Below are positions 1-64,000 of a stretch of 64,000 nucleotides of DNA, one piece after another. The notes under the pieces were generated by a model. It was not told the origin of the DNA. It saw only the letters and a program-made list of their open reading frames with translations, and searched no databases. The stretch is from a virus. The translations under genes and the position numbers were made by a program. The stretch is from positions 1-64,000 of IMG/VR virus record IMGVR_UViG_3300045135_000252; one strand, written 5' to 3'. The number at the start of each line of letters is the position of its first letter. Positions within the stretch are counted from its first letter, which is position 1.

Positions 1-1
1 G

Positions 2-319
2 AAAAAGGCGGGCAACAGAGGTGTTCGTGGAAGACCTCCCGGAGATGCGGCGGCAATTAATGAGATGAAGGCTCGGTTATTAGCCAGTCCCAAGTCTCGA
101 AAGGTACTAGACAGTATCGTTAACGCCGCACTGGACGATGAACACAAGAATCAAGCGGCGGCATGGAAGTTATTAATGGATCGAATGCTTCCAGTCAGTT
201 ATTTTGAAAAAGATGCAAGTGGTGGACGAGCCGCTGTCAACATTACCATCACTGGTGTTGGAGGAGAAACAACAATTACTGGTGTTGAGGAAGAAGGAGA
301 GGTCATAGACCATGAGTGA
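2..319 (+). CDS. Terminase small subunit (module A), 5' partial
   Basis: The reading frame is open from the left edge, so the gene begins outside the window; the ATG at 65 is internal. Visible are about 105 residues: a basic Gly/Arg/Pro stretch (RGVRGRPPGD), then a helical region ending MDRMLPVSYFEK, and an acidic C-terminus. Small terminase subunits commonly begin with a GRP-type basic segment followed by helices that bind the packaging site; this, and its place just ahead of the large subunit, is the reason for the call. No helix-turn-helix can be verified because the N-terminus is missing. It is unlike the small subunit at 59119 in module B. Confidence 0.55.
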   Translation, partial: KKAGNRGVRGRPPGDAAAINEMKARLLASPKSRKVLDSIVNAALDDEHKNQAAAWKLLMDRMLPVSYFEKDASGGRAAVNITITGVGGETTITGVEEEGEVIDHE

Positions 320-962
320 AGCGCAACGAATCTTGAATCTAATTGCAAAAGAGAAAGATATGTCTCCTGCACTCATCGAAGATGCGATGAATAAGATTGC
401 ATTCCATGAAAGTTGGGACTCAGAGCAACGCACTGGTATTATTCCTGATCGTGTACAGATGGGTGGTGGCCCCGGACGTGGAGCATTCCAGTATGAGATT
501 GGTGAAGGGAAGTCTGCTGAAGTAGGTCTCAACAGAATCAAAGCATTCTATAAAGATGTGCTAGGCGAAGAACCGCCAGAGTGGGTGCAAGAGTTACCTA
601 TTGATTATAATCCCGCTGAACTTTCTTTAGACCAACAACAAGTATTATTCCTTGCTGATCATCGGATGCGTCCTCGCTCTGACTTTAAGAAACTGGAGTC
701 AATGGATGTTGATGAATGGTGGGGACGTTACCATCAAACACAGAATGATCCTACTAAACGCCGTAAGTTTAGAACTCATGCAGGATTGTATGAAGCTGAG
801 GTAAAAGGTGAGCCGGGCTTTGAAGATATTCCAGTACCACCACAGGAGCCGGGTCGTCTGGATTTTGAGTTACCTCCGATACAGGTACAGCCTGTTGAAC
901 AGGAAGTATCGGGGGATGAATTGATGGGACGCAAGACTTACTTAGGACGTTTGTTTGACTGA
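312..962 (+). CDS. Possible lytic transglycosylase-like virion protein
   Basis: 216 residues, starting 8 nt inside the previous gene, with GGAGAGG ahead of the ATG. The N-terminal 130 residues contain AFHES near residue 30 followed by GRGAFQ near 60, an E ... GxxQ arrangement like that of SLT/goose-type transglycosylases, then QQQVLFLADHRMR. The C-terminal third is Pro/Glu-rich and likely unstructured. If the reading is right it would cleave peptidoglycan during DNA entry or lysis. The location between the two terminase subunits is unusual for a lytic enzyme. Family assignment is inference from motif spacing only; it may be a structural protein of other function. Confidence 0.4.
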   Translation: MSEAQRILNLIAKEKDMSPALIEDAMNKIAFHESWDSEQRTGIIPDRVQMGGGPGRGAFQYEIGEGKSAEVGLNRIKAFYKDVLGEEPPEWVQELPIDYNPAELSLDQQQVLFLADHRMRPRSDFKKLESMDVDEWWGRYHQTQNDPTKRRKFRTHAGLYEAEVKGEPGFEDIPVPPQEPGRLDFELPPIQVQPVEQEVSGDELMGRKTYLGRLFD

Positions 963-2211
963 TTTAAAAGTAGAGCTACTCCCGTGGCAACAAGAAGTCT
1001 TTAACGACACAACTCGTTTTAAGATTGTTGCCGCAGGTAGACGTACAGGTAAATCACGACTGGCCGCATGGATGTTGATTATCTATGCACTGCAAACAAA
1101 CAAAGGCCATGTGTTTTATGTTGCGCCTACTCAGGGACAGGCTCGTGATATTATGTGGCAGACGTTGCTAGAGTTAGCACACCCTGTCATCAAATCATCA
1201 CACATTAACAACTTGCAAATCACTCTTATTAACGGGTGTACGATTTCGTTAAAAGGTGCTGACCGTCCAGAGACAATGCGTGGTGTCTCCCTTAAGTTCC
1301 TTGTTATGGACGAATATGCGGATATGAAGCCCTCTGTATGGGAACAGATCCTACGTCCTGCGCTTGCTGACCAGAAGGGTGATGCGATGTTCATTGGTAC
1401 TCCGATGGGGCGTAACCACTTCTATGAGTTGTACCAGTATGGAGACATGGGTGACGATGAAAGTTATAAAGCGTGGCATTTCACATCTTATGACAACCCG
1501 TTACTCGATCCAGACGAAATTGATACGGCTAAGAAGTCCATGTCGAGTTATGCGTTCCGACAGGAATTCCTTGCAAGCTTTGAAGCAATGGGCAGTGAGA
1601 TCTTCAAAGAAGATTGGGTTAAGTTTGACGATGAAGAGCCTGAGTTTGGTGATTACTATATTGCAGTTGACCTTGCAGGTTTTGCAGATGTTGAGTCGGC
1701 GACTAAATCCAAAAACAAAAAGCTAGACCAAACAGCGATTGCAATCGTGAAAGCCAATGAGCATGGATGGTGGGTTGCAGATATTGTTCATGGTCGGTGG
1801 GATATCAAGAAAACAGCCAAGAAGATATTTGATGCTGTTGCACGATACCAACCAGTGGCTGTAGGAATTGAAAAAGGTGCGCTGAAGAATGCAGTGCTTC
1901 CATACTTAACTGATATCATGAAGTCAGGTCAACGTTTCTTCCGCGTAGAAGAACTGACGCATGGTAACAAAAAGAAAACAGACCGTGTTGTGTGGGCATT
2001 ACAAGGACGGTTTGAACACGGGCAAATAACTTTGAACAAGGGAGAGTGGAACGCCGCTTTCCTCGATGAGTTATTCCAATTTCCAAATGCCTTAGTACAT
2101 GATGACTTGGTTGATGCATTAGCATACATTGATCAGTTAGCAAAAGTAGCATACACATACGAGTACGAAGAAGACGACTTTGAAATACTAGACCCCGTAG
2201 CAGGATATTAA
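955..2211 (+). CDS. terL: Terminase large subunit (module A)
   Basis: 418 residues: the ATP-driven motor and nuclease that packages DNA into the prohead. Walker A is AAGRRTGKS (residues 26-34), Walker B FLVMDE with D119-E120; the C-terminal RNase H-like nuclease shows AVDLAG (D239), GIEKGA, and HDDLVDAL (D383, D384, D387). All motifs of an active enzyme are present. The start is a TTG at 955, 7 nt after AGGA and overlapping the previous stop by 8 nt; no in-frame ATG lies near. It is followed 1 nt later by the portal gene. A second, clearly different large subunit lies at 59720. Confidence 0.93.
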   Translation: MTDLKVELLPWQQEVFNDTTRFKIVAAGRRTGKSRLAAWMLIIYALQTNKGHVFYVAPTQGQARDIMWQTLLELAHPVIKSSHINNLQITLINGCTISLKGADRPETMRGVSLKFLVMDEYADMKPSVWEQILRPALADQKGDAMFIGTPMGRNHFYELYQYGDMGDDESYKAWHFTSYDNPLLDPDEIDTAKKSMSSYAFRQEFLASFEAMGSEIFKEDWVKFDDEEPEFGDYYIAVDLAGFADVESATKSKNKKLDQTAIAIVKANEHGWWVADIVHGRWDIKKTAKKIFDAVARYQPVAVGIEKGALKNAVLPYLTDIMKSGQRFFRVEELTHGNKKKTDRVVWALQGRFEHGQITLNKGEWNAAFLDELFQFPNALVHDDLVDALAYIDQLAKVAYTYEYEEDDFEILDPVAGY

Positions 2212-2212
2212 G

Positions 2213-4159
2213 ATGGATTACGAACAGGATTTTGCAAAAGAAGGTTCGCTTGAGAACTGGGTGATTAACAAGTGTAACACATGGCGTGATCACTACGAAG
2301 CAAATTACCAAGAAAAGTTTGATGAGTACTATCGGTTGTGGCGTGGCGTATGGTCTGCTGAAGACTCTATGCGTCAGTCAGAACGTTCACGTATTATTTC
2401 TCCTGCACTGCAACAGGCTGTTGAGTCTAGCGTTGCAGAAGTAGAGGAAGCTACCTTTGGACGTGGTAAGTTCTTTGACATCAAAGATGACATGGCTGAT
2501 CCAAACCAAGGAGACATTCAACTTGTACGCGAACAGTTAACAGAAGATTTTAATTTTGTTGGTGTACGTAAACAGATTGCTGAATGCTTAATCAATGCCG
2601 CTGTCTTTGGTACTGGTGTTGCTGAGATTGTCGCAGAAGAACGTAAGGAGTTTATTCCTGCAACGCAACCAATCCTTGATGGAGAGATGCGAGCAGTTGG
2701 GGTGATGGAGCGTAACCGTACTGTATTTACTTTACGTCCTGTACTACCACAGAACTTCTTAATTGATCCTGTTGCTACCAATATCCAAGAAGCATTAGGT
2801 GTTGCAATTGACGAGTTTGTTCCTTATCACCAAGTTAAGATTCTGCAAGAGCAGGGTGTGTATAATGATGTTGAAGTTGGTACAGCCGCACCAGACAGCG
2901 ACTTAGAGCCAGATCAAGATCTCACTGTACACTTTGAAGACAAGGTACGCTTAACGAAGTACTATGGTCTTGTACCTCGTGACTTGTTTGAAGCAACCGT
3001 GTATGAGATGGAAGATGAAGATATTTCTGAGGAAGGTACAGAGTACGTAGAAGCAATGGTTGTTATTGCAAACGGCGGTACTCTTCTTAAGGCTGAAGCA
3101 AACCCATACATGATGGAAGATCGTCCTGTTGTTGCATTCCCTTGGGATATCGTACCGGGTCGCTTCTGGGGTCGTGGTGTCTGTGAGAAAGGCTACAACG
3201 CACAGAAAGCTTTGGATACAGAACTACGTGCCCGTATTGATGCACTGAGCTTAACTGTACATCCAATGATGGCTGTTGATGCGTCACGTCTTCCTCGTGG
3301 TGCAAAGCTTGAGGTACGTCCGGGCAAAGCGATTCTTACGAATGGTAACCCTGCAGAGATTCTACAGCCATTTAACTTTGGTCAATTAGATCCGAATACC
3401 TTTAACCAGTCTGCATCGCTACAGCAGATGGTACAGATGGCTACAGGTGCTATTGATGCCGCAGGTATTCCGGGTTCTATCAATGGTGATGCAACAGCGG
3501 CAGGTATCTCAATGTCACTAGGTGCAATCATTAAGCGTCACAAGCGTACATTGATTAACTTCCAAGAATCATTCTTGATTCCTATGGTCGCAAAAGTTGC
3601 ACATCGTTACATGCAGTTTGACCCAGAACGTTATCCTGCAAAAGACTTTAAGTTTATTACAACATCATCACTGGGTATTATTGCTCGTGAGTATGAGGTT
3701 ACTCAATTAGTTCAATTGTTACAAACAATGTCACCTGAGTCTCCAATGTACCCAATGTTGATTGAGTCAATTGTGGATAACATGAACTTGTCTAACCGTG
3801 AAGAAATTATCCAACGTTTGCGTGAAGCAAATCAGCCTGATCCAAATCAACAAGCAATGCAACAGCAAGTTATGGAAATGGAGATTGCTCAGAAGCAAGC
3901 AACGATTGCAAACATCCAAGCACAGAACGAAGAGATCATGTCTCGTGTGCGTCAGAATGAAGTTGAAACACAACTACTACCAGAAGATTCTCAGACTAAG
4001 CGTATTGCGGCTATGGCTAAGGGCATGACAAACGTAGATGAGACTGATAAAGAATTTGAGCGTAGAGCTAAACTTGCGGAGCTTGTGCTCAAAGAACGTG
4101 AAATCGCAAGTAAAGAAGATATTGTTGAGCAACAAATGAGGCAAGCTAATGGTAACTAA
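2213..4159 (+). CDS. Portal protein (module A)
   Basis: 648 residues. Portal rings form the DNA channel at the unique vertex and dock the terminase and tail. The N-terminus (helical, EKFDEYYRLWRGVW), the middle part with GTGVAEIV, PQNFLIDP and GRFWGRGV, and the long C-terminal Gln/Glu-rich coiled coil (residues about 540-648) fit podovirus-type portals in length and order. It directly follows terL. No run of identity to the 828-residue portal at 61269 is visible by eye, although both follow a terminase and share the helical N-terminus and coiled-coil C-terminus expected of the family. Confidence 0.85.
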   Translation: MDYEQDFAKEGSLENWVINKCNTWRDHYEANYQEKFDEYYRLWRGVWSAEDSMRQSERSRIISPALQQAVESSVAEVEEATFGRGKFFDIKDDMADPNQGDIQLVREQLTEDFNFVGVRKQIAECLINAAVFGTGVAEIVAEERKEFIPATQPILDGEMRAVGVMERNRTVFTLRPVLPQNFLIDPVATNIQEALGVAIDEFVPYHQVKILQEQGVYNDVEVGTAAPDSDLEPDQDLTVHFEDKVRLTKYYGLVPRDLFEATVYEMEDEDISEEGTEYVEAMVVIANGGTLLKAEANPYMMEDRPVVAFPWDIVPGRFWGRGVCEKGYNAQKALDTELRARIDALSLTVHPMMAVDASRLPRGAKLEVRPGKAILTNGNPAEILQPFNFGQLDPNTFNQSASLQQMVQMATGAIDAAGIPGSINGDATAAGISMSLGAIIKRHKRTLINFQESFLIPMVAKVAHRYMQFDPERYPAKDFKFITTSSLGIIAREYEVTQLVQLLQTMSPESPMYPMLIESIVDNMNLSNREEIIQRLREANQPDPNQQAMQQQVMEMEIAQKQATIANIQAQNEEIMSRVRQNEVETQLLPEDSQTKRIAAMAKGMTNVDETDKEFERRAKLAELVLKEREIASKEDIVEQQMRQANGN

Positions 4160-4304
4160 GCAAGACGTGGACAACATTCTCCAACAAGTGAATGCCATAT
4201 TGCAGAGATTAGACGACAGAATCTCCGCATTAGAAGCGGAGAATAAGAAGCCTACTACCACAAGGAATACAAAAAGTCAAGCAAAAGACTTGACAAATGA
4301 CTAA
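4149..4304 (+). CDS. Small coiled-coil protein, 51 aa
   Basis: Reads from an ATG that overlaps the end of the portal gene by 11 nt, giving 51 residues beginning MVTKQDVDNILQQ. The middle (residues 8-34) has a heptad-like pattern of Ile/Leu (ILQQVNAILQRLDDRISALE) typical of a short coiled coil; the tail is Thr/Lys/Asn-rich. Short coiled-coil genes often sit behind portal genes and may serve in head assembly, but no function is claimed. The promoter at 4290 overlaps its 3' end. Confidence 0.6.
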   Translation: MVTKQDVDNILQQVNAILQRLDDRISALEAENKKPTTTRNTKSQAKDLTND

Positions 4305-4318
4305 AAGTATGGTATAAT
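4290..4318 (+). promoter_or_regulatory. Sigma70-type promoter ahead of scaffold/capsid genes
   Basis: TTGACA at 4290-4295, 17 nt spacer, TATAAT at 4313-4318: exact consensus for the main bacterial sigma factor. It would drive 4347, the zinc ribbon, scaffold and major capsid genes, giving extra transcripts of the most needed structural proteins. Such a perfect promoter inside a late operon is notable. Confidence 0.85.
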
Positions 4319-4346
4319 ATTTGCATCAATTTACAGGAGAAACTCA

Positions 4347-4580
4347 TTGAGTCCTGAAGAAGAAAAATATTATGAAAATTATCTTGACTTATTCTTACAT
4401 CCGGGTTGGAAACAATTCGTAGAAGAAGCGCAAGAGACTCTTGATACACATATCATTGAAGATATCAAGAGTGAAAAAGAATTATTCCACTTACAAGGAC
4501 AACGCACAGCACTATTGAATATCGTGCGCTTTGAGACTGGAATAAAAAATGCATTTGACATGGAGTCTAACAATGATTAG
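4347..4580 (+). CDS. Conserved small head-region protein, 77 aa
   Basis: 77 residues (starting SPEEEKYYENY after the initiator), acidic, mainly helical, with HPGWKQFVEEAQ near residue 18. The start is a TTG at 4347 with AGGAG 7 nt upstream (4335-4339); there is no usable ATG. Small proteins of this style (PGW followed by a helix) occur between portal and scaffold in T7-like and related podoviruses, but their job is not known to me. It overlaps the next gene by 8 nt. Confidence 0.7.
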   Translation: MSPEEEKYYENYLDLFLHPGWKQFVEEAQETLDTHIIEDIKSEKELFHLQGQRTALLNIVRFETGIKNAFDMESNND

Positions 4581-4791
4581 GCGATATGATTTTAAATGCA
4601 CCAACTGTCAACACATCGAAGAGCAGTGGGTAGATTCATCTGATGAGTTTGCTACTTGTCCTGAGTGTGGAGACACAGCACAGCGGATAATCTCCGCGAT
4701 CCGAACACATTTCGTTGGTTCAGGTTGGCCTGATAAAGACGATGCGTGGGCTAAGGATCACGAGAGAGCCGCTAAAAGATCACATCCATAA
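4573..4791 (+). CDS. FmdB-type zinc-ribbon protein
   Basis: 72 residues from the ATG at 4573 (MIRRYDFKC). CTNC at residues 9-12 and CPEC at 29-32 form a four-cysteine zinc ribbon; the spacing and the following GDTAQRIISA match the FmdB-type regulatory zinc ribbon, a small module often found in phage head operons. The frame extends upstream to an ATG at 4549, but starting at 4573 leaves the usual short overlap with the gene before. Metal binding is predicted; target unknown. Confidence 0.75.
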   Translation: MIRRYDFKCTNCQHIEEQWVDSSDEFATCPECGDTAQRIISAIRTHFVGSGWPDKDDAWAKDHERAAKRSHP

Positions 4792-4815
4792 TGCTACGGC
4801 ACGGAGTTTAAAAAT

Positions 4816-5622
4816 ATGGCACGTTTTTTAGATGCTAGTCCCGAAGAACTTGAGGACGGAGAAGAATACTCTCCAATTGAAGAAGAGCAGAATCCGATAG
4901 AGGAACAACCTGCAGAACCAGAAGAGATACAAGAAGCCCAAGAAGAAGATGATATCCCTGAAAAGTATCAGGGCAAGGACATTAAAGATATTGTCCGAAT
5001 GCATCAAGAGGCTGAGAAACTTCTGGGTAAGCAATCTTCAGAGGTAGGTGAACTCCGAAAGATAGTTGACGATTTCGTTAAGACACAGCTAGAAGCCAAG
5101 AATAGCCCACAAGAAACTGTCGAAGACTTTGACATCTTTGACGATCCTGATAAGTACATTGAGAACAAACTTGCTAATCATCCGAAGATCAAAGAAGCTG
5201 AAGAGCTTTCTCGTCAGATGAAACAAGCAGAGATTTTCAACAAGCTCCAAGCGAGTCATCCAGATTTTCGTGAGATTATCCAAGATGAAAAGTTTGGTGA
5301 GTGGGTTGCAAAATCTAAAGTGCGTACTGAATTGTACCAACGAGCAGATCAAAAGTTTGACTTTGATAGTGCTGATGAACTTCTCACGTTGTGGAAAGAA
5401 CGTCAGAACTTAGTAAAAGAAACTACTGAGATGCAAGAGACTGATCGTAAACGCCAATTGAAGTCAGCTTCTACTGGTAATGCGAAAGGGTCAGGAGAGT
5501 CACCAAGTCGTAAAATCTATCGACGTGCTGATATTATTAAACTTATGCAAACTGACCCAAAGAGATACCAAGCCTTAAGTGACGAGATCATGGCGGCATA
5601 CTCAGAGGGTCGTGTCAAATAG
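4816..5622 (+). CDS. Capsid assembly scaffolding protein (module A)
   Basis: 268 residues, very acidic N-terminus (residues 6-60 rich in Glu), then KYQGKDIKDIVRMHQEAEKL, helical middle, and a basic C-terminus (SRKIYRRADIIKLMQ). This acidic-to-basic helical layout directly before the coat gene is typical of podovirus scaffolds, which nucleate the prohead and leave before DNA is packaged. The basic end would bind the inner coat surface. Assignment rests on composition, motif and position. Confidence 0.8.
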   Translation: MARFLDASPEELEDGEEYSPIEEEQNPIEEQPAEPEEIQEAQEEDDIPEKYQGKDIKDIVRMHQEAEKLLGKQSSEVGELRKIVDDFVKTQLEAKNSPQETVEDFDIFDDPDKYIENKLANHPKIKEAEELSRQMKQAEIFNKLQASHPDFREIIQDEKFGEWVAKSKVRTELYQRADQKFDFDSADELLTLWKERQNLVKETTEMQETDRKRQLKSASTGNAKGSGESPSRKIYRRADIIKLMQTDPKRYQALSDEIMAAYSEGRVK

Positions 5623-5640
5623 TGTTAAGGAGAATTTAAC

Positions 5641-6579
5641 ATGGCACTGGGTACTAACCACGTCACCAATACAACTGGTGCAACTTTCATTCCAGAAATC
5701 TGGTCTGATGAAATCATCGCGGCATACGAGAAGTCACTCGTTCTTGCTAACCTTGTAAACCGTATGCCTATGACTGGCAAGAAGGGTGATACTCTTCACA
5801 TCCCTAAGCCAACTCGTGGCAATGCATCTGCTAAGTCTGCTGAAACTCAGGTAACACTGATCGCGGCAACTGAGTCAGAAGTACAAGTTACTGTTGACAA
5901 GCACTACGAATACTCACGTCTGATTGAAGATATTACTGATGTACAAGCTCTTGCTTCTATGCGTCAGTTCTACACTTCAGACGCAGGCTATGCTCTTGCT
6001 AAGCAGGTTGATACTGACCTGTTCGCATTGGGTAAGTCACTGGGCGATTCTGACGGTGCTGACTGGGTTCACAGCAACTCATTCTACATGGATGCTTCTT
6101 CAGGTTTGACAGCTTACGCTGTTGACACTGTTGCGGCGGCTGACATCTTCTCTGACGATGCGTTCCGCGCGGCTGTCAAAGAACTCGATGACGCTGACGT
6201 TCCTATGGACGGACGCTTCCTTGTTGTTCCTCCTTCAGTAGTACAAACTATCCGTGGTATTACTCGTTACAACTCATCTGATTTCGTATCAGGTCAGCCT
6301 ACTGTAAACGGTAACATCGGATCACTGTACGGTATCGACATCTACGTTTCTACAAACTGCCCTATCGTTGAAACTGCCGCAGACAATGCCGCAGGCGGCG
6401 ACTTGAAAGCAGGTCTGTTGGGTCACAAAGACGCAATGGTATTTGCAGAGCAGATGGGTGTTCGTACTCAAACTCAGTACAAGCAAGAATACCTTGGTGA
6501 CTTGTTCACTGCAGACACACTCTACGGTGTGAAGGTCTTGCGTCCTGAATCAGCATTGGCTTTGATCTTCAACGCTTAA
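5641..6579 (+). CDS. Major capsid protein (module A)
   Basis: 312 residues, preceded by AAGGAG. The protein starts MALGTNHVTNTTGATFIPEIWSD, with the pattern FIPEIWS-E-AYEKSLVLANLVNR followed by GDTLHIPKPTRG and later DGRFLVVPPSVV. These are features of HK97-fold coat proteins of marine podo- and siphoviruses. Codon use is that of a strongly expressed gene (mostly CGT, GGT, AAG/AAC). It follows the scaffold by 18 nt and is followed by a terminator, closing module A. Confidence 0.88.
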   Translation: MALGTNHVTNTTGATFIPEIWSDEIIAAYEKSLVLANLVNRMPMTGKKGDTLHIPKPTRGNASAKSAETQVTLIAATESEVQVTVDKHYEYSRLIEDITDVQALASMRQFYTSDAGYALAKQVDTDLFALGKSLGDSDGADWVHSNSFYMDASSGLTAYAVDTVAAADIFSDDAFRAAVKELDDADVPMDGRFLVVPPSVVQTIRGITRYNSSDFVSGQPTVNGNIGSLYGIDIYVSTNCPIVETAADNAAGGDLKAGLLGHKDAMVFAEQMGVRTQTQYKQEYLGDLFTADTLYGVKVLRPESALALIFNA

Positions 6580-6587
6580 TGCTATCT

Positions 6588-6622
6588 AGCCCCTCTCCGG
6601 AGGGGCTTCCTAATTCTTTTTA
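6588..6622 (+). terminator. Hairpin terminator after capsid gene
   Basis: AGCCCCTCTCCGGAGGGGCT (6588-6607) is a perfect 10+10 inverted repeat, followed by TTCCTAATTCTTTTT. The T-run is interrupted, so termination is probably partial, lowering tail-fibre transcription relative to capsid. Confidence 0.7.
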
Positions 6623-6635
6623 ACTGGAGAGACAC

Positions 6636-7808
6636 ATGGCGATTTATCGTGGAGCAGGTGGTGCAGGTGATGCAACCAATGACATTACGATTAACCGTGT
6701 TACAGAACTAACACAAGATGCGGAAACTGCCGCAACTAACGCCGCCTCTTCAGCTACCTCAGCCGCCTCTAGTGCCACGAGTGCATCAACCTCTGCGACT
6801 AATGCGGCTACTTCAGCAACTGCTTCTGCATCATCAGCAACTGCGGCGGCATCATCTGCTACCTCAGCGGCTACATCAGCGACAGCGGCTCAGACTGCTC
6901 AGACTGCCGCAGAAGCGGCTCAAACAGCGGCAGAGACTGCAGAGACTAATGCATCAACTTCAGCCTCGTCAGCGGCTTCTAGTGCAACCTCAGCGTCTAC
7001 ATCAGCGACTAATGCGGCTACGTCTGCTACCAATGCGGCAACATCTGCAACTGAAGCAAGCAACTCTGCAACTGCGGCGGCTACAAGTGAAACCAATGCG
7101 GCCACTTCTGCAACCAATGCCGCTACATCAGCCACTAACGCATCGACAGCACAGACAGCGGCAGAAGCCGCAAGAGATGCTACACTAGCCGCATACGATA
7201 GTTTTGATGATCGTTACCTTGGTGCTAAAGCATCTGATCCTACAGTAGACAATGATGGTAATGCTCTAGTTGCAGGGTCTTTATATTTTAATACTACTGA
7301 TGGAGTAATGAAGCTCTACAACGGTAGTGCTTGGGTAGCCGCCTATGTGTCTGGTGCAGACTACCTCGCAAAAGCAAACAATCTTTCTGATCTACCATCT
7401 GCATCGACTGCTCGTACAAACTTAGGACTAGGCACAGCCGCTACACTAGACGTAGGCACTGGTGCAAATAACATTGTACAGCTTGATGGGACTGGTGCGC
7501 TTCCTGCGGTAGACGGTAGCAACCTCACCAATGTTTCCTCTGTGGCAACCCTGAATGACCTCACTGATGTAGACACTACAGGCGTTGCTAACGGTGAAAC
7601 CATTGTGTACAACTCAGGTACTAGCTCTTGGGAACCCGGTACAGCAGGTGGTAATACAACTACCTTTGGGCTGTGGGAACACGCTAATACAATCTCTGCA
7701 AACTACAGCATCACCTCTGGTAACAATGCTGTTGCGGCAGGGCCAATTACAATTAACTCAGGTATCACGGTGACGATTCCTACTGGATCAAGATGGGCGG
7801 TGATTTAA
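6636..7808 (+). CDS. Tail-fibre protein with Ala/Ser/Thr repeat shaft
   Basis: 390 residues. N-terminus MAIYRGAGGAGDATND is a virion-attachment type start seen in marine podovirus fibres. Residues about 28-185 are nearly all Ala, Ser, Thr and Asn in short repeats (SATNAATSATNAS), a likely extended fibrous shaft or trimeric coiled coil. Then comes YLGAKASDPTVDNDGNALVAG, with the LYFNTTDGVMKLYNGSAWV motif common in phage fibres, and a C-terminal part with LNDLTDVDTTG. No adhesin tip is recognisable. RBS GGAGAG at 6625. Confidence 0.8.
   Translation: MAIYRGAGGAGDATNDITINRVTELTQDAETAATNAASSATSAASSATSASTSATNAATSATASASSATAAASSATSAATSATAAQTAQTAAEAAQTAAETAETNASTSASSAASSATSASTSATNAATSATNAATSATEASNSATAAATSETNAATSATNAATSATNASTAQTAAEAARDATLAAYDSFDDRYLGAKASDPTVDNDGNALVAGSLYFNTTDGVMKLYNGSAWVAAYVSGADYLAKANNLSDLPSASTARTNLGLGTAATLDVGTGANNIVQLDGTGALPAVDGSNLTNVSSVATLNDLTDVDTTGVANGETIVYNSGTSSWEPGTAGGNTTTFGLWEHANTISANYSITSGNNAVAAGPITINSGITVTIPTGSRWAVI
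6717..7190 (+). repeat. Ala/Ser/Thr-coding tandem repeat
   Basis: Degenerate repeats of units such as GCNACNTCNGCNACNAAYGCN coding Ala-Thr-Ser-Ala-Thr-Asn-Ala. The low complexity makes this a likely place for recombination between phages and for assembly errors. Confidence 0.75.
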
Positions 7809-7809
7809 G

Positions 7810-7998
7810 ATGACTGTAACGATTAACGGTACAACAGGTGTGGTAGCTCCTGAAAACAAAATGGAACTTGGATACTTCTCCAATGACGATAGCGTTGACA
7901 CAGCAATTACAATCCCAACAGGTGATAATGCGGCCATTGTTGGCCCTGTGACGGTGAATGAAACAATTACAGTGAATGGAACTCTGACGGTGATCTAA
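7810..7998 (+). CDS. Short tail-appendage protein, 62 aa
   Basis: 62 residues of beta-rich sequence; begins 1 nt after the previous stop. The segment TIPTGDNAAIVGPVTV then TVNGTLTVI closely repeats the C-terminus of the preceding fibre (GNNAVAAGPITI, GITVTIPTGSRWAVI), so it looks like a detached or duplicated copy of that C-terminal domain. Function as a fibre tip cap or minor fibre is inference. Confidence 0.6.
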   Translation: MTVTINGTTGVVAPENKMELGYFSNDDSVDTAITIPTGDNAAIVGPVTVNETITVNGTLTVI

Positions 7999-8552
7999 TG
8001 GCTAGTGAACTTTATGTAGAAACCCTGAAGGGTCTAACAAGTGGCGCAAATGCCAACAAGGTGATTATACCGTCTGGGCAGACGTTGGATATTACTGACT
8101 GGTCACCTCCTGCGGGTACTGTCATCGGGCATCATCATCACACGTTTTCAACTCAACAACAAAGCACGTCTGATACGTTTGCTGATGTAGGTGATAGTTC
8201 ATTTTCTTATACGCCTAAATCAGACAACAGTTATCTATATATTACAGTCAACGCACATATCAATGTGTTTGCATCAAGCGACACTTCAGCAGGCGGAGCG
8301 TTCAATGTACTAGTAGATGGAACAGCTATTAATGAAGTCGGTGCTAACGCCTATGAAATTTTTTCTGGTAGACCAAGTAGCCAAGAAATAAACGAATACG
8401 CACGGTATATCAAACAAGTCAGGTATACCAATACATCAACGTCTGCCAAAACAATTAAGTTGAATTATAGGAAGTATGGTGGAACACGGATTACGTTTAA
8501 TTTGAATAGTAATTTCACTACCTCAATTACAGTTCTGGAGATCGCAGGATGA
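7998..8552 (+). CDS. Short tail fibre, receptor-tip candidate (paralogue 1)
   Basis: 184 residues. N-terminus MASELYVETLKGL is the short attachment motif shared with the next two genes (SKIYVDEIAG, ASIIKVDQIQT); the rest is a beta-rich, probably jelly-roll C-terminal domain ending TVLEIAG. HGHHHHTFS-type His cluster (GHHHHTF, residues about 44-50) could bind metal at a trimer axis. The gene overlaps its neighbours by 1-4 nt. Receptor binding is inference. Confidence 0.65.
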   Translation: MASELYVETLKGLTSGANANKVIIPSGQTLDITDWSPPAGTVIGHHHHTFSTQQQSTSDTFADVGDSSFSYTPKSDNSYLYITVNAHINVFASSDTSAGGAFNVLVDGTAINEVGANAYEIFSGRPSSQEINEYARYIKQVRYTNTSTSAKTIKLNYRKYGGTRITFNLNSNFTTSITVLEIAG

Positions 8553-9034
8553 GCAAAATCTATGTAGATGAAATTGCCGGTATTGCCTCTGCGGACACTG
8601 TTGCGATTCCGGGTCATGTGATTCAGGTTGTCAACGTATCAACAACTACTCAAGTCCAAACCTCTTCAAGCTCAGATACTGATACAGGTTTAACAGCCTC
8701 TATTACGCCAACTAGCACATCAAGTAAGATTTTAGTTATTGCCACTGTTATGGGCTGTTATCGTCACACAGACAGCGCATCAACAAGATTACATTTACGT
8801 TTAAAACGTGATGGAACAACTATTAATGATTCAGGCGGTAATTTTGCACTAAATTCTACTTCAGTGCGTATGAGAGGCGAAATTTCCATGTCACAGCTAG
8901 ACAGCCCAAGCACAACTTCTGAGGTTGAGTACAAGATTGCTCTCAGTAGTGATGAAGGGTTGTCGTATGTTGCTGTTCAGAAGGATGGCAACTCAGGCAG
9001 AAGTTCAATAACACTCATGGAGATCGCAGGATAA
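8549..9034 (+). CDS. Short tail fibre (paralogue 2)
   Basis: 161 residues, MSKIYVDEIAG start, then a domain with SASITPTSTSSKILV-type sequence (here LTASITPTSTSSKILVIA) and C-terminus ITLMEIAG. The same core occurs in the next gene (LSASITPTSTSSKILVI, ILMEIAG), so the two are tandem paralogues that have diverged in between. Likely interchangeable host-range tips on a common attachment peptide. Confidence 0.65.
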   Translation: MSKIYVDEIAGIASADTVAIPGHVIQVVNVSTTTQVQTSSSSDTDTGLTASITPTSTSSKILVIATVMGCYRHTDSASTRLHLRLKRDGTTINDSGGNFALNSTSVRMRGEISMSQLDSPSTTSEVEYKIALSSDEGLSYVAVQKDGNSGRSSITLMEIAG

Positions 9035-9579
9035 TGGCTAGTATCATCAAGGTAGATCAAATCCAGACTGCGGCAGGCGGTACTCCAACAGCGGCTGACT
9101 TAGGGATCAATGTTGGAGGAAATGTCTTACAAGTCGTCCAAGCTCTAAAAACAGATACATTCACATCAACTGCGATTATGCCTACGTTTGCAGACATTAC
9201 TGGGTTAAGCGCAAGCATTACTCCAACAAGCACCTCAAGCAAAATTTTAGTTATTTGTAATGGCGGGTACGGTGTTTCCTCACCAAATTACGGTGCGGCG
9301 ATACGACTTGTACGAGGCTCTACTCCAATTGCTATCGGAGATCAGAGGGGTTCTGAAACAAGAGCTTCTGCGGCGACCCCTGTTCCGGGTGTTGGATGGA
9401 TGCAAATGTTCAACGTAACTTACTTAGACTCACCAAATACAACAGCAGCAACAACGTACAAGGCTCAACTCAGTGTTGAATCAGCTATCACAAGCATTAT
9501 AGGCGGGAGTTGGAACTCTGGTGCGGCGTATAACGCAAGCGTTCCATCTATGCTAATACTCATGGAAATCGCAGGCTAA
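9034..9579 (+). CDS. Short tail fibre (paralogue 3)
   Basis: 181 residues, MASIIKVDQIQTAAG start, common in marine phage fibres. Central LSASITPTSTSSKILVI and terminal MLILMEIAG are shared with the gene before; the central loop region (residues about 90-130) differs, as expected for a diversifying receptor surface. Start codon overlaps the preceding stop (ATAATGG). Confidence 0.65.
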   Translation: MASIIKVDQIQTAAGGTPTAADLGINVGGNVLQVVQALKTDTFTSTAIMPTFADITGLSASITPTSTSSKILVICNGGYGVSSPNYGAAIRLVRGSTPIAIGDQRGSETRASAATPVPGVGWMQMFNVTYLDSPNTTAATTYKAQLSVESAITSIIGGSWNSGAAYNASVPSMLILMEIAG

Positions 9580-9590
9580 AGGAGAAACAC

Positions 9591-9977
9591 ATGGCAAGCG
9601 TATCACAAGCCCTAAGTGAATTAGGCATCACAGAATGGGTTCTCCGTGGAGAGCCTACAACAGAATCAGAGTTCAACCAGATGTTCCGCAAGGTCACTGG
9701 AGCAGACGACAATGGTAGTGCTATTGAGTCGGCGAATCAGGCAGACTGGGGCGTAGACTGGGCAACAGTATCAGCCAAGGTCACTGAACTGACAGCGGCA
9801 GAGCCTATGAAGGCATTGCGTGAAGAGCGTAACCGCCGTATCGCTCAAACAGACTGGATGGCACTTGGCGATGTTACAATGTCAGATGCGTGGGCAACCT
9901 ATCGTCAGGCGCTACGCGACATTACCGATACATACAGCTCACTAGACGATGTGGTGTGGCCTACTAAACCGGAGTAA
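9591..9977 (+). CDS. Tail-fibre assembly/chaperone-like protein
   Basis: 128 residues. The second half, RNRRIAQTDWMALGDVTMSD followed by WATYRQALRDI and VVWPTKPE, is the widespread C-terminal motif of phage tail-fibre assembly proteins (XkdW/DUF4376-like: R..RN..L..TDW......YRQ.LRD). The N-terminal 70 residues are not recognised. RBS AAAGGAG. Probably a fibre chaperone or adaptor encoded beside the fibres it serves. Confidence 0.6.
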   Translation: MASVSQALSELGITEWVLRGEPTTESEFNQMFRKVTGADDNGSAIESANQADWGVDWATVSAKVTELTAAEPMKALREERNRRIAQTDWMALGDVTMSDAWATYRQALRDITDTYSSLDDVVWPTKPE

Positions 9978-9980
9978 GAC

Positions 9981-10400
9981 ATGGCTTACATAGGTAGATT
10001 CTCAAACAACGTAGCCGTCCGGCAGACGTACTTTTATACCGCTACTGGCGGAGAGACGTCGCTGTCTGGTGCTGACGATAACAGCAACCCACTTGTTTTT
10101 ACTGATGGTACTTACGTTGACGTCTACCTGAACGGCGTGCTTCTGGTTAAAGATACGGATTACAACGTCAACACAGCGAATACAATTGCTGGCCTTTCCG
10201 CCCTATCTGCGAGCGATGTGGTCGAGATCGTTGTGTATGACATATTTAGCATCGCTGGGCTTTCTAGCTACACGAAAACTCAGAAGGTTCCTTTTTACAA
10301 ATCTGACAGCACTTTGGATACAATTAGCCTAACGTCGGATGACAAAATTCCATTTACTAAATCAGACGGGTCAGCAAGCAACGTCCCGTTAACGAATTGA
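9981..10400 (+). CDS. Tail-appendage protein, fibre N-terminal domain type
   Basis: 139 residues starting MAYIGRFSNN. The block DGTYVDVYLNGVLLVKDTDY, then SDVVEIVVYDIFSIA, is a beta-domain found at the N-terminus of many marine phage fibres; here it is the whole gene, followed by two short repeats (KVPFYKSDSTLDTISLTS, KIPFTKSDGSASNVPLT). It may act as a connector to which separate tip proteins bind. Confidence 0.6.
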   Translation: MAYIGRFSNNVAVRQTYFYTATGGETSLSGADDNSNPLVFTDGTYVDVYLNGVLLVKDTDYNVNTANTIAGLSALSASDVVEIVVYDIFSIAGLSSYTKTQKVPFYKSDSTLDTISLTSDDKIPFTKSDGSASNVPLTN

Positions 10401-10408
10401 GGTGAAGC

Positions 10409-10834
10409 ATGGCTAAGTTAGTCAAATCCATATACACAGGTTCGGATGTCACGGCGCTTGGCGAACTCACTGCTGCTGACACTATCGAAGGAGACATCAC
10501 TTTTGCTGCTGACGTAGATGTCAACGGTGCGGCGACTGGCACAGTAACAGCCGATAACGATGGCTCGTTTGATATGGCTGTCGGTAACTTCTTTACATGT
10601 ACGCCAACAGGCGCAATCGACCTGACCTTTACAAACGAAACAGCGGGCCAGTCTGGGATTATCTTGTTGGTCAATACGACTCCACAAGTTGTTACAGTTT
10701 CGCCAGATGTCTGGTTATCAGATGCTGACCTTACTGCGATCAACGCGGCGGGTACTTACCTAATCGGATACTTCTGCCCAGACGGTGTTAACGTATACTT
10801 ATCAGCGACACCTGCTTTGACTGAGGGGGCGTAA
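10409..10834 (+). CDS. Tail-appendage beta protein
   Basis: 141 residues, Ala/Thr/Asp-rich, with GNFFTCTPTGAIDLTFTN and a C-terminus DGVNVYLSATPAL. This domain recurs in uncultured marine phage fibres as a beta-sandwich fragment; a role as appendage part is inferred from context. The stop overlaps the next start (GTAATG). Confidence 0.6.
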   Translation: MAKLVKSIYTGSDVTALGELTAADTIEGDITFAADVDVNGAATGTVTADNDGSFDMAVGNFFTCTPTGAIDLTFTNETAGQSGIILLVNTTPQVVTVSPDVWLSDADLTAINAAGTYLIGYFCPDGVNVYLSATPALTEGA

Positions 10835-13800
10835 TGTCTCTTATACCTGTACCAGCAGCCATGCAAGCCGCCACTCGCGGCTTCTACCCCAAGGTCATCA
10901 ATGGGTCTTTGCGATTCAACGATGATGACAGTGCGTACCTGAGTTATAGATTTGCGGCAGGTAATCAAAAAGTTTGGACTTGGAGTGGTTGGGTTAAGCG
11001 TGGAAATTTAACCGGATCGTCTCAGCAGTTAATGGCAAGACGTAATTCAACCAATTCAGAAAGACTTAGTTTAGCTTTTGATTCATCAGATAAATTAACA
11101 TTTCTATCTATAACTGGTGGAACTACGGTTGGTGATATTCAAACAAACGCCGTCTTTCGTGACCCATCGGCTTGGTATCACGTTGTATATGCGTTAGATG
11201 CGGCAAATACTTCTCTAAAGATTTATGTTAATGGTGTAGAACAGTCTGTTAATGTTACTACCGCAATATCAAATACCGACCATCAGTTCAATGCCCTTAA
11301 CGCCATTGCAGAATTAGGTAGATTGCCTAATGCGGCAGTTGCATATCTTGACGGTTACCTAGCCGATGTACACTTCATTGACGGCCAAGCACTCACAGCA
11401 GACGACTTTGGCGAGCTAAAGAATGGCGTATGGGTTGCTAAAGACTACGCAGGAACTTACGGCACGAATGGCTTTTACCTGACCTTTGAAGACGACACAG
11501 AGGTAGAGGCGTTTAATACTGTTTTGTACAGAGGTAATGGTGGTACGCAGAGTATTACTGGCGTTGGCTTCTCACCTGACCTAGTGTGGGCAAAAAAACG
11601 TGGCTCTACTGCCGCAAGTCATCGTTTATTAGACACAGTGCGTGGCGTTCAAAAGAATTTGTATTCTGATTTGACTAGTGCAGAACAAACGCAAAACAGT
11701 GTTATTTCTTTTGACTCGGATGGATTTACTGTTGGCGATAGCGCAGGAACTAACGGATCAGGAGACACTTTCGTTGCTTGGTGTTGGGACGCAGGGGCTA
11801 ACAACGCAGTCACAGGTCATTCGTCTGTTATTTATACTGGTAATGGCGGTACGCAGAAGATCAGTGGATTTGGCTTTAGCCCTGACTTGGTATGGATCAA
11901 GGATCGCAGTAATGCTAGAGACTCAGTAATTTTTGATACGGTAAGAGGTGCCGCAAATTATTTAAGAAGCGCATCCACAGCCGCTGAAGGAACGTCAACA
12001 ACAACTTTATCGTCTTTCGACAAAGATGGTTTTATATTGGGTAATAATGCGGCTAATAATAATACAAGCGAAACCTATGTAGCTTGGGGTTGGGACGCAG
12101 GAGACAGCGATCCTGTATCAAACACTGATGGTTCTATTACATCGACTGTAAAGGCTTCAACGACTAATGGATTTAGTATTGTTAGTTGGACTGGTACTGG
12201 AACCGCAGGAACTATTGGTCACGGCTTGGCTGAGGCGCCTACTTTTATTATTGCCAAGTGTAGAACGTTTAATACAGCTACGGGTAGTGGTACGCATTGG
12301 CCTGTTTATCATACCGGCGTCGGACCAAGTGATATTCCATATTTAAGTAGAGATGTAGCGCCTATTAGTGCTGCCCAAGTGTGGAATGCTACTGCACCAA
12401 CTGGAGCAAGCGATGCCATTCCTTCGGTATTCAGCGTGGGTACCAATGTAAATACTAACGCAGCACCTACTGGTGGTACTGCGGACTATGTTGCCTACTG
12501 TTGGCACGATGTAACTGGCAAGCAGAAGTTTGGCACATACACTGGAAATAATACGGCAACAGGCCCGACAGTGGACTTAGGATTCCGTCCGGGCTTTGTA
12601 ATGATTAAGAACGCTGACGGTACTGGCAACTGGAATATCTTTGACGGATCACGATTCCCATTTGCGGATAATGACTTGTTCCTGAGAGCAAACTTAGCTA
12701 ATGCTGAAGTTGATGGCTCTGGAGAAGGTGCCGATGCGTATGAGGTTGAGTTTACATCAACAGGGTTCATTCCTAAAGCATCTGGAGCATCTAGCCGTAG
12801 TCAGGTAAACGGTAGTGGTACATACATCTATGCCGCTTTCGCAGGTAGCTACTCAGACTACATCACTGACTACAACACAGATGGCTCTATTGACAGCCGT
12901 GTGAAGGCTAGTGATACCACTGGGTTTAGTATGGTTAGCTACACTGGTAGCACATCTGAATCTGTCGGACATGGTTTAAGTTCTGCTCCTAAGTTTATAA
13001 TTGTTAAGGATCGTAGTGCCGCATCATCGTGGGCTGTTTACCACCAAAGTGTCCAAGATACGACTGCTAATGGGTTCTTAGAACTTAACTCAACTGCCGC
13101 TGTGCAGACTGGCAGTAACCCAAGATTCTTGTCAGGAACAGCAGGAACTTCACAGCCCACAAGTACAGTGTTTTATGTGAACAACTACTCTGGTTCATCG
13201 ACAAACAATACAGGTAACGACTACATCGCCTACTGTTGGACAGAAACCACTGGCTACTCAAAGTTTGGAAGCTATAACGGTGACTCAACTACTGATGGGT
13301 CACACGAGATTAACGTAGGTTTCAAACCTGCAATGGTTATCATTAAACACGCTACTGGTGCATACAACGGTGATTGGTTCTTATACGACAATACTCGTGA
13401 CGTTCCTAATGGTGATAGCTACTTACGTCCTAACTTGTCATCAGCAGAAACCGCTAACGGTGGAATGTTGCAACTAACTGATACTGGCTTTGCTTTCTAC
13501 ACCAACTCAGGTAGTCACAATCAGTCAGGCTTTGGTTACATCTATGCCGCCTTTGCAGACACCCGTGAAGCCGCTTTCTGGCTAGATCAGTCTGGTAACG
13601 ACAACGACTGGCAACCTGTGAATCTGGATCATAACGATACAGTGGCAGATAGTCCTACGGATAACTTTGCTACTTGGAATCCATTGGCGAAACTAGGATC
13701 AGTTGCACTTCCAACATTCAGTGATGGCAACCTAACTCTGACCACAAACGCATCAGTAGACACAATGGCTGTTGCTACAATGGGTATTACTTCTGGTACG

Positions 13801-14163
13801 TTCTACTATGAAGCAACCCTGCGGTCAGCGAATACTTATCACCAGTTTGGTGTAGCATCCAAGACTGATTCAATTACAACTAGCACAGATCGTGTAACTT
13901 ACTTTGGCTTTAATGGTTACATCTACAATAACGCTACATCAACAGGCGGTTATGGAACTAATAGCGCAGGAGATGTACTTGGTGTAGCTTGTGATGCTGA
14001 TGCAGGAACAGTGAAGTTTTACCTGAACAACACATTGTTAAGTACGGAAAGTTGGACTTCTAACACTGGCTTGTATATTCCATTTATGGCGGGTTCAAAC
14101 GGAACATACACAGCAGATGTAAATTTCGGCCAACAACCCTTTAAGTACGATCCACCGGCATAA
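10834..14163 (+). CDS. Large tail adhesin: LamG-like, six repeats, SPRY-like end
   Basis: 1,109 residues. Residues about 35-205 form a LamG/concanavalin-like domain (WTWSGWVKRGN, YHVVYALDAANTSLKIYVNG, AELGRL, YLDGYLADVHFIDG). Then come about six repeats of a roughly 100-residue module marked by Y-x-G ... hydrophobic-G-F/L-x-P-x-x-V/I-x-x-K (starting near residues 228, 332, 440, 568, 705, 820). The last 180 residues resemble a SPRY/B30.2 fold (TFYYEATLRS, QFGVASK, GDVLGVACDADAGTVKFYLN). All three are carbohydrate- or protein-binding folds, so this is a strong candidate for the main adhesin. Confidence 0.75.
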   Translation: MSLIPVPAAMQAATRGFYPKVINGSLRFNDDDSAYLSYRFAAGNQKVWTWSGWVKRGNLTGSSQQLMARRNSTNSERLSLAFDSSDKLTFLSITGGTTVGDIQTNAVFRDPSAWYHVVYALDAANTSLKIYVNGVEQSVNVTTAISNTDHQFNALNAIAELGRLPNAAVAYLDGYLADVHFIDGQALTADDFGELKNGVWVAKDYAGTYGTNGFYLTFEDDTEVEAFNTVLYRGNGGTQSITGVGFSPDLVWAKKRGSTAASHRLLDTVRGVQKNLYSDLTSAEQTQNSVISFDSDGFTVGDSAGTNGSGDTFVAWCWDAGANNAVTGHSSVIYTGNGGTQKISGFGFSPDLVWIKDRSNARDSVIFDTVRGAANYLRSASTAAEGTSTTTLSSFDKDGFILGNNAANNNTSETYVAWGWDAGDSDPVSNTDGSITSTVKASTTNGFSIVSWTGTGTAGTIGHGLAEAPTFIIAKCRTFNTATGSGTHWPVYHTGVGPSDIPYLSRDVAPISAAQVWNATAPTGASDAIPSVFSVGTNVNTNAAPTGGTADYVAYCWHDVTGKQKFGTYTGNNTATGPTVDLGFRPGFVMIKNADGTGNWNIFDGSRFPFADNDLFLRANLANAEVDGSGEGADAYEVEFTSTGFIPKASGASSRSQVNGSGTYIYAAFAGSYSDYITDYNTDGSIDSRVKASDTTGFSMVSYTGSTSESVGHGLSSAPKFIIVKDRSAASSWAVYHQSVQDTTANGFLELNSTAAVQTGSNPRFLSGTAGTSQPTSTVFYVNNYSGSSTNNTGNDYIAYCWTETTGYSKFGSYNGDSTTDGSHEINVGFKPAMVIIKHATGAYNGDWFLYDNTRDVPNGDSYLRPNLSSAETANGGMLQLTDTGFAFYTNSGSHNQSGFGYIYAAFADTREAAFWLDQSGNDNDWQPVNLDHNDTVADSPTDNFATWNPLAKLGSVALPTFSDGNLTLTTNASVDTMAVATMGITSGTFYYEATLRSANTYHQFGVASKTDSITTSTDRVTYFGFNGYIYNNATSTGGYGTNSAGDVLGVACDADAGTVKFYLNNTLLSTESWTSNTGLYIPFMAGSNGTYTADVNFGQQPFKYDPPA

Positions 14164-14175
14164 GGAGAAGGAATT

Positions 14176-15270
14176 ATGGCATATAACAAATTATCCACTG
14201 CTAACCTTCCTGATCCTGTCATTGATCCTGCGACTGGTAGTAGCCCTGGAGATTACTTTAATACTGTGTTGTATACGGGTGATGATGTTGATGGACGCAA
14301 CATCACTGGCGTAGGCTTTGATCCTGATTTTGTGTGGATTAAAAGCCGTAGTCTTGCAACAAGTCATTTACTAAACGATGTAATTCGTGGTGGTAACGCA
14401 ACACTGTTTTCAGAAGCAACTTATGCTGAGACAGCAAACAACGGTGGTGGTTACCTAAGCGGCTTCGTTACCGATGGGTTTTCTGTTACTTCAGGATCAT
14501 CTGGTGATAATGCTGTTAATAATACAGGTTCTACTTACGCATCTTGGAACTGGAAAGCCAATGGATCAGGCGTAAGCAACACTGATGGCGACATAACAAG
14601 CACAGTCAGCGCAAACACTGATGCGGGCTTTTCAATCACGCTCTACACTGGGGATGGCACTAATGGAACAAGAACTGTTGGTCACGGTCTATCTCAGAGT
14701 CCTGAGTTTGTCATAGTAAAAAATAGAGATGTAGTTCAAGACTGGATGGTTTGGACGCATGATTTGCCAGCTACTGAAAACTTACGTCTTAACACTACGG
14801 ATGCTGCAAGTACCCCTTCCAATCGAATTAATTCAGCAAGCTCAACGACTGTCGAACTCAACGCCGATTCTGGAACTAAAGTTAATTCTTTGGGCGATAA
14901 TTTTGTCATGTACTGCTTCCACTCAGTCGAAGGCTTCAGCAAGATTGGTAGCTATGTCGGCAACGGTAGTACAGATGGCCCGTTTGTGTACACAGGGTTT
15001 AGACCTGCTTTCATTATGAGCAAGAGGACAGATAGCACTGGTGATTGGCATATGTATGATGTTAAACGTGATACATACAATTACGTTCATAATGCGATAT
15101 GGGCAAACTACTCTAGTGCTGAGTATGACTATGGAGCAACTCAGGTCTGGGATATTTTATCCAATGGATTTAAGGCTAGAACTTCTAGCGTAATTAATAA
15201 CAGTTCGGGTGCAACCTACATCTACATGGCATTTGCCGAACAACCCATGAAATTTAGTAATGCGAGGTAA
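14176..15270 (+). CDS. Tail adhesin sharing the repeat module of 10834
   Basis: 364 residues with three copies of the same module as the preceding gene (VLYTGDDVDGRNITGVGFDP; ITLYTGDGTNGTRTVGHGLS; SYVGNGSTDGPFVYTGFRPA) and the same end pattern YIYMAFAEQPMKF. It appears to be a shortened relative of the upstream 1,109-residue protein without the LamG and SPRY-like parts. RBS AAGGAG at 14162. Confidence 0.65.
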   Translation: MAYNKLSTANLPDPVIDPATGSSPGDYFNTVLYTGDDVDGRNITGVGFDPDFVWIKSRSLATSHLLNDVIRGGNATLFSEATYAETANNGGGYLSGFVTDGFSVTSGSSGDNAVNNTGSTYASWNWKANGSGVSNTDGDITSTVSANTDAGFSITLYTGDGTNGTRTVGHGLSQSPEFVIVKNRDVVQDWMVWTHDLPATENLRLNTTDAASTPSNRINSASSTTVELNADSGTKVNSLGDNFVMYCFHSVEGFSKIGSYVGNGSTDGPFVYTGFRPAFIMSKRTDSTGDWHMYDVKRDTYNYVHNAIWANYSSAEYDYGATQVWDILSNGFKARTSSVINNSSGATYIYMAFAEQPMKFSNAR

Positions 15271-15276
15271 CAACTA

Positions 15277-15825
15277 ATGTGGACTTATCTAGGAAAGCGG
15301 GTCCGCGAAGGGCGGATTTGGACAGACAACGAAGGACGCCGGTATCCACCACAGTGGTGGGGTGCTACCTCCTATGACGATAAGGTTTCTCTTGGGCTTG
15401 TATGGGTAAATGACCCCGCGCCTTACGATAACCGTTTCTACTGGGATGCGAACACACCTAAGAACATTGAAGACGTTGATGCAGTCGATGAAGACGGCAA
15501 TCCAGTCCTTGATGAAGATGGTGTGCAAATTGTTACAAAGGGTCTGAAGTCACAAGCCATTGCACAGACTAAAGTCACAGCAGGATCGCTTCTAGCTCCG
15601 ACAGACTGGATGGTGATTAAGGCGGCTGAGGTTGAAGGCTTCTCTGTCCCTGCTGAGGTCACTACATACCGAGCTGCTGTGCGTACTGCATCGAATGACA
15701 TTGAGGCGGCGATTACTGCGTGCACTACACATGATGCGTTCATGGCGCTGTATACTACGCCTGTAGACGAGAACGGTGATCCAACTGGGCCAGCGCCAAT
15801 CAATGCGTGGCCGGAGGCTATCTAA
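15277..15825 (+). CDS. Tail-fibre assembly-like protein
   Basis: 182 residues. N-terminus MWTYLGKRVREGRIWTDNEG, with RRYPPQWW, is a known start of marine phage fibre accessory proteins; the second half, AIAQTKVTAGSLLAPTDWMV then YRAAVRTASNDIEAA, is again the assembly/chaperone motif seen in the gene at 9591. Likely a chaperone or adaptor for the adhesins upstream. Confidence 0.55.
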   Translation: MWTYLGKRVREGRIWTDNEGRRYPPQWWGATSYDDKVSLGLVWVNDPAPYDNRFYWDANTPKNIEDVDAVDEDGNPVLDEDGVQIVTKGLKSQAIAQTKVTAGSLLAPTDWMVIKAAEVEGFSVPAEVTTYRAAVRTASNDIEAAITACTTHDAFMALYTTPVDENGDPTGPAPINAWPEAI

Positions 15826-16797
15826 ATGGCAATCAGTAAGATTGGTGCTAACGCTATTGCTTCTGGCGCAGTCCCAGACGAGGTTACTAAGTCTGCTTCT
15901 GCTCCCTCTTCACCAACCGCAGGCGATATTTGGTACGACACTACAAATGATTTGATGAAGCATTGGGATGGTAGTGATTGGGTTCAAATGTCCAACACAT
16001 TCAACGCAACTGGTGGCACAGAGGTTACTTCTGGTGGCTATAAGTATCATACGTTCACAACGTCAGACACGTTCAGCGTTACCTCAGGCTCAGAGAGTGT
16101 CGAGTATTTAATCATCGCAGGCGGTGGCGGTGGCGGTCAATTTTATGGCGCTGGCGGTGGCGCGGGCGGCTTATTGAGTGGCACATATACCGCTACCGCA
16201 GGTAGCTACAGCATCCAAATTGGTGCTGGAGGAGCTGCTAAAACTATCAACCAAAACGTAGCTCCTGATAACGGAGGTGATTCTACTGCATTTGGACTGA
16301 CTGCGATTGGCGGAGGCGGAGGCGGAGGCAACTTCACTGCTTCAAACGGCCTCGGCCAGTCTGGTGGATCAGGTGGAGGTTCTAAAGCATCTGGTGGTTC
16401 TGGTGGTTCTGGTACATCAGGTCAAGGTAATGACGGTGGTGATGGTACTGATGGTGTTTATTGCGGCGGTGGTGGAGGAGCCGGTGGAGCCGGTGGAACC
16501 GGAGTTGCAGGAACATCAGCCGGGGACGGAGGTGCAGGAACGACTGCATATTCTACTTGGGCTACAGCCACATCAACAGGAGTCTCTGGATATTACGCAA
16601 GTGGTGGCCCCGGAGGTGGAGGTACTAATGATGCACACGGAGACTATTCACCGGGAGCAGGTATTGGTTTAACCCACGCCACTGCTAACACAGGCTCTGG
16701 AGGCTCTGGTGGCGGGCAAGGTGATTACACTAGTTCTGGAGCGTTATCTTCATCTAACGGCGGTAGCGGTATTGTGATTATTAGATATGCAGTTTAA
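15826..16797 (+). CDS. Glycine-rich tail fibre
   Basis: 323 residues. The start carries SAPSSPTAGDIWYDTTND and WDGSDWVQMS (fibre attachment motif). From about residue 95 (EYLIIAGGGGGG) the rest is over 40 percent Gly in runs of GGGGG and GGSGG, ending GIVIIRYAV. Glycine-rich fibre tips of this kind (polyglycine-II packing, as in T-even gp38-type adhesins) bind receptors through the loops between Gly runs. The start directly follows the previous stop (TAAATG). Confidence 0.7.
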   Translation: MAISKIGANAIASGAVPDEVTKSASAPSSPTAGDIWYDTTNDLMKHWDGSDWVQMSNTFNATGGTEVTSGGYKYHTFTTSDTFSVTSGSESVEYLIIAGGGGGGQFYGAGGGAGGLLSGTYTATAGSYSIQIGAGGAAKTINQNVAPDNGGDSTAFGLTAIGGGGGGGNFTASNGLGQSGGSGGGSKASGGSGGSGTSGQGNDGGDGTDGVYCGGGGGAGGAGGTGVAGTSAGDGGAGTTAYSTWATATSTGVSGYYASGGPGGGGTNDAHGDYSPGAGIGLTHATANTGSGGSGGGQGDYTSSGALSSSNGGSGIVIIRYAV

Positions 16798-16809
16798 AGG
16801 AAACAAACA

Positions 16810-17190
16810 ATGGGACACTTTGCAAAAGTAGTAGATGGTAAGGTAGCAAAAGTCATTGTTGCTGAACCAGAATTTTTTGAAACATTCGTAGACGATTCAC
16901 CGGGTAAATGGATTCAGACATCCTATAACACTCGTGGTGGCGTCCACTACGATCCTGCGACTGGTGAGCCGTCTGCAGATCAGAGCAAGGCGCTGCGTAA
17001 GAACTACGCTGGTAAGGGTTACACATATGACGCAACTCGTGATGCGTTTATTCCACCTCAGCCATACGCTAGCTGGACACTAAATGACGATAGCTGCCTA
17101 TGGGAAGCACCTGTTGCATACCCAACTGATGGTAAGATGTACCAGTGGGACGAAGACACAACCAACTGGGTTGAAGTTGTAGGAGAGTAA
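16810..17190 (+). CDS. Conserved marine-phage tail protein (FIPPQP motif)
   Basis: 126 residues. MGHFAKVVDG start, then WIQTSYNTRGG, LRKNYAGKGYTYDATRDAFI and PYPTDG-like text (APVAYPTDGKMYQWDEDTTN). This protein is very common in cyanophages and other marine phages beside tail fibres, but its role is not established; it is likely a small structural or fibre-associated protein. RBS AAAGGAAAC at 16797. Confidence 0.65.
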   Translation: MGHFAKVVDGKVAKVIVAEPEFFETFVDDSPGKWIQTSYNTRGGVHYDPATGEPSADQSKALRKNYAGKGYTYDATRDAFIPPQPYASWTLNDDSCLWEAPVAYPTDGKMYQWDEDTTNWVEVVGE

Positions 17191-17191
17191 G

Positions 17192-18265
17192 ATGAGCAAG
17201 GCGCGTGGTATTTCTAATCTCGTAGACACAAACGGTGATGTGGTTGCCGGTGCGCTTGATAATGCTCCTGATCCCATAACTAAATCTTCGTCTGACCCAA
17301 CTATTTCTACTAACGGAACGCTGGGGGATGTGTTTGTTAACACCACATCTGGTGAAATGTTTGTTCTCACTGATGCCACTACAGATAACAATGTGTGGAC
17401 TAACGTAGGGGATGGATCAGGTGCGATTGGTCCTTATGCTATTTCTTACGTTGTCGTCGGTGGCGGCGGCGGTTCCGGGCAAGACCGTGGTGGCGGTGGC
17501 GGCGCAGGTGGATACCGTAATTCCTATGCTTCAGAAACCTCTGGACGTAATTCTTCGACGGAGACTCCACTATCGGTTCTTGCAGGAACAGTTTTAACCA
17601 TCACTGTTGGCGGCGGCGGTTCACCGAGCGCGGCAAGCAACACTGCTGTTGGTGGTAACGGCGAGGAATCTAAGATTGAAGGTACTGGAATCAACATCGT
17701 TGCATCAGGTGGCGGTGGCGGCGGGTCGCAAGCCGCTGAAGGTGCTGATGGTGGATCTGGCGGGGGTAACGGCTCTGGTAAAGATGTTGCTGCAGGTGGC
17801 GCGGGGACTAGCGGCCAAGGTTTTGATGGTGGTCAGGGTTACGCCACAGAATCTGGCTCATACCTTCGTCAAGGCGGTGGCGGTGGCGGTGCCTCAGAAG
17901 ATGGCGTGACTGGTACTTCTTCTGTTAGAGCAGATGGTGGTGACGGACTTACAACAAACATTAAAGGGACCGGCTCTCCACTTACTCTTGCTGGAGGTGG
18001 TGCAGGGGGCTTGCAATCCGGTACAGGCATCGGCGGTGCAGGTGGTGGCGGTAACACCAACGTAGATGGTGGCACTAACACCGGAGGCGGTGCAGGTGGT
18101 GGCGGTGATTCATCTGCGGGTAAAACAGGCGGTTCAGGCATTGTTATTCTTCGTATGGCTACAGCGGATTACTCTGGTACTTACACTGGAGCTGGAGTCA
18201 CGACAGGGACCGACGGTTCAGATACATACTTAGTGTTCACTCAATCTGGCACATACACAGCGTAG
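17192..18265 (+). CDS. Glycine-rich tail fibre (second)
   Basis: 357 residues with LGDVFVNTTSGEMFVLTDATTDN near residue 45 and a Gly-rich half from residue 85 (ISYVVVGGGGGSGQ) to about 320, ending GIVILRMATADYSG and a Thr/Gly tail. Same architecture as the protein at 15826 and presumably its paralogue. Begins 1 nt after the preceding stop. Confidence 0.7.
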   Translation: MSKARGISNLVDTNGDVVAGALDNAPDPITKSSSDPTISTNGTLGDVFVNTTSGEMFVLTDATTDNNVWTNVGDGSGAIGPYAISYVVVGGGGGSGQDRGGGGGAGGYRNSYASETSGRNSSTETPLSVLAGTVLTITVGGGGSPSAASNTAVGGNGEESKIEGTGINIVASGGGGGGSQAAEGADGGSGGGNGSGKDVAAGGAGTSGQGFDGGQGYATESGSYLRQGGGGGGASEDGVTGTSSVRADGGDGLTTNIKGTGSPLTLAGGGAGGLQSGTGIGGAGGGGNTNVDGGTNTGGGAGGGGDSSAGKTGGSGIVILRMATADYSGTYTGAGVTTGTDGSDTYLVFTQSGTYTA

Positions 18266-18273
18266 GAGGCTAG

Positions 18274-19230
18274 ATGTTTAGCGCCTTTCCTTTTGCCTCA
18301 AGTGCTTACTCGAGCACACCCATATCCGTTGAGGTAAATGTAACGGGGCTAGCGGCTGTCTCCGCGTTAGGCACAACCACTGTAACTGCATACGCTAACC
18401 ACACAGAAACAGGCTTAGAAGCTACATCTACGCTGGGCACAACTACAATAACTGCCGATGCAAGTGCGACTGAAACGGGCCTAGAAGCTACAGGTGCGGC
18501 TGGCTCCGTCACCATAACAGCCGATGCAAGCGTTACTGAAACCGGACTTCTAGCTACTGCAGCACTTGGTAACGAAGGTGTTGGCGCTGAAGCAAATATC
18601 TCCGAAACAGGACTAGAAGGCACATCAGCCCTTGCGTCTGTAACAGTAACAGCCGATGCAAACCATACGGAAACCGGCTTAGAAGCTGTATCTGCTCTTG
18701 GCACCGAAACTGTACGGATCGTATTTAATTTCAACGTAGTTGGCTTGGAAGCCACTGGTGCTACTGGTACGGTGACTGTAACAGCCGATGCTAACACCAC
18801 AGAAACTGGCGTAGAAGCAACTGGAGCTGTAGGCACTGCCACTGTACAGGCAGGAGCGAGCGTCACGGAAACTGGCGTAGAAGTCACAGGCGCAGTTGGC
18901 TCAGTCACAGTCACAGCAGACGCAAGTCACGCGGCTGTCGGTGTTAATGCAAGTGCATTACTTGGTAGCGAAACTGTTAGTGCAGAGGCGCAAATCACCG
19001 AGACTGGACTTGGAGCTACTGGCGTAGTTGGTAGCGAAACAGTTGATGCAGCGGCTAATGTCACTGTACTTGGTCTAGTAGCTGCAGGTACACTAGGCGA
19101 AACATTCGTTTGGAGCTTGGTGGATGACGCCCAGACTTCAAGCTGGGTAGATGTAGATGATTCACAGAGCACCACGTGGACACTCGTGGATGACGGCAAC
19201 ACGGTAACGTGGGTTGAGATTAAAACGTAG
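18274..19230 (+). CDS. Repeat protein of twelve 22-residue units
   Basis: 318 residues. Residues about 18-275 consist of twelve near-perfect units of 22 residues with consensus TETGLEATGALGTVTVTADAS, predicted as a beta-solenoid or stacked beta-strand shaft. The C-terminal 45 residues hold three W-x-x-VDD-type repeats (WSLVDDAQTSSWVDVDDSQS, TWTLVDDGNTVTWVEI). Likely a rigid fibre or spike shaft. RBS AGGAGG directly before the ATG region. Confidence 0.65.
   Translation: MFSAFPFASSAYSSTPISVEVNVTGLAAVSALGTTTVTAYANHTETGLEATSTLGTTTITADASATETGLEATGAAGSVTITADASVTETGLLATAALGNEGVGAEANISETGLEGTSALASVTVTADANHTETGLEAVSALGTETVRIVFNFNVVGLEATGATGTVTVTADANTTETGVEATGAVGTATVQAGASVTETGVEVTGAVGSVTVTADASHAAVGVNASALLGSETVSAEAQITETGLGATGVVGSETVDAAANVTVLGLVAAGTLGETFVWSLVDDAQTSSWVDVDDSQSTTWTLVDDGNTVTWVEIKT
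18325..19100 (+). repeat. 66-bp coding tandem repeat
   Basis: Twelve units of 66 bp inside the gene at 18274, each coding the 22-residue TETGLEAT... repeat. The DNA units are similar but not identical, pointing to old expansion kept by selection on the protein. Confidence 0.75.
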
Positions 19231-19237
19231 GTGAGAT

Positions 19238-20062
19238 ATGGCGAGTTCATACAGTAACAATCTGAAAATCGAATTGATGACTACAGGTGAGAAAGCCACC
19301 ACTTGGGGATCAGTAACAAACACAAACCTAGGCACTGCCTTAGAAGAAGCGATTGTTGGCTCTGCTGACGTTACATTCTCAAGTGGCGATCTCTCGATCA
19401 GCCTAACTAATTCAAACTCGACACAGACCGCACGCCACGTACGTCTCAACCTGACGGGTACTACTGGAGGCACAGCACGCACACTCACAGTGCCTGATGT
19501 CGAGAAGACTTACATTATTAACAATGGCTGTGCGGACGCTGTAGCTATCTCTAACTCAACTGGCTCGACTGTCTCTGTCCCCGCCGGTAAAACAATGTGG
19601 GTGTATTCGACTGGATCTAACGTCGTAGACGTAACTACACACGTTACATCTCTTACAGTAGGCGCAAGCGCCGATCCAGTAGTCACAGAAGCTGCGACCC
19701 AGACGCTGACTAACAAGACTCTGACGTCTCCAACGATCACTACAGGTTCACTAGGGGACAGCACGGCGACTACACAGACTGCGGGCGACAACTCAACTAA
19801 AGTGGCTACAACTGCTTACGTCGATGCGGCTACAGGCTCGCTAGGTACTATTTCTACACAGAACTCAGATAGCGTAAGTATCACAGGTGGCTCAGTCTCT
19901 GCCACTTTGTCAGGTGATGGCTCTAGTATCACAGCGTTGAACGCTACGCAGTTGACATCAGGCACAGTGCCAGCCGCACGCATACCGGCTGCTACAAGCA
20001 CAACATTGGGTGGGGTCAAGGTGTCCCTGTCTGGTTCCACACTAACTATTAGTACGAGCTAA
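19238..20062 (+). CDS. Tail-fibre protein (MASSYSNNLKIEL type)
   Basis: 274 residues. MASSYSNNLKIELMTTGEKA, then TTWGSVTNTNLGTALEEAI is a widespread N-terminal domain of marine phage fibres. The middle holds a beta domain (TLTVPDVEKTYIINN), then the motif TQTLTNKTLTSPTIT and a C-terminal chaperone-like start LGGVKVS. It is a complete fibre gene without a visible tip domain. Confidence 0.7.
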   Translation: MASSYSNNLKIELMTTGEKATTWGSVTNTNLGTALEEAIVGSADVTFSSGDLSISLTNSNSTQTARHVRLNLTGTTGGTARTLTVPDVEKTYIINNGCADAVAISNSTGSTVSVPAGKTMWVYSTGSNVVDVTTHVTSLTVGASADPVVTEAATQTLTNKTLTSPTITTGSLGDSTATTQTAGDNSTKVATTAYVDAATGSLGTISTQNSDSVSITGGSVSATLSGDGSSITALNATQLTSGTVPAARIPAATSTTLGGVKVSLSGSTLTISTS

Positions 20063-20064
20063 CT

Positions 20065-20538
20065 ATGGCTATTGTGTTTAACGGCACTACGCTGAACTGG
20101 TATACGAACACCATCATTGCTGACGGTACTACTGTGTCTAGCCCTACTGCTGTTGGGGATGTGTATTTTGGTGCGACTAAGGTTCATGGATTAGATCCTG
20201 CTTGGGACTATACACAGCTTTATAGTTTCGGGCTTGCCCCCGATTCTGGGTATTTTGAATCCACAATCATTCCTACTTTGCTCAGCACATACGCCGCTGC
20301 TTTTGAAGACTCTGGATATGAGACAGGACCCGGCGGGGATACTCGTTGGTATTACAATCTATACGAAGGCTACCGCATGCGTACATCCGACGGCACGTTT
20401 TATGGTGGCGACGATAACCTATATTGGAACAGTAAATACTGGACTGGCTATTTGTGGGAAGGCCGTACTGTGACTGGCGCAAGTACATCACACAATGGCG
20501 GAACAAACTGTTACCTCGATAGGAATAATGGCATATGA
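20065..20538 (+). CDS. Hypothetical tail-region protein, 157 aa
   Basis: 157 residues, rich in Tyr, Trp and Gly (WYYNLYEGYRM, YWNSKYWTGYLWEGR), no Lys-rich or membrane segments. Aromatic-rich small proteins next to fibres are often sugar-binding tips, but I do not recognise the family. It starts 2 nt after the preceding stop and overlaps the next gene by 4 nt. Confidence 0.5.
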   Translation: MAIVFNGTTLNWYTNTIIADGTTVSSPTAVGDVYFGATKVHGLDPAWDYTQLYSFGLAPDSGYFESTIIPTLLSTYAAAFEDSGYETGPGGDTRWYYNLYEGYRMRTSDGTFYGGDDNLYWNSKYWTGYLWEGRTVTGASTSHNGGTNCYLDRNNGI

Positions 20539-20735
20539 AAGAAGTCATTGAAGCCTACAAAGATGGGGATGTAATAGTCCCGAAAACTGAAATAGTTAAA
20601 ATTTGTGCAACTTGTGAGCACGATATTGATGAAGCGGAGATTACGGCTGGGAGCTGCTCTAATTGCGGTCAATCTTTAGGCGTACGCCAATCTGTATCGG
20701 TATGGGCAACATCGGTACCAAGTAAGGATGCGTAA
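20535..20735 (+). CDS. Small zinc-ribbon protein, 66 aa
   Basis: 66 residues with CATC (about residues 24-27) and CSNC (about 41-44), a rubredoxin-like four-cysteine zinc site. It begins inside the end of the previous gene (ATATGA overlap) and its stop overlaps the next start (GTAATG), so the genes are translationally linked. Function unknown. Confidence 0.6.
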   Translation: MKEVIEAYKDGDVIVPKTEIVKICATCEHDIDEAEITAGSCSNCGQSLGVRQSVSVWATSVPSKDA

Positions 20736-21184
20736 TGATTTTCGAGGCCATAGCCGCTATCAAAATCGCCAACGAGGCTATTGGCGCAATTAAAGAGTTT
20801 GCAGGGCATTGCCAGTCTGTAGGTGAGATGGGCAAGGATTTAACCAAGCTCGCCGATGCCAAAGAAGAGTTAGAGCAATCCGCCAAAGACGGTGACATGG
20901 AGGCTTTTTGGGCCTTAGAGGACATTAAAAGACACGAAGCCGAAGTCAAGCAAATGTTCATCTACCAAGGCCGTCCGGGGCTTTGGGAGGATTACGTAAA
21001 TTTCATCGACAACCGAAAGATGATGCGTAAGAAGGCTGCAGAGCGTGAACGCAATAAGAAACTGGCTCGTAAAAAAGCCATTAAGGATGGACTTATGTAT
21101 GCTGGCGTTGGCCTTCTTGTGCTCGGTATTGTGGGCGGGGCCGTGGCCTTTTTATATTTTCTTATTAGCTCTAAAGGCAAGTAG
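20735..21184 (+). CDS. Membrane-anchored phage protein (GRPGLWEDY type)
   Basis: 149 residues: an Ala-rich N-terminal helix, DMEAFWALEDIKRHEAEVKQ, then MFIYQGRPGLWEDYVNF, a strongly basic helix, and one hydrophobic segment at about 121-143 (GLLVLGIVGGAVAFLYFLI). Proteins with this FIYQGRPGLW block occur widely in T4-like and other marine phages, function unknown. Position at the head of the lysis group would allow a spanin- or holin-partner role; this is inference. Confidence 0.6.
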   Translation: MIFEAIAAIKIANEAIGAIKEFAGHCQSVGEMGKDLTKLADAKEELEQSAKDGDMEAFWALEDIKRHEAEVKQMFIYQGRPGLWEDYVNFIDNRKMMRKKAAERERNKKLARKKAIKDGLMYAGVGLLVLGIVGGAVAFLYFLISSKGK

Positions 21185-21714
21185 TGGATGAGCAGCTTCG
21201 TCTCCGCCTTCAGTCCGATTTACACGCTCTCAAGCGTGACTTATCCCGTCGTAGAGACAAAGATTTCGGGCCGGGAAGTGGAAAACGACGGCTCAATCAA
21301 GCCATCGAGAGAATTAACAGTAGAATCGACTACTTACGACCAGCGTGGCCAAGTAGTTATGAACCAGAACTATACCGTGGAGATATGGGTATGACTGAAG
21401 AGATGCAAAAGTATGACCTGAACGGTGATGGGGTGCTCGATGAACAAGAGCGTAGAATCATGTTGGAAGACATGCGCCGCAAGATGGAAGACGAAGACGC
21501 ACAGCGCGATTCGATTCGCAAAATGGCTTGGTTTGCTCTTATTGGTCTTCTACTGTATCCATTTGGGATTTTTCTTGCTGATGCCTTCGCTATGGGTACA
21601 GCCGCTCAACTAATTGCTGACATTGCGCCGACTTACTTTGCATCTATTGCTGTATTGGTAAGCGCGTTCTTCGGTGCATCAGCTTTGGGTGCTAAGAAGA
21701 AAGAAGGCGGCTAG
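21184..21714 (+). CDS. EF-hand membrane protein
   Basis: 176 residues, GTG start overlapping the previous stop by 1 nt. Residues about 80-92 read DLNGDGVLDEQE, a textbook EF-hand calcium loop (D-x-N-x-D-G-x-x-D-x-x-E). After a charged helix come two hydrophobic segments (about 118-140 and 146-170). A calcium-binding membrane protein next to holin and lysozyme suggests a part in lysis timing or membrane attachment, not shown. A short ORF at 21188 in another frame is a shadow. Confidence 0.65.
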   Translation: MDEQLRLRLQSDLHALKRDLSRRRDKDFGPGSGKRRLNQAIERINSRIDYLRPAWPSSYEPELYRGDMGMTEEMQKYDLNGDGVLDEQERRIMLEDMRRKMEDEDAQRDSIRKMAWFALIGLLLYPFGIFLADAFAMGTAAQLIADIAPTYFASIAVLVSAFFGASALGAKKKEGG

Positions 21715-21837
21715 GTGAAAACCTGCAAGTATTTCTATAACGGCGGGATGTACCACACAGAGTGTGGGTCAAAAGTTTTGTTCCGTCCGGCACAGAGATG
21801 CGACAAGTGTGGTAAGAAACCACAGGAGAAGAAGTGA
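21715..21837 (+). CDS. Mini zinc-finger protein, 40 aa
   Basis: 40 residues from a GTG at 21715 directly after the previous stop: MKTCKYFYNGGMYHTECG ... CDKCGKK. Four cysteines (C4, C17, C29, C32) would bind one zinc. The stop overlaps the start of the holin gene. Too small for family assignment. Confidence 0.5.
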   Translation: MKTCKYFYNGGMYHTECGSKVLFRPAQRCDKCGKKPQEKK

Positions 21838-22217
21838 TGCTTAACATGTTACTAGGCCCAGCAATGGAGCTAGGCAAAGAGTTTCTCAAAGGCAAAGCCG
21901 ATGAGAAGAAAGCGATCCAACAGCGCAAGATTAACGCTATTCAGAATGATGCCGATTGGGAATCCAAGATGGCGGACGCTACGAAGAACTCTTGGAAGGA
22001 TGAATTTTTCTCGATCATCCTTAGTCTTCCTTTGATAGCTGTAGCGTATAGTGTGGCGATGGACGATGTAACTATCATCGCCCGTGTCAACGAAGGCTTT
22101 GAGGCGCTGAATAAACTGCCCGACTGGTACCAATACCTTCTGTTTATTGCCGTATCTGCTAGCTTTGGGTTGAAGTCGGCTGATAAGATCATGTCCATGA
22201 AGAAAGGAGGTAAGTGA
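21834..22217 (+). CDS. Holin, GTA_holin_3TM-like
   Basis: About 126 residues; either GTG at 21834 or, more likely, ATG at 21837 (MLNMLLGPAME). A charged helix (KGKADEKKAIQQRKINAIQN, then DWESKMADATKNSWKDEFFS) precedes two hydrophobic segments (IILSLPLIAVAYSVA and YQYLLFIAVSASFGLK), with a Lys-rich end. The WESKMA...SWKDE...  block is characteristic of the three-TM holin family used by gene-transfer agents and phages. It sits just ahead of the lysozyme, as holins do. Confidence 0.7.
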   Translation: MMLNMLLGPAMELGKEFLKGKADEKKAIQQRKINAIQNDADWESKMADATKNSWKDEFFSIILSLPLIAVAYSVAMDDVTIIARVNEGFEALNKLPDWYQYLLFIAVSASFGLKSADKIMSMKKGGK

Positions 22218-22663
22218 TGATGAACATAGACCAACTACGCATGGAGCTGGAATACGATGAAGGCTGCAAGTACGAGATTTATTTAGACCATCTTGACCTA
22301 CCTACGTTTGGTATTGGTCATCTGGTTACTGTAGATGACCCAGAATACGACCAGCCTGTAGGCACTGCGGTGTCTGAGGAGCGAGTCAAAGAAGTCTTTG
22401 AACAAGACGTACAAATCACAATCGGTGAGTGTAAAAAGCTCTACGATGACTGGGATGACCTGCCCGAAGAAGTACAGCTAATCATTGCCAACATGATGTT
22501 CAATATGGGTCGTCCACGTTTGAGCGCATTTAAAGGTATGAAAGCTGGCGTTGATGCCCGTGATTGGAACCGTGCTGCCGATGAGATGGTGGATAGCAAG
22601 TGGTATCAGCAAGTGACAAATCGCGCACAGCGCCTTGTAGACCGCATGCGTAACGTAGCATAA
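22214..22663 (+). CDS. Endolysin, T4-type lysozyme (GH24)
   Basis: 149 residues. The GH24 catalytic triad spacing E-x8-D-x5-T is met exactly by E15, D24 and T30 (YDEGCKYEIYLDHLDLPTFG), followed by IGHLV. It cleaves the glycan backbone of peptidoglycan at the end of infection. No signal peptide, so it depends on the holin upstream, whose gene it overlaps by 4 nt. Confidence 0.9.
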   Translation: MMMNIDQLRMELEYDEGCKYEIYLDHLDLPTFGIGHLVTVDDPEYDQPVGTAVSEERVKEVFEQDVQITIGECKKLYDDWDDLPEEVQLIIANMMFNMGRPRLSAFKGMKAGVDARDWNRAADEMVDSKWYQQVTNRAQRLVDRMRNVA

Positions 22664-22673
22664 GGAGCAGAGT

Positions 22674-24587
22674 ATGCCCTTTATCAAACTACAGTTTAAA
22701 CCCGGTATAAACCGGGACACTACGAACTACACCAATGAAGGTGGCTGGTGGGACTGCGACAAAGTTCGCTTCCGTTCTGGCTTTCCTGAAAAGATTGGTG
22801 GTTGGATAAAGGCTACCTCTGAGTCTTACGTTGGTGTTGCGCGTAGCATGTTTACATGGGTTACGTCTTATTCCGATAAGTTCCTTGCGATTGGTACGCA
22901 CAAAAAGGTATACATCGAAGTAGGTGGTATTCTTAATGACATCACCCCTATCCGCCAGACGTTCACTACTACTGCTACAGATAACTGTATTGCTACAACA
23001 AACGGCTCAACGGATGTAACTATTAGCATCACAGGGCACGGGGCCGAAGATGGAGACTACGTCACTCTATCTGGTGCTACTGCTGTTGGCGGTGTACCTG
23101 CTGACGAACTCAATGCAGAGCACGTGGTTCAACTTATTGACCTTGATACTTTTGTCATCACTGTTACTACAGCAGCTACATCTACTGTAGCAGCGGGTGG
23201 CGGCACTGCTATATCAGCGGCGTTCCAAATCTCTATCGGTAACCCTGATACCACGTTCGGTTACGGTTGGGGTGTGGGCACATGGAGCCGGGGGTCTTGG
23301 GGTCTCGGTGCTCCCGTCACTGCTACGCCTGTAGATTTGCCGCAACGTGATTGGTTCTTTGATAAATTTGACAATGACATTGTACTGAACATCCGTAACG
23401 GTAAGCCTTACTACTGGGCGCGTGGCACCATCGCTGCTCCTGATACTGCCCTTGGTACACGTGCAGTTACTCTACAATCTATAGCCACAGCGGCTGGGTA
23501 TGACGCTAACGATGTGCCGGTTAAAGTCGGCCAGTTGCTCGTGTCTCAGAATGATAAGCATCTACTAGCTTTCGGTGCTGTACCTTATGGCTCTACTTCC
23601 GCTTTGGATTTTGATCCACTTCTTATCCGTTGGGCTAGCCAAGACGAACCCGGCCAGTGGGAACCACAAGTAACTAACTCTGCTGGCTTTATCCGTGTGT
23701 CACGTGGATCGCGCATTGTCCGTGCATTACCAACTCGTCAGGAAACATTGGTTTGGACTGATACTCACCTATACGCATTACAGTTCTTGGGGACTACCGA
23801 TGTGTTTGGTTTGCAGGAATATGCTGACGGTGTATCGATTGCTAGCCCACGTGCTTGTGCTTCAGCGGCTAACGCTACGTTTTGGATGGGTCGTGACAAG
23901 TTCTATGTATATACAGGTCGTGTTGACACCCTGCCTTGTAACGTACGTAATTACGTATTTTCTGATATTGACTTTACTCAGGCTGACCAGATTGTGTGCG
24001 GCACTAACGAGGAATGGAGTGAAGTCTGGTGGTTCTACCCAAGCGAAAGCAGTGGTAATAACTGGAACGACCGCTATGTCATTTACAACTATGTAGATAA
24101 GATCTGGTACTACGGTTCCATCGAGCGTACAGCTTGGCTAGATGCACCTACTCGTGAGTTCCCTATTGCTGCAGGATCAGGGCGCGATGATGACGTAGGC
24201 TACCTATACGATCACGAGAACGGTATCGAAGACGATACTAACCCAATGACTGCTTATATCGAGTCTTCTGACTTTGATCTTGGTGATGGTGACGCTTTCT
24301 CACTGACACGCCGTATTATTCCTGATGTACAGTTTGTAGGCTCTACCTCTGTTACCCCTGAGATTGATATGGAAGTGAAAACACGTAACTTCCCGGGCGG
24401 TTCCTTGGCCTCTGATAGCGCAGACAGACAACGTGTAATTAAATCTGCGGTTGGCACATATACAGATCAAGTGTTTGTCAGGGCACGTGCTAGGCAGATG
24501 GCGTTAAGAATTGAGTCAGACACAGCCGGAGTACAGTGGCAGCTTGGCTCTCCTAGACTAGACGCAAGACCGGATGGTAAACGTTAA
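22674..24587 (+). CDS. Tail-hub/stabilisation structural protein
   Basis: 637 residues. The start KLQFKPGINRDTTNYTNEGG, then VRFRSGFPEKIGGW, is widely conserved in marine podoviruses that have P22-like or HMO-2011-like virions. The body is beta-rich with repeated W/Y motifs (ETLVWTDTHLYALQFLG, ATFWMGRDKFYVYTGR), compatible with the beta-propeller hub (P22 gp10-like, inferred). It likely closes the portal after packaging and links it to the tail. RBS AAGGAG. Confidence 0.65.
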   Translation: MPFIKLQFKPGINRDTTNYTNEGGWWDCDKVRFRSGFPEKIGGWIKATSESYVGVARSMFTWVTSYSDKFLAIGTHKKVYIEVGGILNDITPIRQTFTTTATDNCIATTNGSTDVTISITGHGAEDGDYVTLSGATAVGGVPADELNAEHVVQLIDLDTFVITVTTAATSTVAAGGGTAISAAFQISIGNPDTTFGYGWGVGTWSRGSWGLGAPVTATPVDLPQRDWFFDKFDNDIVLNIRNGKPYYWARGTIAAPDTALGTRAVTLQSIATAAGYDANDVPVKVGQLLVSQNDKHLLAFGAVPYGSTSALDFDPLLIRWASQDEPGQWEPQVTNSAGFIRVSRGSRIVRALPTRQETLVWTDTHLYALQFLGTTDVFGLQEYADGVSIASPRACASAANATFWMGRDKFYVYTGRVDTLPCNVRNYVFSDIDFTQADQIVCGTNEEWSEVWWFYPSESSGNNWNDRYVIYNYVDKIWYYGSIERTAWLDAPTREFPIAAGSGRDDDVGYLYDHENGIEDDTNPMTAYIESSDFDLGDGDAFSLTRRIIPDVQFVGSTSVTPEIDMEVKTRNFPGGSLASDSADRQRVIKSAVGTYTDQVFVRARARQMALRIESDTAGVQWQLGSPRLDARPDGKR

Positions 24588-25231
24588 TGGCGATGGAGAA
24601 GTTTAGGGCGGCACCACTGCCGAACCCTACCATAGAGTACGATGCGGAAACTCAACGCCAGTTGATCCGTGTGCTTGAGGTTTACTTCAACCAGCTAGAC
24701 TCACAGACACCGCTACAGGCTGAGTATTTCAAAGGTCGTGGGGACAAACTCACTTTTCCTACAGCGTTGTACTACAGCACACAAGATCAAACTTATGCGG
24801 CTATCAACACCGCATATCCGGTTACGTACAACAATACGTACTACAATAACGATATGAGCTTAGTTGACAGCTCTAAAATCACTGTAGACCGTGCGGGTAT
24901 ATACAACTTTCAGTTTACTTGCCAATTAGTTAGTTCCAACTCTAGCTCTAAGAACGTGCATATCTGGATACGCAAGAATGGTACTGATGTTACTTATTCT
25001 TCAAGGGCTTACACTATATCTGGCGTAGGTACAGAAGTAACAGCGCAGTGGACGTTTAATATAGATTTGCAGGCGCAACAATACATACAAATTATGACCG
25101 CTACTGACGATACAACGGTCACTATGAACTATGAAACACCGTCCGCGCCTTACCCCGGCACTTCATCTGCTGTAATATCTGTAAACCATGTGTCTGATTT
25201 GGAAGGCATTACAGTTGCAGCGACCCCGTAA
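24587..25231 (+). CDS. Tail protein with C1q/jelly-roll-like C-terminus
   Basis: 214 residues. N-terminus PLPNPTIEYDAETQRQLIRV and EVYFNQLDSQTPLQAEYF is a conserved adaptor in marine podoviruses; residues 70-205 form a beta-rich domain (GIYNFQFTCQLVSSNSSSKN, VHIWIRKNGTDV) like the C1q/TNF fold of phage fibres. Starts in overlap with the previous stop (TAATGG). Probably a tail-tip component. Confidence 0.6.
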   Translation: MAMEKFRAAPLPNPTIEYDAETQRQLIRVLEVYFNQLDSQTPLQAEYFKGRGDKLTFPTALYYSTQDQTYAAINTAYPVTYNNTYYNNDMSLVDSSKITVDRAGIYNFQFTCQLVSSNSSSKNVHIWIRKNGTDVTYSSRAYTISGVGTEVTAQWTFNIDLQAQQYIQIMTATDDTTVTMNYETPSAPYPGTSSAVISVNHVSDLEGITVAATP

Positions 25232-25248
25232 ATGAGGATAATTGGACT

Positions 25249-26958
25249 ATGAGCCTACAATACGCAGCAGAAGCAGTCCGGAATAAGGGACGCGGCGAAG
25301 ATACAATGCTAGTCCACATGACCCCGGGTGAGGTCAAGGGCTTACAGCAGTTGGCAATGGCTAATGGCGGCAGTCTAACTATTAACCCAGATACAGGTCT
25401 CCCTGAAGCTGGCTTCCTCAAATCACTTCTACCTACGCTGATTGGTGTCGGCCTAGCAGCTACTGGTATCGGTGCTCCTATGGCTGGTCTTATGGTTGGT
25501 GGCTTTGAAGCTATGCGTACCGGAGATATTGGTAAAGGCTTGATGGCTGGTCTTGGCGCATATGGTGGCGCAGGATTAGCTAGTGGACTTCAATCGGCAG
25601 GGGCCGCAGCAGGTAAGCAAGCTGCTACCCAAGGTGCGGAAGCCGCATTATATGACCAAGCCTTGGGTGGTACAGCAGTAGCTCCTGCAGCTTATACAGC
25701 TCCTACTACAGTAGGCGGACGACTAGCCGAAATGGGTTCTGGTTTTAGTAATTTAATGGGTACTGCTGGTACAGCAGGGTCTCAAGCGGCGGCTACCGCC
25801 GCTGCTACAGAAGCAGGTATTACAGGTACAGGTTTAGCTAAAACAGGTATGGCAGCACTAGCTGGCCCATTGACGATGACTCCAGAAATGGAGCCGTACA
25901 AAGCAGAAGAATACAACTACGAAGGTCCATACAAACCAACAAAGCGGGAAGTAACTTACCCCGGCGCTGATCGTGACCCTGCTGACTCTTCAGAGTTTTT
26001 GTACTTCCGCAACACTAATCCTTATCCGGGGTTTGAGACCGCAGCTAGCAGTTCAAATTTACCTCCTATTGACCCTAACGAACCTACGTTCGCAGGTGTG
26101 CCTGTTTCTTTGGCAACTAACCCTGATCTTATGCGGCAATACCAAGACGCTGGATACTATGCAGAAGGTGGTCCTACTGTAGCAGCTCCACCAGAAGGTT
26201 ATGTACCGGGTCAAAGTGCTGAGTTTGTTTATGGCTTCCAGCCAATGGCGGCACAAGTACCTGAGATTCAACAAGAAGCGGCTACACAGAATACTTTAGT
26301 ACAGGCTCCAGTTAGCACTGGTGGCGATGGCGGTAGCGACTATTTAGGTCGTGGTACGCCCATTAACCGTGTAAACACTCAATTGCCCGCATCAGTGCGT
26401 AATGAACTTGCGGATAGGGTAGCAGCGCAGCAACAACGTGCCCTAGCAGCGGCGGCTATTGCATCAGGCGCGTCTCCTAGCGAAGGTGGTAATTGGCAGG
26501 GTGATGAAACTCCAGACGGCGGTGGGTATGAAACCGTAAGTGGTGCTGGCTCTTACTCTGGTGATATTGACCGTAGCGAAGCGTATTTCCGTATGGGCGG
26601 CAAGACTATGGATCACGGCGGGTTTGTTATTGACGCCCATACTGTGTCTGAGATTGGCAACGGTAGCTCTGATGCAGGGCATGCAATGCTAGCTCGTATT
26701 GGTGGAGAGCCAATTAAAGGCGCAGGTGACGGCACTAGCGACTCCATCCGTGCCAATATTGGCGGGGTACAGGAAGCACGTATTGCTAAAGACGAAAACT
26801 ACTTCAGTAAAGAAGATGTGAAGCGTCTTGGCGGCGGTAATTACAAGAAAGGTGAGAAGAAGCTGTATGCGCTTATGAAGAAAGCGCACGAATCACGCAA
26901 GAAGAACGGTCGTGGTCAGGCTTCTGGATTGGATAAACTGGTAACTCGGATGGCTTAA
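25249..26958 (+). CDS. Internal virion / tail structural protein
   Basis: 569 residues. Starts MSLQYAAEAVRNKGRGEDTM, LVHMTPGEVKGLQQLA. Residues 50-180 are a hydrophobic Gly/Ala-rich stretch, as found in ejected proteins that cross membranes. The later part is Pro-rich with LYF-type linkers, then GGKTMDHGGFVIDAHTVSEI and GNGSSDAGHAMLARIGGEPI, a block conserved in marine podovirus virion proteins, and a basic C-terminus. Likely an internal or tail-tube protein delivered with the DNA. Confidence 0.55.
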   Translation: MSLQYAAEAVRNKGRGEDTMLVHMTPGEVKGLQQLAMANGGSLTINPDTGLPEAGFLKSLLPTLIGVGLAATGIGAPMAGLMVGGFEAMRTGDIGKGLMAGLGAYGGAGLASGLQSAGAAAGKQAATQGAEAALYDQALGGTAVAPAAYTAPTTVGGRLAEMGSGFSNLMGTAGTAGSQAAATAAATEAGITGTGLAKTGMAALAGPLTMTPEMEPYKAEEYNYEGPYKPTKREVTYPGADRDPADSSEFLYFRNTNPYPGFETAASSSNLPPIDPNEPTFAGVPVSLATNPDLMRQYQDAGYYAEGGPTVAAPPEGYVPGQSAEFVYGFQPMAAQVPEIQQEAATQNTLVQAPVSTGGDGGSDYLGRGTPINRVNTQLPASVRNELADRVAAQQQRALAAAAIASGASPSEGGNWQGDETPDGGGYETVSGAGSYSGDIDRSEAYFRMGGKTMDHGGFVIDAHTVSEIGNGSSDAGHAMLARIGGEPIKGAGDGTSDSIRANIGGVQEARIAKDENYFSKEDVKRLGGGNYKKGEKKLYALMKKAHESRKKNGRGQASGLDKLVTRMA

Positions 26959-27398
26959 TGCAGGTATCTGCTGTACCGGCTGAATACGTCAAACAGGTTT
27001 GGCCGGATATTACAGAGTATATGCAAGGTGCGGCTGACTACACATATGGCCGCTACGAAGTTGGTGACATATTAGATTTGATTACCGACTACGATTACAC
27101 ATTGTGGATTGCATTTAACGAAGAAGGTATAAAAGGTGCCGTTGTTACAAACTTTAGCGATTATCCTCGTAAGCGTATGCTATGTATGCAGTTTTGCGGT
27201 GGCGTTGAAGTTACTACTTGGCAAGGACCAATGCTAGAATTACTGCAACGTTGGTCAAGAGACAACGATTGCGACGGAATAGAATCCACTGGAAGAGCAG
27301 GGTGGAGCAAAGTATTCAAGTCTGACGGCTACAAACCGCTTTGGCAGACTTACGAACTACCTGTAGACGTACAGGTCGAGGAGCGGAAATATGGGTAA
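26958..27398 (+). CDS. GNAT-fold-like phage protein
   Basis: 146 residues, start overlapping the previous stop (TAATGC). The pattern YTLWIAFNEEGIKGAVVTNF, KRMLCMQFCGG, WQGPMLELLQRWSRDNDCDG and IESTGRAGWSKV matches an acetyltransferase-like (GNAT) fold common next to internal virion genes of podoviruses. Key acetyl-CoA loop (R/Q-x-x-G-x-A) is not clear, so enzyme activity is doubtful. Confidence 0.5.
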   Translation: MQVSAVPAEYVKQVWPDITEYMQGAADYTYGRYEVGDILDLITDYDYTLWIAFNEEGIKGAVVTNFSDYPRKRMLCMQFCGGVEVTTWQGPMLELLQRWSRDNDCDGIESTGRAGWSKVFKSDGYKPLWQTYELPVDVQVEERKYG

Positions 27399-28341
27399 AG
27401 GTAGCGCACCTTCACAACCATCAAGTCAAACGGTAACGCAGACCAATCTGCCAGAATACGCTCGTCCGTATTTTGAAAACCTTTTACAGCGTGGTCAGGC
27501 GGAATCGTATAGAGAATACACCCCGTATCAGGGGCAGCGTATCGCTGGGTTTACACCGGGTCAGACAGCAGTGCAGCAAGAAGTTGCTGGTATGCAAACA
27601 CCGGGTCAATTCCAAGGCGCTACGCAGATGACTACCGCTGCTGGGTTAGGTGCAATGGGCGCTGGGGCACAGGCTATGGGTGCTGGGCAACAATATGCTC
27701 AGATGGCTACTGATCCAAGCCAGATGCAAGCCTACATGTCTCCTTATATGCAGAGTGTAGTAGATACACAGAAGCAAGCCGCTATCCGTGACGCACAGAA
27801 ACAGCAACTAGGTGCGAGCCTAGGGGCGGCTAGACAGGGCACATATGGCGGTGCCCGTCAACTCTTGGCACAGACTGAAAGAGAACGTAATCTAGGATCA
27901 CAACTTGCACAGATCCAAGCGGCTGGCTCTCAGAAAGCATTTGAAGCAGCCCAACAGGCTCAGCAGTTTGGGGCTAACCTAGGCTTACAGGGTATCCAGA
28001 CTGGTTTGCAGGGTCTGGGGCAAGTTGGACAAATGGGTGCTCAGCTAGGTCAGTTAGGCACAGCAGAACAAGGCGCTAATCTACAGCGACTACAAGCACA
28101 GGCGGCATCGGCTGGCGAACAGCGTGCGCTTGAGCAACAGCGTCTTGATACAGCTTATGCTGACTTCCTACGCCAGCGTGACTATCCAATGGAGCAGCTT
28201 AACTACTTCAGCAGCTTACTCCGTGGTCTCCCTGTTCAGATGGGATCGACACAGACAGCTTACGCACAACCACCATCCACGCTACAGCAGTTAGGCGGCT
28301 TAGGTTTGTCTGCGCTTGGCTTGTATAACTTGGGGAGATAA
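27391..28341 (+). CDS. Internal virion structural protein, Gln/Ala/Gly-rich
   Basis: 316 residues, Gln 15 percent or more, Ala/Gly-rich helices; starts MGKGSAPSQPSSQTVTQTNL, PEYARPYFENLLQR, GQRIAGFTPGQTAVQQ. Such proteins recur in marine podoviruses between the tail hub and the large ejection protein. Overlaps the previous gene by 8 nt. Role in the ejectosome or tail tube is inferred from order only. Confidence 0.5.
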   Translation: MGKGSAPSQPSSQTVTQTNLPEYARPYFENLLQRGQAESYREYTPYQGQRIAGFTPGQTAVQQEVAGMQTPGQFQGATQMTTAAGLGAMGAGAQAMGAGQQYAQMATDPSQMQAYMSPYMQSVVDTQKQAAIRDAQKQQLGASLGAARQGTYGGARQLLAQTERERNLGSQLAQIQAAGSQKAFEAAQQAQQFGANLGLQGIQTGLQGLGQVGQMGAQLGQLGTAEQGANLQRLQAQAASAGEQRALEQQRLDTAYADFLRQRDYPMEQLNYFSSLLRGLPVQMGSTQTAYAQPPSTLQQLGGLGLSALGLYNLGR

Positions 28342-28345
28342 CTAG

Positions 28346-30598
28346 ATGCTATCCATTACGGCTCCTGAAGAAATCGCCAAGAAGTACGGTGGTAACAAAA
28401 GAAAGATTCAACAAGCTGCGGCACAGGGCTTAATTGACCCTACATCTGCTGTATTAGCAGGTATGTTCGTTGATCGTATGCGTAACGCAGCAGCTAAAGA
28501 GCAAGCTGAGCAGCCTACAGTTGCTGAACAGGTCATGAACCCACAGCCTCAAGTGGCTCAACAGGGTATGGCGGCTACGCCACAGGCACAACAAATGCCT
28601 CAACAAGCCCAGATGGGTGCGCCTCAGGCGGCTATGCCACAGATGGCTATGGGCGGCGGTTTAGATTCTATTGACTATGTAGAAGGCGATTACGCTGCGG
28701 GCGGCATTGTTAGTTTCGCTGCCGGTGATCCAGTGCGTATGGGCATCACAGACGATCAGCTCCGTAATATGTCACGTGCTCAGTTGCGTGCAGTTGCCTC
28801 AAACGGGCAGATCCCACCGAATATTCGTAATGCTGCAGCAGCTCGTTTGCAATCTATTACACCAGCTCAAGGTCAGCAGCCAACAGTAGGCGGCTTAGCC
28901 TCTACAGATTTAATGCGTGTACCTAATGTATCAGGTGCAATGGACCGTGTAGGTCAGGCAATCATGGGTACAGGTACCGTAGACCGTAATATCGAAGTGT
29001 CTGATACAGGAATCCCAGCGGGGCAGTTCCGTAGTATTACTACTGGTAAAACGCCATCAGAACGTATGATGGGTGATGGCTCTAGCCTCGATGTAGGTAT
29101 GGAGAACTTCACAGACGGTACACCTATCAAGCGCGAGGGCCTTCTCGGTGCAGTAGATGAAGGCATGAGTATGTTCAATCAGTTGAAGAACGCCCCTGAG
29201 CGCGTAGATCCTGCTGAACAAGCTCGTCGTGACCGTGTAGCTCTTGCTATGCAAACACGTGGTGAAGGCCAGAACGTATTCCCTGTGGATACCAGCGATC
29301 CGTTTGATGTAGGTATGGAAACATTTGCGGATAGCCAGCAGGTAACTACACCTACTGCACAAAACGCACCGATGCGTAGTCAGCAGATCCCTACATCCTT
29401 AGGACCACAGGTTGGTCGTGGCGGAGACCCACGTTTGTTTGGCGAAGGTGACGAAAGAAGAGCGGCACTAGCTGCATTGGCGGCACGTAACCCTAATCTT
29501 ATTGATCCTGCGGACGGCATGAAGCCTGAGATTCGCCGTATGACACGTGACGAAGTACAAGCCGCTGGGTTACCTCTTATAGATGCTACTCGTTCTAGAG
29601 GACAAGAAGTGTCTGATGTAGAGCGTTTCCTTTCTAACGAAGGATTTAGTGCCGCTCGTCAGGTTGCTGAGCAGACACCGTCTGTAGCAGACAGAATAGA
29701 AGAAACCGAACAAGCTGTAACACAGCCAGCTCCAGAACCGAAAGAAAGCAAGCCAGCAGATACTACTATGGACATTACTGAACAGTTCAAAGTGTTCGAC
29801 AAAGAGTTGGCTGGCCTTATGGAGAAGCCAGAGCACGGCAAGTACCGTAAGGAAATGGAGAACCTGCTAGACAACAGAGAACAGCGCCTCAAAGACGCCA
29901 AGAAAGAAGGCTTCAGCATGGCGTTGTTACAAGCTGGTCTTGGTATGCTTGCACAGGGCGGTGGACAAACTGCGTTGCAAGCCCTTGGTAAAGCAGCATT
30001 ACCTGCTACTAAGCAATACGCAGCGGCTATCAAAGACGCTAAAGCGGAAGACCGCGAGCTTCTCAAACTTGGCCTCAGCATGGAGCAGATGGACGCTAAA
30101 GAGTTGGCGGCTACCAAACGTGCGCTGGCTCAGATTTATGGAGCGCGTGCTAACACTATGATTAGTCGAGCTACTAGCCTTGATGTTGCTCGCATCGGTG
30201 CTGAGTCAAGAGAGAAAGTAGCTGAAACCACTGCTGGGCCTCAGCAAGCGATTGCTAATGAGATGAGAGCTGCGCGGCAATTAACAAGTGTCGAAGGTCA
30301 GTTAAAAGATATACGTGATGAAAAGAACGAAGTTCGTTCAACAATAGCTTTTCCGTATATGAATCGTTTGGAGAAAGCACAAGCTGAGTTAGATGAAGAC
30401 CCTACTAACAAAGAATTACAAGCAAAAGTAGCTGATATTAGGGGTCTTATCGAAAAAGAAATAAATGCTGAGTTAGAAAGACGCGGTACTCTTGCCCAGG
30501 AGGCTAGGTTGATGCAGCAGCGTAAAGCATATGCTGGGTTAGCTGGTATAGGTTCAGGTGACGGAAACGTTGTAGACTTTAGTTCTTTAGCACAGTAG
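28346..30598 (+). CDS. Internal virion protein, 750 aa
   Basis: 750 residues. N-terminus LSITAPEEIAKKYGGNKRKI, then Gln/Ala/Met-rich linker, AAGGIVSFAAGD motif near residue 117, a long polar middle and a helical C-terminal third with a hydrophobic patch (LLQAGLGMLAQGGGQTALQA). The GGIVSFAGG-like motif and gene order are shared with uncultured marine podoviruses. Probably ejected into the cell with the DNA; no catalytic motif seen. Confidence 0.5.
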   Translation: MLSITAPEEIAKKYGGNKRKIQQAAAQGLIDPTSAVLAGMFVDRMRNAAAKEQAEQPTVAEQVMNPQPQVAQQGMAATPQAQQMPQQAQMGAPQAAMPQMAMGGGLDSIDYVEGDYAAGGIVSFAAGDPVRMGITDDQLRNMSRAQLRAVASNGQIPPNIRNAAAARLQSITPAQGQQPTVGGLASTDLMRVPNVSGAMDRVGQAIMGTGTVDRNIEVSDTGIPAGQFRSITTGKTPSERMMGDGSSLDVGMENFTDGTPIKREGLLGAVDEGMSMFNQLKNAPERVDPAEQARRDRVALAMQTRGEGQNVFPVDTSDPFDVGMETFADSQQVTTPTAQNAPMRSQQIPTSLGPQVGRGGDPRLFGEGDERRAALAALAARNPNLIDPADGMKPEIRRMTRDEVQAAGLPLIDATRSRGQEVSDVERFLSNEGFSAARQVAEQTPSVADRIEETEQAVTQPAPEPKESKPADTTMDITEQFKVFDKELAGLMEKPEHGKYRKEMENLLDNREQRLKDAKKEGFSMALLQAGLGMLAQGGGQTALQALGKAALPATKQYAAAIKDAKAEDRELLKLGLSMEQMDAKELAATKRALAQIYGARANTMISRATSLDVARIGAESREKVAETTAGPQQAIANEMRAARQLTSVEGQLKDIRDEKNEVRSTIAFPYMNRLEKAQAELDEDPTNKELQAKVADIRGLIEKEINAELERRGTLAQEARLMQQRKAYAGLAGIGSGDGNVVDFSSLAQ

Positions 30599-30605
30599 GT
30601 AGTTT

Positions 30606-33600
30606 ATGGCTGATGTACGTTTACCTAGCGGCAAGATTATTTCAAATGTGCCGGATGGTGTTAGCCAAGCTCAACTAAGAGAGCTAGCTATAGCAAGTGG
30701 GCAATTTACTGAAGAAGATTTTGTTGCACAACAGCCAGCACCTTCCCAAGCAGATCAAGATGCTGAGCTAGCCGCTCTACGGAGCCGTGTATTAGCTAAA
30801 GACCCCGGGCTTTTCGACTATCTATACGATATCCCTAAAGGTATCGCTCGCGGTGTAGTAGGCGGTGCTGAGTTAGCAGCTCGTGGTATCACCAGCCAAA
30901 TAGCGGACGAGGCTAGCTTCCTAGACCCACTATACGGTATAGAAGAAGGTATTAGCGACGCTGAACGTAAGCAAAGAGCCGCGCAGATGCGGGCTGGTAT
31001 CGAGCGTAGGGTCGCACCAATAGATGAATTTTTAGCTGCTGACGCATCAGTGGAAGGTAGCATCCCATCTACATTCGCAGAAGCTGCTGGTTCGATTATT
31101 CCCGGTCTTGGTTTAGGCGCTATTCCTGTTGCTGGATTACCCACCGCTGGCGCTTATTTTTACGCGCAAGGACGAGGCGAGGCCGCGCAACGAGCTAGAC
31201 AAAGTGGGGCTACAGAAGATCAAATCGCGCAGTCTGCTGACCTTGGTGGATTGGTAGGTCTTTCTGAAATTATCCCAATTCAACGTATCCTTAAACGATT
31301 CCGTAGAGGAGTTGGTGACGACTTTGCTGATGAGGCGGAAGGGCGTATTAAACGCGCATTGAAAGCCGGTAGAGATGAAGCGATACAGGAAGCGGCTGCT
31401 ACTGTCGCGCAGAACGCTATTGCTAAAGGTATATACGACCCAGAGACAGATCTACTAGCTGGTACTCAAGAAGCGCTTGGTTACGGTGCGGGCGTCGGTG
31501 GTCTGACGCAGTTCTTGCTAGATATGTTCGCTAAACGTGTCCAAACTCCCGGACAGCCCGCTCCTACTGAAGGAGTACAGACAGATGAACTTGGACTTGA
31601 TGACGCAGGAGGAGCTGCAGTTAGCACTCCTGCACCTGTCGGGGGAGCTGGAGTTGAGGCAATTACCCCTGATGCTACAGGAGTTGAGCCACGAGGAGTG
31701 GATGTACCTACTGGCGCAGTTCCTGATGCTGGAGTTGGAGAAGGACCAGTCGGTGATCCATTAGCACTTGCTGCTGAACTAGAAACGGCTACTGAAGCAC
31801 AGGTAGCAGCACAGCAAGAATACGACAACGAGATTGATGAGTTAGTTAATCTTGGCCGTACGGAAGAAGAAGCGGCGTTAGAACTAAATACCGACCCGCT
31901 TAAAACCAATCTCGATGCAGCGACTACACGTGTAGCTACGTTGCAGCAACAGCTACAGCAAGCACAGGCACAGACATCTGAAGTCGCTAGTTTAGAACAG
32001 GCTGCCGCAGAACAAGCGGCGCAACAGGCTCCAGAGACAGCTCAACCTGTGGGGCGGACGAAGACTGTTACGGAAACTTCAGCGGATGGTGTTACTACTA
32101 CAAGAACTGAAGAAATACCTGAGACAACGGGTTTAGATACTCCGATAAATGACATAGTTGAAGGCAAAGTTGTTCAAAAATCTGCTCGTGAAATACTGGC
32201 CGAGCAGCAGCGTGTAAAGCAAGAGCAAGACAAACGTCGTGAGTTGTTAAGCGACCCTAAAAAACTTGCTGAGTACGCTGAAGATAAGGGCATTTCTGTA
32301 GAAGAAATGCAAGCCTTGCTAGAGCAGAATACGGTCGATAATTTAGCACGGGAGCTAGAGCTAGAAGACGTTGTTAATCGTCCCGAGTTTAGAGAGCTAC
32401 AAACACAAGAAAAAGAAAAAGCATCTAAGATTAAGTTTAAAGATACGACTGAAGCAGCACCTGAACCAGATGCAGTTGGTGAGCAGTTACAGCAGAATCT
32501 ATGGGAAAGCTATAGCAGTGGCCAAGGTGCACTTGCTAATGACGAGGTGGTTACTACTGCCCGTCAGATCGCCCAAGAAACTGGACAAGAATTTACTGAG
32601 ACAGAGTTCAAAGACTTTGCTTCTAAATATCGTGGTACACAGGCCCGTAAGCGTACAGTTGCTCAAGACTTCACTAAGCGTTTAGACGAACAGCGTCTAC
32701 AAGATACGCCAAAAGATATTCGTGATTCTATTAAGAAAGCACGTGAAATGATGCAGTCCAAAGGCCGACTAGCTGTTGTTGACCGTGATATTGGCGATAC
32801 TGCTAGAGACATTGGCAGTAACTTAGGGCCCGAAGCAGAGACGGCTTTCCTCAATGAAGCACAACGCATTGCTGACGATAACCTAAGACGTTACCAAGAA
32901 GAGAAAGCAGCGGTAGAAGCACAGGCTACTCCTGAAGGAGACTTACCTCCACTGCCAGACCTTATGGATACTGAGAACGAGTTCAGTATTCCAGAGCAAG
33001 CTGAGTTCCGTGACGACGCACTTGTCCGCGTAGGGCAAAACAACCGTTACCCTAAAGGCCCATTACTAGAGCCGTTCAATGCGTTCCGTGTGTACGCTTC
33101 TAAAAAGAACCGTGCAGAAGACGTTATCGAGCTAGTGGCTTTTGATATTGTCGAAGGTTCTACTGAGTACCGCAAGGTAGGTAAAACAGGCGCATTGGCA
33201 CCGGCTATGCCTAAGCTGAAAGAGCGCGATGAGCCAGCAGATGCTATTAGCGACCAAGAAAAGCGGTTCTTCAAGGGGCTAGGCCACGCTGATGTTGCAA
33301 GGGCTGCAGAGTCGTTCATGCGGGCACGTATGTCGCCAGACGCAATAAAGTTATTAGATGAGCGGATTGAGTTCTACAGAGACCGCCAACGTCGTGCTAA
33401 AGCTGCGGCTGCTGCACAAGCTAGTGGTAAGCCTTCTCGTGACCAGAAAATCCAAGCGCGTAAAAAGGCTCTTGCTAAGCAGTTAGAAGCTGAACGTACA
33501 GATACAACTGAAGCGGATTTGATGGAAGTAGCCACCGAAATCGGTGCATCCGATGCGGACGTACGAGCTGCTGAAGCAGAGCTATTAGATAACTATTTCG

Positions 33601-36600
33601 ATATTGCCGATGCCGAACTAACGCTTGATGAAGCGCTGTCTGACCTTGGTATTAACCCAGAGCTTAGTGCTAATGCTGTAACAGCTTTGGAGGGCAACGT
33701 GCATCCGCAAGTAATCGCTGAACTGCAAGCAGGTAATCTGAAGTCGGCGTTGCGGTATTTAACCCTTACATCTTCTAACCCAGACGTAGCGCGAGCTGCT
33801 CGTGTACTAGCTGACAAGCTAGGCGATACACGCATCCGGATGGAAGCTAACCTCCGTAACGAGGCGGGCAAAGAAGTAGCTGGTATGTTCAACCCACGCA
33901 GTAATACAGTAAGCATCAACACTGCTATGGACATTAAACCGCACACCATCCTGCACGAAGTGACGCATGCTCTGACCATTGCTGGGCTAGCTAACAAGTC
34001 CAGTGCTTTCACTAAGCAGCTAAACAACATTTACAACGATGTTAAAGGCCGCCTTGGTACCGCATACGGTACGCAGTCTTTGGAAGAGTTCGTAGCTGAA
34101 GCCTACAGTAACCCAGAGTTCCGCCGTGAGTTAGCTGGTCTGACTCCGAAAGGTGAGCAGATTTCTGTATTGCAGAAGTTGAAGAACACCCTACGTAACT
34201 TTGTACGTCGTTTGATGGGTAGACCCGCTGTCACAGAAGGCACGCAGCTCAGTGAGATTGATAACTTAATCGAAGCCATACTAAACCCAGCACCTCCATC
34301 GCAAGATGCAGAGCCGTTCTACCTGAATAGTCAGCGTGATGGCGTGATGGAAATGCTGAAGCGTATGACTGCTTCACTACGTAGAGCTGGACCGTTAAAT
34401 AAAGAACGCCGTCAGGAATACGTTGATGAAGCACTTGATGCAGTAACGCAAGATGCTCCAGACACTGCGGCCCGCGCTCTATATGGGTTTGGCGATATGC
34501 TGTTCGTTGCGGATATGGCTAAGAAGCTCGGTATGGGCGAGATTGGCGTTAAGATGCAACGTGTCATTGAGTTACAGCGTGGCGAGATCCAAAAGCGTGA
34601 TGATGAAACAGCGCAAGAAGTTAAAGAGCTTGCTAACTGGATGGCCAAGTCTGGCGGCAAAGTAGAAGAAGCATTTAATCGTGTTATCTACAGCCCAGAG
34701 TACGGCGCTACTATTTTCCAAGTAGACCCAACTAAGCCACGCAGTGCTTATGTTGGTAAGTTTGATAACAACGGTAACAGTTTAGAAGAAATCTGGGATG
34801 CACAACGTGCTGACTGGGCTATCCTGCAAGCCGCTGGCGGTGACGTACAATTTAATAAGCTACGTGAGTTCTATAAGAAGCAGCGTGAAGAGCTTATGAA
34901 CATCATTCAGGGTGTTATGGATGATGTATTCCCCGGTGGTGACCCAGCATCTAACCGTTTGCGTCAGACTCTATACAACAAGCTGTTAGCAGATGCCTCT
35001 GATCTCGATGTGTATTTCCCATTGGAACGTCAAGGCTCTTATAAACTGGTCTATAACTTTGTGCCGGGGTCAGAACCAAAAGGTTCACCACCATATGCAG
35101 TAGAAATGTTCACTACTTCTCGTGCTAGAGACAGAGCAAGAGCTGAGTTGATGAACAATCCTGACGTAGACAAGGCAAGTATTGATGTAATAGACGGAGA
35201 GTCTTTAACAGCGCACTACAATCGCACGCCTCCTAACTCATTTATTAAAGACTTGTTATCAGCTATTGAGAACAACCCAGAGATTAGCAATAACGAGGCG
35301 ACCAAAGAGCAGGTATTGCAATTATTTATTGATGCGCTTCCACAGACAGCTTTGGCTAAATCGTTGCGTAGACGTAAAAACGTAGTTGGTTACGCTTCTG
35401 ATTCTTTATTAGCCCTTAAATCTCGTGGGTTTGATACAGGCAGACAAATATCTAAGTTGAAGGCTACGGCTCGTTTGCGTCAGCTTGAAGCGGATGCTGT
35501 AGGGTTTGCTACTCCATCATTGGCGCAGATCAATGCTACTAAAGCAACGATGCCAAACGCTACGCCTCGTCAAATAGCAGAAGCATTGAATACAACGGTT
35601 GATTACCTGAACAATGTAGATCAGATAATTGCACGGGAAGGTATTTGGAAACGTCTGATCCGTCCATTTAGAGGTGAACGTACTCAGGCTCAAATCGAAG
35701 CTGATATTCAAAGATACTTGATTGATCCTATTCGCCGTACTAAGGACGAGTTGGTTATGCGTGCAGAGTTTGCACGTATGGGTGCCCGCCACAAGAGTAT
35801 TGAGAAAGCTGTGCGTTTCGCTAACCAGTTAGCGTTTATGGCGACAATCGGCTTCAACCCTTCATCTGCTGCAGTTAACTTGTCGCAGATACCGTTGTTT
35901 GTGTACCCATACCTTGGTGCTGATTATGGCTACGGTAAGACAGGCACGGCTTTCAAACGCGCTCACGCACTTCTGGGTGCGTATAAGAACGACATTGAGC
36001 GTTACTACAACGTGGATGAGAACGGCAACTACACTGTAATTGACTCGCCAGATATGTCGCCAGCCAAGCGCAAGGTACTTGAAGATTTGGCTCCTATGGT
36101 AGAAGAAGCATCTGCACGGGGGCTATTGAACAGATCATACTTGCTTGACGCACTCGGATTGGAAGAAAGCGGACGCAGCGCAAACGTGATTGATAAGGCT
36201 ACTACGTTAAGTGCTGTGATGTTCAACCACGCGGAACGCTACAACCGTCAGGTTACGTTGCTGGCTACGTACCAGCTAGAGTTAGATCGACTGCAAAAAG
36301 AGAATGCTCAGCGCGAAGGTAAAGCGAAGCTAGCTGACGTAACTATTCGGAATCGTGCTATCAAACAAGCCATTATGCTTACACAGCGCACCAACGGTGG
36401 TTCTGTACTTGAGACTGGTCCACGCTACGCACAGCAAAATATTGGACGTATAGCGTTGATGTATAAAGCATACGGTCTGCGTATGTACAACTCGATGTTG
36501 GACTCAGCAAAAGAATTAGCGGAGAACTTCTTCCCCGGTAATGATCCAGAAGCTAAGCGGATACGTAACAAAGCGTTCCTGCAGATGGTGGGCATCCACG

Positions 36601-37421
36601 GTTCAGCGCTGTTCTTTGCTGGTATCCACGGTATCCCGCTGTACGGCGCGGCGCAGTTGTTAGCTGACCTATTCTTCTTAGGCGACGATGAAGATGATTT
36701 CAACACGTTGATACGTAAACAGGTTGGTGAAACGTGGTACAAGGGCTTAGTCAATGAAATGACTGGGGTAGATATTGCTAGCCGTGTGCGTTTGACAGGC
36801 TTACTGCTACAAGAGAATAGGTATAACACAGACCCTTCTGTTGAAGAGTTTTTTGGTCAGTACCTAGGTGGTCCAGCACTAAGTGTTGCTAAGAAGATGA
36901 TACGTGGCGTGCAAGATTTACATGAAGGTGATGTACAGCGTGGTGTAGAGAACTTATTGCCATCCGCCGTAGCAAATGCGTATAAGTCAGCCTTTGGGCG
37001 CTACCAAGAACAAGGTGGTATATACACCCGTCGTGGCGATCCTATCTACTCTGATATGACTGGCGGAGAACTCATAGCACAGGCACTTGGCTTCGCTCCT
37101 GCTGAGTATACGTTTAAACAAGAGCGTAACTTGCGTAATAAGCGGGTTGAGAAAGCTATCCTGACTGAACGTACCAAGCTAACTCGTAAGTATTACGTGG
37201 CGTTGCGGCTAGGGGACATCGACAAAATACAAAGAGCGCGTCAGGAAATCTTAGATTTCAATGCTAAGCACAGAGATCCGGACATCATTATTGATGCGGA
37301 AGATATTAAGAAGTCTATTCAGCGTCATAGAGAAACATCTCAGCGGATGTACGACGGTGTGACTATTAACCCTGCATTACGCAGAGCAATCGAACTAAGT
37401 AATCAGGAATACAACTACTAA
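30606..37421 (+). CDS. Giant polyvalent internal virion protein with HExxH site
   Basis: 2,271 residues. Begins MADVRLPSGKIISNVPDGVS, a start common in ejected phage proteins. Hydrophobic Gly/Ala region near residues 150-200, acidic low-complexity 320-470, coiled coils to about 1000, then HEVTHAL at residues 1117-1123, a zinc-metallopeptidase HExxH motif, with E about 22-30 residues later (SLEEFVAEAYSNPEF) as possible third ligand. The C-terminal 600 residues resemble the PLxRFG-type polyvalent proteins, with NFFPG and GRIALMYKAYGLRMY. Likely injected into the host, combining ejection-channel and enzyme roles. It ends at the convergent terminator. Confidence 0.7.
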   Translation: MADVRLPSGKIISNVPDGVSQAQLRELAIASGQFTEEDFVAQQPAPSQADQDAELAALRSRVLAKDPGLFDYLYDIPKGIARGVVGGAELAARGITSQIADEASFLDPLYGIEEGISDAERKQRAAQMRAGIERRVAPIDEFLAADASVEGSIPSTFAEAAGSIIPGLGLGAIPVAGLPTAGAYFYAQGRGEAAQRARQSGATEDQIAQSADLGGLVGLSEIIPIQRILKRFRRGVGDDFADEAEGRIKRALKAGRDEAIQEAAATVAQNAIAKGIYDPETDLLAGTQEALGYGAGVGGLTQFLLDMFAKRVQTPGQPAPTEGVQTDELGLDDAGGAAVSTPAPVGGAGVEAITPDATGVEPRGVDVPTGAVPDAGVGEGPVGDPLALAAELETATEAQVAAQQEYDNEIDELVNLGRTEEEAALELNTDPLKTNLDAATTRVATLQQQLQQAQAQTSEVASLEQAAAEQAAQQAPETAQPVGRTKTVTETSADGVTTTRTEEIPETTGLDTPINDIVEGKVVQKSAREILAEQQRVKQEQDKRRELLSDPKKLAEYAEDKGISVEEMQALLEQNTVDNLARELELEDVVNRPEFRELQTQEKEKASKIKFKDTTEAAPEPDAVGEQLQQNLWESYSSGQGALANDEVVTTARQIAQETGQEFTETEFKDFASKYRGTQARKRTVAQDFTKRLDEQRLQDTPKDIRDSIKKAREMMQSKGRLAVVDRDIGDTARDIGSNLGPEAETAFLNEAQRIADDNLRRYQEEKAAVEAQATPEGDLPPLPDLMDTENEFSIPEQAEFRDDALVRVGQNNRYPKGPLLEPFNAFRVYASKKNRAEDVIELVAFDIVEGSTEYRKVGKTGALAPAMPKLKERDEPADAISDQEKRFFKGLGHADVARAAESFMRARMSPDAIKLLDERIEFYRDRQRRAKAAAAAQASGKPSRDQKIQARKKALAKQLEAERTDTTEADLMEVATEIGASDADVRAAEAELLDNYFDIADAELTLDEALSDLGINPELSANAVTALEGNVHPQVIAELQAGNLKSALRYLTLTSSNPDVARAARVLADKLGDTRIRMEANLRNEAGKEVAGMFNPRSNTVSINTAMDIKPHTILHEVTHALTIAGLANKSSAFTKQLNNIYNDVKGRLGTAYGTQSLEEFVAEAYSNPEFRRELAGLTPKGEQISVLQKLKNTLRNFVRRLMGRPAVTEGTQLSEIDNLIEAILNPAPPSQDAEPFYLNSQRDGVMEMLKRMTASLRRAGPLNKERRQEYVDEALDAVTQDAPDTAARALYGFGDMLFVADMAKKLGMGEIGVKMQRVIELQRGEIQKRDDETAQEVKELANWMAKSGGKVEEAFNRVIYSPEYGATIFQVDPTKPRSAYVGKFDNNGNSLEEIWDAQRADWAILQAAGGDVQFNKLREFYKKQREELMNIIQGVMDDVFPGGDPASNRLRQTLYNKLLADASDLDVYFPLERQGSYKLVYNFVPGSEPKGSPPYAVEMFTTSRARDRARAELMNNPDVDKASIDVIDGESLTAHYNRTPPNSFIKDLLSAIENNPEISNNEATKEQVLQLFIDALPQTALAKSLRRRKNVVGYASDSLLALKSRGFDTGRQISKLKATARLRQLEADAVGFATPSLAQINATKATMPNATPRQIAEALNTTVDYLNNVDQIIAREGIWKRLIRPFRGERTQAQIEADIQRYLIDPIRRTKDELVMRAEFARMGARHKSIEKAVRFANQLAFMATIGFNPSSAAVNLSQIPLFVYPYLGADYGYGKTGTAFKRAHALLGAYKNDIERYYNVDENGNYTVIDSPDMSPAKRKVLEDLAPMVEEASARGLLNRSYLLDALGLEESGRSANVIDKATTLSAVMFNHAERYNRQVTLLATYQLELDRLQKENAQREGKAKLADVTIRNRAIKQAIMLTQRTNGGSVLETGPRYAQQNIGRIALMYKAYGLRMYNSMLDSAKELAENFFPGNDPEAKRIRNKAFLQMVGIHGSALFFAGIHGIPLYGAAQLLADLFFLGDDEDDFNTLIRKQVGETWYKGLVNEMTGVDIASRVRLTGLLLQENRYNTDPSVEEFFGQYLGGPALSVAKKMIRGVQDLHEGDVQRGVENLLPSAVANAYKSAFGRYQEQGGIYTRRGDPIYSDMTGGELIAQALGFAPAEYTFKQERNLRNKRVEKAILTERTKLTRKYYVALRLGDIDKIQRARQEILDFNAKHRDPDIIIDAEDIKKSIQRHRETSQRMYDGVTINPALRRAIELSNQEYNY

Positions 37422-37445
37422 AAAAGACCCCGCACGAGGCGGGGC
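37421..37445 (-). terminator. Terminator at the convergent junction
   Basis: CCCCGC-acgag-GCGGGG hairpin (37429-37445) with six A on the plus strand at 37421-37426, i.e. a U-run for minus-strand transcription. It stops the early operon ending at 37527. The hairpin may also slow the plus-strand late transcript, but there it has no T-run. Confidence 0.75.
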
Positions 37446-37526
37446 ACAGCATAGGGAGTCAACCCTTAGAGGTAACCACGAAAACAATTTGCAAAGTCGC
37501 AACTCATTTCGTAGGTAAACTGTATC

Positions 37527-37721
37527 CTAAAGTCGCCATACCCGTAAACCCCTAACTCCTTCTTCGATAACGACTTTTGTCAAAATCTTGTATTTAAGCC
37601 TGTCAGTCACCGCTTTGATCTCATCTCGTGCTGACTTTGGGTCCAAGCAGGGTATGAAAAATGAGTAACCCCGCTTGAACTTTTTCCAGTTAATCTCGTA
37701 ACTGACCTTCTCCACCTGCAT
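37527..37721 (-). CDS. Small basic protein, 64 aa
   Basis: 64 residues (MQVEKVSYEINWKKFKRGYS, FFIPCLDPKSARDEIKAVTD ... GLRVWRL). Overlaps the end of the primase gene by 32 nt in another frame. Such short basic proteins with a FIPCLD...AR.EI pattern and a terminal RVWR occur in many phages at the end of replication operons; a nucleic-acid-binding role is likely but not shown. Confidence 0.6.
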   Translation of the reverse strand: MQVEKVSYEINWKKFKRGYSFFIPCLDPKSARDEIKAVTDRLKYKILTKVVIEEGVRGLRVWRL

Positions 37722-40542
37722 CTACGGTTTCCTCAACCTCAAGCATTGCGTCCACATCTAAGAACTCGCTGTTATCGCAGTCAAGTACCAAAGCCCTAGT
37801 AGCTGGGGATGAGATCTTCATGCCCTTAGACATACGCTTGTATGTGGTCTCTTTGAGAATCCCTTTCTTTGTAAGGTCTTTCAGGATTCCCTTGTAGTTC
37901 AAGCGGTATTTCACACAGTCTTCCTTGAACGCCTTTGCTGATATGTACATCAACTTAGTGTCAGGCTCGTACCGTATGAATAGATTACCTCTTGGCTCCA
38001 TCAACGGTAGCGTTGGCATCTTAGACCGTGAGTCCACTTCATCGTTGACCACAAGGATGTTCTGCAGGTGCCGGTTAATAAAGTCACCGATTACAGCTAC
38101 CACATCATCCACAGGTGTGCGTACATCTTCACGTAGTTCAGGGAGTAACTTCGCACCGCACCATTGGTAGATACGCATGACGTCCCAGTCGATAAGTCCT
38201 AGATTCCGTGCGATCAAACCGCCTGTAATGTTTGCGGCGATGATTGCAGACCAGAAGCGTTCTTTCTGTGTGATCTTAAACTCACGGTCTACTTTCTCTT
38301 GAATCTGACGGATAGCCGCCTTTACTTCTTCTAAGTTATTCACAAGATATTCAGCGTATATGTCGCCCGCATGCCCGTAGTTCTCAGGAAGCTCAATATC
38401 AAACTTATACTTGGAGGTTACGTCGTTAGCGATCTCTTCGCTGGTAGGGATTTTGTACTCGATGATCCGCATCATTTCTGCTTCTGGGCGGTTCTTTGCC
38501 GCCGCTAGAGCTTCGTAGAACGAGCTGTTTGCAGACGTAGTGACCAAAGTACACCAGTTGGTCAGGTTTTTACGCAGCTCGTTAGTGGACTGCTTCATGC
38601 GCTCTTTCCACTTACCCTGCGATACACCGTAGGCTAGGTCTGATACTTCCTGCGGAGCGCACTCAGTCATCTCGTCTAGCGTTACCGATAGGTTGTTATG
38701 CACACCAAGGCGCATAAACTTAGCGTTCATGGTGTCAGCCTTGAGGCCAGTTAGGTTCTTTGGGTGCCCCCATACGCTGTTCTGCATGTACAGCACGGTA
38801 GACTTACCGTCACCGGAGCCTTCCGCGACCAGACTTACAAGCGCACCTTGCTGACCTGTGTATTTGAAAATCGGCGCACCGAAAGCACATAGTGTGGCAA
38901 ACGCCTGTGGTTCAAGCCCTTTCCTGCCGTAGATGCTGAAGATTTCTTTCCACTTCTCGAATGACCCCGCCTTCTGTAAATGCTCTACAAATGTCTCTGT
39001 AGATGGCGATGGGGGCGTGTGGTACGTACCATCTGCAGTTATCTCTCTATCTCCAATGATAAATTTGCTGTCATTGTCAGCCCATCCAAACTGTAATCTC
39101 ATTAGCTCTGCCTTCTTTTTTGTCTGCATTTCACGTACAGATGCAGTGATGTACCAACTCAGTAACTCACTTTTTTTACTAGCGCCACAAAGCACACCGT
39201 GCTCTGCTAATAGCTTTCGTACTTCTCTTGGCTCTGTTAGCTGTGAGTTAGGGATAATAAATTCAAGAACCCCATCGTGCGGAGTGTGCAGTTTAAACAC
39301 CGCTACGTCCTTCTTGATTGGGTCTTTCATACGTTTCAACACGTATAGATCGTGCTCGTATACCAGCACTGGCTCTTCTTCAGCATTAGCAGAGTCGTAC
39401 CAGATACCACCTGTTTTGCCACGGAAGAACGGAAACGGATACTCAGGGATTTTGTACTTCTCTTCAACACCGTCTTCTTCGATGCTTATGATATTGTCCA
39501 TCTCACTGGCTTTTTCTACCTCACGGCCAAGCACGATGGGGCTTTTAATCTTGCCTTTGAACGGACAACCATCACACCCGCCGGGGTTATTTTCCTCGAA
39601 CTTCTCGCAAGTATGTGGCCCAAGTATATGTTTTATCTTGTGTTCTACTTCGCCCGGGTCATAGTCTGGGTGGTCTGAAGATAGCTTGTGTATGGCTTTG
39701 TCCTTATCTGTACAGAACTTTGCGACAGATAAAGCATTGAACCATCTAGGCTCCACTAAGGTTTCACGGTCTTCATAGCAAGATAGAAGCTGTTGACAGC
39801 CATCACCGTTGCCACTGCGGATCATGATCTTCTTAAAGCTATTAGTCGTAGCGTCAGCAAACTGCTGTCCTAACGCCGTTAACTCACGTTTTGGCGCGGT
39901 CTCAACTTTATCCTCTACACCAAGTATGTCCCGTAACTCATTGAAATCTATAGGGTCAGCTTCCTGAACTACAGATACTGGCTTAGCTGGATCGTCTTTA
40001 AAGTTGAGTGTGCCCGGAACTCTAAGTACACGTGCAACCTCAAACACCGCAGGGTCTACATATAGCTCATGCGTAAAGCACAGCTCACGTAGGCGGTGTG
40101 CGACTGGCTCCCACTGTTCACGGGTTACTTCCTCAGTCAGTGCCCAGTACACGTGGATACCACGGCCAGAGTTGACGAGTATAGGTTCAGGCAGTCCTAC
40201 CAGTTCGCAGAAAGCATCTAGTGCTTCCTTACCACTGTCTTGATCTGCGTAACCATCAGGGCGTCCTGTCTTTTCGTTGACCTCTGCCTTCGTGGGGCCA
40301 CAGTCTATGTCAAGCCAAAAGGCTTTGAGCGACTGTACGTTGTCTTTCTTTCTGTCTGCATCGGTTTGGAATTTAGCCACCGCGAAGAAAGCATTGCGTT
40401 TATCAGCTACGAACTGCTCTGCTAGCTCGTCTAGTTCCTCACGGGTTTGTACAAGTTTCTGTACAATGCTCCTCCCTTTGATACCGACAGCGCAGAACCA
40501 TCCATCTTTCGGCTGTACTGCGTCTAATAGGTCGAATGTCAT
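37690..40542 (-). CDS. Primase-helicase (AEP-type primase plus DUF927-like helicase)
   Basis: 950 residues. The N-terminal 220 residues carry archaeo-eukaryotic primase motifs: WLDIDC (D78, D80), SGRGIHVYW (H130) and EVARVLRVPGTLNFK. A cysteine cluster (CEKFEENNPGGCDGCPFKG, near 330-348) may bind zinc. The helicase part has P-loop AEGSGDGKST near residue 571 and Walker B SVTLDEM, with the flanking sequence of DUF927-type phage helicases. It should prime and unwind DNA at the phage fork with the polymerase at 46683. Downstream of the ssDNA-binding candidate in one operon. Confidence 0.8.
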   Translation of the reverse strand: MTFDLLDAVQPKDGWFCAVGIKGRSIVQKLVQTREELDELAEQFVADKRNAFFAVAKFQTDADRKKDNVQSLKAFWLDIDCGPTKAEVNEKTGRPDGYADQDSGKEALDAFCELVGLPEPILVNSGRGIHVYWALTEEVTREQWEPVAHRLRELCFTHELYVDPAVFEVARVLRVPGTLNFKDDPAKPVSVVQEADPIDFNELRDILGVEDKVETAPKRELTALGQQFADATTNSFKKIMIRSGNGDGCQQLLSCYEDRETLVEPRWFNALSVAKFCTDKDKAIHKLSSDHPDYDPGEVEHKIKHILGPHTCEKFEENNPGGCDGCPFKGKIKSPIVLGREVEKASEMDNIISIEEDGVEEKYKIPEYPFPFFRGKTGGIWYDSANAEEEPVLVYEHDLYVLKRMKDPIKKDVAVFKLHTPHDGVLEFIIPNSQLTEPREVRKLLAEHGVLCGASKKSELLSWYITASVREMQTKKKAELMRLQFGWADNDSKFIIGDREITADGTYHTPPSPSTETFVEHLQKAGSFEKWKEIFSIYGRKGLEPQAFATLCAFGAPIFKYTGQQGALVSLVAEGSGDGKSTVLYMQNSVWGHPKNLTGLKADTMNAKFMRLGVHNNLSVTLDEMTECAPQEVSDLAYGVSQGKWKERMKQSTNELRKNLTNWCTLVTTSANSSFYEALAAAKNRPEAEMMRIIEYKIPTSEEIANDVTSKYKFDIELPENYGHAGDIYAEYLVNNLEEVKAAIRQIQEKVDREFKITQKERFWSAIIAANITGGLIARNLGLIDWDVMRIYQWCGAKLLPELREDVRTPVDDVVAVIGDFINRHLQNILVVNDEVDSRSKMPTLPLMEPRGNLFIRYEPDTKLMYISAKAFKEDCVKYRLNYKGILKDLTKKGILKETTYKRMSKGMKISSPATRALVLDCDNSEFLDVDAMLEVEETVDAGGEGQLRD

Positions 40543-40565
40543 CCCTAAATCCTTGCTGTGTAATT

Positions 40566-40802
40566 TTATTTGTCAGCGGCTAGTGAGCTTATTATTTCTT
40601 GTATCTGCTCCAGCTTGGCACGTGGGGCGTTAACCCCACAGAACCAGTTGTATACAGTCTGCCTTGTGACTTCCAAGTGAGCCGCTACGTCTGAGACGGG
40701 CACATCACGTTCGATGCAAACCCGCCCCAGTTGTACGCCCAACAAACGGTCATCGGCTTCTTTATTTAGCTCGATTAGCCTATTGCTGTAGCCATAGCTC
40801 AT
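40566..40802 (-). CDS. XRE-type helix-turn-helix protein
   Basis: 78 residues; residues 35-56 (VPVSDVAAHLEVTRQTVYNW) fit a helix-turn-helix of the Cro/CI family. Possible phage repressor or replication regulator. Its start overlaps the previous gene's stop (1 nt shared), so it is co-translated with the ssDNA-binding candidate rather than controlled alone. It is one of two candidates, with the gene at 49369, for binding the inverted repeats described here. Confidence 0.7.
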   Translation of the reverse strand: MSYGYSNRLIELNKEADDRLLGVQLGRVCIERDVPVSDVAAHLEVTRQTVYNWFCGVNAPRAKLEQIQEIISSLAADK

Positions 40803-41707
40803 CAGTCGTCATCGCTCCACGCACTCACTACATCAGCGAGACTATTAGTTTCAGGTTTAGGTTCGGCTTTCTTTGCCTGACGCTTAACCGGCTTGGCTTC
40901 TTCTACTACCGGCTCTTCTTCCGGTTCGTCAGAATACACGATCTGCTCTGGTTCACTAGCAGGTAATGCAGTCACTTGATCTGTCTGCGCTGTAGTGATC
41001 TTCGTGTACATATCTGTATCTGGGTTCTTCTGCGCCGCGAGAACCAGCTCGTACTCCTCGTCAGACACCTGACGGATTGGCTTGAAGTTAAGCACATAAG
41101 TCTGGCTTTGGTTGTTAGGATCGTGAGCGATCTGCGTAACCACGGTATCTGGAGATTCTCCGTTACCCGCAAGGAACTTGGTGTAGCTCTCAAACGGATG
41201 CGTATTACCTACACCCTTACCGAACAATGACTTGGACGGAATCTTGAACTGATACACAGTACCTTTAGGATCACCCTCAACCATCACAGCGATGCGGCGC
41301 TGGAACTTACATGCACGGCGGCCACCGCTAGCAGAACCTTGTACATTCTGCGGGCATGTAGCGCATGCTGTTGACTGTGGATTTGAGCACCCTTCGTCAG
41401 GCACATCGCCTTTGTTAGACCAGCAATCAGGTAACGTAGGGTTCTCAGGGTCATACTGTGAGCCATAATACTCACGAGACACCTCTTTGATTGCACCTAC
41501 GATAATCACGTTAAGCGCATCGCGTACTGGGGCACCAGCCTGTTGGCCGTTAACAATGCGAACAAAGTCGCCAGAGTTACGTGCTTGGATACGACGAGTG
41601 TTAGACGTTGTAGATGCCGGAGCAAATACATCGCCCAACGCGCCTTTACGTGGAGTTGATACTGTTACGCCAGTATTGTTTTCAAAAATTGAGACTTGCT
41701 TGCTCAT
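40802..41707 (-). CDS. Putative single-stranded DNA-binding protein
   Basis: 301 residues from the ATG at 41707 (MSKQVSIFENNTG), which has GAGGT at a good distance; the open frame runs upstream to 41803 without RBS. Centre: CWSN ... GC ... ACATC ... CKF cysteines that could hold zinc, then beta-strands. C-terminus: long acidic/Pro linker ending VVSAWSDDD, the acidic aromatic tail used by SSBs (T7 gp2.5, T4 gp32) to contact polymerase and helicase. Just upstream of the primase-helicase gene. Function inferred from the tail and context. Confidence 0.55.
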   Translation of the reverse strand: MSKQVSIFENNTGVTVSTPRKGALGDVFAPASTTSNTRRIQARNSGDFVRIVNGQQAGAPVRDALNVIIVGAIKEVSREYYGSQYDPENPTLPDCWSNKGDVPDEGCSNPQSTACATCPQNVQGSASGGRRACKFQRRIAVMVEGDPKGTVYQFKIPSKSLFGKGVGNTHPFESYTKFLAGNGESPDTVVTQIAHDPNNQSQTYVLNFKPIRQVSDEEYELVLAAQKNPDTDMYTKITTAQTDQVTALPASEPEQIVYSDEPEEEPVVEEAKPVKRQAKKAEPKPETNSLADVVSAWSDDD

Positions 41708-41717
41708 TGTGTACCTC

Positions 41718-42116
41718 TTATTTAGAAGTTGGTTTACGGACTTGCACGGTATATTTGCGGTCGGCTTGAAGCCCTGCTGGTAATACATCAGGGTTTTCCT
41801 CAAGGAATTGCTTCATGTTGCCGTTGTGGATTCTCTGCTCAAGCAGATGAGGAGCGTCATGTTCCTTAATTAGCTTGTACATAGCCTCCCAGTCACTCGT
41901 CCAATACCGTGACGTTATACGACGAGTGACCGTGCCTTCTGGGGTTTTGAAACCGTCTTGGCCGTTTTCCTCACATATTTCTAGTAAGGCTTGGCCTACG
42001 GAATCTAGTTGCTCTTTAAGAGCAGACATTTCTTCTTTGTGCTGGTGTTCTTTTTCGCGTATTGCATCACGAATTTTAAGATACACGGGCACAAGTTTAT
42101 CGGCTGGTGTTGCCAT
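41718..42116 (-). CDS. Conserved phage protein, 132 aa, coiled coil
   Basis: 132 residues: helical coiled N-terminal half (YLKIRDAIREKEHQHKEEM), then DGFKTPEGTVTRRITSRYWT, DWEAMYKLI, HLLEQRIHNG and LPAGLQADRKYTVQVRKP. The same layout (helical arm, then K/T-P-x-G-T-x-x-x domain) is found in many phage replication clusters, function unknown. First gene of the operon behind the promoter at 42150. Confidence 0.6.
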   Translation of the reverse strand: MATPADKLVPVYLKIRDAIREKEHQHKEEMSALKEQLDSVGQALLEICEENGQDGFKTPEGTVTRRITSRYWTSDWEAMYKLIKEHDAPHLLEQRIHNGNMKQFLEENPDVLPAGLQADRKYTVQVRKPTSK

Positions 42117-42145
42117 AGTTAGTACCTCTTTTGGTTGACTCCATT

Positions 42146-42177
42146 AACAACTATAGTGTTGTTTTTGACTTTGTCAA
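42146..42177 (-). promoter_or_regulatory. Promoter for the primase operon, with overlapping operator
   Basis: On the minus strand TTGACA (42172-42177), 16 nt, TATAGT (42150-42155). The -10 lies inside the inverted repeat AACAAC-TATAGT-GTTGTT (plus strand, 42146-42163), so a dimeric regulator bound there would block polymerase. Drives 41718 to 37527. Confidence 0.75.
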
Positions 42178-43730
42178 GAACTTAATTCTTGTCTGTACAG
42201 GTCGATGATCTTCTCGTGATTGTTGATATTATTTTGGAGCATCTTGTACAGGCGTTCTTCTGTTGGGCTTCCTTTAACATGCACAATGGTCATAGCGTTC
42301 TTCTGCCCGGGGCGGTTGATACGCGCATTGGCTTGCAAGTAAGTCTCAACACTGGTGACTGGTGCATACCAGATAATCGTATTTGCCGCAGTCAAAGTGA
42401 GTCCATGCGACGCGGCTTGCGGTTGAATAAGTAGAACACGAGGTTCGGGCTGTTCTTGAAAACTTTGAACAATATCACTGCGCTTGTTGACAGAAACTTT
42501 GCCGTTAATAACCCCACACGTATAGCCTTTATCCTCAAGATAAGTGCGTAGTAACTCAATCGTGTGCGTAAAGGGAACGAAGACAAGCACTTTGTGTGAT
42601 GACTCATTGATAACTTCCTCGATAACTTTGAGGCGGTTGGATACATCAAACTCGATAACTTCACGGGTATCTGTGTATACACAACCACCTGATATTTGTA
42701 ATAGCTTATTCATCGCAGTCGCCGCATTGACCGCAGTTACGTACTCACCATCTGCTTCCATCATTAGCTGTTTCTTCAGCTCGATGTAATACTTCTCTTG
42801 TTGTTTGGTCAGCGGTGCATCTCGTTCTACGTGCGTAACTTCAGGCAGATCAAGACACTGATCTTTCTCAAACCGTATGGCTGGCTGTAACAATCTATGG
42901 ATGTAGTCCTGTGCTTTTGGCTTTGGCACCCACTTAAACTGTGTAACTTTGTACATCACAGAGTCACGGAAATGACTGTAGAACTTAGGGCAGTCTTTTG
43001 GATTTACTAGCTTAGCCAGACCATAGGCATCTAGTGGAGATTGTGCCGCTGGCGTACCTGTTAGCATCCACAACCACTCGGTGTTCTTCATGATGTTGCA
43101 GAGGACTTTCCAACGGTTAGTCTGCGGGTTCTTGTAGGCATTGGCTTCATCGACCACGATCATGTCGAACCCACCAGCCATAATCTCTTCTTTGACTACG
43201 TTGAGTCCGTCAAAGTTAATGACTACAAACTCAGAGCCAGCTTCGATAATCTTCTTACGCGCACGCTTGTCACCATATGCAACGGAACAGCTACGGTGCA
43301 TTGCAAACTTAAACAAGTCCTGCTGCCACGCTGATTTCATAATGGATAACGGGCAAATCACAAGCACGCGCTTTACGCGGCCTAGCTTCATCAGATAATC
43401 AGCCGCCCAGATTACTGATGCTGTCTTACCTGTACCCTGTTCGTTAAAGCAGAAAGCCTTCTTGTGTAGTGACAAGAACGATGCTGTTTCTTTTTGGTGA
43501 TCGAATGGTGTGAACTTGCCTGTCCATTCATAGTCGCGTTTGATGGTTGATGGCGGCTTCTTAAAAGGAAGAGTGGCAAGGGTCTGCATTTCATCGAGAC
43601 CCCAGTGTATAGCCACTGTATATACGTCATCGTCTTCTTTTTCTAAGATCGCGCTCTTTTTGATTGCATCCGTGATGAGTTGCGGATTGCGTGTCCGTAA
43701 TGTCAGGACTTTATTTTCTACGACTTCCAT
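42174..43730 (-). CDS. SNF2-like DNA helicase
   Basis: 518 residues. Superfamily 2 motifs: Walker A NEQGTGKT (residues 96-103), DEAN box VVDEANA (194-197), motif III LTGTPAA, and C-terminal motifs LVFVPFTHTIELL, PQAASHGLTLTAANTIIWYA and NARINRPGQKNAM. DNA-dependent ATPases of this type are common in podovirus replication regions and may remodel forks or branched DNA. The last gene of its transcription unit, ending at the next promoter. Confidence 0.88.
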   Translation of the reverse strand: MEVVENKVLTLRTRNPQLITDAIKKSAILEKEDDDVYTVAIHWGLDEMQTLATLPFKKPPSTIKRDYEWTGKFTPFDHQKETASFLSLHKKAFCFNEQGTGKTASVIWAADYLMKLGRVKRVLVICPLSIMKSAWQQDLFKFAMHRSCSVAYGDKRARKKIIEAGSEFVVINFDGLNVVKEEIMAGGFDMIVVDEANAYKNPQTNRWKVLCNIMKNTEWLWMLTGTPAAQSPLDAYGLAKLVNPKDCPKFYSHFRDSVMYKVTQFKWVPKPKAQDYIHRLLQPAIRFEKDQCLDLPEVTHVERDAPLTKQQEKYYIELKKQLMMEADGEYVTAVNAATAMNKLLQISGGCVYTDTREVIEFDVSNRLKVIEEVINESSHKVLVFVPFTHTIELLRTYLEDKGYTCGVINGKVSVNKRSDIVQSFQEQPEPRVLLIQPQAASHGLTLTAANTIIWYAPVTSVETYLQANARINRPGQKNAMTIVHVKGSPTEERLYKMLQNNINNHEKIIDLYRQELSS

Positions 43731-43998
43731 TCTTTTTGACTGACCTATCGCTGTTGCGAGAGAACGAACGGTTTGCCGATGCGCTCTTTACTCGCAGGTT
43801 ACCTTTACCGTTAGACCCGCCCTTTGAAATAGGTTTCTTATGGTCTACATCTTTGCCGTCGCCTTTCTTTACGCGACCTTCTCTTTCTAATTTCCGTCTA
43901 GCGGCGTTGCGCTTAGCGCGATTCTTTTTCTGTTCCTCTGTGCCACCGTACTGTTCGTACTCTTTCTTGTACGGGCGTTTCTTGTTTACATACGGCAT
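43711..43998 (-). CDS. HNH endonuclease
   Basis: 95 residues from the ATG at 43998, which has GAGGA 6 nt upstream; the frame continues to 44031 without RBS. Very basic, with DVDHKKPISKGGSNGKGNLR and ANRSF, the HNH core (H-x-x-P-x-x-x-G-G ... N-L ... N). Small HNH nucleases in phages nick DNA for packaging or act as homing enzymes. Overlaps the helicase gene by 20 nt. Confidence 0.75.
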   Translation of the reverse strand: MPYVNKKRPYKKEYEQYGGTEEQKKNRAKRNAARRKLEREGRVKKGDGKDVDHKKPISKGGSNGKGNLRVKSASANRSFSRNSDRSVKKNGSRRK

Positions 43999-44008
43999 TG
44001 CTTTGTCC

Positions 44009-44674
44009 TCAGCGTTTGGAGTTATGCTCACAGTGTACTACAGGGCAAAAACGGCACAACGGGCCAGATATAGGGTTCCATACCCCTGAGTCCTCTGCAC
44101 CCGTTAGTCTATCAAGCAATGGGTTAAAGGTCTCGAAATACTTGTTGCGATCTTCGATGTAATGATCTTTCTTTATAAATTCGTTACTAACCACAAAGCA
44201 CAGAGCTGATTTGATCTTCTTGAGCTGTGGAAAGTGAACAAAAAGTGCGGCGGCCACAATGTCTAGCTGTTTAGTATCCGCGTACTTAGCGCTCTTACTG
44301 GTCTTGTAGTCCACGGAGTAAGCGGTATCGCCTTGGATAATCACCAAGTCAGCGATGCCACGCCACCAAACTTCCTTATCAAAGAAGCCACACGGTGCGT
44401 AATCATCATCCGTCAGCTTCAGGCCGAGCTTCATCTCGCAGTGCTTATCGCCTTCGATTTTGTTTAAGGCTTCTAGCGTACCCCTAAGATATGCGAATCG
44501 TTCGGGTACCGGGGTACCTAACTTGATGAAGTCTTCAGCCGCTTTATGCACTTCTTGTCCATAAATAGTGGCCTCACTACCTTGGTCTTTGACATCTTTC
44601 ACTACCTTCAGATGAAAGTATTTCTTCGGGCATTGCTCAAATGTCTTGAGACTACTGTAAGACCACGTTGTCAC
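44009..44674 (-). CDS. PD-(D/E)XK nuclease with Fe-S-type cysteines
   Basis: 221 residues of the RecB/Cas4-like nuclease family. Visible are H43 region, E80, D109 (GIADLVI) and DYK at 122-124 as catalytic residues; C15 (EQCPKKY) with C207, C210 and C215 (CRFCPVVHC) has the layout of the 4Fe-4S staple of Cas4/AddB nucleases. Such enzymes resect DNA ends in phage recombination and replication. Start overlaps the stop of the next upstream gene. Confidence 0.85.
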   Translation of the reverse strand: MTTWSYSSLKTFEQCPKKYFHLKVVKDVKDQGSEATIYGQEVHKAAEDFIKLGTPVPERFAYLRGTLEALNKIEGDKHCEMKLGLKLTDDDYAPCGFFDKEVWWRGIADLVIIQGDTAYSVDYKTSKSAKYADTKQLDIVAAALFVHFPQLKKIKSALCFVVSNEFIKKDHYIEDRNKYFETFNPLLDRLTGAEDSGVWNPISGPLCRFCPVVHCEHNSKR

Positions 44675-44892
44675 TATTTGTCCTCCGTTTCTACGTCTTC
44701 TACTACATGTAGAAACTTAATCTTTGGGGTATCCTGCCGTAAATTATGGTACTCCAACTGTACTTTAGCAGAGTTAATCATCTTACCTGCTAAGTTAGAC
44801 ATTTCCGCAACGGTTTTGGTTTCTAGATTTCCCTGCGAAAGCATTTCAAACGCATTTGCTAGGTGTTCTCTTAGTTCAACTACATTTTTCAT
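44674..44892 (-). CDS. Conserved small phage protein, 72 aa
   Basis: 72 residues (MKNVVELREHLANAFEMLSQ, NLETKTVAEMSNLAGKMINS). Helical; similar small proteins occur beside replication genes of many phages, often with no known role. Overlaps both neighbours by 1-4 nt. Confidence 0.6.
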   Translation of the reverse strand: MKNVVELREHLANAFEMLSQGNLETKTVAEMSNLAGKMINSAKVQLEYHNLRQDTPKIKFLHVVEDVETEDK

Positions 44893-45413
44893 TTCGTGAT
44901 TTCCTTTAAATATCGGTTTATTTTAATAAGCTCTTTGTAAGCCAGCGCCAAACTATCCGGTATTTCGTGCGACGACATACTAGATTTGCACACCATAAGC
45001 TGTTTAACGTAGCTTAAATGAAGCTCATCTACTCGGGCTCTAGAATGCTTATCGTTTAGTCTTTTAAACATTTCAGCATTTCTAGCTTTATAGTTAGCTT
45101 GAGTTTGTTTGTACTTTTCTGTCCGCCTATACTTCTCCCCTCGTAATTTATCTTGAAGTTTATTTTTTTCGTAATTAGCAAGCCTCCAGTCTTTTTTCTG
45201 CTTACGGACTTTCTCTGGGTTTTCTAACAAAGCAGTCCTTTTTATTAACCTATTGCAGCTTTTGCAGTAACTCGACACTTTGTATCTCATTTTTGCGTCG
45301 TAGCTAAACTCAGAAAAACTTTTATAGACCTTACACTTTGAGCATCTTTTGTAGTTAAACCCGCCAGCCTCTACGTAAATTTCTAGACTCTTCGCGCCCA
45401 TAACATTACTCAT
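44889..45413 (-). CDS. Zinc-finger protein, homing-endonuclease-like remnant
   Basis: 174 residues. N-terminus KRCSKCKVYKSFSEF and YCKSCNR forms a CxxC-CxxC finger typical of phage HNH and homing endonucleases; a Lys/Arg-rich helical arm follows; the C-terminus LHLSYVKQLM ... IPDSLALAYKELIKINRYLK resembles the module found after HNH domains. No HNH motif is present. The stretch is visibly richer in A+T than its neighbours, suggesting recent acquisition. Starts within the stop of the next upstream gene (ATGAGTAATG). Confidence 0.55.
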   Translation of the reverse strand: MSNVMGAKSLEIYVEAGGFNYKRCSKCKVYKSFSEFSYDAKMRYKVSSYCKSCNRLIKRTALLENPEKVRKQKKDWRLANYEKNKLQDKLRGEKYRRTEKYKQTQANYKARNAEMFKRLNDKHSRARVDELHLSYVKQLMVCKSSMSSHEIPDSLALAYKELIKINRYLKEITK

Positions 45414-45582
45414 CCTTTGTCTTTATATAGTTGTATGGGTCGATCTGCTTCCACATCATCTTTTGTAGTGCATCAACATATGCATCGTATGTAGCTTCTA
45501 CAAACTCCTGCTGTTTATCGCTAGGGATAAACAGCTCTTGGAACTCATGCGGAGTGCAGTCGATCTCAATTTTTACCTTCAT
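45406..45582 (-). CDS. Small protein, DUF6489-like, 58 aa
   Basis: 58 residues: MKVKIEIDCTPHEFQELFIP then DAYVDALQKMMWKQIDPYNY. The start MK(V/I)xIEIDCTPEE recalls DUF6489, a small family I associate with alphaproteobacteria (from memory, uncertain). Overlaps the gene at 45566 by 17 nt and the one at 44889 by 8 nt. Confidence 0.55.
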   Translation of the reverse strand: MKVKIEIDCTPHEFQELFIPSDKQQEFVEATYDAYVDALQKMMWKQIDPYNYIKTKDE

Positions 45583-45976
45583 TCAGCTTCTCCAAGCGCT
45601 TGATCTCTGCCTCTGCGTAGAACTTAATCTTCTTCGCATCACGTAGCATCTTGCTATGCGCCACTTCACCGTAGCGGTAGCATGCGCGGAATATCTCGCC
45701 TATTTGGGCATTCATATTCTTGTGCGAAATCAAATCTTGCAGTTCTTTTGCACCGTTTGGCAATACGTAGTAGTCAGCCGAACTTCCGTCTGAGACAGTA
45801 TGAGACGGTATGCGTCTAACAGGTTCGACTAAAGTATTAGTAGAATCTTTTACTTTACGCATGATTTTGTAGGCGTATCCGTATGTAGTACCCATAGCCT
45901 TTGCTATTTCTGCTGGTTTAGCAGTAGGGTTTGCCTTTACGTACTTCGTTACTTTCTGTGCTTTAGTCATTTTCAT
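45566..45976 (-). CDS. HTH plus DUF3310-like protein
   Basis: 136 residues. N-terminal 40 residues form a helix-turn-helix (NPTAKPAEIAKAMGTTYGYA); residues 65-130 (ADYYVLPNGAKELQDLISHK ... IFRACYRYGEVAHSKMLRDA) resemble DUF3310, the domain of T7 gp1.7-type nucleotide kinases. Usual DUF3310 motif HYxLPxGIEVID is only partly kept, so enzymatic activity is uncertain. RBS GAGGTAACT. Confidence 0.6.
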   Translation of the reverse strand: MKMTKAQKVTKYVKANPTAKPAEIAKAMGTTYGYAYKIMRKVKDSTNTLVEPVRRIPSHTVSDGSSADYYVLPNGAKELQDLISHKNMNAQIGEIFRACYRYGEVAHSKMLRDAKKIKFYAEAEIKRLEKLNEGKN

Positions 45977-46217
45977 TTGAGTTACCTCTCTTTTTAGTCC
46001 ATTTAGTTATTTCCTCCTCAAGGTGTCTATCTACGATGTAGCCCTTAAACGGAGGATTCAGTAGGCTTTCGCCCCTTTGTCTATACGATCTGGCCTTGGC
46101 CTCGTCGTCTAGCATCTCGTATTCCTCTGCGAGGAATAAGTACCACTTTGCGGCACTTTCGATTGTGATCCCCATGCTTTCCATAAGGTCACGCTCAACT
46201 GTTGGTAGCTTTCCCAT
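45963..46217 (-). CDS. Hypothetical protein, 84 aa
   Basis: 84 residues, helical and charged (TIESAAKWYLFLAEEYEMLD, DEAKARSYRQRGESLL), resembling a TPR-like helical pair. The start overlaps the preceding gene by 23 nt; an internal ATG (MESMGITIE) is an alternative. No function assigned. Confidence 0.5.
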   Translation of the reverse strand: MGKLPTVERDLMESMGITIESAAKWYLFLAEEYEMLDDEAKARSYRQRGESLLNPPFKGYIVDRHLEEEITKWTKKRGNSNEND

Positions 46218-46398
46218 CTTCGTATCCCATCCTGTATGCTGTTTCTAAAATAGTCATAAGCTCTGTCTTATAGTTGTATTCGACTTCTTCTATTACGGCC
46301 ATTGGGTGTTCCATTCTGAATTTACGCATCTGTGGTGCGCTTGGAGCGTAGGCCACCTTGCCCGTCTCCAAATCTTTACAGAACCAAAATTTCTTCAA
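46195..46398 (-). CDS. Hypothetical protein, 67 aa
   Basis: 67 residues starting from a TTG (46398) that overlaps the upstream stop TGA, with GAGG 9 nt away. FWFCKDLETGKVAYAPSAPQ, then RKFRMEHP ... TAYRMGYEDGKA. Unrecognised. Tight coupling to its neighbours argues that it is real. Confidence 0.5.
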   Translation of the reverse strand: MKKFWFCKDLETGKVAYAPSAPQMRKFRMEHPMAVIEEVEYNYKTELMTILETAYRMGYEDGKATNS

Positions 46399-46637
46399 GC
46401 CCCGAACCTCTTCGCATGAATGACCTCTGGGAAGTTAAAACTCCGTTCGTACCGATGCGAGTATCTCGCTACCATCTGCTCGATTACTCTGTAGCTCCTA
46501 CCAAAATGTTCTGCGGTTTCTTTAACAGACCGCCCTCTGCTCCAGTAGGTCATGATTTCCTCAATCGTTGCTTCTGAATGTTTCTTTGGATTCATCTTTC
46601 TTTTTCTTCCCGAATATCCGATCAAAATTTTCTTCAA
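46395..46637 (-). CDS. HTH-domain small protein
   Basis: Up to 80 residues. Start uncertain: TTG at 46637 or ATG at 46595 (MNPKKHSEATIEE) with a GGAAG upstream. Residues after that ATG fit a helix-turn-helix: ATIEEIMTYWSRGRSVKETA, EHFGRSYRVIEQMVARYSHR. Likely a DNA-binding regulator or accessory protein. Confidence 0.5.
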   Translation of the reverse strand: MKKILIGYSGRKRKMNPKKHSEATIEEIMTYWSRGRSVKETAEHFGRSYRVIEQMVARYSHRYERSFNFPEVIHAKRFGA

Positions 46638-46683
46638 ACTTCTGCTTGTCCGTTGGACGTTGCTTACTGCCTTTCCCTGCCAT
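46561..46683 (-). CDS. Small basic protein MAGKGSKQRPTD type, 40 aa
   Basis: 40 residues: MAGKGSKQRPTDKQKFEENF then DRIFGKKKKDE. Small proteins with MxGKGSxxRP...NFDRIFGKK are frequent in T7-like and marine podoviruses, where their function is unknown. Its ATG shares one base with the polymerase stop (TAATG) and it overlaps the next HTH gene in a different frame. Confidence 0.65.
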   Translation of the reverse strand: MAGKGSKQRPTDKQKFEENFDRIFGKKKKDESKETFRSND

Positions 46684-48509
46684 TACTTACAATCTCCATA
46701 TGAGTCGCCAACACCAGACTCGCAATCAAGCGGTAGCTCTAGTGCCCACTTGGGTCGCATCCGCATACACATCTCGACATATTCACGGGCTGTGTCAGCT
46801 TCGTCTTCCGGAACCAGACAGCATATCGCATCGTGTACCGTCATAACGACTTGGTACTTCTTTGCTACACGTAACATCTGCTCACCGATAACGATACGGG
46901 CTAGTGCTTGGCACACGTTTTCCACAACTTTTCCACCGTAGATACGGTTAGGTATAGTGGCTCGGCCTTTCTTGGTGTCGTACACCAATTCATCGCGTCC
47001 TTCCTCGTTGACTTGTCGTCTCAGATTTGGATACTTGATATAGAACCCGTTAGGGAGACGGATACCGTGTTTTCCCTCCACGGTTAAAGCTAACCCTCTC
47101 CCTAGCGGGGACGTTGCGTCTCGCTCGATAGCGTTTAGCGCATCACCTGCGGCACGCCAAAGCAAGGGAATCTGCGGGTAAGTCTCTCGGTATACTCTGA
47201 TAATCCGTTGACATTCATCTGCGGGTAAATCGACACCAAAGGTTTTTAACTGCGTACCAAACTTGGCCGCACCCATGCCGTAACCTGCACCAAGGATTGT
47301 TGTCTTGCCGACAAACCGTTCGTCCTTCGTGATCTCCTCCACTTCCTTGCCGTAGATGGCGGAAGCCATAATCTTGTACACATCTTCGCCTTTGTCGAAA
47401 GCGTCTACGAGATCGTCTTGCCCTGCTAGCCATGCGAGCGTCCTTGCTTCGATCTGTGATGAATCTGAATCAATCAGTTTATACCCAATCGGTGCTTCCA
47501 TCGCCATTTTGATAGCTGATGTACGGGGTAGGTTTTGCAGGTTTACTTTGTCGTCTCCGCCCCATCTACCTGTGTGCGCCGCATAGTAGCGTAGTGGTAT
47601 GGGCAACGTGCCGCGATCCGCGATCTCAATAAAGCGTTGAGTACGGGTTTCTTCAATCGTCGATTTGACACCAAGCCTCGCTGAGACAAGAGCTTGTACT
47701 GCTTCGTTCTCATGTTCTAAGAGCGCCTTGAACGCTTCATCCGCCTTTGCGAACGCAAACGTTTCTTTACCCGTTGTAGGACTAACCTTCGTTGGCGGCT
47801 CGACTCCGCAAGCTCTAAGAGCTTTCGCAAATTTATCATTGCTCATTAACTCCTCACGACTCTGAGTAATCATGCTCATCAGTCGGGCTTTGTTTTCTTT
47901 AACGTGCTGTAAGTGTTCTTGCAGTATGTGTTTGTTTAGCTCAATACAAGGCTTAGTAAACATACGTAGAGTGAGATCAATGAGATTAAGCTCACTAACA
48001 GGAAACCTTTTAATAAGGATTTCAAAAAGCGCATAGGTCAAGTCCACATCGTTAATACAGTATCCAGCATATGCTTGTAGCTGTGCCTTTGGAAAGTCCA
48101 GACGCTTTAGTCCTAACGCATTAACTACTTCAGTGCCCTTCTTACCTAAACCGTAATACTGGGTTAGTGCGGCCAGACTTCCACCTACCTCAATAGTGTG
48201 AAGCGCCCGTGCCATGCACAGCGTATCTGCTAACTTCTTTGGGTGTATATCGAAATGCCACGCCATAATTGCAAAGTCGAACATTCCGTTGTGGGCAAGA
48301 GCAATGTTGTCTTCCCACGGGAACTGATCTAGCCACCGCTGTGTTTGCGCCTTAGTTCCGCTAAACCACTCAGTTTCTTCGTCGTTCTTCTTTACAGCTA
48401 CGCCGATAACCTCAAAGCGAGGGTCACGTATGTATTCTTCTGTTGTTAGTTTGTTGAGTCCGTAGTCCTTCGCGTAATACGTCTCGAAATCAATCGTATA
48501 AATATCCAT
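46683..48509 (-). CDS. DNA polymerase, family A
   Basis: 608 residues. Proofreading exonuclease: DFET (D7, E9), HNGMFD (N74, D78) and YCINDVD (exo III). Polymerase: motif A SDSSQIEARTLA about residue 350, O-helix KTTILGAGYGMGAAKFG, motif C TVHDAICC with HD about residue 555. All catalytic residues are present, so it should replicate the phage genome with proofreading. Motif A reads DSDSSQIE rather than the usual DYSQIE. No 5'-nuclease domain, as in T7. Confidence 0.92.
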   Translation of the reverse strand: MDIYTIDFETYYAKDYGLNKLTTEEYIRDPRFEVIGVAVKKNDEETEWFSGTKAQTQRWLDQFPWEDNIALAHNGMFDFAIMAWHFDIHPKKLADTLCMARALHTIEVGGSLAALTQYYGLGKKGTEVVNALGLKRLDFPKAQLQAYAGYCINDVDLTYALFEILIKRFPVSELNLIDLTLRMFTKPCIELNKHILQEHLQHVKENKARLMSMITQSREELMSNDKFAKALRACGVEPPTKVSPTTGKETFAFAKADEAFKALLEHENEAVQALVSARLGVKSTIEETRTQRFIEIADRGTLPIPLRYYAAHTGRWGGDDKVNLQNLPRTSAIKMAMEAPIGYKLIDSDSSQIEARTLAWLAGQDDLVDAFDKGEDVYKIMASAIYGKEVEEITKDERFVGKTTILGAGYGMGAAKFGTQLKTFGVDLPADECQRIIRVYRETYPQIPLLWRAAGDALNAIERDATSPLGRGLALTVEGKHGIRLPNGFYIKYPNLRRQVNEEGRDELVYDTKKGRATIPNRIYGGKVVENVCQALARIVIGEQMLRVAKKYQVVMTVHDAICCLVPEDEADTAREYVEMCMRMRPKWALELPLDCESGVGDSYGDCK

Positions 48510-48534
48510 TGGCTCTTTGCGACCTTGCTATGCG

Positions 48535-48963
48535 TTAGGTGTTGGGGTCGGAACTGTCATCAACCTTTGACTGGATGAAGTCAGAAGCGCATTTCGATAA
48601 GCTACGTGCGACTTCGGTAGTCGTGAAAGGTATTGTCCTTTGACTATTACCACCAAACTTAACCCCGCCCCTAGGTGTAGGGCGGTCTTGATCCCGCAAT
48701 AGTTCGTTCATGATGCGCTGAGTAGTCAGATCACCTTGGACATACATTAGTTTCTTGAATACTTCTCCGACTTCTTCGTCAGATAGGAAACCAAGCAGGA
48801 AGCACGGCTCTTTGCGAATGATCGCCTCGGCACGTTCCATAAGTGGTCTTACGATGAACTCCCAACGCTTTTCAGGGTTAAGCTGTGTAGCTCTGAACGT
48901 CAGGTCAAATTCTTCAGGATGGCTCTCCATACGAGCCATGAGAATCTCCATGCTCTTGTGCAT
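48535..48963 (-). CDS. Hypothetical protein, 142 aa
   Basis: 142 residues, helical (EKRWEFIVRPLMERAEAIIR, LGFLSDEEVGEVFKKLMYV). Preceded by GAGGTAATTACTT and overlapping the VRR-NUC gene by 50 nt. Not recognised; position between a resolvase-like nuclease and the polymerase suggests a replication accessory role. Confidence 0.5.
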   Translation of the reverse strand: MHKSMEILMARMESHPEEFDLTFRATQLNPEKRWEFIVRPLMERAEAIIRKEPCFLLGFLSDEEVGEVFKKLMYVQGDLTTQRIMNELLRDQDRPTPRGGVKFGGNSQRTIPFTTTEVARSLSKCASDFIQSKVDDSSDPNT

Positions 48964-49243
48964 AAGTAATTACCTCTAATACTTCAACGATATTATCTTC
49001 GTTTATAACTCTGGTTATGCCGCCCGCACTCCGTATGTCTCGCATCTCTTTTTCTTGTAGTGCAGTTGGCTTATTGCTACCTGCCTTGCACTCAATGCCG
49101 ATGAAGACACCGTTGCAACAACAGATAATGTCAGGCACACCGCTACGTCCATACCCGTGCGTAGCAGGGAAGAAGTAGTACACGCCATGTTCCTTGAGAA
49201 CCTTAACGATCTTGTCTTTTACTTTCTTTTCAGGTGTAGCCAT
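48914..49243 (-). CDS. VRR-NUC domain nuclease
   Basis: 109 residues. GVPDIICC (P37, D38) then GIECKAG (E51-C-K53) and ALQEKE (Q63) are the PD-(D/E)xK core of VRR-NUC proteins, structure-specific nucleases that cut branched DNA and are common in phages as Holliday-junction resolvase substitutes. First gene of the polymerase operon. Confidence 0.85.
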   Translation of the reverse strand: MATPEKKVKDKIVKVLKEHGVYYFFPATHGYGRSGVPDIICCCNGVFIGIECKAGSNKPTALQEKEMRDIRSAGGITRVINEDNIVEVLEVITYAQEHGDSHGSYGEPS

Positions 49244-49249
49244 AGGTCA

Positions 49250-49314
49250 ACGGTAACTGTCATTTTTGGCAATGTCAAATACTTTTTTGGGGTGATCCGA
49301 CTAACAAATGTTAG
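49250..49314 (-). promoter_or_regulatory. Candidate promoter with upstream inverted-repeat operator
   Basis: Minus-strand TTGACA (49273-49278) and a weak TACCGT (49250-49255) 17 nt on, close to the start at 49243. The inverted repeat CTAACAAATGTTAG at 49301-49314 lies 23 nt upstream of the -35 and extends to CCGACTAAC-AAAT-GTTAGTCCG. Would drive the VRR-NUC to SNF2 unit. The -10 is poor, so activation by a protein at the repeat is possible. Confidence 0.5.
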
Positions 49315-49339
49315 TCCGACCTGTTCGTTGTATAGACGT

Positions 49340-49363
49340 AAAAAAGCCCCGACTAGCGGGGCT
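49340..49363 (-). terminator. Rho-independent terminator of the AAA/VWA operon
   Basis: Arms AGCCCCG / CGGGGCT (49345-49363) with loop ACTAG, followed on the minus strand by T(6). Lies 5 nt beyond the stop codon of the RHH gene. Confidence 0.85.
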
Positions 49364-49368
49364 TCGAT

Positions 49369-49533
49369 TCACTGTTGTGATTCAGCGTAATTCGTAAGTA
49401 CAGTCCGAATCATCTTCGTGTAGTTAGGCCATTGCTTGTAGTAGTCAAGCACTTCCTGCGGTATACGCACGTTTACGTGTACCAGTGTAGGGGCTTTCTG
49501 TTTTCCGCGCCCCTTCCGTTTAGGTTGCTCCAT
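49369..49533 (-). CDS. Ribbon-helix-helix protein, 54 aa
   Basis: 54 residues, start overlapping the previous gene by 14 nt. A basic arm (MEQPKRKGRGKQKAP) precedes TLVHVNVRIPQEVLDYYKQW and TKMIRTVLTNYAESQQ: a beta-strand then two helices, the Arc/MetJ/BrnA fold. Such dimers bind inverted repeats in DNA, often controlling their own operon. It is the last gene of the operon with the inverted repeats at 54171, 52946 and 51293, so it is a natural candidate for their ligand. No toxin gene is adjacent, so an antitoxin role is not supported. Confidence 0.75.
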   Translation of the reverse strand: MEQPKRKGRGKQKAPTLVHVNVRIPQEVLDYYKQWPNYTKMIRTVLTNYAESQQ

Positions 49534-50401
49534 TGTCTTCCTCCAAGCTGACGTAATAATGTGTTTCGGTTTCGCGGTAGCCCACGTTAATTAGGGTTTG
49601 CCCATTCTCTATGAGCTTCAACATACCGACCCTGCGTTTTAGCAAGTCGGGTAGTGTAGCATTTTCGTACGTGTAGAATTGGCCGTCGTCTGTTTCCACG
49701 GCATACGTGTTCCCATGAATTAGAACAACCGCCCCTTTCTTTTCTTTCTCGCATTTCTCAATGCTCCTCTTAATCTCGCTATCCTCGTAGGCTTCTCTTA
49801 GTCGCTGTGTTTGTTTGTAGCCATGCTCTTCAGCTATCCGCATATACTTTTCCAAGTCACTCATCAGATAGTCAGACAGGTGATGACAAAACTTCTGGAA
49901 GTGGTTGTGCCACTCACCAGACGCGCAATACGCATTAGTGCCCACGCTTCTACGTACTGTGCTACGTGCTTCGCTCATCAACTCCTTCAGGTCTTTCGGT
50001 CTGAAGTTCTTGAGGATTAGCTTCTTCGCTTTGTCTAGCTTCGTAGTCTTATCCGCGTTGCCACGCTCACGCTTACCCCATATGCGATGGTTGCTGATTG
50101 TGTAGCAGGGTTTGTGGCCGTAGTAGTCACGACCAATATCGCCAAGCTCTTCGCCATCACAATACACAACCCATCGGTGCGGGTAATACTTCTCGTCAGC
50201 ACACCCCGCATTGGTAGCACGTAGGTGATAGCCTCGGAACTCCCACTTAGGGAACTGCTTCGCTAATGGTAAGAGCAAGTCACCCATGAACTTATCCATG
50301 TGCAACTTGTCCATGATGTTGTTGTCAGCAAGTGTCTGATCGGACAGCATCAAGACCACGTTCGGGTACTCACTTAGAAATTGATGTTTGTTTTGCGACA
50401 T
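49520..50401 (-). CDS. Hypothetical protein, 293 aa
   Basis: 293 residues from the ATG at 50401 (MSQNKHQFLSEYP), preceded by GAGGTAAAT; the frame extends to 50419. Contains HHLSDYLMSDLEKYMRIAEE, a long charged helix, then beta-rich KGAVVLIHGNTYAVETDDGQ and HYYVSLEED. No known motif. Encoded between the DUF3150-like protein and the RHH protein. Confidence 0.55.
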   Translation of the reverse strand: MSQNKHQFLSEYPNVVLMLSDQTLADNNIMDKLHMDKFMGDLLLPLAKQFPKWEFRGYHLRATNAGCADEKYYPHRWVVYCDGEELGDIGRDYYGHKPCYTISNHRIWGKRERGNADKTTKLDKAKKLILKNFRPKDLKELMSEARSTVRRSVGTNAYCASGEWHNHFQKFCHHLSDYLMSDLEKYMRIAEEHGYKQTQRLREAYEDSEIKRSIEKCEKEKKGAVVLIHGNTYAVETDDGQFYTYENATLPDLLKRRVGMLKLIENGQTLINVGYRETETHYYVSLEEDNGAT

Positions 50402-50408
50402 ATTTACC

Positions 50409-51260
50409 TCACCACTCAAACTGACCTAGTACGCTATCCACTTTCGCTTTTAGCTCACCCCGGGCATACTCGGAGTCTTTGATTACATCTACGTCAGTAG
50501 CCATTAGTGCTACTTCCAGTTGGCGTCTCGCTGACTCTAAGTCTGGGTCATTGTTCACATTCAAGTGACTGAGCAGACCGCACAAGTCCTGCGCGTTGGT
50601 GATAAACGTATCGTGGAATCTGCGTTTCTTCTCATCTGGTGCATCAGTCAGCTTCTCGCTCATACCCTTGAGTGTCTTGTGCAACCGACCCCATGCGTCC
50701 TTCATCGCATCGTTGACCCGTGTACTGAAGTCAGCTTCGTACTGCTCGCGTAGCTCGTTGAGTTCTTCGCTTGCTACGTCAAGCACAAAGTGTCCAGAGT
50801 CAGGGACAGGGCTAAACGTGTAGCGGTAAGCAAACTTCTCGGCTACCTCCTCAACGTGTGGGTAATCGCTAGCGTTGAACAGCGAACCCAAGTAGTTCTG
50901 ACTGATCTGCACCAGTTGTGGATAATCTATTAGGAACTGCGAGACCATTGAATCGAACTTGGCCTTGCGATCATTAAGCTCCTGCTTGTAGTCCATGAAC
51001 ATACTCGTTGGTAGCATACGCGCACCAGAGTTTGCCCACGGTAACGTTTTAACGTTGTGCCATAAGCGACAACCTGCCGCGAAATCGGCAATCTCTTTCC
51101 GTTGGCTTGAACCTGCCATCAGATTCTTACGCACTTGGGCGGCTTTATCAGTGGCACAGTTTTGTGTAATCACTACGTCAGTAGCGTTCTTGTCCAGTTT
51201 GTTTGCAGTCCAAACTGAAATGTTATGCTCTACGAGCAATGCTCTTGCTGTAATACTCAT
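50409..51260 (-). CDS. DUF3150-like protein
   Basis: 283 residues, mainly helical, with SVWTANKLDKNATD, AGCRLWHNVKTLPWANSGARMLP and a C-terminal helical bundle. The N-terminal pattern and its company (AAA ATPase and VWA protein in the same operon) fit DUF3150, a phage/plasmid family often found with CobS/MoxR-like ATPases. The family assignment is from memory and should be treated as probable. Leader: repeat at 51293-51306, then GAGGTAACTACC. Confidence 0.55.
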   Translation of the reverse strand: MSITARALLVEHNISVWTANKLDKNATDVVITQNCATDKAAQVRKNLMAGSSQRKEIADFAAGCRLWHNVKTLPWANSGARMLPTSMFMDYKQELNDRKAKFDSMVSQFLIDYPQLVQISQNYLGSLFNASDYPHVEEVAEKFAYRYTFSPVPDSGHFVLDVASEELNELREQYEADFSTRVNDAMKDAWGRLHKTLKGMSEKLTDAPDEKKRRFHDTFITNAQDLCGLLSHLNVNNDPDLESARRQLEVALMATDVDVIKDSEYARGELKAKVDSVLGQFEW

Positions 51261-51292
51261 TGGTAGTTACCTCTATTTAGTTATAAGTCTGA

Positions 51293-51306
51293 CTAACAAA
51301 TGTTAG
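51293..51306 (-). promoter_or_regulatory. Inverted repeat, stop codon within
   Basis: CTAACAAATGTTAG on the plus strand, extended to GACTAAC-AAAT-GTTAGTC (perfect 7+7). Read on the minus strand it supplies ACT AAC ATT TGT TAG, the last codons and stop of the 67-residue gene; the next start is 33 nt on. No promoter is visible here. Confidence 0.7.
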
Positions 51307-51496
51307 TCTCATCGTTTTGGATTATTTTATGTCTGACCGCAATGCGATCCCCTAGGTCAACGACCTCTGCGCGTCCTTCGCCCACTTCAACAATGGAGTG
51401 AACAGCCCGACGCAATCTGCTTTTTGTTTTTACTAAAGCAGCTATAAACATGACGTTTGCCGATAGCGACAACGACAGTATGATTGCCATCTCCAT
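51293..51496 (-). CDS. Small membrane protein, 67 aa
   Basis: 67 residues. One N-terminal hydrophobic segment (AIILSLSLSANVMFIAALV, residues 4-22), then a basic/acidic cytoplasmic part (TKSRLRRAVHSIVEVGEG). Single-span protein made within the AAA/VWA operon, possibly anchoring the complex. Its last four residues (TNIC) come from the inverted repeat. Confidence 0.6.
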   Translation of the reverse strand: MEMAIILSLSLSANVMFIAALVKTKSRLRRAVHSIVEVGEGRAEVVDLGDRIAVRHKIIQNDETNIC

Positions 51497-51741
51497 CAGT
51501 TTTCCTCCGGTTTGCCCGCCAACTTCGCCATGTTGTATTGGCGATCTGTCAGCATCTTCATCTGAATTGGTTCGCCCAATTCGTCTTGGTTGTACACATG
51601 GTACGTAGTCACACGGTCATCTCCGTACCCTTTGCGCTTCTCCTCGTGAATCTCCGCGTCACGTATCGTGTCCCAGATAATCTGCGCTTGGTCGGCACTA
51701 AGCACGTATGACTTGTACCCAATCTCAAATAAGAATCTCAT
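51496..51741 (-). CDS. Hypothetical protein, 81 aa
   Basis: 81 residues: MRFLFEIGYKSYVLSADQAQ, IIWDTIRDAEIHEEKRKGYG, DDRVTTYHVYNQDEL. Short alpha/beta protein. Start overlaps the VWA gene stop and its stop abuts the membrane-protein start. No function known. Confidence 0.55.
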   Translation of the reverse strand: MRFLFEIGYKSYVLSADQAQIIWDTIRDAEIHEEKRKGYGDDRVTTYHVYNQDELGEPIQMKMLTDRQYNMAKLAGKPEEN

Positions 51742-52952
51742 TCTATTCCGTCCTTTATGTTTACTGACTTACCCACAGGCGCAGTATGATCTGATGTGAT
51801 AACCCACAAGATCGGCTTCGCCCACTCATTACCCCAGTTATGTATGTACCCATCGGTCAGCATGATGATGCAGTCGGGGTCAATGTTCTTGTCCTGCATA
51901 TAGCTGTGTACGCACGTAGGGTCAGTGCCCCCACCACCTCTCGGTTTGGTTGAGTCTTCTAGCGTAGTCAGAGTCGCAGAGTCGTACTCCTCGTGCCCCG
52001 CTACTTCGTGATCCCAGTAGATCAAGTCCACCTTCTCAGGGTTCACCGTCTCGGCTATCGCTTTGACTTCGGACAGGAACACGCTTATCTCGTGTTGCCC
52101 AATCGAACCTGATGTGTCTACGCCTACCACGATATGTCCAACACGTTCGCCAATGAGCGATGGCATATACATATCCATACTCAGATAGCGTCTGTTGATC
52201 CTTCGCCACGAGCTTGCGTCTTTCGCATTACAGGTAGCGTTGACAAACTCACGCAGTACCTCGCGCCAGTCCACCTGTGGTTCTAGCAAGTCACCAAGTT
52301 CACGGCACATATTGCCCGCGCCTTTACCCGCTAGTTTCTGTGCAGTCATCTGGCCTTGGCGTAGTGCTTGGTCAACCTCGCGCTCTAGCTCTTTGACTTC
52401 CTCTTGGGTTAGCTCTTGCGCTCCTTCCCAGTCATGCTCGTCAAAGCCACCGCCTTCACCATCTTGTCCCTGCCCGCCGGAACCACTACCTTCCTGTTGC
52501 TCCTGCTTCAGTAGGTCGAAGACTTGTTTAGTGTTAAGACCTTTGTACTTTGTATCCAACAGCCCGTAGATTTCACCGTCTTTGCGTGGTATCGCAATGG
52601 TCTGCTCGTTCGGGTCTGTGTTGTGCAGTATCAGGTTAATCACGTAGTCACAAGCCATGTTCGCTAGACGGGCGTCCTCGTCATGTAACTTCTTCCAGAT
52701 AATCAAGTGACGAAACGCTTTGTGCAGATTCTCGTGTAGCACAACAAACATAAGCTCCTTGTCGGTTAGCCCGTCAACAAACTCAGTGCCGTATATCTCG
52801 TCACGCCCATTGGTCGCGGCAGTTGGGAAGCCATCACGTACTTCGGTCTTGCCAACCATCATGATGCCAGACCACAACGCAAACTCAGGTTTCCGCATCA
52901 GTGTGATCTTGGCCTTCTTGACCCGTCTTTCAATTTTCGATCTGTCTAACAT
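51738..52952 (-). CDS. VWA domain protein with HExxH site (DUF2201-like)
   Basis: 404 residues. Residues 73-77 HENLH form a metallopeptidase-type zinc motif in a helical N-terminal domain; a Gly/Gln/Glu-rich linker follows (about 155-180); the C-terminal domain is a von Willebrand A fold with MIDAS DTSGS (279-283) and LTDGY near 372. This domain order is that of DUF2201 proteins, partners of MoxR/CbbQ AAA ATPases. The start ATG lies inside the inverted repeat (52946-52959). With the ATPase at 53068 it probably forms a chaperone- or protease-like machine; target unknown. Confidence 0.8.
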   Translation of the reverse strand: MLDRSKIERRVKKAKITLMRKPEFALWSGIMMVGKTEVRDGFPTAATNGRDEIYGTEFVDGLTDKELMFVVLHENLHKAFRHLIIWKKLHDEDARLANMACDYVINLILHNTDPNEQTIAIPRKDGEIYGLLDTKYKGLNTKQVFDLLKQEQQEGSGSGGQGQDGEGGGFDEHDWEGAQELTQEEVKELEREVDQALRQGQMTAQKLAGKGAGNMCRELGDLLEPQVDWREVLREFVNATCNAKDASSWRRINRRYLSMDMYMPSLIGERVGHIVVGVDTSGSIGQHEISVFLSEVKAIAETVNPEKVDLIYWDHEVAGHEEYDSATLTTLEDSTKPRGGGGTDPTCVHSYMQDKNIDPDCIIMLTDGYIHNWGNEWAKPILWVITSDHTAPVGKSVNIKDGIE

Positions 52953-52959
52953 TTGTTAG
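52946..52959 (-). promoter_or_regulatory. Inverted repeat fusing stop and start codons
   Basis: On the minus strand CTAACAAATGTTAG: in one frame AAC AAA TGT TAG ends the 41-residue zinc protein, in another AAATG TTA G starts the VWA gene. The RNA could fold as CUAAC-AAAU-GUUAG with the start codon in loop and stem. No promoter nearby. Confidence 0.7.
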
Positions 52960-53071
52960 TCCTACCTCTTGGTTTTTGCTTACCTTTGAGCCAACACTTG
53001 GCACACATCGCGCCATAGTTGTCTCGCACTACGGGCTTATCCCCGCACCACTTGCACTTATCTTCGCTCAC
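52946..53071 (-). CDS. Mini zinc-ribbon protein, 41 aa
   Basis: 41 residues from a GTG at 53071 that overlaps the ATPase stop (TGTGA): MSEDKCKWCGDKPVVRDNYG then AMCAKCWLKG. C6, C9, C23, C26 form a CxxC-CxxC zinc ribbon. Sits between ATPase and VWA genes, with both ends overlapping, so it is likely co-translated as part of the same system. Confidence 0.65.
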   Translation of the reverse strand: MSEDKCKWCGDKPVVRDNYGAMCAKCWLKGKQKPRGRTNKC

Positions 53072-54132
53072 AGTAAGTCCTCGTTCTTCTGTACCCAGTC
53101 AGCAAACGCTGATGAACTGAACGCCACTGATTGTTTTTGTGGATTCTTCGCTATGTTGATGCAGAAGCACGCTTGCCACTCAGGTTCAAACCGTCCCAGA
53201 TACTCCATGAACGGTGAGATGTTCTGCTTATCAATCTTGGTAATCGCACCGAACACCAGTACAGCACAAGCACCTGCGCTAGTAGGTACATCAGCCGTCT
53301 TGGGTGACTTGGTGATCGACTCCCACGTTGGTAGCTGATCCTGATACTCGACATAGGCTTGCATATCTCGCGCACCTGCTTCGCCAATAGCACCAGTCAA
53401 AGCGGCAATCAGCGACTCTTGGTCTATACGATCCCGTCCTTTCAGTACGTGCGAGGCTCGCTCCAAGGAACGAGGCGATACAAACGCTGTCTGTACTTTC
53501 TTAGGGTTAAAGATGTACGGGTTATTCTCTTGCCCCTCGTCAGTGTATGACGCTAGTGCGTGTGGGAACTGATGCACCCACGACATGACGACAGGCTCAA
53601 TGTCATTGTTGACCGCCCACTCAAGCCACTCCTCAGAGCTAGGCTTTCTAACGTGTAGCGGAATAATACGGTTGCGTGTATGCGCTTTAAGTACGTCACC
53701 AACCCCATCACTTGAGAGGTTGCCGGTCAAAAAGATAATTGACTCTGGGTGTACTGACGTATCACCAAGGCGCGGGTTAGATGACTCGAGCAGCGGGTGC
53801 AACATATTCTTCACCGGCTCGGGAGCTTTCGTAAACTCGTCAAGCATCATCAGCACAGGCTTACCCGTGTGCATACCGAACCGCCCATTAGGGAAGTATT
53901 CGGTTATACCTAACTCACGATTTGCAATCGGCATAGCGATGTCGCCAAGATCCAACTGCGAGCAGTCCATGTAAGACTTGAAATGCTCAGGCTTGCTGTC
54001 TCCGATCAGCTTCATGATGGACGACTTACCGATCCCCGGCTCACCCTGTAAGAAGTATCTTAGCTCTGGTGAAAGAGTGATAAGCGTTGCCGCTTGCTTC
54101 AAAGAAACAGATGTTCCGAATGTAATAGACAT
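53068..54132 (-). CDS. MoxR/CbbQ-type AAA+ ATPase
   Basis: 354 residues from the ATG at 54132 (MSITFGTSVSLKQA), preceded by GAGGTAACTAAA; the open frame continues to 54177. Walker A GEPGIGKS (30-37), Walker B LMMLDEF (D98-E99), sensor LTGNLSS, arginine finger region AHTRNRI. Small single-domain AAA+ of this type act with VWA partners (here 51738) to remodel proteins. First gene of the operon, highest expected yield. Confidence 0.85.
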   Translation of the reverse strand: MSITFGTSVSLKQAATLITLSPELRYFLQGEPGIGKSSIMKLIGDSKPEHFKSYMDCSQLDLGDIAMPIANRELGITEYFPNGRFGMHTGKPVLMMLDEFTKAPEPVKNMLHPLLESSNPRLGDTSVHPESIIFLTGNLSSDGVGDVLKAHTRNRIIPLHVRKPSSEEWLEWAVNNDIEPVVMSWVHQFPHALASYTDEGQENNPYIFNPKKVQTAFVSPRSLERASHVLKGRDRIDQESLIAALTGAIGEAGARDMQAYVEYQDQLPTWESITKSPKTADVPTSAGACAVLVFGAITKIDKQNISPFMEYLGRFEPEWQACFCINIAKNPQKQSVAFSSSAFADWVQKNEDLL

Positions 54133-54170
54133 TTTAGTTACCTCTAATGTAATAGTTGTTAATGGTCTGG

Positions 54171-54184
54171 CTAACAAATGTTAG
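54171..54184 (-). promoter_or_regulatory. Inverted repeat in leader of the AAA/VWA operon
   Basis: CTAACAAATGTTAG (plus strand), between the promoter at 54229 and the start at 54132, i.e. about 45-55 nt downstream of the -10. A protein bound here would block elongation or initiation. Confidence 0.7.
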
Positions 54185-54228
54185 TGCGACCCCACTAGCG
54201 TATGTGTTCATTCCGCGCCAGTGTGTAT

Positions 54229-54257
54229 ATTGTACCACAATTATAGTCTTGTGTCAA
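54229..54257 (-). promoter_or_regulatory. Sigma70-type promoter of the AAA/VWA operon
   Basis: TTGACA (54252-54257), 17 nt, TACAAT (54229-54234) on the minus strand. The -10 is one arm of ATTGT-ACC-ACAAT (54229-54241), an inverted repeat that recurs at other early promoters. Confidence 0.85.
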
Positions 54258-54261
54258 GTTT

Positions 54262-55281
54262 CTAGCGAAAGAACTTCTCGTTCGCTGTGCTTGGTGTTTT
54301 GCCTCTAGGCACTTCCTTATCGTAGAAAACCTCCTCCCTGTGTAGCCGTAAGATAAAGTTATCAAACGCTTTCAGTGCTTGGTTAGGCGTACAGATCACG
54401 TTGTCGCTATGCCAACCACCGTTGTAACCACCGCACCATGCGGCCAATAGCCATAGCTTGTGAGACATAACGAGATCGCCCTCGTTCGCTAGACTCACCA
54501 TCTCCACAATGTCATCTTGCGAGCCAAGCCCAACGTCCAGACTCATCTTCGGCAACTTGCGTTGTATCTCCCAGTACGAACCGCCCCACTGTGGCTCTCG
54601 TGATACCTCCAGATCGAACAACTCAACGAACTCACTGAACGCATACAGTCCGTCATCGCGTAGCTTCGACATACCTTTGATGTAGTCATAGATGCGCTGA
54701 TACTTTTTACGCACCGTCTTGGCGACACCTCGGTTTACTGCTTTCTGCGTAAGCGTAGGCGGGTTCACGTATTGCAATTTGTAGTCCCGTTTGTATTGCG
54801 GGTAGTCATGATTCTTCACCCACTTCAGTATTGATGGCTTTTTGCGGAACCGCTCTAGTAACGGTAGCCACTCATTATCTAAGCACACCCACAAGTGATT
54901 CTTCTCTCGGCAGAACTGTACACCTAACAGGCTAGTCAGTTGCTCGTACACGCAGTTGTACAGATACGCCTGTATGTGTATCTCACCGTTCGGCTTCCAC
55001 TTCACAATGTAGTCATGCTCATTGTTTGGCTCACCGCTACTCGACCACCCCTCAAAGTACACAACGTCATCATTCGCTAGGCGTTTGATCTGCATATACT
55101 TGCGCGAGCGCAGGTGTATCGGCTTCTGGTTTGTGCCTCGGATAGGCACTACTTGCTCCTCGTGTGTTAGAGCCTTCATATAGGTATCTAACGTAGGAAA
55201 CATATTGCATTTAAACATCATCTTTCTCCACATTCCGTCCGGTGCTATGTACCACTGTGCCATTGTCGGTCTCCCTAACAT
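54262..55281 (-). CDS. Hypothetical protein, 334-339 aa
   Basis: Either 339 residues from the ATG within the inverted repeat at 55281, or 333 from the ATG at 55263 (MAQWYIAPDGMWRKMM), which has the better RBS (GGGAG, 7 nt). Rich in Trp and Tyr, with an alpha/beta N-terminal half (EQVVPIRGTNQKPIHLRSRK) and basic centre (KKYQRIYDYIKGMSKLRD). No known motif found. Last gene of the operon behind the promoter at 56486. Confidence 0.6.
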   Translation of the reverse strand: MLGRPTMAQWYIAPDGMWRKMMFKCNMFPTLDTYMKALTHEEQVVPIRGTNQKPIHLRSRKYMQIKRLANDDVVYFEGWSSSGEPNNEHDYIVKWKPNGEIHIQAYLYNCVYEQLTSLLGVQFCREKNHLWVCLDNEWLPLLERFRKKPSILKWVKNHDYPQYKRDYKLQYVNPPTLTQKAVNRGVAKTVRKKYQRIYDYIKGMSKLRDDGLYAFSEFVELFDLEVSREPQWGGSYWEIQRKLPKMSLDVGLGSQDDIVEMVSLANEGDLVMSHKLWLLAAWCGGYNGGWHSDNVICTPNQALKAFDNFILRLHREEVFYDKEVPRGKTPSTANEKFFR

Positions 55282-55390
55282 TTGTTAGTCCTACCCTCTT
55301 GGCGCGAACAGCTTCGCGCTTTGCGAGGAACTCTTTTGCCTTCTGGCGATCAAGCACTAGGTTGTGCTTACTTCCTTTTGACTTGTGCAT
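55211..55390 (-). CDS. Small basic protein, 59 aa
   Basis: 59 residues, MHKSKGSKHNLVLDRQKAKE, FLAKREAVRAKRVGLTNVRE, basic and helical. It reads through the inverted repeat (LTNV), overlapping the next gene by about 71 nt, so it may be less certain than its neighbours. Start overlaps the preceding gene. Confidence 0.45.
   Translation of the reverse strand: MHKSKGSKHNLVLDRQKAKEFLAKREAVRAKRVGLTNVRETDNGTVVHSTGRNVEKDDV
55275..55288 (-). promoter_or_regulatory. Inverted repeat over the start region of 54262
   Basis: Minus strand CTAACAAATGTTAG, preceded by GAGGGTAGGA, nearly the same leader as at 52946 (GAGGTAGGA). The ATG in it could start the gene at 54262; the alternative start is 18 nt further, with GGGAG partly inside the repeat. 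Confidence 0.7.
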
Positions 55391-55541
55391 CAGCTTCCAT
55401 CTCCTTCTGCTTATCAGTCACAAAATTCACCGCGATACGATAGATGTGCCACGGTATCTCACTGTCTGGCTGTGTTGATTGGTCAATCACCCAATGACAC
55501 AACTCAAACAAATCCCCTAACTGCTTATCATCAACAGTCAT
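55368..55541 (-). CDS. Small protein, 57 aa
   Basis: 57 residues: MTVDDKQLGDLFELCHWVID, QSTQPDSEIPWHIYRIAVNF. Helical, acidic start, basic end. Its ATG shares one base with the previous stop (TAATG), after GAGGAGAG. Unrecognised. Confidence 0.55.
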   Translation of the reverse strand: MTVDDKQLGDLFELCHWVIDQSTQPDSEIPWHIYRIAVNFVTDKQKEMEADAQVKRK

Positions 55542-55756
55542 TACTTCTCTCCTCGCAACAGCTTCTGCGCTGTGTCCAGTTCTTTCTCAAGACGCAGTAT
55601 CCGGTCATCGCGTTGGCTTAGTGCCTTCTTCGCGTCCATCACAGAGCATTGCAACTGAAGTATGCACAACTCGCGTTCCCACGAGTCATACTGCTCCTTC
55701 GTCATTATCGCTAGCGCAATGTCTAGCTTGGTATCTGTTGGGATATCTTCACCCAT
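55541..55756 (-). CDS. Coiled-coil small protein, 71 aa
   Basis: 71 residues (MGEDIPTDTKLDIALAIMTK, EQYDSWERELCILQLQ ... RILRLEKELDTAQKLL). The C-terminal half is a predicted coiled coil. Start overlaps the stop of the 53-residue gene upstream (GATGGGTGA). Function unknown. Confidence 0.6.
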   Translation of the reverse strand: MGEDIPTDTKLDIALAIMTKEQYDSWERELCILQLQCSVMDAKKALSQRDDRILRLEKELDTAQKLLRGEK

Positions 55757-55910
55757 CGTTTGACTCCTCTATTTGTATGGCAACAAACCCATGAAAGTCG
55801 TATCCGTCTTCCGTGGCTTCAAAGACAAGAATCCAGTCCTTATCGCTGTATTTCTTACATACAGCGGATATCTCATCTGCCCACTTGTCTACTTCGCTCA
55901 TCTCACTCAC
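55749..55910 (-). CDS. Small protein, 53 aa
   Basis: 53 residues from a GTG at 55910 with AAAGGAGG 8 nt upstream: MSEMSEVDKWADEISAVCKK, YSDKDWILVFEATEDGYDFH. Compact alpha/beta, acidic. The GTG overlaps the stop of the DksA-like gene. Unknown function. Confidence 0.55.
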   Translation of the reverse strand: MSEMSEVDKWADEISAVCKKYSDKDWILVFEATEDGYDFHGFVAIQIEESNDG

Positions 55911-56151
55911 GGTGAAAGCCTCCTTTGTTGTTGATGCCCTTCAGGTCTTCAAGGTTGGTGAAGAGCATATAGTTTGATTTGTGCATAGGAGCGATGGTTC
56001 GCACAGTATTCCTAGCTTGCTTGTCACCGCATACTAGGCAGGTTGTGTAGCCAAGCTCTACGCGCTTAGGGGGAAGTATGGTCTCGCCACACTCCCGACA
56101 CTCATGTACACCACAGAACCCTGCGGAGCAGTGTTCGCCTCTGACTAACAT
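55903..56151 (-). CDS. DksA/TraR-type zinc-finger protein
   Basis: 82 residues. CRECGETILPPKRVELGYTT then CLVCGDKQ is the C4 zinc finger of the DksA/TraR family (CxxCG-I-x-x-R-x-x-x-x-x-x-x-x-C-x-x-C). The coiled-coil part that reaches the RNA-polymerase secondary channel in DksA is absent or very short. It may still bind polymerase. Its start ATG (56149-56151) is inside the inverted repeat at 56145. Confidence 0.75.
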   Translation of the reverse strand: MLVRGEHCSAGFCGVHECRECGETILPPKRVELGYTTCLVCGDKQARNTVRTIAPMHKSNYMLFTNLEDLKGINNKGGFHRE

Positions 56152-56158
56152 TTGTTAG
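56145..56158 (-). promoter_or_regulatory. Inverted repeat fusing stop and start codons
   Basis: Minus strand AAC TAA CAA ATG TTA G: TAA ends the 78-residue gene and ATG starts the DksA-like gene, both inside CTAACAAATGTTAG, behind AAGAGGAGC. Confidence 0.75.
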
Positions 56159-56391
56159 TTGCTCCTCTTATCGCTTCCGTCTGCATTGAAACCATGATGC
56201 TTGCGTATTGCTTGAGTCATCGGGTTGGTACTGCGGTAGCAGGTATAAGAGCCACGCTGTGGTGGGCGTTCAGTATGCAACTGCATCTGCATGAAGATGT
56301 ACTGCGCCATCAGGCGTGAGTGTTCGTTGCCATTCTTAACGTGCCATGCTCGCTGGCGGAGCAGACGTTGTGCATCACGTGATAAGGACAT
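56155..56391 (-). CDS. Small basic protein, 78 aa, first of the operon
   Basis: 78 residues, strongly basic (SLSRDAQRLLRQRAWHVKNG, PPQRGSYTCYRSTNPMTQAI). RBS GAGGTAACTACT. Being first behind a near-consensus promoter it should be abundant early; small basic first-expressed phage proteins often act on host enzymes or nucleic acids, but nothing identifies this one. Confidence 0.6.
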   Translation of the reverse strand: MSLSRDAQRLLRQRAWHVKNGNEHSRLMAQYIFMQMQLHTERPPQRGSYTCYRSTNPMTQAIRKHHGFNADGSDKRSN

Positions 56392-56428
56392 AGTAGTTAC
56401 CTCGTATTGTTGTGTTTTTGCATACCGA

Positions 56429-56442
56429 CTAACAAATGTTAG
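56429..56442 (-). promoter_or_regulatory. Inverted repeat in early operon leader
   Basis: Perfect GACTAAC-AAAT-GTTAGTC (core 56429-56442), between the promoter at 56486 and the start at 56391. Confidence 0.7.
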
Positions 56443-56485
56443 TCAGATGGGGTTTGAGTATGTACGCGCCTCGCCCCATTTATAT

Positions 56486-56514
56486 ATTGTACCACAAAGT
56501 AACTATTGTGTCAA
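56486..56514 (-). promoter_or_regulatory. Sigma70-type early promoter
   Basis: Minus strand TTGACA (56509-56514), 17 nt, TACAAT (56486-56491), with ATTGT-ACC-ACAAA over the -10 as at 54229. Drives 56155 to 54262. Confidence 0.85.
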
Positions 56515-56519
56515 GTTTT

Positions 56520-56856
56520 CTGTTATGTATTGTTGTAAAGTTATAAAACACTACCCTATTGTTGTAAAAAAATACAACAATGCAAAATCCAGTAATGACG
56601 CGGTGTAGAGGTATGAAAATAGGTGTATTGTTGTATTGTTTCGTTTTTAAATAAATACATTTCCTCTGGGCAGTTTTGCTCTCTTTGCATCTGCATAAGT
56701 GCGTCCTATGGAATCCCTATATAAAGTGTTTTTAAAACGCAACTTTACAACAAAGCATACTTTACTTAAAAATCAATAACTTAGCGTATAACAATACAAA
56801 AACGGTTTTACAACAATACAACTTTGTACCACATTGTTGTGTTTTAGGGGGTTTGA
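56520..56856. repeat. AT-rich region with TACAACAA/TTGTTGTA repeats
   Basis: No gene. About eight copies of TTGTTGTA or its complement TACAACAA, some in pairs (56528-56539 and 56557-56568 both TATTGTTGTAAA; 56571, 56625-56640, 56745, 56808-56820, 56833), in both directions, in strongly A+T-rich DNA with further ATTGT-type sequence at 56823-56835. Arrangement is that of iterons at a replication origin or of a multi-site regulator; which of the two cannot be told from sequence. Confidence 0.6.
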
Positions 56857-57008
56857 CTAACAAATGTTAGGCTTAACACATTAAATGCAATTGGCTCTAC
56901 GCGGCTGCGAGAACTGTCATTCTGGCTAACATCGGTTAGGTGCGTAGGTACAAGGTGCGACCCATTCGGGCATAAGCTCAACGCGACTGTGAGAACTGTC
57001 ATCGCAGG
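56857..57008. repeat. Operators and 33-bp direct repeats
   Basis: No gene. Contains CTAACAAATGTTAG (56857-56870), a variant CTAAC-ATCG-GTTAG (56926-56939), and two copies of a repeat GGCTC-ACGCG-C-TG-GAGAACTGTCAT (56893-56925 and 56974-57008). The repeat recurs twice at 57736-57800. Confidence 0.65.
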
Positions 57009-57016
57009 GTCGGGAC

Positions 57017-57045
57017 AAAAAAAGGGCGACTCCGAAGAGCCGCCC
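57017..57045 (-). terminator. Rho-independent terminator, UUCG loop
   Basis: GGGCGGCTC-TTCG-GAGTCGCCC then T(7) on the minus strand, 7 nt beyond the stop of 57052. Near-ideal. Confidence 0.92.
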
Positions 57046-57051
57046 ATGTGG

Positions 57052-57615
57052 TTATTTCTTTAAACCTAGCTTAACCAGATCCACTTTCTGTGGGTCGTGG
57101 CCAATCTTAAAGATTACTTGTGACAAGAGATCCTGTATCTCTGCTTGCCTTTTAGTTTGTGCTTCCATGCGAGCATATTCAGACCACCGTGGATGGAGTG
57201 ACACCAACAACCGTTCCTCTGGCGTTTTTTCCTTGCCACTGTTTGGTGCGCGAACGCCCTCGGCAAGCGCTCGCCCTGCGTTCTTAATCCTTGCCCAGTA
57301 AGTGGAAGGATTAGATAAATCCTTGCCGGTCTTGGCTTTAAATGCAGAGCGCAATGCCTTGTAGTAAGGACTCTGGAAGTTATTCCATAATCCTTTTTCC
57401 TCTTTATCAGTGGAGTCCTTGGCGTTCTTGACGTCGTACCACTTGAAGCCAGATGCCTTATCAACACAGCCAAAAAACTTATTCAGTTGTTCGGCAGTAT
57501 CGTCGTCGGACAGAGTTGATGAAATCGCAATTTCCGCGTTAGCGATCAATGCGTCCTGTACTGCTTTTGTAGTTGGCTTTTTAGAGACAGCCACAGTCTT
57601 TGAGATGTTTTCCAT
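57052..57615 (-). CDS. Early protein, paralogue A
   Basis: 187 residues from the ATG at 57615 (MENISKTVAVSKKPT), preceded by AGGAGT; the frame continues to 57735 through the promoter and is not used. Shares with the gene at 58114 the start MENI-K-VA-SKK, a central WY-V, NPST-W-R-K, the block HPRWSEYARMEA and the end GHDPQKVDL-LGLKK. Own promoter, RBS and strong terminator imply a highly expressed early product. No known family recognised; predicted soluble, helical. Confidence 0.75.
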   Translation of the reverse strand: MENISKTVAVSKKPTTKAVQDALIANAEIAISSTLSDDDTAEQLNKFFGCVDKASGFKWYDVKNAKDSTDKEEKGLWNNFQSPYYKALRSAFKAKTGKDLSNPSTYWARIKNAGRALAEGVRAPNSGKEKTPEERLLVSLHPRWSEYARMEAQTKRQAEIQDLLSQVIFKIGHDPQKVDLVKLGLKK

Positions 57616-57676
57616 TTTGGAAACTCCTATTGCAATAGTCAGAACCGGAGTGGCGCTGACGGTTATATAAGAACAT

Positions 57677-57726
57677 ATTGTGGTACAAAAAACAGAGTTA
57701 GAACCACAGAGACTAACAATCGTTAG
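57677..57726 (-). promoter_or_regulatory. Promoter/operator region of 57052
   Basis: In minus-strand order: CTAAC-GATT-GTTAG (57713-57726), the 14-bp box TGGTTCTAACTCTG (57693-57706), the inverted repeat TTTGTACCACAAT (57677-57689), then TATATA as likely -10. The box and repeat are almost identical to those ahead of 58114. No good -35, so an activator is possible. Confidence 0.6.
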
Positions 57727-57735
57727 GCAGACCAC

Positions 57736-57800
57736 TGGCTCAACGCGACAAGTGGAACTATCATCAGTGGCTCAGCGCGACATGGAGAACTGTCATCACG
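57736..57800. repeat. Two tandem 33-bp direct repeats
   Basis: GGCTCAACGCGACAAGTGGA... and GGCTCAGCGCGACATGGAGA..., both continuing (A)ACT(A/G)TCATCA-GG, head to tail. Same family as the copies at 56893 and 56974. Between the terminator at 57812 and the operator at 57713. Confidence 0.65.
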
Positions 57801-57811
57801 GAGTGAGGACG

Positions 57812-57840
57812 AAAAAAAGGGCAGAGCCGAAGCCCTGCCC
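57812..57840 (-). terminator. Rho-independent terminator, UUCG loop
   Basis: GGGCAGGGC-TTCG-GCTCTGCCC then T(7) on the minus strand, 6 nt beyond the stop of 57847. Confidence 0.92.
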
Positions 57841-57846
57841 GAGTGG

Positions 57847-58065
57847 TTAAGAGTGAGAGTTAAGTGCTTGGCGTGTTCGATCAAGATCATCGTAGCACTG
57901 TTGAATTGCTTGAATCTTGATGTTGGCCGAGTCGATCAATGATTGATCGTGAGGTGTGTATGTTCGCAACGATGTTATGTCATGTAGTTCGTTGCGTAGT
58001 TTCTGAATCTCAAACTGAAGATCCACGATCTGAACAAGAAGGCGTATACCTTTTCCAATATCCAT
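57847..58065 (-). CDS. Small coiled-coil protein, 72 aa
   Basis: 72 residues from the ATG at 58065 (MDIGKGIRLLVQIVDLQFEI), with AGGAGT 9 nt upstream; the longer frame to 58095 runs into the terminator hairpin and is not used. Two helices with leucine/isoleucine heptads separated by TYTPHD. Lies between two terminators, so it depends on readthrough from 58114 or its own weak promoter. Function unknown. Confidence 0.65.
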   Translation of the reverse strand: MDIGKGIRLLVQIVDLQFEIQKLRNELHDITSLRTYTPHDQSLIDSANIKIQAIQQCYDDLDRTRQALNSHS

Positions 58066-58078
58066 AGTGTTGACTCCT

Positions 58079-58106
58079 AAAAAGAAGCCCCGCACTTGGC
58101 GGGGCT
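58079..58106 (-). terminator. Terminator after paralogue B
   Basis: AGCCCCGC-loop-GCGGGGCT (58086-58106) then TTCTTTTT on the minus strand. The T-run is broken, allowing some readthrough into 57847. Confidence 0.85.
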
Positions 58107-58113
58107 AGTGTGG

Positions 58114-58701
58114 TTACTTCTTCAAGCCAAGGGCTTTCAGATCAACCTTCTGAGGATCATGGCCACAAGCGCGGATAACACCGGCCAGAGCGTCCATGAC
58201 TTTCTTGTCACGTTCAGTCAGCGACTCCATGCGAGCATACTCTGCCCAACGTGGGTGAGTGTCGCGTAGTGTGCGCTCTGAAGGAGTGAGATCCTTCTTC
58301 TCACCAAGGCGAAGCGTACCTTCGATTTGCTCCTTGGCTTTACCCTTGACGCGATTCCAAACTGTCGAAGGGTTGGTGTACCGCACCTTCTTCAGCTTCT
58401 CACCGCGTACACCTTCCGCTTCAGCGCGTGCCCGAGCCTTGGCGTGGAGTGCGACATATAGTTCATCGCGCACCTTCCTGATGAGCTTACCCGCATCATC
58501 GGTAGCCTTATCGACATTCTCGACAGCGTACCAATTATGCGCTCCCTTCTTCGCACCGAAGAAGTCATTGATGACCAGAGCAAGCGAAAGCTCCGAAGCA
58601 TCAGCACCAACAGTAGCCGAAGCGGTTTCGACGATCTGAGATTGAACGTCAGCGAAGGTTAGCTTTTTAGAGCTAGCAACAGCTTTAGTGATATTTTCCA
58701 T
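58114..58701 (-). CDS. Early protein, paralogue B
   Basis: 195 residues, MENITKAVASSKKLTFADVQ, preceded by GAGGTAACTACTC. Paralogue of 57052: shared NWYAVENV/KWYDVKNA, YTNPSTVWNRVK/LSNPSTYWARIK, THPRWAEYARMESL and GHDPQKVDLKALGLKK. B is richer in G+C and acid/basic residues. First minus-strand gene after the divergent region, thus probably the first early protein made. Function unknown; such early pairs often act on host functions. Confidence 0.75.
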   Translation of the reverse strand: MENITKAVASSKKLTFADVQSQIVETASATVGADASELSLALVINDFFGAKKGAHNWYAVENVDKATDDAGKLIRKVRDELYVALHAKARARAEAEGVRGEKLKKVRYTNPSTVWNRVKGKAKEQIEGTLRLGEKKDLTPSERTLRDTHPRWAEYARMESLTERDKKVMDALAGVIRACGHDPQKVDLKALGLKK

Positions 58702-58763
58702 GAGTAGTTACCTCTGTTATGGAATACCGAAGCGGGATTGCTTCGATGGGTTTATAGTCTCAT

Positions 58764-58822
58764 ATTGTGGTACAAATATCAGAGTTAGAACCATATAAGG
58801 GGGTAGGGCTAACAAATGTTAG
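58764..58822 (-). promoter_or_regulatory. Promoter/operator region of 58114
   Basis: Minus-strand order: CTAAC-ATTT-GTTAG (58809-58822), TGGTTCTAACTCTG (58780-58793), ATTTGTACCACAAT (58764-58776), then TATAAA. Same order and spacing as at 57677, showing duplication of gene plus control region. Confidence 0.65.
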
Positions 58823-59118
58823 TCAGACCTATGCGACACCCCCCACCCCCCTAGCTCACAGTTAGTTACATACATCGTCTATATGTATAATAATATGCAC
58901 ATTAGATCACCAATTTTGACAAAGCCTTCCCCCTCTTTAGACACTGTCTAAAAAAGACCCCCACCCCCTTGTATTCTGCGCCCGGTTGGCACGCACTCCG
59001 TTTATAGAAGTACCCCCCTACCTAAAAAATTAGAGTCCCGTTTCCTTGATATATTTGTGTTTGTTGCAAATACTCTGTTAGGATCACGCCAACTGAGGCC
59101 ACAAACCGCCGTGCAGAC
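58823..59118. promoter_or_regulatory. Divergent control region, with promoter for terminase B
   Basis: About 300 bp without a gene, separating minus-strand early from plus-strand late genes. Holds C-runs (CCCCCCACCCCCC), the 17-bp inverted repeat TTTAGACA-C-TGTCTAAA (58936-58952), and a plus-strand promoter TTGATA (59046-59051), 17 nt, AATACT (59069-59074), 45 nt before the terminase small subunit. A TATAAT at about 58890 has no clear -35. Confidence 0.6.
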
Positions 59119-59748
59119 ATGCCAACAACTAAGATAGAGCCGACAAAAGACAAGCCAGTCCCATACGATACGTCGGATGATGCTGTCCCTACGCTGCTAG
59201 AAGAGCTAGCCGTTGCCGGTAATACCGCCGAATTGAAAGCTGAACTTGGTGCTCCACTAGAAATATCTGAAGCCGATGCCGAGCGAGAGAAGAAACTGCT
59301 TGAAGCCGTCGTCAAAGATAAGAGCACGAAGAACCTAACCAACCAAACCACCGCATTTGCAGCCGCTGCGTTCCTAAGATCGTATGGATCGACATTAGCG
59401 TTAGACGTTGCGTCTGCCAGATCAGCCATTACTAACAAGTTGATGGAGATTGCTAACTGTGGTGACACCAGATATGAGCTGAAGGCACTTGAGCTACTTG
59501 GTAAGCACTCCGATATTGGTCTGTTCACCGAGCGGAGCGAAGTGACCATCAACTATAAGAACCCAGAAGATTTGGAGAATGCGATCAAGGAGCGCGTCAA
59601 GCGGTTACTGAACGCTGACGTCATTGATGTTACTCCACTGGGTATGGACTTGGATGAGGAGCTGGGGACCTACGTGGAACCAGAACCTGAGTTAACGGGC
59701 ATTGCGGCGGACTTAGAGAATGGCGGCGAAAGCGAGCGAGATTCTTGA
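59119..59748 (+). CDS. Terminase small subunit (module B)
   Basis: 209 residues. Contains EEKKLLEAVVKDKS-like helices, RSYGSTLALDVASARSAITN, KLMEIANCGDTRYELKALEL and LGKHSDIGLFTERSEVTINY, the helical middle and the FTERSEVTI segment typical of small terminase subunits that recognise the packaging site. Overlaps terL B by 29 nt. No similarity by eye to the partial small subunit at the left edge. Confidence 0.7.
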   Translation: MPTTKIEPTKDKPVPYDTSDDAVPTLLEELAVAGNTAELKAELGAPLEISEADAEREKKLLEAVVKDKSTKNLTNQTTAFAAAAFLRSYGSTLALDVASARSAITNKLMEIANCGDTRYELKALELLGKHSDIGLFTERSEVTINYKNPEDLENAIKERVKRLLNADVIDVTPLGMDLDEELGTYVEPEPELTGIAADLENGGESERDS

Positions 59749-61258
59749 GAACATATCCTTAAAGGATATACCGAGTATCCTCCCGGCCCTGACTCCGGGG
59801 GAGCAAGAGAAGCTCTTGGCTGAGCTGGAGCACTTGCAGGCCCTGAAAACCAGAAAATTGGCGCAGGAGAAGTTTCTTGCGTTCGTTAAAGAAGCGTGGC
59901 CGACGTTCATTGCTGGGCGTCACCATGCAAAAATGGCTGAAGCGTTCGAGAGGGTAGCTAAAGGTGAGTGTAAAAGGCTCATCATTAACATGCCGCCTCG
60001 ACATACAAAGTCAGAGTTCGCCTCCTATCTTCTACCCGCGTGGTTCTTGGGCAAGTTTCCCAACAAGAAGATCATTCAGACCTCGCACACAGCCGAGCTT
60101 GCGGTCGGGTTCGGTCGAAAAGTGCGTAACTTGGTCGATCAGGAGGTCTACGCCAAAATATTTCCCGGTGTAGGGCTGCAACAGGACTCCAAAGCGGCTG
60201 GACGATGGGCTACAAACCAAGGCGGTGACTATTTCGCCATTGGTGTCGGCGGTGCGGTGACTGGTAAAGGTGCGGATTTGCTCATTATTGACGATCCACA
60301 CTCGGAACAAGAGGCTGCGCTAGCCGAAATAAACCCGGAAATCTACGATAAGACCTACGAGTGGTACACATCTGGCCCTCGTCAGCGTCTACAACCGGGT
60401 GGAGCCATCGTGATCGTCATGACGCGGTGGTCTAAGAAGGACCTTACAGCTCGTGTGCTCAAGGCAGAGGCTGAAAGGGGCGGAGATGACTGGGAAGTTA
60501 TCGAGTTTCCGGCGATTTTGCCGTCTGAACAGCCCCTGTGGCCGGAGTTTTGGTCCGAAAAGGAGCTAAAAGCGCTCAGGGAAGAGCTACCGTTTCCAAA
60601 ATGGATGGCTCAGTACCAGCAGAACCCGACTTCTGACTCTACGGCCATTATTAAGCGTGATTGGTGGCAGATTTGGGACTCTGAGAACCCTCCACACTGT
60701 GATTTTGTGCTGATGGCGTGGGATACGGCCTTTGAGAAATCAAACCGTGCCGACTATTCGGCGCTCACTACGTGGGGAGTGTTCTATAAGGACGACGAGA
60801 CAGGCGTCCCACAAGCGAATATCATATTACTTAACGCCTTTAGGGAGCGGATGGAGTTTCCTAGGCTAAAACAGGTGGCTCTGGAGCAATATCAGGACTG
60901 GGAGCCTGACTCGATCATCATCGAGAAGAAGGCTTCAGGTGCACCACTTATATACGAGATGCGGGCTATGGGTATCCCGGTGCAAGAGTTCACTCCTACA
61001 AAAGGGAACGACAAAATTACCCGACTTAATGCGGTAGCGGACATATTTGCCAGTGGCAGAGTGTGGGCACCCAACACACATTGGGCGGAAGAAGTCATTG
61101 AAGAAGTTGCAAGTTTTCCTTCAGGGGATCACGATGACTACGTTGACTCTACGTCGCTAGCCCTCATGCGGTTCCGGAAAGGTGGATACATCCGGACACT
61201 GCTCGATGAGGAAGATGAAATACCAAACTTCCGCCGACCGCACGCCGGATATTATTGA
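59720..61258 (+). CDS. terL: Terminase large subunit (module B)
   Basis: 512 residues. Walker A is the variant NMPPRHTKSE (P92-K97), Walker B LLIIDDP (D191-D192), nuclease D335 (MAWDTAF), IIIEKKASG, and HDDYVD (D472, D473, D476). Length, PPRHTKSE and DTAFE are marks of the terminase family with TIGR01630-like C-terminus, distinct from the RTGKSR type at 955. Complete and apparently active. Confidence 0.93.
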   Translation: MAAKASEILENISLKDIPSILPALTPGEQEKLLAELEHLQALKTRKLAQEKFLAFVKEAWPTFIAGRHHAKMAEAFERVAKGECKRLIINMPPRHTKSEFASYLLPAWFLGKFPNKKIIQTSHTAELAVGFGRKVRNLVDQEVYAKIFPGVGLQQDSKAAGRWATNQGGDYFAIGVGGAVTGKGADLLIIDDPHSEQEAALAEINPEIYDKTYEWYTSGPRQRLQPGGAIVIVMTRWSKKDLTARVLKAEAERGGDDWEVIEFPAILPSEQPLWPEFWSEKELKALREELPFPKWMAQYQQNPTSDSTAIIKRDWWQIWDSENPPHCDFVLMAWDTAFEKSNRADYSALTTWGVFYKDDETGVPQANIILLNAFRERMEFPRLKQVALEQYQDWEPDSIIIEKKASGAPLIYEMRAMGIPVQEFTPTKGNDKITRLNAVADIFASGRVWAPNTHWAEEVIEEVASFPSGDHDDYVDSTSLALMRFRKGGYIRTLLDEEDEIPNFRRPHAGYY

Positions 61259-61268
61259 GGATTGAACA

Positions 61269-63755
61269 ATGGCAATTGATAAGGCAGTAAACCAAGCCCC
61301 TATGGGCATCGACGAGATGATGGCTCAAGCGGCTAACATGGAGCCAGATATTGAGATCGAAATTGAAGACCCAGAAGAAGTTACCATCAACGTCGGGGGC
61401 ATGGAGATTGTTCTCGACCCGGACGATATGGGCGACGACGAAGAGTTCGGAGCGAATCTCGCCGAAGAGATGGAAGAAGAACAGCTCGCAATGCTCGTCG
61501 GCGAATTGGTTGAAGACTTTGAAGAAGACCATAATTCACGCCGTGACTGGATGCAGACGTATGTAGACGGCCTTGAGCTATTAGGTATGAAGGTAGAAGA
61601 CCGTACGGAGCCTTGGCCCGGTGCATGCGGTGTATACCACCCTCTCCTGTCTGAAGCGCTAGTTAAGTTTCAGTCTGAAACGATGATGGAGACATTCCCG
61701 GCACAGGGGCCGGTCAAGACCAAAGTTCTTGGGAAGGAGACTCCTGAGAAGCTAGAGGTCGCTAAGCGTGTCAAGGATGACATGAACTACCAGCTAACAG
61801 AGAAGATGGTGGAGTATCGCCCTGAGCATGAGCGCATGCTGTGGGGTCTCGGCCTCTCTGGTAACGCCTTCAAGAAGGTGTACTACGATCCGGGCATGAA
61901 CCGTCAGACGTCAATCTACATCCCAGCGGAAGACGTTGTGGTGCCGTACGGCGCGTCTAATATCGAGACAGCAGAGCGTGTAACACACGTAATGCGTAAA
62001 ACCGCTAATGAAATCAAGAAGTTACAGGTAGCGGGCTTCTATCGTAACATTGAGCTGGATGAACCCGGCGATACATTAGATGATATTGAGAAGTCGATTG
62101 CAGAGAAGATGGGCTTCAGTGCGACATCTGATGACCGCCATAAGATTCTCGAAATGCACGTTGACCTCGATCTACCCGGTTACGAGGATAAAGATGAAGA
62201 CGGCAAGGCTACAGGTATTGCGCTACCGTATGTGGTTACTATTGAGAAGAACTCAGAGGTTATTCTCTCGATTCGTCGCAACTGGAACCAAGATGACGAC
62301 TCAAAGCAGAAGCGCAACCATTTTGTTCATTATTCTTATGTACCCGGTTTTGGTTTCTATGCTTTCGGTCTCATTCATTTGGTTGGTGCTTTCGCTAAGT
62401 CCGGCACATCAATCATCCGACAGCTCGTCGATGCAGGTACCCTCTCCAACCTCCCCGGAGGATTCAAAACCAAAGGACTACGGGTTAAAGGAGACGACAC
62501 CCCAATCGCCCCCTCGGAGTTTCGTGATGTAGACGTTGCCTCTGGCACGATCCGCGACAACATCATGACGTTACCATATAAAGAGCCATCACAGGTTCTT
62601 GTAGGGCTTCTGGGTACTATTGTAGAGGAAGGCCGTCGGTTCGCTTCAGCGGCTGATATGAAGATCTCTGATATGTCTGGGCAGGCACCTGTAGGTACCA
62701 CTCTGGCAATCCTAGAGCGTACGCTCAAGATCATGTCTGCTGTACAGGCACGCATCCATTACTCAATGAAGCAGGAACTCAAGCTCCTGAAGAATATCAT
62801 TCGTGACTTTGCGGATGACGAGTATGCATATGAGCCGCGTACAGGCGAGCCAGCAGACCGTGGGCAGGACTACGATAGCGTTGAAGTTATCCCTGTTTCT
62901 GACCCAAATGCCGCCACAATGGCGCAAAAAGTCGTACAGTACCAAGCTGTACTACAAATGGCGCAGTCTGCACCTCAGCTTTATGACATGCCGTACTTAC
63001 ATCGTCAGATGTTAGAAGTTTTAGGTATTAAGAACGCTGAAAAGCTCGTTCCAATGGAAGATGACCAGAAACCAACTGATCCAGTGACAGAAAATATGAA
63101 CCTGTTACAGGGTAAGCCGGTCAAGGCGTTCTTGTATCAGGATCACGAAGCCCACATCGCTGTGCATATGGCAGCAGCTCAAGATCCTAAGATGATGCAG
63201 ATGCTGCAGCAAAGCCCTATGGCTAAGACAATAGGCGCAGCCTTCCAAGAGCATATCGCTCAACACTTAGCTATGGCGTACCGCAAGCAGATCGAAGACG
63301 CTGCTGGAGTCCCTTATCCAACACCAGAGGACAAGATGGACGAGAACACAGAGCTGGAGATCTCTCGTCTCGCAGCCGCTGCAGCGCAGCAGGTACTCGG
63401 CAAGAATCAGGCGGAGCAAGCCGCTCAACAGGCGCAGCAAGCCGCTCAAGACCCAATCGTACAGATGCAACAAGCAGAACTGCAGATCAAACAAGCAGAA
63501 GCTCAACTCAAGGCCCAGAAGATGCAGGTCGAAGCCGCCGAAAAGGCAGACCGTCTGGAGCTGGAAAGAGAGCGTATCGCGTCACAAGAGCGCGTCGCTG
63601 GTATGCAGGTCGGAGCAAAAATTGCTTCCGAGAAAGACAAGTTATCTGCTCAACAGCAGAAGGATGGGCTAGAAATGGGTATTCAGATCGCCCGTGAAGC
63701 AGCTCAGGAAGATCGCGCTATGCGACAAACTCAACAACCAACAGGTGAAGAATGA
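61269..63755 (+). CDS. Portal protein (module B)
   Basis: 828 residues. Acidic N-terminal 80 residues, then DHNSRRDWMQTYVDGLELLG, PWPGACGVYHPLLSEALVKF, WGLGLSGNAFKKVYYDP and SIYIPAEDVVVPYGASN, the conserved core of large portals of marine podoviruses. The C-terminal 150 residues are Gln/Ala/Glu-rich coiled coil (AQQAQQAAQDPIVQMQQAEL). Longer than the 648-residue portal A and without visible sequence identity to it. Confidence 0.85.
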   Translation: MAIDKAVNQAPMGIDEMMAQAANMEPDIEIEIEDPEEVTINVGGMEIVLDPDDMGDDEEFGANLAEEMEEEQLAMLVGELVEDFEEDHNSRRDWMQTYVDGLELLGMKVEDRTEPWPGACGVYHPLLSEALVKFQSETMMETFPAQGPVKTKVLGKETPEKLEVAKRVKDDMNYQLTEKMVEYRPEHERMLWGLGLSGNAFKKVYYDPGMNRQTSIYIPAEDVVVPYGASNIETAERVTHVMRKTANEIKKLQVAGFYRNIELDEPGDTLDDIEKSIAEKMGFSATSDDRHKILEMHVDLDLPGYEDKDEDGKATGIALPYVVTIEKNSEVILSIRRNWNQDDDSKQKRNHFVHYSYVPGFGFYAFGLIHLVGAFAKSGTSIIRQLVDAGTLSNLPGGFKTKGLRVKGDDTPIAPSEFRDVDVASGTIRDNIMTLPYKEPSQVLVGLLGTIVEEGRRFASAADMKISDMSGQAPVGTTLAILERTLKIMSAVQARIHYSMKQELKLLKNIIRDFADDEYAYEPRTGEPADRGQDYDSVEVIPVSDPNAATMAQKVVQYQAVLQMAQSAPQLYDMPYLHRQMLEVLGIKNAEKLVPMEDDQKPTDPVTENMNLLQGKPVKAFLYQDHEAHIAVHMAAAQDPKMMQMLQQSPMAKTIGAAFQEHIAQHLAMAYRKQIEDAAGVPYPTPEDKMDENTELEISRLAAAAAQQVLGKNQAEQAAQQAQQAAQDPIVQMQQAELQIKQAEAQLKAQKMQVEAAEKADRLELERERIASQERVAGMQVGAKIASEKDKLSAQQQKDGLEMGIQIAREAAQEDRAMRQTQQPTGEE

Positions 63756-63946
63756 GTACAGATCTATTGAAGTACCTCTCAGACAAGATTGACGAGGAAC
63801 GACAAGTAATTGAGACGGATTTGGCAGCGGGTAAAGCTGCCGATTTCGCCCAATACAAGCACGCCACTGGCGTAATTCGCGGTCTGATGATCGCTAACAA
63901 CATCTTGGCTGAAACAGCCCAAAGAATGGAGCAAGACGATGACTGA
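63752..63946 (+). CDS. Small head-region protein, 64 aa
   Basis: 64 residues: MSTDLLKYLSDKIDEERQVI, ETDLAAGKAADFAQYKHATG, VIRGLMIANNILAETAQRME. Helical; small genes of this type follow podovirus portals. Overlaps portal stop by 4 nt and the next start by 8 nt. Unlike the small protein after portal A. Confidence 0.65.
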   Translation: MSTDLLKYLSDKIDEERQVIETDLAAGKAADFAQYKHATGVIRGLMIANNILAETAQRMEQDDD

Positions 63947-64000
63947 AATCCTAGTCGGCACAAACCCCGATAATCCGGATGAAGCAACAGCACTACCAGA
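63939..64000 (+). CDS. Start of next head gene (3' partial)
   Basis: ATG at 63939 overlaps the preceding stop; only MTEILVGTNPDNPDEATALP is visible before the edge. By position, and from the polar, acidic start, it is probably the module B scaffold, but this cannot be verified. Confidence 0.4.
   Translation, partial: MTEILVGTNPDNPDEATALP

Follow-up and report, generated by a model that had tools for sequence, protein, structure and literature searches.

A palindromic site array in the early genes of uncultured phages and an undescribed protein family as its probable binder

Why would a phage keep, and rapidly diversify, an array of sites resembling immunity operators without a detectable integrase? 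The question is raised by the minus-strand early genes of a virus studied here in a window of 64,000 nucleotides (IMG/VR record IMGVR_UViG_3300045135_000252, positions 1 to 64,000). The locus poses three problems: (i) whether its palindromes act as DNA or as RNA, (ii) which protein reads them, and (iii) what their occupation would do to early transcription.

Palindromes in the window and its relatives

The window carries 11 exact CTAAC-N4-GTTAG sites (Table 1), at every coordinate listed in an earlier sequence-only reading of the same DNA and with the cores given there: AAAT or ATTT in nine of the 11, and a different core in each of the other two. The statement that none occurs elsewhere extends to the whole 73,626-bp record, which holds no further site. 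Whether the motif is equally common elsewhere by chance was checked as well: the expectation is 0.04 exact matches (dinucleotide shuffles, n = 100; maximum 1), against 11 observed. The repeat had been described as 18 bp long, which is true of the perfect GACTAAC..GTTAGTC copies at 49301, 51293 and 56429; the remaining eight are imperfect, and the invariant unit is 14 bp. The bases flanking CTAAC..GTTAG vary among relatives, and comparison with these shows CTAACA..TGTTAG to be conserved. The placement between genes or at their edges also needs a qualification, as several copies overlap stop or start codons: the window-type palindrome, CTAACAAATGTTAG, contains the minus-strand ATG at 52952, 55281 and 56151. 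The sites are palindromic, and both AAAT and ATTT cores are found on the sense strand.

The terminase (59119 onward) and the DNA polymerase (46683-48509) bound the site block, which makes up the upstream portion of the early genes on the minus strand. E1 denotes the first early gene (E1-A) and its tandem paralogue (E1-B). An AT-rich repeat region adjoins E1.

Table 1. Sites, promoters and genes of the early block, in window coordinates
Feature	Coordinates	Strand	Remarks
Hjc-like nuclease gene	48914-49243	-	Within site block
Palindromic site	49301..49314	.	Upstream of Hjc-like nuclease gene 48914-49243
Palindromic site	51293..51306	.	5' of gene 50409-51260
DUF2201 VWA/metallopeptidase gene	51738-52952	-	Within site block
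Palindromic site	52946..52959	.	Overlaps start codon of VWA gene 51738-52952; position conserved in relatives
ATPase gene	53068-54135	-	Within site block
Palindromic site	54171..54184	.	ATPase gene leader; sigma-70 promoter with its -10 start 56.5 bp upstream
Sigma-70 promoter	54229..54257	-	TTGACA-17-TACAAT, extended -10
Palindromic site	55275..55288	.	Start of gene 54262-55281
Palindromic site	56145..56158	.	Stop/start junction of genes 56155-56391 and 55903-56151
Palindromic site	56429..56442	.	Leader of gene 56155-56391; sigma-70 promoter with its -10 start 55.5 bp upstream
Sigma-70 promoter	56486..56514	-	TTGACA-17-TACAAT, extended -10
Palindromic site	56857..56870	.	Edge of AT-rich intergenic region
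Palindromic site, ATCG core	56926..56939	.	
E1-B	57052..57615	-	Paralogue of E1-A; start set at internal ATG (MENISK)
Palindromic site, AATC core	57713..57726	.	Upstream of E1-B
E1-A	58114..58701	-	First early gene; 195 aa; proposed site-binding protein
Palindromic site	58809..58822	.	Upstream of E1-A

The array is common to a large group of uncultured relatives and is not peculiar to the window phage. The VWA protein as query retrieved 80 IMG/VR contigs, each of which was searched de novo for palindromes in multiple copies. Most of those that extend into the early block have a multi-copy palindrome of their own, with ∼8-24 copies in this block in most well-covered relatives. The sites take the form CTAACA-N1/N2/N3-TGTTAG; the spacer measures 1, 2 or 3 bp and is mixed in some genomes, and the arms also occur as ATAACA, GTAACA, TTAACA and CTGACA. 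The close relative L066 carries a 19-bp palindrome, GTTGTTACA-T-TGTAACAAC (type GTTGTTACATTGTAACAAC, as compared with CTAACAAATGTTAG in the window), and L079 carries ATACTGTC-N-GACAGTAT. The site where the VWA gene begins holds its position among relatives while its sequence changes. A palindrome search of KPP25 and Rollin, relatives by their DNA polymerase, found none, and a literature search found no paper describing this array.

DNA sites or RNA hairpins

Imperfect copies offer a way to tell a DNA site from an RNA hairpin. Across 57 contigs, 529 exact sites are accompanied by 139 with one mismatch, where permuted arms predict 2.6. Folding of the palindromes in early transcripts, acting in translation control, processing or anti-termination, would suit the sites that sit in leaders and across start codons on the transcribed strand, and a variable spacer would then be a variable loop. 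However, changes that preserve G-U pairing on the transcribed strand are not in excess (eight, against 10 in the mirror-image class), the commonest mismatches, C>A and G>T, disrupt pairing, other sites lie deep within genes and upstream of promoters, and an Rfam search returned no match. RNA hairpins are thus very improbable, and the wobble count also speaks against anti-termination via RNA, one of the options in the sequence-only reading.

Intragenic copies tell the same story at the level of codons. Within the ATPase gene, phages with 1-bp spacers (N1) mostly write Ser-Asn-Ile-Val as TCT-AAC-ATT-GTT, which creates the site; G010, G015 and G018, with spacers of 2, 2 and 3 bp, encode the same residues as AGC-AAC-ATT/C-GTC/G, which does not. 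This synonymous choice in N1 phages argues for selection on the DNA site itself. Together, imperfect copies free of RNA-pairing bias and intragenic copies kept by synonymous codons indicate that the palindromes act as DNA sites. A mobile repeat, or a functionless accumulation by chance, could account for many copies within a short region, but the chance expectation given above, the orthologous positions that retain a site even though its sequence differs by lineage, and the synonymous selection within genes leave it next to no probability, and this explanation can be regarded as refuted.

E1 as the candidate binding protein

In each lineage the palindrome changes in step with one phage protein. 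In a gene-by-gene comparison of the window (G000), G001 (contig L006) and G021 (L066), most shared early genes show 60-95% identity whichever pair is taken. E1 with its tandem paralogue clearly departs from this, as G021 has distant homologues in their place. Several core genes of the window resemble those of G021 more than those of G001 (VWA, 0.89 vs 0.78; ATPase, 0.93 vs 0.86), yet the window shares its palindrome and a 75% identical E1 with G001, whereas its E1 is ∼31% identical to that of G021, where the palindrome differs. Regression on core-gene identity over the 19 genomes with E1 gives an association between E1 and site spacing of z = 5.8; the next families are family 7 (z = 2.8) and VWA (z = 2.6). 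Spacing labels need four changes on the E1 tree, against seven on the VWA tree.

The co-variation can be resolved to two residues that follow site spacing. In two alignments, [YF]G at E1 residues 27-28 (L018 numbering) is found in 56 proteins, all from phages with 1-bp spacers; of the 15 E1 proteins without the pair, 14 come from phages with 2- or 3-bp spacers and one, from L048 (G013), is an exception in which an N2-type E1 accompanies 1-bp sites. The E1 of L233 is like the YG type except that the pair is missing; this phage has 15 two-bp sites. Retrieval of contigs by E1 alone, with a narrower E1 alignment as the profile, gives 80 contigs, all 80 with palindromic sites; a scan with the window protein alone as query gave no match, and eight site-bearing contigs, some of them truncated, have no detectable E1. 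Counts across related phages are not independent, and the weight is carried by the tree counts and the cases of L066, L233 and L064.

On this evidence E1 very probably binds the palindromes, and we infer that it does so as a dimer. Binding by another phage or host protein, with E1 co-varying for some other reason such as linkage to the binder or antagonism of it, would sit well with the lack of a recognisable DNA-binding fold in E1 and with the weaker associations of family 7 and VWA. It is improbable, because no family approaches E1 in co-variation, two E1 residues follow the spacer, and every contig retrieved by E1 has sites. The sequence-only reading had proposed that several early operons are controlled by a dedicated phage regulator, an idea that conservation and co-variation among the relatives support well; the regulators that it named are rejected for want of co-variation with the site. 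Between the window and L066, despite their different palindromes, the HTH_23 protein at 40566-40802 is 87% identical (z = 0.3) and the RHH-like protein at 49369-49533 is 72% identical (z = -0.6). A host LexA-like factor, suggested by a similar half-site geometry, is likewise unsupported, as the sites change together with E1 between close relatives.

The E1 proteins, ∼155-230 aa long, form one family by profile search; the proteins in the E1 slot of L080-L082 show a weak resemblance to it, which may or may not reflect homology. Searches of Pfam and PHROG give no credible match even at E ≤ 10. The AlphaFold model of E1 is all helical (pLDDT 87) and has no significant Foldseek match in PDB or BFVD; a second model, of an N1-type member, has lower confidence (pLDDT 79) and is likewise without a match. 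Against 50,697 phage records, one of two E1 members had no match and the other only one at E about 0.9, giving no credible homologue. A known repressor family is rejected for lack of a match in Pfam, PHROG, PDB and BFVD. In the model, a conserved NPS-x-x-W-x-R-V stretch forms a helix after a short turn that looks like a recognition helix. The array and its protein suggest that a new family of proteins acts as gene switches in phages. Co-variation alone links this widespread and undescribed family to its probable DNA sites, and the link opens direct binding tests for uncultured phages.

Promoters, mechanism and known systems

Many early promoters are of the sigma-70 type with an extended -10, close to TTGACT-17-TATAAT preceded by TTGTGG. 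Of the 997 distinct sites, the promoter-linked ones cluster at two distances from the -10 start, 50-90 bp before it and 40-80 bp after it, with few in between; if transcription is taken to begin 12 bp past the -10 start, the peaks for the whole family fall at about -78 and +52. A flanking site accompanies 188 of the 252 promoters predicted in the early blocks: it lies downstream only in 112 and upstream only in 52, and 24 promoters have sites on both sides, with centres 109-154 bp apart; the other 64 have neither. Both clear promoters of the window have a site downstream (Table 1). Most sites have no recognisable promoter nearby, and sites also mark gene junctions, gene starts and gene interiors. 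The E1 promoter carries sites in most relatives; that of the window is not clearly sigma-70.

It seems fairly likely that the palindromes are a dispersed operator array bound by E1 dimers that represses early transcription. Host RNA polymerase with sigma-70 would start the early genes at the extended -10 promoters. E1, with its paralogue, would bind each palindrome as a dimer and, as it accumulates, fill the sites ∼50 bp downstream and/or ∼80 bp upstream of promoters, as well as those at gene junctions and inside genes. Early transcription would then be shut down by promoter looping, by blocking of the elongating polymerase, or by both, and the sites at its own promoter would make E1 self-limiting. 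Repression by looping or roadblock is favoured over activation because the sites spare the promoter yet sit in the path of the polymerase, at junctions and within genes; as an outcome, repression appears reasonably probable.

Activation alone, another option of the sequence-only reading, is disfavoured, since sites linked to a promoter are mostly found downstream of it. The broader alternative, in which E1 binds the sites as an activator or as a DNA-organising factor that serves the early block in replication, segregation or packaging, is unlikely. Sites near -78 are suitably placed for an activator, and 52 promoters have only these; sites within genes and the AT-rich region next to E1 would fit an organising role. 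However, the promoters with only a downstream site do not fit activation, good -35 and extended -10 boxes are present at the early promoters, and sites concentrate at promoters and gene starts.

A switch that turns early genes off would be the simplest reading, rather than a lysogeny repressor, since a search with the Phage_integrase profile (PF00589) found none in 16 records, which may be fragments. The temperate phage phiC31, which has an integrase, carries many palindromic conserved inverted repeats near early promoters that are bound by one phage repressor; the present array, with many palindromic copies near early promoters, would be similar in this respect. In Escherichia coli, the palindromic GalR operators OE and OI flank the gal promoter at -60.5 and +53.5, 113 bp apart (PMC4693257). 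The sites of E1 phages similarly lie on either side of the promoter, at a comparable distance when paired, but a promoter mostly has a single flanking site, there are far more sites per genome, there is no known inducer, and E1 has no LacI/GalR match in Pfam or by Foldseek.

The array appears to function most like the stoperators of Cluster A mycobacteriophages such as L5, although their defining asymmetric site is absent. A monomeric two-domain repressor binds stoperators, which belong to temperate phages and whose motif diverges among relatives, following repressor and immunity specificity (PMC9283540, PMC6550527). Both systems have many sites dispersed in phage genes, at junctions and near the (proposed) repressor gene, and in both the site and its (candidate) binder diverge together. 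In contrast with stoperators, the sites of E1 phages are palindromic, have no single orientation and keep to the early genes; the records searched yielded no integrase, and E1 matches no known family. A more far-reaching but rather improbable possibility is that the phages are strictly lytic and that E1, with a DNA-binding fold of a new kind, forms dimers that loop or silence their entire early block; palindrome types would then serve as immunity-like specificity groups. If so, a co-infecting phage of the same palindrome type would be silenced, and one of another type would escape.

A comparable array is present in a cultured phage, Rhizobium phage RHph_TM3_14A (MN988472). It may be only analogous: its spacer is different and longer, a search of this phage detected no E1, and no homology was detected between E1 and its first early protein. 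This phage has 25 copies of TTACC-N5/6-GGTAA, mostly across its early genes, and a similar ATPase/metallopeptidase/PolA/SNF2 gene set.

Sequences surrounding the E1 genes

A 27-nt repeat, GCTCNACGCGNCTGNGAGAACTGTCAT, follows the genes of E1, the first early gene family and proposed site-binding protein, and similar 'AGTTCTC' elements come after E1 in relatives too. Close to both E1 genes of the window lies TTGTGGTACAA, which in other places forms a portion of the extended -10 promoter; at these two copies the -35 is absent. In some relatives the palindromic site directly past E1 makes up part of a terminator-like hairpin stem, e.g. GCCCTAACAATGTTAGGGCTTTTTT.

Coordinates of features in the window and in related phages
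Feature	Record	Position	Strand
27-nt repeat	Window	56894-56920
27-nt repeat	Window	56976-57002
27-nt repeat	Window	near 57740-57800
TTGTGGTACAA	Window	57678-57688	+
TTGTGGTACAA	Window	58765-58775	+
AT-rich intergenic stretch	Window	56500-56845
Fast-diverging gene	Window	49520-50419
Site in hairpin stem after E1	L034	1141
Site in hairpin stem after E1	L052	5629
Site in hairpin stem after E1	L050	79
Small protein in/near E1 slot	L079	4547-5125
Small protein in/near E1 slot	L080	2411-2932
Small protein in/near E1 slot	L081	391-918
Small protein in/near E1 slot	L082	2055-2591
TTACC-N5/6-GGTAA copies	RHph_TM3_14A	12719-45691

Phages with other palindromes

In phages L079-L082, whose palindromes include ATACTGTC-N-GACAGTAT and TTAACA-N2-TGTTAA, the E1 slot or its vicinity encodes small proteins that show no clear alignment to E1. 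The cultured Rhizobium phage RHph_TM3_14A, whose gene set is similar, carries 25 copies of TTACC-N5/6-GGTAA, mostly across early genes; E1 was undetected in this phage.

Further features of the window and a host clue

Sites 56429 and 56857 flank an AT-rich intergenic stretch, in which TTGTTGTA / TACAACAATA repeats are numerous in both orientations; it looks like an iteron-type origin or the region of a second regulator. One gene diverges fast between phages (58% and 44%), and the gene immediately upstream is >90% identical in those same phages. The VWA protein (DUF2201 VWA/metallopeptidase) of L173, a 17.6-kb contig within a betaproteobacterial metagenome-assembled genome, is 47% identical, which may hint at the host.
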